IMG/VR virus record: IMGVR_UViG_3300046008_000925
Coordinates: 1-25,505 of that record
Length of the DNA: 25,505 nucleotides
Reading direction: 5' to 3' (one strand)
Origin: a virus
Under the pieces are notes generated by a model. It saw only the letters and a program-made list of their open reading frames with translations. It was not told the origin of the DNA and ran no database searches. Below, piece after piece: positions 1 through 25,505 of the stretch. A program made the position numbers and the translations under genes. How positions within the stretch are numbered: the first letter of the stretch is position 1; each line of letters starts with the position of its first letter.

Positions 1-480
1 GCTAACTTCTCATTTGAAATGCACAATAATGTGTTAAGAATATTCCCCATTCCTAGAAACGATGGTATGATTTGGTTTGAATATATTCTTAAATCTGAAA
101 GAATAGCAGGTTCAATTGATGCAAATAGTGGAGGTAATGTAAGTAATGTATCAAACGTTCCTTATACTAACCCAACATATACATCAATAAACTCAATAGG
201 AAGACAATGGATATTTGAATATACTTTAGCATTAGTTAAAGAAATATTAGGATATGTTAGAGGAAAATACACTAATATTCCTATACCAAATGATAATTTA
301 ACTTTAAATTATGGGGATTTAGTAACAGCAGCAACATCTGAAAAAATAGCGTTAGTTGAAAAATTAAGATTATTCTTTGATGATACATCAAGACAAAAAC
401 TTTTAGAAAGAAGAGGAGCCGAAAGTGATGCTATGCAAACTGAGTTAAATAAGATTCCATTCGTAATTTACATAGCTTAA
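1..480 (+). CDS. 13: gp13-like neck (head completion) protein, 3' part
   Basis: The frame is open from base 1, so the protein starts upstream of the window; the first ATG at 19 is internal and preceded by ANFSFE. About 159 residues of the C-terminal part are visible. The order RQWIFEYTLALVKEILGYVR, then a Pro/Asn-rich strand, then LTLNYGDLVTAATSEKIALV followed by a charged helix resembles, from memory, the C-terminal part of T4-like gp13, which joins gp14 in the neck that closes the filled head. Position supports this: the next genes look like gp14, gp15, gp18 and gp19, the T4 order with the terminase genes absent. Stop TAA is followed 10 bases later by the next ATG, so the two are probably cotranscribed. 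Another neck or connector protein is possible. Confidence 0.6.
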   Translation, partial: ANFSFEMHNNVLRIFPIPRNDGMIWFEYILKSERIAGSIDANSGGNVSNVSNVPYTNPTYTSINSIGRQWIFEYTLALVKEILGYVRGKYTNIPIPNDNLTLNYGDLVTAATSEKIALVEKLRLFFDDTSRQKLLERRGAESDAMQTELNKIPFVIYIA

Positions 481-490
481 TAAATAAATC

Positions 491-1000
491 ATGGCATTAT
501 TTGGATCTAGTCGAGACGTGTCTTTAGTAAGACATTTAAATAAAGAATTATTACATAATATAGTAAATCAACAGTGTGCTTTTTATAAGTACGAACTTGA
601 AAAAACAAATACTAATATATATGGAGAATCAGCAGGTGGAAAGTATTATTCTGGACCTATATTATTTAATTCATTAATTAACATTGGAGACAATACAAGT
701 CCAACAAATGATTTTGGAGTAGATTTTGATTGGAGTATTACAGTAGCATTATTAAGAGATGATTTAGTAGAAGCGAATGTCCATCCTGAAGTAGGAGATA
801 TTATATTATATCAAGAAAGTTATTTTGAAATAGATAACACAGTTTTTACACAGTTTTGGGCTGGTAAAGATCCTGACTATCCTTATGAAAATAATCCATT
901 AAATCCCGGATTATCCGAATTTGGATATAATGTTTCAGTAGTATGTTCTTGTCACTATGTTCCCTCAGACAGAATCGGGATTTCTAAAACTCGATTATAA
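491..1000 (+). CDS. 14: gp14-like neck protein
   Basis: A 169-residue soluble protein with no signal peptide or membrane segment. It starts MALFGSSRDVSLVRHLNKEL and has a mid-region of the form GDIILYQESYFEIDNT, which recalls the T4-like gp14 neck family (gp14 of T4 is longer, about 256 residues). In T4, gp13 and gp14 form the collar to which the finished tail attaches. The ATG follows the upstream stop by ten bases with only A/T-rich leader, as elsewhere in this genome. The assignment rests on the tract pattern and on position between a gp13-like and a gp15-like gene; sequence similarity could not be tested. Confidence 0.6.
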   Translation: MALFGSSRDVSLVRHLNKELLHNIVNQQCAFYKYELEKTNTNIYGESAGGKYYSGPILFNSLINIGDNTSPTNDFGVDFDWSITVALLRDDLVEANVHPEVGDIILYQESYFEIDNTVFTQFWAGKDPDYPYENNPLNPGLSEFGYNVSVVCSCHYVPSDRIGISKTRL

Positions 1001-1013
1001 TATTTATAATAAA
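1000..1013 (+). promoter_or_regulatory. Candidate late promoter motif before the gp15-like gene
   Basis: ATATTTATAATAAA, the full consensus of a motif found before seven virion genes in this window. It lies immediately after the preceding stop codon. TATTTATA begins 15 bases before the ATG at 1016, the shortest spacing of the set, so if this is a -10 element the transcript would be nearly leaderless. It resembles the T4 late promoter octamer TATAAATA but with positions 4-5 as TT. Promoter function is inference. Confidence 0.45.
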
Positions 1014-1015
1014 AA

Positions 1016-1876
1016 ATGGCTAGAAAAAATAACCCAACACCTAAAACACAAAAGGAAATATCTATTTCTTTACAGACTCCTACTGAACAAAGAGGAGTAG
1101 GGTTCCAGCCTGTGGGAAATCCAAATGATGTAGTTGTCCCTAATAGAGCACAACAAACTTCATTTGATGGAGATGATGTAAAACCATTTAGTATTGGTAT
1201 TCAAGATATTGATGAAGCTGTAATGTATTATTTTAAAAATGTCATTCAACCATTTGTAATTCAAAACGGAGAAAGACTAGCAGTTCCAATAATTTATGGT
1301 TCTCCTGAAAAGTGGAAATCATTTCAAAAAGACGGATATTATAGAGATGCTCAAGGTAGAATAATGGCACCCATGATAATGTTTAAATTAGATTCAATTT
1401 CTAAGAATAGAACGGTAGCAAATAAATTGGATGCTAATATGCCTAACAATTTTGGAGTATTTACTAAAAAGTATTCTCAAAAAAACACATATGATCAATT
1501 TTCAGTTTTAAATAATGTTGTTCCTGAACAAACATTTTATGCTACAGTTGTACCTGATTACTTAACAGTAACTTATTCATGTGCTATAATGACTTATTAT
1601 GTAGAACAATTAAATAAAATTATAGAAGCAGTAGAATACGCTTCTGATTCATATTGGGGAGATCCTGAAAAATTTAAATTTCAAGCAAGGATAGATTCAT
1701 TTGATAGAATACATGAATTATCAGATGATAAAGAAAGAGTAGTAAAAACCACATTTAGTATTAAATTAAATGGACATATAGTTCCGGATGTCCCTCAGAA
1801 AGATATTAACGCAATAAAAAAGTTTACTAATAAATCAAAATTAGTATTCACAACCGAAGTAGTAAATAAAATTTAA
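1016..1876 (+). CDS. 15: gp15-like tail terminator / sheath stabiliser
   Basis: A 286-residue protein close in size to T4 gp15 (272). The first 50 residues are polar and low in structure; the body contains ERLAVPIIYGSPEKWKSFQK, then IMAPMIMFKLDSISKNRTV, and later PDYLTVTYSCAIMTYYVEQL followed by a helix and a C-terminal strand region. The AVPI-YG-EKW, then P-M-F-L-I, then Y-V-EQ-I pattern is that of the gp15 family, which caps the top of the sheath and tube and docks the tail to the neck. It stands directly before the sheath gene, separated only by one small gene. The gp3-like tube terminator is a related alternative. Confidence 0.6.
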   Translation: MARKNNPTPKTQKEISISLQTPTEQRGVGFQPVGNPNDVVVPNRAQQTSFDGDDVKPFSIGIQDIDEAVMYYFKNVIQPFVIQNGERLAVPIIYGSPEKWKSFQKDGYYRDAQGRIMAPMIMFKLDSISKNRTVANKLDANMPNNFGVFTKKYSQKNTYDQFSVLNNVVPEQTFYATVVPDYLTVTYSCAIMTYYVEQLNKIIEAVEYASDSYWGDPEKFKFQARIDSFDRIHELSDDKERVVKTTFSIKLNGHIVPDVPQKDINAIKKFTNKSKLVFTTEVVNKI

Positions 1877-1889
1877 ATAAATAATAGTT

Positions 1890-2141
1890 ATGGAAACTAA
1901 ACAATTAACACCCGAAGAAGTACAAACAATTAAAACCATTAGACAAGAAAGATCAGAAATAACGGATCAGTTTGGTGAAATTGAAATTCTTATCCAAGAA
2001 TATGAAATGATTAAGCAAGACTTAAAAGAAAAATTATCATCTCTTAAAAAAAGAGAGGTAAAAGTTGGCCAAGAATTGCAAGAAAAATATGGGAGTGGAA
2101 CTATAAATATAGAAAAAGGAGAATTTGTTAGTAGTATTTAA
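1890..2141 (+). CDS. Small coiled-coil protein, unknown function
   Basis: An 83-residue, strongly charged protein. Residues about 5-68 are rich in E, K, Q and L with heptad-like spacing, consistent with one or two long helices forming a coiled coil; a short C-terminal tail GTINIEKGEFVSS looks like a beta hairpin, giving a prefoldin-like layout. It sits 13 bases after the gp15-like stop and shares its transcription unit, between the tail terminator and the sheath. That position suggests a role in tail or head-tail assembly, for instance as a chaperone or minor structural part. I do not recognise a named family. Confidence 0.6.
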   Translation: METKQLTPEEVQTIKTIRQERSEITDQFGEIEILIQEYEMIKQDLKEKLSSLKKREVKVGQELQEKYGSGTINIEKGEFVSSI

Positions 2142-2144
2142 CTT

Positions 2145-2173
2145 TGACAAAAATGTGTCATATTTATATCAAA
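2145..2173 (+). promoter_or_regulatory. Inverted repeat and candidate late promoter before sheath gene
   Basis: A perfect 5-base inverted repeat, TGACA (2145-2149) and TGTCA (2156-2160), abuts the late-promoter-like motif ATATTTATATCAAA (2160-2173), whose TATTTATA starts 27 bases before the sheath ATG. TTGACA at 2144-2149 also resembles a classical -35 box, but its spacing to any -10-like hexamer is imprecise. The repeat could be a weak hairpin after the upstream gene or a protein-binding site; the sequence does not decide. Confidence 0.45.
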
Positions 2174-2187
2174 ACATAATATAAAAC

Positions 2188-3924
2188 ATGGCAACAACCC
2201 TAATTTCTCCCGGTGTAATCTCCATTGAGAATGATACATCACAAGTACGTCAACAACCAGTTACTGTAGGTGCCGCTATTATAGGTCCAGCAGTAAAAGG
2301 TCCTTTAGAAATCCCTACAGTAGTAACATCATACAGTGATTACCAAAATAAATTTGGTACTACATTTGTAAGTGGTAGTGATGTTTATACTTATTTTACA
2401 TCGATTGCAGCTTACAATTACTTTAACAATGGTGGTGAATCATTATTAGTAGCAAGAGTAGCAAGTGCAAGTAGTGCTTGGACATTTGCAACTACAGCAA
2501 CTGCTTCAGCAGGTAATAGTGCTATTAAAAGTATTCTTGAAAACAGAGAAGTATTTGTTCTTGAAGCACTATCCAAAGGTGTTATTATGAATTCCTCAAG
2601 TAGTATGGACACAGCAGGTGCTCTTGCTAGTGGATCTGCGGATAACGTTAGATGGGAAATCGTAAACTCCAATACAAGTTCAGGTACATTTAACTTATTA
2701 GTTAGAAGAGGAAATGACAATACATTAACTCCAACAATTTTAGAAACATGGACCAATTTATCATTAGATCCATTTTCTCCAAATTACGTTTCAAGCGTAA
2801 TTGGTGATTACACATATGCATATAATTCAACTAAAAATCAAATTGAATTAACTGGTTCATATCCAAATGCATCAAGATATGTAAGAGTAAAATCAGTTCT
2901 TTTAACAACCCCAAATTATTTCGATAACTCAGGTGTTCCAAAAGCTGCATTTACAGGTTCCATTCCATTAGTAGCTAGTGGTTCATTTAGTGGAGGAGTA
3001 GGAGCATTATTTGGTATAACCCCGGGTGCATTTGCAAAATATTATGATACTATAGCGGCACAAACTCAAGGTTTAGTTGGAACTGATTATACTAATATGA
3101 TTAATCTATTATCTAATACAGATGATTATAAATTTAATTTATTGTTAACTCCAGGTTTATGTGATTCTCTTCATACTACACAATGTACTTCAATTATTAG
3201 TAACACAGCAAATAGAGGTGATAACTTATATGTTTTAGATTTAGTACCTTACAATTCAACCACAACAGCAGTTACTGGACAAGCAGCTTCAAGAAATAAT
3301 TCATACGCAGCTTCGTATTGGCCTTGGGTCCAAACTCAAGATCCAGATTCAGGTAGAAATGTTTGGGTTCCAGCTTCAACTTTAATGGCTGGTGTGTTTG
3401 CATATAACGATAAAGTAGCAGAGCCTTGGTTTGCACCTGCAGGTATTAACAGAGGAGGATTGACAAGCGTAATTAGAGCAGAACAAAAACTAACTCAATC
3501 AGATAGAGATACATTATATCAAGGTAAAGTAAATCCAATAGCAACTTTCCCAGGACAAGGAGTAGTAGCATACGGTCAGAAAACATTACAAACTCAAGCA
3601 TCTGCTTTAGATAGAGTAAACGTTAGAAGATTATTAATTTCTCTTAAATCATACATTGGTCAAACTGCAAACGCTTTAGTATTCGAACAAAATACATTAG
3701 CAACAAGAAACCAATTCCTAGCTCAAGTAAATCCATATTTACAGTCAGTACAACAAAGACAAGGTTTATATGCATTTAAAGTGGTAATGGATGAAAGTAA
3801 TAATACTGCTGATGTTATTGACAGAAATCAGTTAGTCGGAGCGATTTATATTCAACCTACTAGAACAGCTGAATTTATATATTTGAACTTTAACATTATG
3901 CCAACTGGTGTAGCATTTAGTTAA
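2188..3924 (+). CDS. 18: Contractile tail sheath protein
   Basis: A 578-residue sheath subunit (T4 gp18 has 659). The N-terminus has the classic sheath opening LISPGVISIENDTSQVRQQP, followed by VGAAIIGPAVKGPLEIPTVV and a conserved 'SYSDYQNKFG' block. The middle is Ser/Thr/Gly-rich and variable, as expected for the protruding surface domains. The C-terminal domain has the family features RRLLISLKSYIGQTANALVF, then FLAQVNPYLQSVQQRQGLYA and an ending VGAIYIQPTRTAEFIYLNF. Hexameric rings of this protein surround the tail tube and contract to drive it into the cell. It is preceded by its own candidate late promoter and followed 45 bases later by the tube gene, which has another. Confidence 0.97.
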   Translation: MATTLISPGVISIENDTSQVRQQPVTVGAAIIGPAVKGPLEIPTVVTSYSDYQNKFGTTFVSGSDVYTYFTSIAAYNYFNNGGESLLVARVASASSAWTFATTATASAGNSAIKSILENREVFVLEALSKGVIMNSSSSMDTAGALASGSADNVRWEIVNSNTSSGTFNLLVRRGNDNTLTPTILETWTNLSLDPFSPNYVSSVIGDYTYAYNSTKNQIELTGSYPNASRYVRVKSVLLTTPNYFDNSGVPKAAFTGSIPLVASGSFSGGVGALFGITPGAFAKYYDTIAAQTQGLVGTDYTNMINLLSNTDDYKFNLLLTPGLCDSLHTTQCTSIISNTANRGDNLYVLDLVPYNSTTTAVTGQAASRNNSYAASYWPWVQTQDPDSGRNVWVPASTLMAGVFAYNDKVAEPWFAPAGINRGGLTSVIRAEQKLTQSDRDTLYQGKVNPIATFPGQGVVAYGQKTLQTQASALDRVNVRRLLISLKSYIGQTANALVFEQNTLATRNQFLAQVNPYLQSVQQRQGLYAFKVVMDESNNTADVIDRNQLVGAIYIQPTRTAEFIYLNFNIMPTGVAFS

Positions 3925-3942
3925 TAAAAATAGAAATTGATT

Positions 3943-3956
3943 ATATTTATAATAAA
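3943..3956 (+). promoter_or_regulatory. Candidate late promoter motif before tail tube gene
   Basis: ATATTTATAATAAA in the 45-base gap between sheath and tube genes. TATTTATA starts 26 bases before the ATG at 3970 and is followed by an A-rich leader. A separate promoter here would let the tube protein be made apart from the sheath. Assignment by recurrence of the motif. Confidence 0.5.
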
Positions 3957-3969
3957 CAAATAAAAACCC

Positions 3970-4458
3970 ATGGCAGTATTAAACCCCAACGAAATATTTT
4001 TTACGGCATTTGAGCCGAAACAACAAAATAGATTTATTATGTATGTTGATGGTATTCCATCATATACTATTAAAGGAATAAGCGCAATTACTTTAACTCA
4101 AGACGAAGTAGTATTGAACCACATTAACATTTTACGTAAAGTAAAAGGAAAATCAAAATGGAGTAACATTACAATGACTCTTTTTGACCCAATCACACCT
4201 TCCGGAGCTCAAGCAGTAATGGAGTGGGTACGTTTACATCACGAATCAGTAACTGGTAGAGATGGTTATTCTGACTTTTATAAGAAAGATTTAACTATGA
4301 ACGTATTAGGCCCAGTAGGTGATATCGTAAGTGAATGGATTATTAAAGGTGCTTTAATTGTAAATGCCAACTTTGGTGAGTATAGCTGGGATAATGAATC
4401 TGCAGCACAAAACTTAACACTGGAAGTCGCAATGGATTACGCAGTTCTCAACTACTAA
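3970..4458 (+). CDS. 19: Tail tube protein
   Basis: A 162-residue protein, almost exactly the size of T4 gp19 (163). It shows the tube-family layout: an N-terminal arm (LNPNEIFFTAFEPKQQNRFI), a central strand run with NITMTLFDPITPSGAQAVME and WVRLHHESVTGRDGYSDFYK, and a C-terminal strand region IVNANFGEYSWDNESAAQN ending in LEVAMDYAVLNY. Hexamers of this beta-barrel protein stack to form the inner tube through which DNA passes. It follows the sheath gene and is closed by a strong intrinsic terminator, as expected for a highly expressed pair. Confidence 0.95.
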   Translation: MAVLNPNEIFFTAFEPKQQNRFIMYVDGIPSYTIKGISAITLTQDEVVLNHINILRKVKGKSKWSNITMTLFDPITPSGAQAVMEWVRLHHESVTGRDGYSDFYKKDLTMNVLGPVGDIVSEWIIKGALIVNANFGEYSWDNESAAQNLTLEVAMDYAVLNY

Positions 4459-4489
4459 GATATACTTATATACAAATCGACAATTATTG

Positions 4490-4523
4490 TCCTCCTATCT
4501 TAAAAAAGTAGGAGGATTTTTTA
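4490..4523 (+). terminator. Intrinsic terminator after tail tube gene
   Basis: TCCTCCTA (4490-4497) pairs perfectly with TAGGAGGA (4510-4517), with possible further CTTT/AAAG pairing inside the loop, followed by six T residues (4518-4523). This is a textbook factor-independent terminator for the + strand, separating the sheath/tube unit from the gp26-like unit. Confidence 0.9.
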
Positions 4524-4543
4524 TCAAAAGTAATATCTGTATA

Positions 4544-4557
4544 TATTTATAATAAAA
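4544..4557 (+). promoter_or_regulatory. Candidate late promoter motif before gp26-like gene
   Basis: ATATTTATAATAAA, 20 bases after the T-tract of the preceding terminator. TATTTATA starts 21 bases before the ATG at 4566. Lying just downstream of a strong terminator, this is the best-placed example for a real promoter, because the gene behind it needs one. Confidence 0.55.
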
Positions 4558-4565
4558 TAAAATCT

Positions 4566-5324
4566 ATGTCAAACGAAGTTACAAACAAATCCCCATTCCC
4601 AACTGAAATAGTTGAATTACCTTCTAAAGGTTTAGTCTATCCATCAACAAATCCGCTTTCAAGTGGAAAAATTGAAATGAAATATATGACTGCTGCTCAT
4701 GAAGATATTTTAACGAACCAAAGTTATATTCAAAACGGTACTGTTTTGGATAAATTGATTGAATCCCTCATAGTATCAAAGATTAATTATGGAGATATTA
4801 TAGTTGGTGATAAAAATGCATTACTAATAGCAGCCCGTGTTTTAGGATATGGAAAAGATTACGAATTTACTTACAAAGGAGAAAATGTAACTGTAGATTT
4901 AAGTACATTAGAACCTAAACCCATTGACGAAAGCTTATTTACTCCTGGTAAAAACGAATTCGAATATGAATTACCGGCTTCAGGTACTAAAATTACCTTT
5001 AAGTTATTAACTCATAGTGATGAAAATAAAATCAATCAAGAACTTCAGGGGTTAAAGAAAATTAATAAAAACGCTTCACCAGAATCATCTACTAGGTTTA
5101 AATATATGATTACATCAGTTAATGGAGACAGCACAACAAAAACAATCAGAGAATTCGTTGATAATTATTTTTTAGCTAAAGATACTAGATCACTTCGAGA
5201 ATATATTAAGTCAATCCAACCCGATATTGATATGAAGTTTGATTTTGAAGGTCCAAATGGCTTAGAGGAGGGCTTAACTATCCCTATGGGGATTAGCTTT
5301 TTTTGGCCTGACGCAAGAATATAG
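4566..5324 (+). CDS. 26: gp26-like baseplate hub assembly / tail chaperone protein
   Basis: A 252-residue protein. The block IVELPSKGLVYPSTNPLSSG, IEMKYMTAAHEDILTN, then TVLDKLIESLI and IIVGDKNALLIAARVLGYG is characteristic of T4-like gp26 hub-assembly proteins, and the ending PMGISFFWPDARI fits the family's Phe-Phe-Trp-Pro C-terminus. In T4, genes 26 and 51 lie directly before 27-28-29, and neither product is retained in the mature baseplate, so they act in assembly. Here the gene sits just before a gp51-like frame and the tape measure, the position of tail assembly chaperones in other tailed phages. A run of seven T at 5298-5304, eight codons before the stop, may send some ribosomes into the next frame. 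Confidence 0.8.
   Translation: MSNEVTNKSPFPTEIVELPSKGLVYPSTNPLSSGKIEMKYMTAAHEDILTNQSYIQNGTVLDKLIESLIVSKINYGDIIVGDKNALLIAARVLGYGKDYEFTYKGENVTVDLSTLEPKPIDESLFTPGKNEFEYELPASGTKITFKLLTHSDENKINQELQGLKKINKNASPESSTRFKYMITSVNGDSTTKTIREFVDNYFLAKDTRSLREYIKSIQPDIDMKFDFEGPNGLEEGLTIPMGISFFWPDARI
5298..5304 (+). other. Candidate programmed frameshift site joining gp26- and gp51-like frames
   Basis: TTTTTTT, read as TTT TTT TGG in the gp26 frame. The downstream frame is open from 5278 to 5598 and overlaps the end of gp26, whose stop is 5322-5324. Sliding by +1 (or -2) on the T run gives ...ISFF then GLTQEYRLYLFSQIHEIVF and runs into the gp51-like protein; a -1 shift reaches a stop within three codons. See findings. 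Confidence 0.5.
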
Positions 5325-5400
5325 ACTTTACCTATTTTCTCAAATTCATGAAATAGTATTTCACGGGAATGGTGGCTATGATTGGGATACCATCTATAAT

Positions 5401-5598
5401 ATGCCTATTTGGTTACGAAAGTTTACATTTAATAAGATTAAAGAATACTACGATAAACAAAATAAAAATACTCAAGACGAAGATTCATGGACTAACAAAT
5501 CAGGAGCAGCGGCCCAACACTCATCTCAAAATGTAAAAGTACCGGATTTTATCAGTAAATCCCCACAAACATACCAAACTAAGGCATCGCGAAAGTGA
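5401..5598 (+). CDS. 51: gp51-like hub assembly protein, probably expressed by frameshift
   Basis: From the first ATG the product is 65 residues, starting MPIWLRKFTFNKIKEYYDKQ and ending in a polar tail. The same frame stays open upstream to 5278 and encodes EYRLYLFSQIHEIVF, HGNGGYDWDTIYN directly before this methionine. From memory, the whole stretch (hydrophobic helix, GGYDW-YNMP turn, LR-F-K-EYYDK helix) is one conserved unit in gp51-like and tail-chaperone proteins, so starting at 5401 would cut the domain in half. No A-rich leader or promoter motif precedes the ATG. I infer production as a C-terminal extension of gp26. Its stop lies inside the terminator stem. An independent short protein remains possible. 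Confidence 0.65.
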   Translation: MPIWLRKFTFNKIKEYYDKQNKNTQDEDSWTNKSGAAAQHSSQNVKVPDFISKSPQTYQTKASRK

Positions 5599-5606
5599 TG
5601 CCTTTT
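5581..5606 (+). terminator. Intrinsic terminator after gp51-like frame
   Basis: AAGGCATCGC (5581-5590) pairs with GTGATGCCTT (5595-5604), one G-T wobble, closing a GAAA tetraloop of the very stable GNRA type, followed by TT then AATA. The stop codon of the gp51-like frame (5596-5598) is within the stem. The T-tract is short, so efficiency is uncertain. Confidence 0.75.
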
Positions 5607-5607
5607 A

Positions 5608-5621
5608 ATATTTATTATAAA
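5608..5621 (+). promoter_or_regulatory. Candidate late promoter motif before tape measure gene
   Basis: ATATTTATTATAAA, one base off the consensus, starting directly behind the terminator. TATTTATT begins 25 bases before the ATG at 5634. Its terminator-promoter placement repeats that before the gp26-like gene. Confidence 0.45.
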
Positions 5622-5633
5622 TACATTTATTAA

Positions 5634-8033
5634 ATGACAGATCCTAAGGAAAATCAAGGCCAAAATCAAGACGCTTCAAAAGTTCAAGAAACAATTAAAT
5701 TTCAAAAAGAAGAAATTGATCTACTACGTAAAAGACTAAGTCTTCAGGAAGAAGGATATTCTTTATCTAGTTCATATTTAGAATCTTTAAAAGAGGTATT
5801 AGGAGTTAAAACTAAATTAACTGCTTCTGAAAATGACTTATATAGTATTGGTAAACAAATTAATAAATCCCTTCTTTCTCAAAAAGGAGGATATGATAAT
5901 GTTAAAGATTTAACTAAACAAATAAAATCAAATCAAGACTTATTAAACAAATCATCAATAGCAGAAATAGGTTTAGTTAAGTCATTAGGAGAAGAAAAGG
6001 CAAAACAAGTAGACCAATCTTTTTCTGAACTAGTTACTATAGCCAACAAAAGTAAAAGACTTGAAGAGTATTATAAGCGAATGGAAAATGGGGAAAAAGT
6101 AGAAGTAAAAATATTAGAAGGTCTTAAGAACCAAATAGCAGCACATGAAGAAAACATTAAAAGAGCAGAAGAATCATTAAATCCTCTACAAAAACAATTA
6201 CTATATTCAAAGGCACAGGCTTTAGAATTAAAAAAACAAAACAACGAAAGAGAGAAGGAAGAAGAATATCTTAATAAAGTTAAAAACACAACAGGAGTAA
6301 TAGGAGCATTAATGGCTGGTATGAAGGAAATTCCATTCATAAAAGATCTTCCAGGAATAAATACAGCTCTAGAGGATGTTAGAAAAGAAATTATAAGAAT
6401 ACAAGTAGAAGAAGGTAGAACTGTTGGTAAAACCGAAGCTATGGGGATGGCATTTAAACATATCGGTAAGTCTATGAAAGAAAATTTACTTGATCCTACA
6501 GTACTTGTATCAGCGGCAGTAGGATTAATAGTAAAAGGATTTTTATCATTAAACGAAGCCCAAACAAATTTTGCAAGAACAACTGGATATACTGCAAGTA
6601 GGTGGGATGCTACAAGTACAAGTGTAACTACACTTTCTGATTATATTAAAACCGCTAATGATTTAACTAAACAATTAGGATTTAATGCTGATTTAATTTT
6701 TACTTCTAAAACTTTACAAGAAGCAACTGAAATGGTTGAACTTATGGGGATGAGTAGTGAAGAGGCAGGTAAATTAGCTATGCTTTCTAAATTAAATGGA
6801 ACTGAATTAAAAAAAGCAAATGAAAGTGTAATTAAAACAGCAGGTAATTTTAATAAAACTAATAGAACAGCAATAAACCAAAAACAAATATTAAGTGATG
6901 TAGCTAATACATCTAATGTTATTGCAGTTAATTTAGGGGGAAATGCTTCAAAAATAGCCCAAGCTAACTTAGAGGCAAGAAGATTTGGTTTATCATTAGA
7001 AAAAGCAGACCAAATAGCAAGTTCATTACTAGATTTTGAATCATCTATCTCAGCAGAAATTGAAGCCGAATTATTAACTGGAAAAGATTTAAATCTTGAA
7101 AAGGCTAGATTATTAGCTTTAAATGGTGAAACAGCTGAACTTACTAAAGAAATAGGCCAAAATCAAGATATAATAAGTGCATATACTTCAGGAAATAGAT
7201 TACAACAAGAAGCAGTAGCCAAATCTGTTGGTTTACAAAGAGAAGATATTGCTAAAATGATAATAGACCAAAAAGCACAATTAGGATTAACAGATGAACA
7301 AGTACAAAAAGCATCTGGAATGAATGAAGAAGACTTCAAAAGACTATCAGTTCAGGAAAGTATAAATAAATCAATGAGTAAAATGGGGGAAGCATTAGCG
7401 GGTCCATTAGAAATGTTAGCATCTATGGTAGCTGGTGTAACCCAATTTTCAGGTATTATAACTGCAGTAATAGGATCTTTTGTAATATTTAAAGGTATTC
7501 AGTTATCTATATTAGGAATACAAAAAATATCTGCTACTTATGAAGCTTTAAAATTAGGTTATGCTACTGCTCAAAGAGGAGCAGCATTAGGTTATAATGG
7601 TATTTTATTAGCTAGACAAGCAATACTAAGTGGAGAATTAGCAAAAAGTATAGGTATAGCAGCTGCTTACGCTATAGCAAATCCTTTTGCTGCTTTGGCT
7701 GGATTAGCAATAGCTGCCGGGGTAGGATTGGTAGTATATTCTCAAATGAAGGATGGTGTTATTGACCCTAAAAAAGGCCCTATAGTATCTGGAGAATTTG
7801 GTACAGTGCAATTAAATCCTAATGATCAAATAGTAGCAGGAACCGATTTAGCAGGTAGTAAAAAACCAAAAGGTGGTGGATCTCAACCTTCAATAGATAT
7901 AACTCCTATGGTACAAGAACTTCAAGCTGTAAAAGCGGTTTTAGGTCAAATCCTAGCAAAAGATACTACAGTTAAAATGGATAGTAATAAAGTAGGACAA
8001 TCCCATAATATTGGAGCAGTTAAAGTTCAATAA
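5634..8033 (+). CDS. 29: Tape measure protein
   Basis: A 799-residue protein in the gp29 position, longer than T4 gp29 (590). Residues 1-220 are almost entirely Lys/Glu/Gln-rich helix with coiled-coil character. A first hydrophobic stretch is at about 291-307 (LVSAAVGLIVKGFL), followed by a long Ala/Lys/Glu helix region, then hydrophobic segments at about 608-628 and 672-705 (AIANPFAALAGLAIAAGVGL). The C-terminus is Gly/Pro-rich then helical. Long helix plus late hydrophobic segments is the hallmark of tape measures, which set tail length and may insert in the membrane during DNA entry. At roughly 0.15 nm per residue a tail near 120 nm is predicted, an inference. It follows the gp26/51 assembly pair, as tape measures do. 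Confidence 0.85.
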   Translation: MTDPKENQGQNQDASKVQETIKFQKEEIDLLRKRLSLQEEGYSLSSSYLESLKEVLGVKTKLTASENDLYSIGKQINKSLLSQKGGYDNVKDLTKQIKSNQDLLNKSSIAEIGLVKSLGEEKAKQVDQSFSELVTIANKSKRLEEYYKRMENGEKVEVKILEGLKNQIAAHEENIKRAEESLNPLQKQLLYSKAQALELKKQNNEREKEEEYLNKVKNTTGVIGALMAGMKEIPFIKDLPGINTALEDVRKEIIRIQVEEGRTVGKTEAMGMAFKHIGKSMKENLLDPTVLVSAAVGLIVKGFLSLNEAQTNFARTTGYTASRWDATSTSVTTLSDYIKTANDLTKQLGFNADLIFTSKTLQEATEMVELMGMSSEEAGKLAMLSKLNGTELKKANESVIKTAGNFNKTNRTAINQKQILSDVANTSNVIAVNLGGNASKIAQANLEARRFGLSLEKADQIASSLLDFESSISAEIEAELLTGKDLNLEKARLLALNGETAELTKEIGQNQDIISAYTSGNRLQQEAVAKSVGLQREDIAKMIIDQKAQLGLTDEQVQKASGMNEEDFKRLSVQESINKSMSKMGEALAGPLEMLASMVAGVTQFSGIITAVIGSFVIFKGIQLSILGIQKISATYEALKLGYATAQRGAALGYNGILLARQAILSGELAKSIGIAAAYAIANPFAALAGLAIAAGVGLVVYSQMKDGVIDPKKGPIVSGEFGTVQLNPNDQIVAGTDLAGSKKPKGGGSQPSIDITPMVQELQAVKAVLGQILAKDTTVKMDSNKVGQSHNIGAVKVQ

Positions 8034-8039
8034 TATATA

Positions 8040-8053
8040 ATATTTATAACAAA
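8040..8053 (+). promoter_or_regulatory. Candidate late promoter for the baseplate operon
   Basis: ATATTTATAACAAA. TATTTATA starts 29 bases before the ATG at 8070. No further motif or terminator occurs until after 14552, so this would drive five genes (8070-14552) as one unit. The leader AAATAAAAACATAAC is A-rich like that of the tail tube gene. Confidence 0.5.
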
Positions 8054-8069
8054 CAAATAAAAACATAAC

Positions 8070-8357
8070 ATGGCACTTTTAGACAGATTAACAGCAGGTC
8101 CAGGTTCAGTACTTTCAACAGGTAACGGAACAACACCTCCAACAAACGTAGGGGCAACTACATTATCAAAACTTCATGCTGATAATGATCAACCCGGATA
8201 TTCATTAAACGGCGCGAATGCAGTCGACGTAAGAGCGGCATACAACGCTTATAACGACGGAGTTCCCAACCTGATACCAAACCCATCATTATTAGACTTA
8301 AACGGAATAAGACCTTCTACTTACAGAGATACTGGCCCTATTGATGGACATTATTAA
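8070..8357 (+). CDS. Small putative virion protein, unknown function
   Basis: A 95-residue protein rich in Gly, Pro, Asn, Asp and Thr, with few long hydrophobic runs, so probably extended or disordered. It opens MALLDRLTAGPGSVLSTGNG and ends in GIRPSTYRDTGPIDGHY. The GPGSVL string recurs in the next gene product near residue 173, and both proteins start with a Leu-Leu-Asp tract. It is the first gene of the baseplate operon, nine bases before the next start. Location suggests a baseplate or tube-associated accessory protein; I cannot name a family with certainty. Confidence 0.7.
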   Translation: MALLDRLTAGPGSVLSTGNGTTPPTNVGATTLSKLHADNDQPGYSLNGANAVDVRAAYNAYNDGVPNLIPNPSLLDLNGIRPSTYRDTGPIDGHY

Positions 8358-8366
8358 TAATTAAGT

Positions 8367-10334
8367 ATGCCTCTTTTAGATTTAAGAACAAACCTAAAAT
8401 CCCTAAAATATGGGAATGATAGGCCTGGAGGTGGTGATAGTGGACAACCATATATCAAGAAACCTCTGTATGCCGATCCCAACAAAATTCCTGTTGGTAA
8501 TGGGGTAGTATTAGCTTCGATTCATACTCTTGAGGATGTATCAAGATTAACTAAAATGTTTTTTGATCTAAAATCTCCAAATGGTCCTTTATTCATTTTA
8601 AATCAAAATTTACTATCAAGAACTGGAGTTAAAACTCAAGCATCTGGATTAATCAATGATGGGGTATATTTACCAACAAGTACTTTAGCACAAGCTGGAG
8701 TTAGTGCAGCTGGTTTGCATTTTAATAAACAAGGAATAAATCCAGTTCCCGGAACTTTTGGCTCTAGAACAACTTATTCTGATGTAGTTACTAATAATCA
8801 AGAAGATAATAGATTAGTTAATTTTTATGAGGACAAAACCTTATCAGTATCAGTAGGAGACATTTGGAGTTATGGAGGAGGTCCGGGTTCAGTATTAGGA
8901 ATAGGACCAACACATATCAGATTTGCAGATCAAAGAACTGGTATTAATAACCCATACTTTAAAGATAAAAAGGATTTTTTTACTGGAAAGCATGTAATAG
9001 ATGCTAGTAGAAACAAAACCTACTTTTCTTTAGGAGAAAACAAAAACATCCCCTCAACTCCTTATGATCAATTTCTTAGATTTACTAGATCGGGTTCATT
9101 TACAGTAAGTAATTTGTATGAATATAATCAAAATTTAATTTATAACGAAATACAAGAGTTTACTAATATAGGTAGAACCCAACCTGGTGGAATAACTGGG
9201 ATAGTTACAGTAGGAATCAACGATAATGCATTATCCTATGATGAAATAAATACAATGGCTCTTGATAGTTCTATATATTCTAATGGAAATATGTTAGACT
9301 TTAGAACTATTCTTAGAAATAATATTATTACTAATAATAGTCTTGTTAAAAAATCTACAGTAATGTCAGATGCTCCTAATTATTTAACTCAAAATATTGA
9401 AACTCGAGTTAATATAGGAGGAACAGAATTTCAAGGTCCTGGCTATAAGGCAGGTAAGAATTTATATTCATATACAAATGGTTCAGGAATAGGTCCAATA
9501 GATAGAATAAATGCCCATCCAATATATTATAGTGAAAATGTTAATAGAAATGGCAACGGAAATGATCCACTTCATGCTCCTATAAATGATTTAGTAAAAT
9601 TTAGAATAGCATCAATTAATGCTGGTTCGCCTACAAAAAAAACATTTATGCATTTTAGGGCATTTTTAAATTCAATCACTGATAATTATAGTGCAGCCTG
9701 GAATCCATATAATTATGTGGGAAGAGGTGAAAAATTTTATTCTTATGGTGGATTTGATAGAACTTTAACTTTATCATGGACCGTAGCTGCCCAATCAAGA
9801 GAGGAATTATCTCCAATGTATAAAAAATTAAATTATTTAGCTTCAACATTAGCTCCTAGTTATAGTCCAAGTGGATATATGCGTGGGCCGTTAGTACAAT
9901 TAACAATTGGAGGATATGTTTATGAACAAGTTGGATTTATAACGGGTTTAACATTTGAAATTGGTGAGGATTCACCTTGGGAAATAGGAATTACAGATAA
10001 AGGGATTAATACGGCAACAGATGAATATGATAGTAGAGTTAAAGAATTACCTCATTATATTAAAGTAAGTAGTTTTAACTTTACACCAATTCATGATTTT
10101 GTACCTAAAACTCAAAATAAAAAAAATTGGAATGGTCCAAGTAGATTTATAGCACTATCTGATGGAGGCGATAATAATTTATATGATAAAACTGGAGCAT
10201 TAGAACGCAAACCGTATACCGGAGATTATATAGGTAAAAGACTAGAAGAGGAAATTATTGATCTTCCCACAAGATCAAACCCACTATCTGATCAACCAAC
10301 AATAAGAGGATTAGATGGACTTCCAATAGCATAA
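8367..10334 (+). CDS. gp48/gp54-like baseplate tube-initiation protein
   Basis: A 655-residue protein. The N-terminal 30 residues (NLKSLKYGNDRPGGGDSGQP) look like an extended arm. The C-terminal third holds the most telling block: FMHFRAFLNSITDNYSAAWN, YNYVGRGEKFYSYGGFDRTL, LSWTVAAQSREELSPMYKK and GPLVQLTIGGYVYEQVGFI. The 'Y-GR-E-F-Y-G-R-L-L-W-V' then 'MY-KLNYL' then 'P-L-T-G-V-GFI' pattern is shared by baseplate proteins related to the tail tube fold (gp48 and gp54 in T4), on which tube polymerisation starts. It is about twice their length, so a fusion or insertion in the middle is likely. Gene order (tape measure, this, LysM-like, hub) fits a baseplate inner-tube role. Confidence 0.6.
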   Translation: MPLLDLRTNLKSLKYGNDRPGGGDSGQPYIKKPLYADPNKIPVGNGVVLASIHTLEDVSRLTKMFFDLKSPNGPLFILNQNLLSRTGVKTQASGLINDGVYLPTSTLAQAGVSAAGLHFNKQGINPVPGTFGSRTTYSDVVTNNQEDNRLVNFYEDKTLSVSVGDIWSYGGGPGSVLGIGPTHIRFADQRTGINNPYFKDKKDFFTGKHVIDASRNKTYFSLGENKNIPSTPYDQFLRFTRSGSFTVSNLYEYNQNLIYNEIQEFTNIGRTQPGGITGIVTVGINDNALSYDEINTMALDSSIYSNGNMLDFRTILRNNIITNNSLVKKSTVMSDAPNYLTQNIETRVNIGGTEFQGPGYKAGKNLYSYTNGSGIGPIDRINAHPIYYSENVNRNGNGNDPLHAPINDLVKFRIASINAGSPTKKTFMHFRAFLNSITDNYSAAWNPYNYVGRGEKFYSYGGFDRTLTLSWTVAAQSREELSPMYKKLNYLASTLAPSYSPSGYMRGPLVQLTIGGYVYEQVGFITGLTFEIGEDSPWEIGITDKGINTATDEYDSRVKELPHYIKVSSFNFTPIHDFVPKTQNKKNWNGPSRFIALSDGGDNNLYDKTGALERKPYTGDYIGKRLEEEIIDLPTRSNPLSDQPTIRGLDGLPIA

Positions 10335-10336
10335 AT

Positions 10337-10636
10337 ATGAATAGATATCAAGACATACCCCAAACAAAAATAGATGGTAAAGTAGTTTATAAAACTTCTC
10401 GCTATCCTGAAATACCTTTGTCCCCTGATGATATTTATGTATATACAGTACAAGGAGATAGGTTTGATATTTTAGCACAGCAATTTTACCAAGATAGTTC
10501 ATTATGGTGGGTAATATCAATAGCAAATGCTAGCATTTTAAACCAAAGTTCATTAGTAATCCCTGGAGGTATACAAATCCGAATTCCTGCCTCTTATATA
10601 GATGTTATAAGAAGCTTCAATTCAATAAATCAGTAG
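10337..10636 (+). CDS. gp53/LysM-like baseplate protein
   Basis: A 99-residue protein beginning two bases after the upstream stop. Residues about 31-84 have a LysM-type pattern: YVYTVQGDRFDILAQQFYQD, then SSLWWVISIANASILN and VIPGGIQIRIP. The 'GD-F-LA--FY-D-WW-IA-AN' then 'I-PG--IRIP' order is found in baseplate proteins with LysM-like folds such as T4 gp53 (wedge) and small tail proteins of other myoviruses. In baseplates this fold joins inner and outer parts rather than binding peptidoglycan freely. Size is about half T4 gp53, so only the LysM-like core is present. Tight spacing on both sides (2 bases each) implies translational coupling. Confidence 0.7.
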   Translation: MNRYQDIPQTKIDGKVVYKTSRYPEIPLSPDDIYVYTVQGDRFDILAQQFYQDSSLWWVISIANASILNQSSLVIPGGIQIRIPASYIDVIRSFNSINQ

Positions 10637-10638
10637 TT

Positions 10639-13600
10639 ATGAATATTGTAGGAGAAAATTTTCCAAAAGAAATAGTAGAACAAATAAATCTAAGGCAAAC
10701 TAAGTTAGGTTCATCACATAGAGATAATGAGTTATTAAGTTGGATGAATTCTAAAACAGGTTGGGTAAGATTAGTCTCGTCTGTAGATGTTAATCAAGAA
10801 ATTAACCCCCGAAAAATTTTAGATGGATTAAGAGGGGATGGAGAATCAGCATTAGCTAAACAATATGTTTTATTTGGGGGAGTTACCAAATATACCCCAA
10901 ATGCAGACCTAGAAATGGCAGCTACAGTAACTCAAAGATCAGGAATTGCAAGGGATGGTTCCGTTCATAATATGGGAGCGTATGGATTGGGAGGTCTAGA
11001 TTATGGACTAAGCCCAATGCCTGGTATAGTAAGTGCAAACATAAAAACAGAAAATAGAGGATCATTAAGAACTTCTACAATTAATATAAAAGCATATAAT
11101 CGAAAACAATTTGATATTATTGATTTATTATATCTTAGATTAGGATATACGGTTTTATTAGAGTGGGGACATAGTATGTTTTATACTAATGAGGGAAAAT
11201 TAAAAACAGATGTTAGTGGTGGTGCAACTTTAGAAAGTTTATTTTTAACAGGTAAAGATAAAACAGGAGCACCTATAGATTATAATTCTTTATTACCCTT
11301 AATAGATATAAGAAGAAAACAACTTTTTGGTAATTATGATGCGGTTTTAGGAAAAGTTGTAAATTATAGTTGGACTATAAATAAAGATTTAAGTTATGAC
11401 ATAACATTAACTGTTAGAAGCATTGGTGATGTTATAGAATCACTTAAAATGAATACTTCTTTAGGGAATATTAAAAGTGATATAAAGGTAGATAGTGCTG
11501 ATGATACATCTGGAACCAAACCTGAAAATAATGCAGAAGCACTTGAAGCATATGCAAAAAAATCTACAATGGGGCAACATTTTTACGATTTAATGAAAAG
11601 ATTAGGGAGTGAAGAGGTTAGTGGAACTGAGGCTAATTATGGTCAAATACCATGGATTAAGAAAAAAGAACATGCATTTTGGTGGGATACTCATCCCCAA
11701 AATAGTATATATTATATACGACTAGGATACTTACTTGATTGGATTAAACAAAATTTAATTCTCCAAACTCAGAAAAACAATGTAAAAACCCCTATTATAA
11801 AAATAAACACTGATCCAAAAACAAATATTATTCATCTAGAACAAAGACAAATAATTACTGATCCAACAATATGTGTTTTTAAAACTACTATAGTTAATCC
11901 ACTATTGGGTATAACAAATACTTCATTACCTACAACTTTAAATGAAACTACAGGTACAGAATTAGATGATGCTACAAGTAACGTTGACAATATTTTAAAT
12001 AACAGAGCATTTATAAATGAAGAAGGAAAGTTAAAAGACACAAATGAAATATCAAAACTTATAAATAATACTTATGGGAAATATAATATAAATAGTGGAG
12101 GGGTTGTAAGTTTTGAAGGAAATGTGATAAAAATTATAAATGCCCAAAATGAAGGAGATATAACAACTAATGAAAAATTTATACAATTAAGTGACGTACT
12201 TAATGATCCTGTCATTTCTAATTTTGAACAGGTTAGATCTTTTATTAAAGCTAATATTACCCAACCTAAAGCAGTAACTCAAGCTGTACAGGCTGCAGAA
12301 GAACCACTATCATATTCTGTACGTGAAATGTTTTTAGAAGGTGAATTTATTGAAAATAACAATCGTTATCTTTATTTAATGAATGTGTATTTCAATATGA
12401 ATTGGATTTTATCTAAAATAGATTCAACAATTGACAGTGAAGGAAATATAATATTATTAGATTTCTTACAATCATTATGCGACGGATTTTCAGAAGCTAC
12501 TTGTTATTATAATAAATTAACTCCAACCATAAACGAAAACACTGAAATAATTTTTATAGATGAAATAGGTCTTCCTGATAGAGATGCGTTTTTAGCAAAA
12601 CCAGATTTTAAAGACAAAGCAGTTCAAACAACTGGAGATGGTGTAAATTTAGCTAAATTTAATATGTTTGGATATAAAGAAAGTGGAGGACAAGCTAGCT
12701 TTATTAGAGATTTTTCAATGAAAACTGAAATCCCAGCAAGTTTTGCAACCATGATAACAGTAGGAGCTCAAGCTAATGGGTTAGTTGTTGGGGAAGATGC
12801 TACATGTTTATCTAAAATGAATTATGGTTTAACAGATAGAATGAAGCCTGAAATAATAGACGCAAACATAGATTCAACAGTTAGTGGAGGTCAACAGTTA
12901 ATTAATAATTTTTATGATAGTGTAATTCCTATTACTCCAACAGTTATTGAATTTTTAAAAACAGTATATGGTGAGCAAGATCTAGGCAACCCTGATTTAA
13001 TAGATAGTATGAAAAATATAGGAAAAGATTTAGTAAAACTAAATAAAACTATAAACTCTATCAATCAAGCAATTGCAACAACAGAAGACAAATCTAAAAA
13101 CCCATATAAATCATCACCAGGAAATGGTTTTATTCCCTTTAACCTCCAACTAACAATGGATGGACTCTCAGGATTTAAAATCTATCAAAAATATACCTCA
13201 GAACAAGAATTTTTGCCAACAAATTATGCCGAAAGTTTAGATTTTATTATTAAAGGAATAACACAGAATATAGAAAACAATCAGTGGACTACTGTAATAG
13301 AATCTTTTGGAATGCCTAAAAACCCAATAGGAAGTGGATATATTAGTCCACCTACACCACCACTTACTGCAACTTCAACTAATACCGGAGCTGCTAGGGC
13401 ACCAAGAGATATTGCACAACAAAGCGTCGATGGATGTATGACAAAATACCCTGAATTTAAATTTGATGATCCTCGTCCAAGAGCTAATATTTTACCTTAT
13501 AAAGATGCTGTTAATTATTTAAAAAAGAAATATGGTGATGATTTAGGTAAAGCGGTTTTTGCTGTATTATTTGCCGAAGCTAGAAAAGAAGGAAATGCAT

Positions 13601-13938
13601 TTGTATCAGCTGGGGGGTTTAACTATGCTGGTGTGCAAACAGATAGTGGAAGATGGTCAGCTCCGGGAATTATAGGACAATATTGTCGTGTTGATAGTGG
13701 AGGTGTAAAAAGAGCATTTGCTATATTTGCTAGTAATGAATCATTTTTAGATTTTATGGCTAGTAGAATAAAAGCCAAAGGACTTTCAGGAATCAATGCC
13801 GATATTTGGACCCAGAATTATATTAATAAATGGTGGAGTCCAGCAGCGAAAGCATCTTATACTAAAGGAACACCAACATATAATAGTAAAGTAGCAATAT
13901 TTAACTCAGCTTTAAAACGATATAATAACACAGCATAA
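10639..13938 (+). CDS. Baseplate hub protein with C-terminal peptidoglycan hydrolase-like domain
   Basis: A 1099-residue protein, the largest in the window. The N-terminal half has hub-like features around residues 159-187 (IDLLYLRLGYTVLLEWGHSM) and NYSWTINKDLSYDITLTVRS, as in gp27-type hubs. A block before residue 900 (FIIKGITQNIENNQWTTVIE) is the usual end of such hub cores. A Pro/Thr-rich linker lies at about 902-925. Residues about 937-1099 form a separate domain with KAVFAVLFAEARKEGNAF (candidate catalytic Glu980), NYAGVQTDSGRW from Asn995, and an ending of the type 'AFAIFASNESFLDFMASRI', resembling FlgJ/GH73-like or other lysozyme-fold glucosaminidases. It would cut cell-wall glycan as the tube enters. 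T4 splits these roles between gp27 and gp5. The enzyme family is inferred. Confidence 0.65.
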   Translation: MNIVGENFPKEIVEQINLRQTKLGSSHRDNELLSWMNSKTGWVRLVSSVDVNQEINPRKILDGLRGDGESALAKQYVLFGGVTKYTPNADLEMAATVTQRSGIARDGSVHNMGAYGLGGLDYGLSPMPGIVSANIKTENRGSLRTSTINIKAYNRKQFDIIDLLYLRLGYTVLLEWGHSMFYTNEGKLKTDVSGGATLESLFLTGKDKTGAPIDYNSLLPLIDIRRKQLFGNYDAVLGKVVNYSWTINKDLSYDITLTVRSIGDVIESLKMNTSLGNIKSDIKVDSADDTSGTKPENNAEALEAYAKKSTMGQHFYDLMKRLGSEEVSGTEANYGQIPWIKKKEHAFWWDTHPQNSIYYIRLGYLLDWIKQNLILQTQKNNVKTPIIKINTDPKTNIIHLEQRQIITDPTICVFKTTIVNPLLGITNTSLPTTLNETTGTELDDATSNVDNILNNRAFINEEGKLKDTNEISKLINNTYGKYNINSGGVVSFEGNVIKIINAQNEGDITTNEKFIQLSDVLNDPVISNFEQVRSFIKANITQPKAVTQAVQAAEEPLSYSVREMFLEGEFIENNNRYLYLMNVYFNMNWILSKIDSTIDSEGNIILLDFLQSLCDGFSEATCYYNKLTPTINENTEIIFIDEIGLPDRDAFLAKPDFKDKAVQTTGDGVNLAKFNMFGYKESGGQASFIRDFSMKTEIPASFATMITVGAQANGLVVGEDATCLSKMNYGLTDRMKPEIIDANIDSTVSGGQQLINNFYDSVIPITPTVIEFLKTVYGEQDLGNPDLIDSMKNIGKDLVKLNKTINSINQAIATTEDKSKNPYKSSPGNGFIPFNLQLTMDGLSGFKIYQKYTSEQEFLPTNYAESLDFIIKGITQNIENNQWTTVIESFGMPKNPIGSGYISPPTPPLTATSTNTGAARAPRDIAQQSVDGCMTKYPEFKFDDPRPRANILPYKDAVNYLKKKYGDDLGKAVFAVLFAEARKEGNAFVSAGGFNYAGVQTDSGRWSAPGIIGQYCRVDSGGVKRAFAIFASNESFLDFMASRIKAKGLSGINADIWTQNYINKWWSPAAKASYTKGTPTYNSKVAIFNSALKRYNNTA

Positions 13939-14552
13939 TGTATTACCCACTATCTCAAATACAAACTAATTTATATGCTAATGATGGATTTGCTATTAAA
14001 TCCACAGGTGAATTATATTCCGGTTATTATTGGAAAAACTCATCAGGACAGTATTTTACAGGTAAAACACCCCAAGATACTCCAACTCAAGAACTAATAA
14101 TAGCACCTTCTACACCGGGGGGACCTAACCCTAATTCTATAAATTTTGATCCTGCAACTTATATAGAATATGCTTCATTTAGTAACGAAGTAACAGATTA
14201 TAATACCATTAAAGATATTATATATTCTCAGGTTTTAATTCCAACCCAAAACATAACACTCCCAACCATCCAAGATTATCAAGTTGGTGAATTTAGAAGA
14301 TATTTTTGTAAAAAAACAAACGAGCTAATATATATAGAAATTGATAAATCTACTTACGATAAATTAGTAAGCAAAAATCCTCAAATTATGTGGCAGTTAT
14401 ATACCCCCATTAATTTAGCATGGCAAATATCGGGAAATAAAGAAAAAGTAGCTACAACTAATAAAAATATAGTGTTACTAGCCATGCAAAGGCAAAACTT
14501 ATCCCGATTTGATGAATACTTAAAATATGATTATACTAAATATTTTCAATAA
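13938..14552 (+). CDS. Unknown protein coupled to the hub gene
   Basis: A 204-residue protein whose ATG overlaps the hub stop by one base (TAATG), implying translational coupling. The N-terminus YYPLSQIQTNLYANDGFAIK and GYYWKNSSGQYFTGKTPQDT is Tyr/Gly-rich and looks like a small beta domain; the C-terminal part is helical and charged, including RRYFCKKTNELIYIEI. No signal peptide or membrane segment. As last gene of the baseplate operon it is likely a virion protein that meets the hub or tube, but I do not recognise its family by name. Confidence 0.7.
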   Translation: MYYPLSQIQTNLYANDGFAIKSTGELYSGYYWKNSSGQYFTGKTPQDTPTQELIIAPSTPGGPNPNSINFDPATYIEYASFSNEVTDYNTIKDIIYSQVLIPTQNITLPTIQDYQVGEFRRYFCKKTNELIYIEIDKSTYDKLVSKNPQIMWQLYTPINLAWQISGNKEKVATTNKNIVLLAMQRQNLSRFDEYLKYDYTKYFQ

Positions 14553-14591
14553 TTTGGTACTTTAACCCCCCTTTAATATATTTATATAAAA
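14553..14591 (+). promoter_or_regulatory. Overlapping host-type and late-type promoter signals
   Basis: TTTG (14553-14556), 20 bases, then TATATTTA (14577-14584), which fits five of six fixed positions of the Bacteroidetes TTTG / TAnnTTTG promoter. The late-motif ATATTTATATAAAA (14578-14591) overlaps its -7 box, with TATTTATA 27 bases before the ATG at 14606. The gene could be read both early and late. A six-C tract lies between the boxes. Confidence 0.45.
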
Positions 14592-14605
14592 CAATCAAAA
14601 ACAAA

Positions 14606-14857
14606 ATGAACCCAACAGAATTTAAAAAACTAATCCGAGAAGAAGTACGTAAAGTATTAAAAGAAGAAAAACCAACCAATGATATGGTTAAAGAATTTTG
14701 GAGCATAATGGTTGAAAATCAACCTGAAGATGTAATCCGGATTTTAGTTGGATTAACTGATGGTAGTTTACCATTTTCTAAATTTAGTTCAGATGTAGCA
14801 AATGATGTTTATGATTCATTCTCGGATGAATTATATGATGACGAAGACGAAGATTAA
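14606..14857 (+). CDS. Small acidic protein with LIREE-type N-terminus
   Basis: An 83-residue protein. Residues 1-22 (MNPTEFKKLIREEVRKVLKE) form a strongly basic-amphipathic helix containing Ile-Arg-Glu at 10-12; the rest is acidic, ending in DELYDDEDED. The N-terminal helix recalls a leader seen on several proteins of T4-like phages of this type, and it resembles T4 capsid-targeting peptides, which end in (Leu/Ile)-X-Glu and are cut by the prohead protease. It stands alone between a promoter region and a terminator, so it is an independent unit. An internal head protein or a small regulator would both fit; function unknown. Confidence 0.6.
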   Translation: MNPTEFKKLIREEVRKVLKEEKPTNDMVKEFWSIMVENQPEDVIRILVGLTDGSLPFSKFSSDVANDVYDSFSDELYDDEDED

Positions 14858-14918
14858 AAACAATCAAAAACAAAAACATACGGAACTTAGGACCCGTTAT
14901 AGTTACCCAACAGGTGAC

Positions 14919-14961
14919 AAATCCGAACAAAGTATCGCTACCTAGTTCGGATTTCCTTTTT
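14919..14961 (+). terminator. Intrinsic terminator ending the virion module
   Basis: AAATCCGAAC (14919-14928) pairs perfectly with GTTCGGATTT (14945-14954) over ten base pairs with a 16-base loop, followed by CC and five T. It separates the late module from the accessory and replication genes. Confidence 0.88.
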
Positions 14962-14972
14962 CATCAAGAATA

Positions 14973-15004
14973 TTTGGTTATCTGAGGTAATTATATTATC
15001 ATTA
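14973..15004 (+). promoter_or_regulatory. Candidate host-type promoter before polymerase-like gene
   Basis: TTTG (14973-14976), 20 bases, then TATCATTA (14997-15004). The box matches TAnnTTTG at four of six fixed positions. The spacing is the same as at 18067 and 24406, and all three begin TTTGG. It lies just behind the terminator and 22 bases before the ATG at 15026. The alternative TATATTAT at 14992 has a 15-base spacing. Confidence 0.35.
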
Positions 15005-15025
15005 TCAGAATAAAGGTTATAAAGT

Positions 15026-16285
15026 ATGTTTTATATTATTGAGAATTATGAACAATTAAAGGAATTTTACTACAAGGAAATTGAAGAGGCATTTGTAGAA
15101 ATAATTCCATTTAATGATTATATTCATCCAACAATAAACAATGTATCCTTAATTTATATTAGACCAATAAACGATAATAAAGGTTATATATTGTGTGTAG
15201 AACATAATGATACATTACAATTAAGTATAAACGCTATATCAACGATTCTTAACAAGATCAATAAAATATATGTACGAGATAAGAAAGAGTTTTTACACTA
15301 CCTTATACACCCGAATATAGTTGATATCACGTTAGAACATATTTATGAGAGGCCCACAACCTCTGCTCATGATTATTTTTATCGTAATTATCAACATATT
15401 GATGATCTTAATAAAATTGTACCTATATCCAAACATTATGAAGTTTGTGAAAAAATATTTAACGATCTAAAAGAAAAAATAAATGAACCAATTAACTTAT
15501 TCTATAACGATAGAGCATCCTTGGTGTTTAACGCAATTGAACGGAATGGTTTACGAATACAAAGAGAAAAATTCAAAGACCACTTCTATCATGTTGATGC
15601 CGATTACATATATAGTCAATACAACTTTAAAACAACAACAAGAAGACCAGCCAACAGATTTGGGGGTGTAAATTATGCTGCTCTGAATAAAGAAAATGGA
15701 AGCAGAGAAGTATTTATCCCAAGAAATGATAAACTAGTAGAAATAGACTTATCAGCATTCCACCCTACTCTAATTAGTAAACTTATGGATTATGACTTCG
15801 GAGATAAGAATATATATCATGAAATTGTGGAAGAATGTAATGTAAGTTATGATGATGCCAAAAAGATAGTATTTAAAAACCTTAATGGTAATATTTTTGA
15901 AGAATACAAAAATGTAGAATTTTTCTCCCGTCTTCAACATTTCAAAGATAAATTATGGGAACAATTTCAGAATGAAGGATTTATTGAAGATAAAACAAGT
16001 GGATGGAAGTTTTACAAAGATAAATTGGAAAATATGAATCCAAATAAGCTACTAAATTATCTACTTCAGACGACTGAAACTTCAACAAATATCAACATTA
16101 TATGGGATATGTTGAAAATATTAAGAGGTAAAAATACAAAACTAATACTTTTTACTTACGATGCATTTTTATTAGATTTGGATGAAGAGGAGGAAGATTT
16201 GATAGATAAAATATTGGAAATATTTAAAACATATAAATTCGATGTCAAAATTAAAACAGGTTACAATTACAATAATTTAAAATAA
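15026..16285 (+). CDS. Short divergent family A DNA polymerase-like protein
   Basis: A 419-residue protein. Residues about 194-235 hold the family A run before motif A: YSQYNFKTTTRRPANRFGGV and NYAALNKENGSREVFIP. Motif A is LVEIDLSAFHPTL with catalytic Asp241. Motif B, AKKIVFKNLNGN at 278-289, aligns to the E. coli Pol I finger helix with Lys758, Phe762 and Gly767 kept (Lys279, Phe283, Gly288), but Arg754 is Tyr275 and Tyr766 is Asn287. Motif C is LFTYDAFLLD with Asp379 where His-Asp-Glu is usual. Both metal-binding Asp are present. There is no recognisable 5' nuclease, and the N-terminal 190 residues show no clear exonuclease motifs. The size is about two thirds of a Klenow fragment. It may act in repair or gap filling, or be non-catalytic; T4-like phages replicate with a family B enzyme, not seen here. 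Confidence 0.75.
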   Translation: MFYIIENYEQLKEFYYKEIEEAFVEIIPFNDYIHPTINNVSLIYIRPINDNKGYILCVEHNDTLQLSINAISTILNKINKIYVRDKKEFLHYLIHPNIVDITLEHIYERPTTSAHDYFYRNYQHIDDLNKIVPISKHYEVCEKIFNDLKEKINEPINLFYNDRASLVFNAIERNGLRIQREKFKDHFYHVDADYIYSQYNFKTTTRRPANRFGGVNYAALNKENGSREVFIPRNDKLVEIDLSAFHPTLISKLMDYDFGDKNIYHEIVEECNVSYDDAKKIVFKNLNGNIFEEYKNVEFFSRLQHFKDKLWEQFQNEGFIEDKTSGWKFYKDKLENMNPNKLLNYLLQTTETSTNINIIWDMLKILRGKNTKLILFTYDAFLLDLDEEEEDLIDKILEIFKTYKFDVKIKTGYNYNNLK

Positions 16286-16290
16286 AATTT

Positions 16291-16761
16291 ATGAATCAAA
16301 ACTCGATTTTTGATAGTTCTATTAATATGTATAATACGACATATGATTATGACTTATACGACCCTAATATGAACATTCAAAACAAATTGTTTTGTACCTT
16401 TACTAAAGTAGATAAAATAGAGGACTTAATAGAATCGATTCAAAGTAAATATAACGTATTATACGGGAAAATATTTGCATTGCATATCAAAACTAATGAC
16501 GAGTATGTATTAACATATAATATTGAACTTGGGAATTTATCTGATATCCCTGAGAACACTATCTTAGTTCATAGAAAAAAAGAAACAAATAGTTTATACT
16601 CAATAAACGCCCTAAACCAACTAATCAAAAGTCTAAACAATGGAATGTTGGATCCCCAATTCTTAATAGACTGGAACAACTATAGAAATTGTATTTTGTT
16701 AACTCAACAGGGTGAATTAAAAAGGCTAGATACTAAAATTTATAAGATCATTAGTCTGTAG
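16291..16761 (+). CDS. Conserved-looking phage protein of unknown function
   Basis: A 156-residue soluble protein starting five bases after the polymerase-like stop. The N-terminal 35 residues are Asn/Tyr/Asp-rich; then KLFCTFTKVDKIEDLIESI, YNIELGNLSDIPENTILVHR, KKETNSLYSINALNQLIKSL and a C-terminal ILLTQQGELKRLDTKIYKII. This order of alternating strands and helices matches, from memory, an uncharacterised family found in many marine and freshwater T4-like phages, often near replication genes. No catalytic motif is evident. Tight linkage to the polymerase-like gene suggests a shared transcript and possibly a shared process. Confidence 0.75.
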   Translation: MNQNSIFDSSINMYNTTYDYDLYDPNMNIQNKLFCTFTKVDKIEDLIESIQSKYNVLYGKIFALHIKTNDEYVLTYNIELGNLSDIPENTILVHRKKETNSLYSINALNQLIKSLNNGMLDPQFLIDWNNYRNCILLTQQGELKRLDTKIYKIISL

Positions 16762-16776
16762 ATATAAATAAATTCA

Positions 16777-17373
16777 ATGATAAAACTTTTAGACCTCTTA
16801 CGCGAAGAAAAGCTTGATATCCTTAAACCTAGACGCTCTGGGGAAGAACGTCAACAAAATTTTGCAATCGCTACTCAAAAAAAGATTGAGCAATATATAA
16901 AGGATGGCGGAAAAGGTGATCTTGATTTAGAAAATACCCCAATTACATCATTACCAAATGATCTAACAGTTGGCAGTGATCTTAATTTAATAAATACTCC
17001 AATTTCCTTACTACCAAATGGTTTAACGGTTGGCGGTAATCTTGATTTAAGATATACTCTAATTTCTTCATTACCAAATAGTCTAAAGGTTAGAGGTTCT
17101 CTTGATTTAAGATATACTCTAATTTCTTCATTACCAAATGGTCTAAAGATTGAAGGTTATCTTACTTTAGATAATACCAAAATTACCTCATTACCAAATG
17201 GTTTAACAGTTGGCGGTAATCTTACTTTAGGAAATACCCCAATTACATCATTACCAAATGATTTAAAGGTTGAGGGTGATCTTTATTTAGAAAATACTCC
17301 AATAAGTAAAAAATATTCTAGGGAAGAAATTAAAAAAATGGTTCCCGGAGTAAAAGGTAATATTTATACATAG
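16777..17373 (+). CDS. Leucine-rich-type repeat protein, copy 1
   Basis: A 198-residue protein. Residues 1-48 are a charged leader starting MIKLLDLLREEKLDILKPRR. Residues 49-168 are six exact-length 20-residue repeats of the form LDLENTPITSLPNDLTVGSD, then a partial repeat and a C-terminal cap (KKYSREEIKKMVPGVKGNIY). The repeats (L-L-NTPI-SLPN-L-VGG) should stack as a solenoid with a Leu/Ile core; repeats 3 and 4 share an unusual RYTLISS stretch. Such proteins occur in many T4-like phages but have no established role; binding a protein partner is likely. The ATG lies 15 bases after the previous stop, with TATAAATA at 16763-16770. A paralogue follows directly. Confidence 0.85.
   Translation: MIKLLDLLREEKLDILKPRRSGEERQQNFAIATQKKIEQYIKDGGKGDLDLENTPITSLPNDLTVGSDLNLINTPISLLPNGLTVGGNLDLRYTLISSLPNSLKVRGSLDLRYTLISSLPNGLKIEGYLTLDNTKITSLPNGLTVGGNLTLGNTPITSLPNDLKVEGDLYLENTPISKKYSREEIKKMVPGVKGNIYT
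16921..17301 (+). repeat. Six 60-base tandem repeats plus a partial, in copy 1
   Basis: Six units of exactly 60 bases (16921-17280) and 21 bases of a seventh. Each opens CTTNNTTTA and carries a near-constant TTACCAAATG at mid-unit. Units 3 and 4 (17041-17160) are the most alike. Exact unit length keeps the frame, so copy number can change by recombination without breaking the gene. Confidence 0.9.
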
Positions 17374-17386
17374 ACATAACCAACTA

Positions 17387-18043
17387 ATGATAAAACTTTT
17401 AGACCTTTTACGCGAAGAGAAGCTTGATATCCTTAAACCTAGGCGCTCTGGGGAAGAACGTCAACAAAATTTTGCAATTGCTACTCAAAAAAAGATTGAG
17501 CAGTATATGAAAGATGGAGGAAAAGGTAATCTCGATTTAGAAAATACCCCAATTACTACATTACCTAATGGTCTAAAGGTTGATGGCTATCTTAATTTAT
17601 ATGGTACCAAAATTACATCATTACCAAATGGTTTAACGGTTGGAGGTGATCTTTATCTATCCAATACCCCAATTACCACATTGTCAAATGGTTTAACGGT
17701 TGGAGGTGATCTTGATTTATATGGTACCAAAATTACATCATTGCCAAATGATTTAACGGTTGGTGGCTATCTTTATTTAAGAAATACTCCAATTACATCA
17801 TTACCAAATGGTTTAACGGTTGGTGGCCATCTTGATTTAAGAAATACTAAAATTACCTCATTGCCAAATGGTCTAAAGGTTGGCGGTCATCTTGATTTAT
17901 CCAATACTCCAATTACATCATTACCAAATGGTTTAACGGTTGGAGGTTACCTTTATTTAGAAAATACTCCAATAAGTAAAAAATATTCTAAGGAAGAAAT
18001 TAAAAAAATGGTTCCCGGAGTAAAAGGTAATATTTATATATAA
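17387..18043 (+). CDS. Leucine-rich-type repeat protein, copy 2
   Basis: A 218-residue paralogue of the preceding gene, 13 bases downstream, longer by exactly one 20-residue repeat. Its leader (residues 1-48) differs from copy 1 only at Ile41Met and Asp48Asn. Residues 49-188 are seven full repeats such as LNLYGTKITSLPNGLTVGGD, alternating Thr-Pro-Ile and Thr-Lys-Ile versions, then the same cap ending KMVPGVKGNIYI. The alternation suggests growth by doubling of a two-repeat unit. TATTTATACA at 17361-17370, inside the end of copy 1, is 26 bases before this ATG, the spacing of the late motif, though it also encodes the conserved cap. Function unknown; probably a binding scaffold. Confidence 0.85.
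   Translation: MIKLLDLLREEKLDILKPRRSGEERQQNFAIATQKKIEQYMKDGGKGNLDLENTPITTLPNGLKVDGYLNLYGTKITSLPNGLTVGGDLYLSNTPITTLSNGLTVGGDLDLYGTKITSLPNDLTVGGYLYLRNTPITSLPNGLTVGGHLDLRNTKITSLPNGLKVGGHLDLSNTPITSLPNGLTVGGYLYLENTPISKKYSKEEIKKMVPGVKGNIYI
17531..17971 (+). repeat. Seven 60-base tandem repeats plus a partial, in copy 2
   Basis: Seven units of exactly 60 bases (17531-17950) and 21 bases of an eighth. Units 2 and 4 both contain ATGGTACCAAAATTACATCA, and units alternate in type, showing internal duplication. Together with 16777-17373 the genes form a tandem direct duplication of about 600 bases. Confidence 0.9.
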
Positions 18044-18066
18044 AAGTTTTCCTCCCAATAAAAATA

Positions 18067-18098
18067 TTTGGCTTCCCAAAAATAGGTTATTACATTAA
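18067..18098 (+). promoter_or_regulatory. Candidate host-type promoter for the replication genes
   Basis: TTTG (18067-18070), 20 bases, then TACATTAA (18091-18098), four of six fixed positions of the Bacteroidetes -7 box. It starts TTTGG like the elements at 14973 and 24406. The late motif is absent here, which fits early or middle expression of the single-strand binding protein. The 87-base gap contains no other clear signal. Confidence 0.4.
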
Positions 18099-18130
18099 AT
18101 ATATTATAAACAAAAAAAAAGTTATTAAAC

Positions 18131-18964
18131 ATGGATTTAAACACAATTAGACAAAAGCTTTCTAATATGAATTCAAAGAACAACAAAGGTGGTTCTAAAG
18201 TGGATTACGAAAAATTATATTGGAAACCAGCTATTGGAAAACAAACAATTAGAATTGTTCCTTCCAAATTCGACGACAAATCACCATTTAAAGAATTATT
18301 CTTTTATTATGGTATTGGAAACAAAATGATGCTTTCTCCACTTTCTTGGGGTGAAAAAGATCCAATTGCTGAATTCGTAAAACAATTACGTAAATCAAGC
18401 GACAAAGAAGATTGGAGATTAGCTAAAAAATTAGAACCGAAGTTAAGAGTATTCGCTCCTGTAATTGTACGTGGTGAAGAAGATAAAGGAGTTCGTTTAT
18501 GGCAATTTGGTAAAGAAGTGTATATGGAATTCTTATCAATGGCTGACGATGAAGACATTCAGGACTTTACTGATGTTGCAGAAGGAAGAGATTTTACAGT
18601 AGATACAGTAGGACCAGATACTACAGGAACCGCTTATAATAAATCATCAATCCGTCCTAAAACCAAAATTTCTCCTCTATCTTCAACTAAGGAAGAAATT
18701 GAAAAATACCTAAACAACCAACCTGATCCATCTGAAGCGTTTAAACGTTATACATTTGATGAAATGAAAAGTGCATTGCAAAGTTGGTTAGCACCTGATG
18801 AAGAAAGTGGAGAGGAGGAAGAAGAAGAAGAAGTAATTCCACCAACCACAGATTTACCTTGGGACAAACCTACAGTAAAATCTAAAACATCACCAAATTA
18901 CACATTATCTACTACTAAAAAAGATAATAAGTCAAAATTTGATGATCTGTTTGAAAAAGACTAA
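18131..18964 (+). CDS. 32: gp32-like single-stranded DNA binding protein
   Basis: A 277-residue protein (T4 gp32 has 301). Core features are KLYWKPAIGKQTIRIVPSKF, PFKELFFYYGIGNKMMLSPL, SWGEKDPIAEF, then KLEPKLRVFAPVIVRGEEDK and GVRLWQFGKEVYMEF, the OB-fold pattern of T4-like gp32. The N-terminal basic segment provides cooperativity in T4. From about residue 222 the protein is strongly acidic (DEESGEEEEEEE), and the C-terminus is the partner-binding tail. The whole protein contains no Cys and no His, so the zinc site of T4 gp32 is absent. It coats single strands for replication and UvsX-driven recombination. UvsX follows 47 bases downstream, beyond a G/C hairpin. Confidence 0.93.
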   Translation: MDLNTIRQKLSNMNSKNNKGGSKVDYEKLYWKPAIGKQTIRIVPSKFDDKSPFKELFFYYGIGNKMMLSPLSWGEKDPIAEFVKQLRKSSDKEDWRLAKKLEPKLRVFAPVIVRGEEDKGVRLWQFGKEVYMEFLSMADDEDIQDFTDVAEGRDFTVDTVGPDTTGTAYNKSSIRPKTKISPLSSTKEEIEKYLNNQPDPSEAFKRYTFDEMKSALQSWLAPDEESGEEEEEEEVIPPTTDLPWDKPTVKSKTSPNYTLSTTKKDNKSKFDDLFEKD

Positions 18965-18973
18965 TAACAATTA

Positions 18974-18997
18974 GGGGGGTGATTTAGCCCCCCATTT
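18974..18997 (+). terminator. G6/C6 hairpin between gp32-like and uvsX genes
   Basis: GGGGGG (18974-18979) and CCCCCC (18988-18993) flank an 8-base loop, followed by ATTT. The stem is strong but the T-tract is very short, so partial termination or protection of the upstream transcript's 3' end is more likely than full stop. It would lower uvsX relative to the abundant binding protein. Confidence 0.6.
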
Positions 18998-19011
18998 AAA
19001 ACCAAAAATTT

Positions 19012-20100
19012 ATGGCAAAAACAAAAAAGTCGCTTACAGAAGCGGTAGGGGAAGAACTTAAGTCAAAATTCTCATTAGATAAATTTAAGGAGAAGAAGGG
19101 ATTAGATAATAATGTAAAATTTAAGGAACAACAGTTCATCCCATTTAGCAAATCTATTAAAGATGCTCTTTCTATAGACGGGATTCCTATGGGTCATCTA
19201 ACTATAGCTAGAGGAAGATCAGACTCAGGTAAAACAACATTATTAATTGAAACAGCTATAAATGCTCAAAAACAAGGCATCCTCCCCATATTCATAATAA
19301 CTGAAATGAAGTGGGATTTTGAACACGCTATTCAGATGGGATTTGAGTTAAATAGAATAGTAGACCCTGAAGATCCAACAAACATAAATTATGAAGGTTT
19401 TTTTATGTATGTAGATAGATCAACGATTAATGTTATAGAAGATGTATCAGCATTTATATTGGATATATTAGATGAACAAAAGAAAGGGAATTTACCTTAT
19501 GATCTTTGTTTTTTATGGGATTCAGTTGGTTCAATTCCATGTAAACTAAGTGTTGAAGCCAAAAGTAATAACCCTCAATGGAATGCAGGAGCTATGGCTA
19601 CTCAATTTGGTAATTTTGTAAATCAAAAATTTACAATGTCTCGTAAATCTAATTACCCTTATACAAACACATTCTTTGTTATTAATAAAGTAGGAGTACA
19701 ACCAGCTGAATCACCTATGGGAAGACCAAAAATGACAAATAAGGGGGGAGATGCTATGTATTGGGATGCAACTTTAGTAATCACATTCGGTAATATAACT
19801 AATAGCGGAACATCTAAAATCAAAGCTGTTAAAGATAAAAAGAACGTAGAATTTGCTAAAAGAACAAAAATATCAATAGATAAAATCCACACAGGAATAG
19901 GAGTAGCTACTCAATCAACAGTAATTGTTACCCCTCATGGTTTTATTCCTGACACTGATAATTCAATAGCTAAGTATAAAAAGGAAAATTCGAAGAATTG
20001 GTTTGAAGGCTCGGATGGAGATATAACAATAGTTGAAGATTTAAGCGAATGGGAGGAAAGTGGGAATATTTCGGATATATTAGAATCTATTAAAGAATAG
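19012..20100 (+). CDS. uvsX: UvsX recombinase (RecA family)
   Basis: A 362-residue RecA-type ATPase (T4 UvsX has 391). Walker A GRSDSGKT is at residues 68-75 with Lys74; Walker B DLCFLWDS ends in Asp170; downstream FFVINKVGVQPAESPMGRP corresponds to the L1/L2 strand-binding region, and NKGGDAMYWDATLVITFG is typical of UvsX. The N-terminal 40 residues are Lys-rich and helical, the filament-forming arm. It pairs single strands coated by the gp32-like protein with homologous DNA for recombination-dependent replication and repair. The next gene begins one base after its stop, so the two are coupled. Confidence 0.95.
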   Translation: MAKTKKSLTEAVGEELKSKFSLDKFKEKKGLDNNVKFKEQQFIPFSKSIKDALSIDGIPMGHLTIARGRSDSGKTTLLIETAINAQKQGILPIFIITEMKWDFEHAIQMGFELNRIVDPEDPTNINYEGFFMYVDRSTINVIEDVSAFILDILDEQKKGNLPYDLCFLWDSVGSIPCKLSVEAKSNNPQWNAGAMATQFGNFVNQKFTMSRKSNYPYTNTFFVINKVGVQPAESPMGRPKMTNKGGDAMYWDATLVITFGNITNSGTSKIKAVKDKKNVEFAKRTKISIDKIHTGIGVATQSTVIVTPHGFIPDTDNSIAKYKKENSKNWFEGSDGDITIVEDLSEWEESGNISDILESIKE

Positions 20101-20101
20101 T

Positions 20102-21127
20102 ATGAAAAATAAAAATTTACTTAAACTCTTGAATGAAGTCCAAGAAAACACAGACTCAGTTTTTAATAAACATGAAAGAGTACTATTAATCGATGGTCTT
20201 AATCTATTTTTTAGAAATTTTGCGATTTTAAATTTAATAAATAGTAATGGAGTTCATATCGGGGGTTTAGGTGGTTTTCTTAGATCATTAGGAACATTAG
20301 TCAAAGAAATAAAACCTACATCAATATATGTTGTTTTTGATGGTCCTGGATCTTCAGCTAGTCGAAAAAATATGATTCCTGAATATAAATCAAGTCGAAA
20401 CATTAATAGGATTACAAATTGGGATATTTTTGATGATATCGAGGAAGAACATGATTCTAAAATTAATCAAATAGTACGTTTAATGCATTATTTAAAATGC
20501 TTGCCTGTTAAAGTATTAAGTATTCCTAAAGTAGAAGCAGATGATATTTTAGCTTGTTTAAGTCAACAAATATCATCAAACCCAAATAATAAATCATTCA
20601 TAGTATCCGCAGATAAAGACTTCCTCCAGCTAGTCACTAATAACATTACAGTTTATCGTCCCGTTGAAAAAGAATATTATACGCCACAGACTGTAATTGA
20701 TAAGTTTCAACTCACACCCCACAATTTTATCCTACAGAAAACACTACTTGGAGACAATTCAGATAATGTTAAAGGAATTAAGGGATTAGGTGAAAAGGGG
20801 CTTTTGAAAAAATTCCCGGAATTAAAAGAAAGAAATTTATCACTTCAAGATATATTTGATATATGTGAGGAAAAACTTAAAGACCATGTTGTATATGCTC
20901 GAATATTAATGGAGCGAAATGAGATAGAGAGCAAATATAAAGTTATGGATCTAAGTAAACCTTTAGTAAGTGAACAGGATATAGAAGATCTACAATCAAT
21001 AATTGAAGATGATGAATTATATTTTGAGCCTGAAGAATTCATACGAATGTATAATGAAGATGAATTAGGGAAAATAATTAAAAATGTAGATTTTTGGATT
21101 AAAGAAAATTTTTTATATTTAAAATAA
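20102..21127 (+). CDS. rnh: RNase H / FEN-like 5'-3' exonuclease
   Basis: A 341-residue PIN-like 5' nuclease. Metal-binding acidic residues stand in order: Asp31 (LLIDGLNLFFRNF), Asp80 (YVVFDGPGSS), Glu145/Asp147/Asp148 (KVEADDILA), Asp171/Asp173 (SADKDFLQL), and Asp218/Asp221 (LLGDNSDNVKGIKGLGEKG), the last within the helix-hairpin-helix. It matches T4 RNase H (305 residues), which removes RNA primers and flaps from lagging strands. The first 25 residues (MKNKNLLKLLNEVQENTDSV) are an extra N-terminal helix before the fold. It starts one base after uvsX and lies 13 bases before the helicase gene. Confidence 0.92.
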   Translation: MKNKNLLKLLNEVQENTDSVFNKHERVLLIDGLNLFFRNFAILNLINSNGVHIGGLGGFLRSLGTLVKEIKPTSIYVVFDGPGSSASRKNMIPEYKSSRNINRITNWDIFDDIEEEHDSKINQIVRLMHYLKCLPVKVLSIPKVEADDILACLSQQISSNPNNKSFIVSADKDFLQLVTNNITVYRPVEKEYYTPQTVIDKFQLTPHNFILQKTLLGDNSDNVKGIKGLGEKGLLKKFPELKERNLSLQDIFDICEEKLKDHVVYARILMERNEIESKYKVMDLSKPLVSEQDIEDLQSIIEDDELYFEPEEFIRMYNEDELGKIIKNVDFWIKENFLYLK

Positions 21128-21140
21128 TAAAATAAAAGTT

Positions 21141-22517
21141 ATGACAACAACAAGATTAAATTCTTTAGAGGAATATGGGCCCTCTTTCCAAACTAAAGTA
21201 ATATCTTCACTATTAACACATAAAAAATTTTTACTATCAATACATGATGTCTTAACTGATGAATATTTTAGTACACAAGCATCAAAATGGATTGTAGGTC
21301 AAATTTTAAGATATTATAGTGAGTATCACTGCCCACCAACAATGGAAGTTCTAAAAGTAGAAATGAAGAAGATAACAAACGATGTACTTCAAATTGCTAT
21401 CAAAGAACAATTAAAACAATCTTATTCAGCATCTGAAGATGATTTAGAGTATATTGAGAATGAATTCTCGGGCTTCTGTAAAAATCAACAACTAAAAAGA
21501 GCATTATTAGATTCAGTAGACTTACTTAAGGGTGGAGAGTACGATTCTATTAGATTTCTAATTGATAGTGCTCTTAAAGCAGGACAAGACAAAAATATAG
21601 GTCATGAATACGATAAAGATACTGAATCTAGGTATCGTGAAGATAATAGAGTTATTATTCCTACACCTTGGGATAAAATAAATGAACTAATACAAGGTGG
21701 ATTAGGAAATGGAGATTTTGGTTTAGTATTTGGTAATCCTGGAGGTGGTAAATCATGGGCTTTAGTAGCATTAGGTGGATGTGCTGTTCAATTAGGATAT
21801 AATGTAGTACATTATACTTTAGAATTAGGAGAAGATTATGTTGGTAAAAGATATGATGCTTTCTTTACAGGTATTCCTGTAGATAAACTTAAAAACTTCA
21901 AATCAAAAGTCCAAGAAACAATAACTGAACTCCCAGGTAAGTTAATTATAAAAGAATATATCCCAGGAAAGGCTAGTATTTCTACTTTAGAGAGCCACAT
22001 TAAAAAGTGTGAGGATTTAGGTTTTAAAACTGATTTAATTATTATAGATTATGTTGACTTACTTTCGTCAAAAAGAAAAAATAGGGAGAGAAAAGAGGAA
22101 ATTGATGATATTTATATCAGTACTAAAGGATTAGCTCGAGAATTAAATTTACCTGTATGGTCAGTATCACAGGTTAATAGAACAGGAGCTAAAGAAAATA
22201 TTATAGAAGGCACAGCAGCGGCCGGAAGTTATGATAAAATTATGATTTCTGATCTATGCTTAACCCTCTCAAGAAAAAAAGAAGACAAAGTTAACGGAAC
22301 CGGTAGGATTCACGTTATGAAAAATAGATATGGAGCGGATGGTATGACTTATAATGCCAAGATAGACACATCTAGAGGATATATAGAAATTGAAGATGAA
22401 TATAATGAGGATGATGATGAAGACACTAAACCAGCCGTTAAAAAGTTTGATAGTGACTTTGATAAATTTGATAAACAGCTTTTAAAAAATAAATTTTTCG
22501 AATTAAATAACAAATAA
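21141..22517 (+). CDS. 41: gp41-like replicative DNA helicase (DnaB type)
   Basis: A 458-residue protein (T4 gp41 has 475). An N-terminal helical domain (about 1-150) is followed by a RecA-like motor: Walker A GNPGGGKS at 198-205 with Lys204, then HYTLELGEDYVGKRYDAFFT, Walker B LIIIDYVDLL with Asp303, and SVSQVNRTGAKENIIEG with the sensor Gln. The C-terminus is acidic then basic, a likely contact for partners. As a hexamer it unwinds the fork 5' to 3' together with a primase, which is not in this window. The gene is in the same run as uvsX and rnh, and the reductase gene begins five bases after it. Confidence 0.95.
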   Translation: MTTTRLNSLEEYGPSFQTKVISSLLTHKKFLLSIHDVLTDEYFSTQASKWIVGQILRYYSEYHCPPTMEVLKVEMKKITNDVLQIAIKEQLKQSYSASEDDLEYIENEFSGFCKNQQLKRALLDSVDLLKGGEYDSIRFLIDSALKAGQDKNIGHEYDKDTESRYREDNRVIIPTPWDKINELIQGGLGNGDFGLVFGNPGGGKSWALVALGGCAVQLGYNVVHYTLELGEDYVGKRYDAFFTGIPVDKLKNFKSKVQETITELPGKLIIKEYIPGKASISTLESHIKKCEDLGFKTDLIIIDYVDLLSSKRKNRERKEEIDDIYISTKGLARELNLPVWSVSQVNRTGAKENIIEGTAAAGSYDKIMISDLCLTLSRKKEDKVNGTGRIHVMKNRYGADGMTYNAKIDTSRGYIEIEDEYNEDDDEDTKPAVKKFDSDFDKFDKQLLKNKFFELNNK

Positions 22518-22522
22518 AATAA

Positions 22523-24379
22523 ATGAACACAGAAACCCGAATCCTATCCGAAGTTACTACTTACCTTAAATACTCTAAGTATGTCCCAGATTTTCAAAGA
22601 AGAGAAACATGGGAAGAACTAGTAACAAGAAACAAGCAAATGCATCAAGGTAAATTTTCTCAATTACATGATGAAATAGAAGAAGCATACAAATTGGTAT
22701 ATGATAAAAAAGTATTACCATCCATGAGAAGCTTACAATTTGCTGGAAAGCCCATTGAACTAAACAATTCTCGCATTTTTAACTGTTCATATATGCCTAT
22801 TGATAATTGGAGAGCATTTAGCGAAATTATGTTTCTATTATTATCAGGATGTGGAGTAGGTTATAGTGTTCAACTTCATCACGTAGAATCTCTTCCTGAG
22901 ATTACAATTCCTATTAAACATAAACGTTATTTAGTAGGTGATAGTATTGAAGGATGGGCAGACGCTATTCGAATGTTATGTAAAGCATATTTTAATGGAG
23001 GATCTCTTCCAAAGTTTGACTTTAGAGATATTAGACCAAAAGGAGCTCAATTAATTACAGTAGGAGGAAAAGCACCAGGTCCTGAACCTTTAAAAGAATG
23101 TTTATTTCAATTACAAAAAATCCTTGACCGTAAAGGAAATGGAAGTAAATTAACATCAGTAGAAGCTCATGATATGGCATGTCATATTGCTGATGCTGTA
23201 TTAAGTGGAGGAATAAGAAGAGCAGCATTAATAGCTTTATTCAATCTAAATGATGAAGATATGTTGACTTGTAAATTTGGAAATTGGTGGGAAGAAAATC
23301 CACAACGTGGACGAGCAAATAACTCAGCAGTATTATTACGTCATAAAATTGACCAAGAAGAATTCCTTAAATTATGGAAAAAAATAGAACTAAGTAATTC
23401 GGGAGAACCTGGTGTTTATTTTAGTAATGATAAAGATTGGGGTTGTAATCCATGTTGTGAGATTGCACTTAGACCTTTTCAATTTTGTAACCTTTGTGAA
23501 GTAAATGTTTCGGATATTGTAGATCAAGAGGATTTAGATAATAGAGTAAAAGTGGCAGCATTCATTGGGACTTTACAAGCAGCATATACCGATTTCCATT
23601 ATTTAAGAGATATTTGGAGAAAAACAACTGAAAAAGAAGCATTACTTGGAGTTGGAATGACGGGAATAGCTTCAGGTACAGTATTAGGTTTAAATCTTAA
23701 AAAAGCAGCAGCTATAGCTAAAAATGAAAATGCTCGTATTGCAGAAATCATTGGTACTAATAAAGCGGCTCGTGTAACTACAGTAAAACCAAGTGGTACT
23801 AGTTCATTAGTATTAGGATGTAGTAGTGGTATTCATAGCTGGCATGATAAGTTCTATATTAGAAGAATTAGAATTGGAAAAAACGAACCAATATATTCGT
23901 ATTTGGCTAAAAACCACCCTGAATTAGTTGAAGATGATTTCTTTAAACCAACTATCCAAGCTGTTATTTCAATTCCTCAAAAAGCACCTAATGACGCTAT
24001 CATTCGTAGTGAAGAAACAGCATTGGAATTATTAGAACGTGTTAAAAAATTCAACATTGAATGGGTAAAAGAAGGTCATCGTAAAGGAGCAAACACAAAT
24101 AATGTATCTGCAACTATTTCTATTAAACCTGAAGAATGGAGTGAAGTAGGAGAATGGATGTGGGAAAATAAAAACACATTTAACGGATTATCAGTATTGC
24201 CTTTCTCAGATCATACTTATATACAAGCCCCTTTTGAGACCATTACCGAAGAACAATTTAATGAAATGGTACAACACTTACATAATATTGATTTAAGTAG
24301 AATAGTTGAAACTGATGATTATACTGTACTAATGGAACAAGCTGCTTGTGCTGGTGCGACTTCATGCGAAATTGTGTAG
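22523..24379 (+). CDS. nrdJ: Adenosylcobalamin-dependent (class II) ribonucleotide reductase
   Basis: A 618-residue enzyme resembling the monomeric Lactobacillus leichmannii type (739 residues). N-terminal YSKYVPDFQRRETWEELVTR and SMRSLQFAGKPIELNNSRIF lead to Cys88. The active-site segment NPCCEIAL gives Cys311 (thiyl radical) and Glu313; Cys322, 11 residues on, matches the spacing of Cys408 to Cys419 in that enzyme and would pair with Cys88. KPSGTSSLVLGCSSGIHSWH is a conserved substrate-site region. The C-terminal tail CAGATSCEIV has Cys609 and Cys615 for re-reduction. No separate small subunit gene is present, as expected for class II. It makes deoxynucleotides for phage DNA and depends on host B12. 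Phosphorylation level of the substrate (NTP) is inferred. About 120 residues are lacking, mostly before Cys311. Confidence 0.9.
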   Translation: MNTETRILSEVTTYLKYSKYVPDFQRRETWEELVTRNKQMHQGKFSQLHDEIEEAYKLVYDKKVLPSMRSLQFAGKPIELNNSRIFNCSYMPIDNWRAFSEIMFLLLSGCGVGYSVQLHHVESLPEITIPIKHKRYLVGDSIEGWADAIRMLCKAYFNGGSLPKFDFRDIRPKGAQLITVGGKAPGPEPLKECLFQLQKILDRKGNGSKLTSVEAHDMACHIADAVLSGGIRRAALIALFNLNDEDMLTCKFGNWWEENPQRGRANNSAVLLRHKIDQEEFLKLWKKIELSNSGEPGVYFSNDKDWGCNPCCEIALRPFQFCNLCEVNVSDIVDQEDLDNRVKVAAFIGTLQAAYTDFHYLRDIWRKTTEKEALLGVGMTGIASGTVLGLNLKKAAAIAKNENARIAEIIGTNKAARVTTVKPSGTSSLVLGCSSGIHSWHDKFYIRRIRIGKNEPIYSYLAKNHPELVEDDFFKPTIQAVISIPQKAPNDAIIRSEETALELLERVKKFNIEWVKEGHRKGANTNNVSATISIKPEEWSEVGEWMWENKNTFNGLSVLPFSDHTYIQAPFETITEEQFNEMVQHLHNIDLSRIVETDDYTVLMEQAACAGATSCEIV

Positions 24380-24381
24380 AA

Positions 24382-24437
24382 GTCATATAAACGTCATATA
24401 AAACGTTTGGAGATTCTAAGATTTGGTCGTATATTGA
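24382..24437 (+). promoter_or_regulatory. Repeats and candidate host-type promoter after nrdJ
   Basis: GTCATATAAA occurs twice with an 11-base period (24382-24391, 24393-24402). AAACGT (24389-24394) and ACGTTT (24403-24408) form an inverted repeat around an 8-base spacer. TTTG (24406-24409), 20 bases, then TATATTGA (24430-24437) is a candidate promoter for the genes from 24461. The repeats overlap the upstream box, so they could be an operator; they could also form a weak hairpin. Confidence 0.4.
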
Positions 24438-24460
24438 TGCCATAATAAAATTAAATAAAA

Positions 24461-24622
24461 ATGGACAAAGATCAAGAAAAACAACCAGTACAGTATGAAC
24501 AACAAACACCATACGAACAAGAAGAATTTGATGAAATAATCAAACAACACGAATCTAACTGTGAAGATTCAGAAACAGGACTTCAATATTATGAGCTCAT
24601 CAAATCCATTAATTATAACTAA
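24461..24622 (+). CDS. Small acidic protein, unknown function
   Basis: A 53-residue frame starting MDKDQEKQPVQYEQQTPYEQ and ending ELIKSINYN. It has an A-rich leader (TTAAATAAAA), follows a candidate promoter, and its stop overlaps the next ATG as TAATG, all of which argue that it is real despite its size. It is rich in Gln and Glu, contains a single Cys, and is probably disordered in its first half with a short C-terminal helix. No family recognised. Confidence 0.6.
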   Translation: MDKDQEKQPVQYEQQTPYEQEEFDEIIKQHESNCEDSETGLQYYELIKSINYN

Positions 24623-25158
24623 TGGTTACAAGAGAAGACATATTGAAAGAATACAACATACATGTATCTTTTAAAGCACCACCAAAACCAGATCGATTGA
24701 ATTTTAACAAATTTTATTGGTGGAGAAGATACCCTGTTTCTAAATCACTTGATAAACACTATTCGTTTGCATCAAAAATAAATCATGGTGATTTTAATTA
24801 TTCACCATATGCATTTCAAATTTCATACGAAGAGCAGTGGCTTGCAGACGAAGTTGCTAAGCTTAGAAATACTATTCAAAATTGGGGAGTTCTTAAAGAA
24901 AAAGAAAACGAATTACGTTCTATGTGTAATAAAAGGATTCGAAAACTCCAAGATGACTTTACAAAAGATGAAAGGGAAAGAATGCATTCATTCAAGGAAC
25001 ATCTTAAAAAAGAATGTGGTGGTACTATAGAACAAGTTTCTGAATTTGTTGATGATTTAGCAGAGGGAACTTTATTAGAAGTAGTTGAGCAATATAAAAC
25101 ATATTTAAGAAATAAAAAACATGAAAAAGTTGATAAGTTTTTCTCAATCTTTAACTAA
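24622..25158 (+). CDS. Unknown protein, mostly helical
   Basis: A 178-residue protein whose ATG overlaps the stop of the small gene before it by one base. The N-terminal 60 residues are aromatic and basic (NFNKFYWWRRYPVSKSLDKH); residues about 75-170 are charged helix with coiled-coil character (KLRNTIQNWGVLKEKENELR). No signal peptide, membrane segment or catalytic motif is visible. The Trp-Trp-Arg-Arg cluster could be a contact surface. Its location after the reductase suggests an early or middle gene. The next gene overlaps its 3' end. I do not recognise the family. Confidence 0.7.
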   Translation: MVTREDILKEYNIHVSFKAPPKPDRLNFNKFYWWRRYPVSKSLDKHYSFASKINHGDFNYSPYAFQISYEEQWLADEVAKLRNTIQNWGVLKEKENELRSMCNKRIRKLQDDFTKDERERMHSFKEHLKKECGGTIEQVSEFVDDLAEGTLLEVVEQYKTYLRNKKHEKVDKFFSIFN

Positions 25159-25505
25159 GAGATTGAATGGTTGGGTGTGGAACAATATAGGATGGAAAAT
25201 GAGGGACATATATAGATCCATACGAAATTTAATAAGGTGGTTTCCTATTATCTGGAAAGATAGAGATTGGGATTCTCATTACATCTTTGAAATATTAAAA
25301 GCAAAGCTACAAAACCAAGCAAAATATATTGGGGATCAAGACCGTCACACCCGAGCTAAAAGGGATGCTCAAATTATGACCACTTGTGTTCGCTTAATAG
25401 AAAAGGTACAAGATGAAGACTATTCTATGGAATATATGGATTATGAAGATAGGATTTTTGATTTTATACTATCACCTACCCAACCTGGATTATACGAACT
25501 ACATC
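25121..25505 (+). CDS. Unknown phage protein, 5' part only
   Basis: The frame is open from ATG 25121 to the end of the window (128 codons), so the C-terminus is missing. It reads MKKLISFSQSLTKRLNGWVW, then SIRNLIRWFPIIWKDRDWDS, then a helical KAKLQNQAKYIGDQDRHTRA and a segment 'MTTCVRLIEKVQDEDY'. The RWFPIIWKDRDWD block followed by a long helix recalls an uncharacterised protein common in T4-like and jumbo phages. ATG 25121 has an A-rich leader (AAATAAAAAAC) and overlaps the previous gene by 38 bases; ATG 25199 is in frame and closer to where I remember homologues starting. Start uncertain, frame well supported. Confidence 0.7.
   Translation, partial: MKKLISFSQSLTKRLNGWVWNNIGWKMRDIYRSIRNLIRWFPIIWKDRDWDSHYIFEILKAKLQNQAKYIGDQDRHTRAKRDAQIMTTCVRLIEKVQDEDYSMEYMDYEDRIFDFILSPTQPGLYELH

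What the first reader, a model, noticed from the sequence alone, without database searches (positions are those of the whole stretch)
16777..18043. Tandem duplicated repeat-protein genes kept functional, with repeat-number variation
Seen: two adjacent genes share leader and cap, and differ by exactly one 20-residue repeat. In the first 144 bases I count nine differences, seven of them synonymous, which indicates selection for protein function after duplication rather than a very recent copy. Repeat units are exactly 60 bases, and units within each gene show separate internal doublings (units 3-4 in copy 1, alternating Thr-Pro/Thr-Lys units in copy 2). Inference: repeat number and surface residues diversify by recombination, as in modular recognition proteins; the leader and cap are kept constant. 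A role in host interaction or counter-defence is possible but not shown.
Basis: partly seen in the sequence, partly recalled or inferred. Interest (0 to 1): 0.6.

Follow-up and report, generated by a model that had tools for sequence, protein, structure and literature searches.

The report
Phage repeat-protein genes reshuffled by recombination
A virus of bacteria carries two side-by-side genes for solenoid binding proteins that close relatives keep cutting, fusing and re-numbering by recombination, and whose shared front end looks like the tag that large phages use to pack proteins into the virus head for injection into the host.

Summary
The two genes (16777-17373, 198 aa; 17387-18043, 218 aa) share leader and cap and differ by one 60-bp unit; 7 of 9 changes in the first 144 bp are silent (dN 0.018, dS 0.30). 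The repeats are leucine-rich repeats (Pfam; confident AlphaFold2 model; best solved match 8z5u_0).

A sister contig, L004 (0/3000 and 7/4900 differences in the flanks), has one gene that is an exact copy-1/copy-2 chimera: the deletion product of an unequal crossover. L035 holds a duplication-type product. L005 and L008 differ by exactly three units. Contigs with 99-100% identical neighbouring genes carry different sets of these genes. Amino-acid changes concentrate on five positions per unit, in and beside the predicted beta-strand.

Beyond the finding: residues 1-10, MIKLLDLLRE, fit a T4-type capsid-targeting sequence with an (L/I)xE cleavage site. Such tags sit on many unrelated genes, swap between homologous bodies, and related phages encode the matching protease. 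In many relatives the genes abut a conserved ~249-aa gene.

Best reading: head-packaged, ejected LRR binding proteins, diversified by recombination. Diversification is shown; packaging is inferred; the target is unknown.

The parts
16777..17373 (+). LRR gene copy 1 (198 aa)
   Evidence: alignment A1
17387..18043 (+). LRR gene copy 2 (218 aa)
   Evidence: Pfam LRR_4 and LRR_1 above cut-off; AlphaFold2 mean pLDDT 90.9
16777..16806 (+). copy 1, residues 1-10 MIKLLDLLRE: putative capsid-targeting / prohead-protease tag, L8-x-E10
   Evidence: 27 of 30 distinct relative leaders keep [LI]xE at this place; T4 rule from PMC9026906
17387..17416 (+). copy 2, residues 1-10: same putative tag
   Evidence: as above
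16840..16902 (+). copy 1, residues 22-42: leader helix, N-cap of the solenoid
   Evidence: by alignment with copy 2
17450..17512 (+). copy 2, residues 22-42: leader helix, N-cap of the solenoid
   Evidence: secondary structure of the AlphaFold2 model
16915..17274 (+). copy 1, six full 60-bp LRR units
17525..17944 (+). copy 2, seven full 60-bp LRR units
17275..17370 (+). copy 1 half-unit and C-cap (ENTPISKKYSREEIKKMVPGVKGNIYT)
17945..18040 (+). copy 2 half-unit and C-cap (ENTPISKKYSKEEIKKMVPGVKGNIYI)
16962..16966 (+). copy 1 side of the crossover interval seen in L004 (between informative sites 185 and 191; copy 2 side 17572-17576)
   Evidence: 14/14 informative sites upstream match copy 1, 20/20 downstream match copy 2
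14606..14857 (+). unrelated 83-aa ORF with another putative tag (MNPTEFKKLIREEVRKVLKE)

Best explanation
Two tandem paralogues encode LRR solenoid proteins with three parts: a ~10-residue N-terminal tag ending in an (L/I)-x-E prohead-protease site; a helical N-cap plus a variable number of 20-residue LRRs whose exposed strand-side residues vary under selection; and a constant C-cap. Homologous recombination between genes and between units deletes, duplicates and fuses genes in frame, so that closely related phages carry different LRR sets (shown). The tag would carry the protein into the prohead core, be cut by the gp21-type protease, and leave the mature LRR protein to be ejected with the DNA and bind a host molecule, as T4 internal proteins do (inferred). 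In many relatives the LRR genes are coupled to a ~249-aa gene, probably a partner (inferred).
For: Recombination: L004 exact chimera; L035 gene 2 = first 335 bp of gene 3 plus last 323 bp of gene 1, crossover within 7 bp; L008 lacks exactly units 23-25 of L005, with 0/1982 and 0/1900 flank differences; 249 genes 99-100% identical with different LRR sets. Selection: leader dN/dS 0.06; pN/pS 2.6 at unit positions 2,4,6,7,9 against 0.22 elsewhere. Fold. Tag: [LI]xE in 67/70 LRR proteins and 27/30 distinct leaders, shuffled mean 7.9/30, 0 of 2000 shuffles as high; tagged ORFs cluster upstream of terminase and of the polA-like gene in G002 (P 0.002 and 0.0007); tag swaps on homologous bodies; gp21-family protease in relatives, one of which (G002) carries three LRR genes; major capsid and scaffold proteins also begin with LxE/IxE; T4 rule, CTS about 10 residues with (L/I)xE cleavage. 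Partner: next to the LRR in 45/56 loci, 25/32 dereplicated, usually overlapping by 1-4 bp; a distant homologue in PA5oct is annotated as found in the virion by mass spectrometry.
Against: No proteomics for any member of this clade. The window is a 25.5-kb fragment that holds no head gene, so its own protease is not seen. Three of 30 leaders lack the site, and the more distant LRR genes (L016, L017, L022) have F-x-E instead. A tag-like N-terminus also occurs on an ORF among baseplate genes (G002 79958, immuto 81525). No 249 gene in G002. No target known; no anti-defence hit in PADLOC. The five variable positions were picked after seeing the variation.
Confidence: 0.5

Rival explanations
1. The LRR genes diversify as described, but the N-terminus is not a capsid-targeting signal. 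It is some other exchangeable N-terminal module (for example for a tail or neck assembly, or for expression), and the LRR proteins act in the infected cell after being made there.
For: Tag-like N-termini also occur on an ORF among baseplate genes; no proteomics; the best solved fold match is an LRR protein in a bacterial flagellar motor, a structural adaptor.
Against: Conserved (L/I)xE at residues 8-10 despite length changes, clustering next to the head genes, and exchange with T4-like tags of the M..F.LKKYLAE|G type on homologous bodies.
Confidence: 0.3
2. LRR turnover is mostly neutral: recombination among identical repeats adds and removes units, and the protein is a simple spacer or structural adaptor.
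For: Homogenised caps and identical gene pairs (L011) show that recombination alone can change the set.
Against: Framework residues L3, L5, I10, L13, N15, L17 are invariant in 54 units while positions 2, 4, 6, 7, 9 have pN above the overall pS (ratio 1.46, bootstrap 1.34-1.56). No broken LRR gene was met among the 75 listed, apart from contig ends.
Confidence: 0.15
3. The 249-aa protein is the active component and the LRR proteins are its exchangeable specificity or inhibitor partners, like a polymorphic effector-partner module.
For: Overlapping start and stop codons, 25/32 dereplicated loci adjacent; a BFVD match of the 249-aa model is an LRR-containing phage protein of 1130 aa.
Against: The window, L007 and G002 have LRR genes without a 249 gene nearby or, in G002, anywhere in the record; the 249-aa model is weak (pLDDT 73, pTM 0.47) and has no PDB match.
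Confidence: 0.2
4. The variation is a metagenome assembly artefact.
For: All relatives are metagenomic contigs; repeats are hard to assemble; some contigs end inside LRR genes (L009, L012).
Against: The copies differ, and the shared tracts at the L004 and L035 junctions are 5 and 7 bp, far below assembly k-mers. The 67-bp tract at the L008 junction is still shorter than a usual read. The same arrays recur in separate samples (L038/L039, L047/L075).
Confidence: 0.05

Closest known systems
T4 internal proteins IPI, IPII, IPIII and Alt with their capsid-targeting sequence (CTS) cut by gp21
   Same: Short N-terminal module shared by otherwise unrelated proteins; (L/I)-x-E at residues 8-10; dispensable, variable cargo in the phage; gp21-family protease in relatives.
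   Different: LRR cargo, present as several recombining paralogues; packaging not shown here; the CTS is exchanged among at least four sequence types.
Bacterial LRR effectors injected into host cells (IpaH, SspH, YopM LRR domains)
   Same: Same broad LRR class (20-22 residues, LPxxL), related fold; proposed role as injected binding proteins.
   Different: No ligase domain; phage gene; delivery by a virion rather than a secretion system; only 15-25% identity.
LRR protein of the polar flagellar motor (PDB 8z5u chain 0)
   Same: Closest solved relative: same 20-residue LP..L.VGG.L.L unit, Z 21.9, 36% identity.
   Different: Structural motor part; lacks the phage leader.
Variable lymphocyte receptors of lampreys
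   Same: LRR arrays of variable length with variable concave-face residues between constant caps (weak sequence match).
   Different: Somatic assembly in an animal; here germline phage recombination; no immune role implied.

Membership tests
Leucine-rich repeat proteins | Tandem 20-30-residue units with LxxLxL-type core, solenoid fold | tested here: met
   Pfam LRR_4 30.9 bits (cut-off 27) and LRR_1 29 bits (cut-off 20.6) for copy 2; AlphaFold2 and VIA-align, Z 21.9 with 8z5u_0. Copy 1 alone has no Pfam hit but is 78% identical to copy 2.
T4-type CTS-bearing internal head proteins | N-terminal 10-19-residue propeptide ending in (L/I)-x-E | tested here: met
   L8-R9-E10 in both window copies; 27/30 distinct leaders; rule from PMC9026906.
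T4-type CTS-bearing internal head proteins | Same N-terminal module on unrelated proteins of one phage | tested here: met
   G002 and G006 tag lists; tag swaps.
T4-type CTS-bearing internal head proteins | Phage encodes a gp21-family prohead protease | tested here: inconclusive
   Found in relatives G001, G002, G009, G010, G012; the window fragment holds no head gene.
T4-type CTS-bearing internal head proteins | Protein present in the virion, propeptide removed, ejected into the host | not testable with these tools
   Needs virion proteomics.
Known anti-phage defence or counter-defence proteins | Match to a described family | tested here: inconclusive
   No PADLOC hit; that library holds defence systems, not the full range of counter-defence proteins.

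The most novel reading that the evidence does not exclude
Flavobacterium-phage-like viruses keep a recombination-driven repertoire of capsid-delivered LRR binding proteins, with a conserved 249-aa partner. It is a phage counterpart of a variable receptor family: constant delivery tag and caps, selected binding face, genes fused and duplicated between near-identical phages to follow changing host targets.
Probability: 0.3. Interest if true: 0.85.

Novelty: new variant of a known kind. Interest (0 to 1): 0.62.

Why it matters
If right, it gives a readable sequence signal for which phage proteins are packed into the head and injected, and a natural library of LRR binders whose binding face appears to change under selection. 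That makes host targets of injected proteins, which are hard to find, directly testable. Even without the delivery claim, it documents deletion-type and duplication-type products of unequal crossing-over in natural phage populations at base resolution.

Tried and rejected
Phage isolates: no leader match in 50,697 records; only weak LRR-only matches. Bacterial genomes: pattern scan of GTDB genomes found no relative, so no host source. PADLOC: nothing. 249-aa protein: no Pfam family, no PDB fold match, weak model; the PHROG 'internal head protein' hit is E 0.004 only and was not relied on. A diversity-generating retroelement was considered because several variable codons read NAT; no reverse transcriptase was noticed in the window and changes at these codons are nearly confined to the first base, so it was dropped. 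The idea that the two copies flank and mobilise the 249-aa gene (direct-repeat transposition; L011 copies identical) was dropped as the main account because arrays of up to 7 LRR genes, mostly different from one another, surround it elsewhere. Structural-proteomics data for immuto phage: the paper found covers other phages and has none. No paper on recombining phage LRR genes was found; the library is partial.

Full report
OBSERVATION. The window is a 25,505-base IMG/VR virus record. Leader dN is 0.018 and dS 0.295; the cap has dS 0, so parts of the pair have different ages.

SETTING. The genes sit between a 156-aa ORF (after a family-A-polymerase-like ORF) and the gp32-like single-strand binding protein, in a T4-like phage. 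Tail sheath and gene order place it near Flavobacterium phage immuto. In relatives this same slot holds different genes: one LRR gene (L004); an LRR gene plus a tagged 255-aa gene (L007); nothing (G002); a 112-aa ORF starting MKELNTFRKYLAEGE (G001); a 171-aa ORF starting MENFDLKKFLVEN (immuto). All occupants except the empty G002 slot begin with a tag of the (L/I)xE kind or, in immuto, its L-V-E form.

RECOMBINATION. A scan of viral contigs gave 21 relatives. L004 is nearly the same phage (0/3000 and 7/4900 flank differences) and has one gene: all 14 informative sites up to base 185 match copy 1 and all 20 listed from base 191 match copy 2. This is the deletion product of an unequal crossover; the copies are too diverged for L004 to be the unduplicated ancestor. 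In L035 the middle of three genes is identical to gene 3 over its first 335 bp and to gene 1 over its last 323 bp, with the switch inside 7 bp, the duplication-type product; L079, with an identical 249 gene, lacks it. L008 and L005 are identical for 1,982 and 1,900 bp around a gene in which L008 lacks exactly units 23-25. Between contigs whose neighbouring 249 gene is 99-100% identical, LRR gene number and units differ in L025/L026/L027, L034/L035/L079, L057 or L058 versus L061, L060/L066 and L062/L063. Junction tracts of 5 and 7 bp make assembly collapse unlikely, but reads were not available.

SELECTION AND FOLD. Over 54 distinct units of the close clade, L3, L5, I10, L13, N15 and L17 never change, while positions 2, 4, 6, 7 and 9 vary with pN 0.42 against pS 0.16 (0.07 against 0.31 elsewhere); pN there is 1.46 times the pS of all positions (bootstrap 1.34-1.56). 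These positions were chosen after the fact, and the pooled ratio of 2.6 is therefore biased upward. The AlphaFold2 model has mean pLDDT 90.9, lower in residues 1-20 (about 60), and strands at unit positions 3-4 and 18-19. By the standard LRR pattern the variable positions lie in or beside the concave strand face; this mapping rests on the consensus, not on measured coordinates. The best structural match is the flagellar-motor LRR protein 8z5u_0 (Z 21.9, rmsd 2.8, 180 residues aligned), followed by SHOC2, Leptospira LRR, YopM and IpaH/SspH domains.

THE TAG. The first ten residues, MIKLLDLLRE, recur in form (MIKL.D(I/L)L.E) on unrelated ORFs of the same phages, among them a Zeta-toxin/AAA-like kinase and a weak nucleotidase-like protein. 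Other recurrent N-termini are MKKSELRQLIKEE, MKKQILSEQFRRMQKLAGIINE and MDNFDLKKYLAEG. In T4, the internal proteins enter the prohead through a 10-19-residue N-terminal capsid-targeting sequence; ten residues suffice for IPIII, residues 8 and 10 govern processing, and gp21 cuts after (L/I)-x-E (PMC9026906). PMC3012670 describes T-even internal proteins as a diverse set of defence proteins sharing only this sequence. Here L8-x-E10 is present in both copies, and 67 of 70 relatives (27 of 30 distinct leaders) keep an (L/I)xE although sequence and length around it change; shuffled leaders give 7.9 of 30 on average and none of 2000 reached 27. In G002 the motif at residues 8-13 is enriched in the region before terminase (12/29 against 27/178, P 0.002) and in the region before the polA-like gene (6/8 against 33/199, P 0.0007); in G001 the trend is weaker (P 0.07). 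These regions were chosen after tags had been noticed there, so the P values are descriptive. Tags swap on homologous bodies: an LRR body with the LIKEE-type tag (G002 387-791), the PTQNIELN protein with MIKLTDILNE|A or MNTFDLKKYLAE|G, and the CW.(S/G)Y protein with MIKLSTLLNE or MDNFDLRKYLAE|G. A gp21-family protease is present in G001, G002, G009, G010 and G012, and the capsid and scaffold proteins of this clade also start with LxE or IxE.

PARTNER. L005, L006, L008, L011 and L013 carry a ~249-aa gene between two LRR genes. A second scan found 58 loci of that gene; in 45 of the 56 with a recognised 249 ORF, and 25 of 32 after dereplication, an LRR gene is next to it, usually overlapping by 1-4 bp downstream, with up to 7 LRR genes per locus. 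A profile of the family matches PA5oct EST35_0205 over its first half (E 5e-9 for a nominal 100,000 sequences), which the record notes as seen by ESI-MS/MS in the virion. The window, L007 and G002 show that LRR genes also occur without it nearby.

CONCLUSION. Recombination-driven change of LRR gene and repeat number is well supported. Delivery in the head is the best-supported reading of the N-terminus but is inferred from sequence alone. What the LRR faces bind is unknown; host defence factors are one candidate by analogy with T4 IPI, nothing more.

Noticed in passing
window 15026-16285: 419-aa family-A-polymerase-like ORF (DLSAFHP, YDAFLL) with no Pfam hit; its positional counterpart in immuto is annotated 'DNA polymerase family A', and it lies upstream of the cargo slot in several relatives.
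   Followed up: partly
L016 2823-6513: At least five tandem LRR genes with a different leader (MKPNLIKIFKFIEDKTGKKL) and F-x-E instead of (L/I)xE.
   Followed up: partly
L023 2311-10434: Four further LRR paralogues of another repeat type (CTGLKALPDGLKVGG) in a 90-kb contig, with clearly different repeat numbers.
   Followed up: no
L005 3019-3645: GIY-YIG homing-endonuclease-like gene directly before the LRR-249-LRR block in L005, L006 and L008; it may promote local recombination.
   Followed up: no
L011 5001-5648 and 6412-7059: Two LRR genes identical in every base flanking the 249 gene, inserted between tail tube and the next structural gene.
   Followed up: partly
G002 94552-95316 (L100): Zeta-toxin/AAA-kinase-like protein carrying the MIKL tag, so a candidate injected enzyme.
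   Followed up: partly
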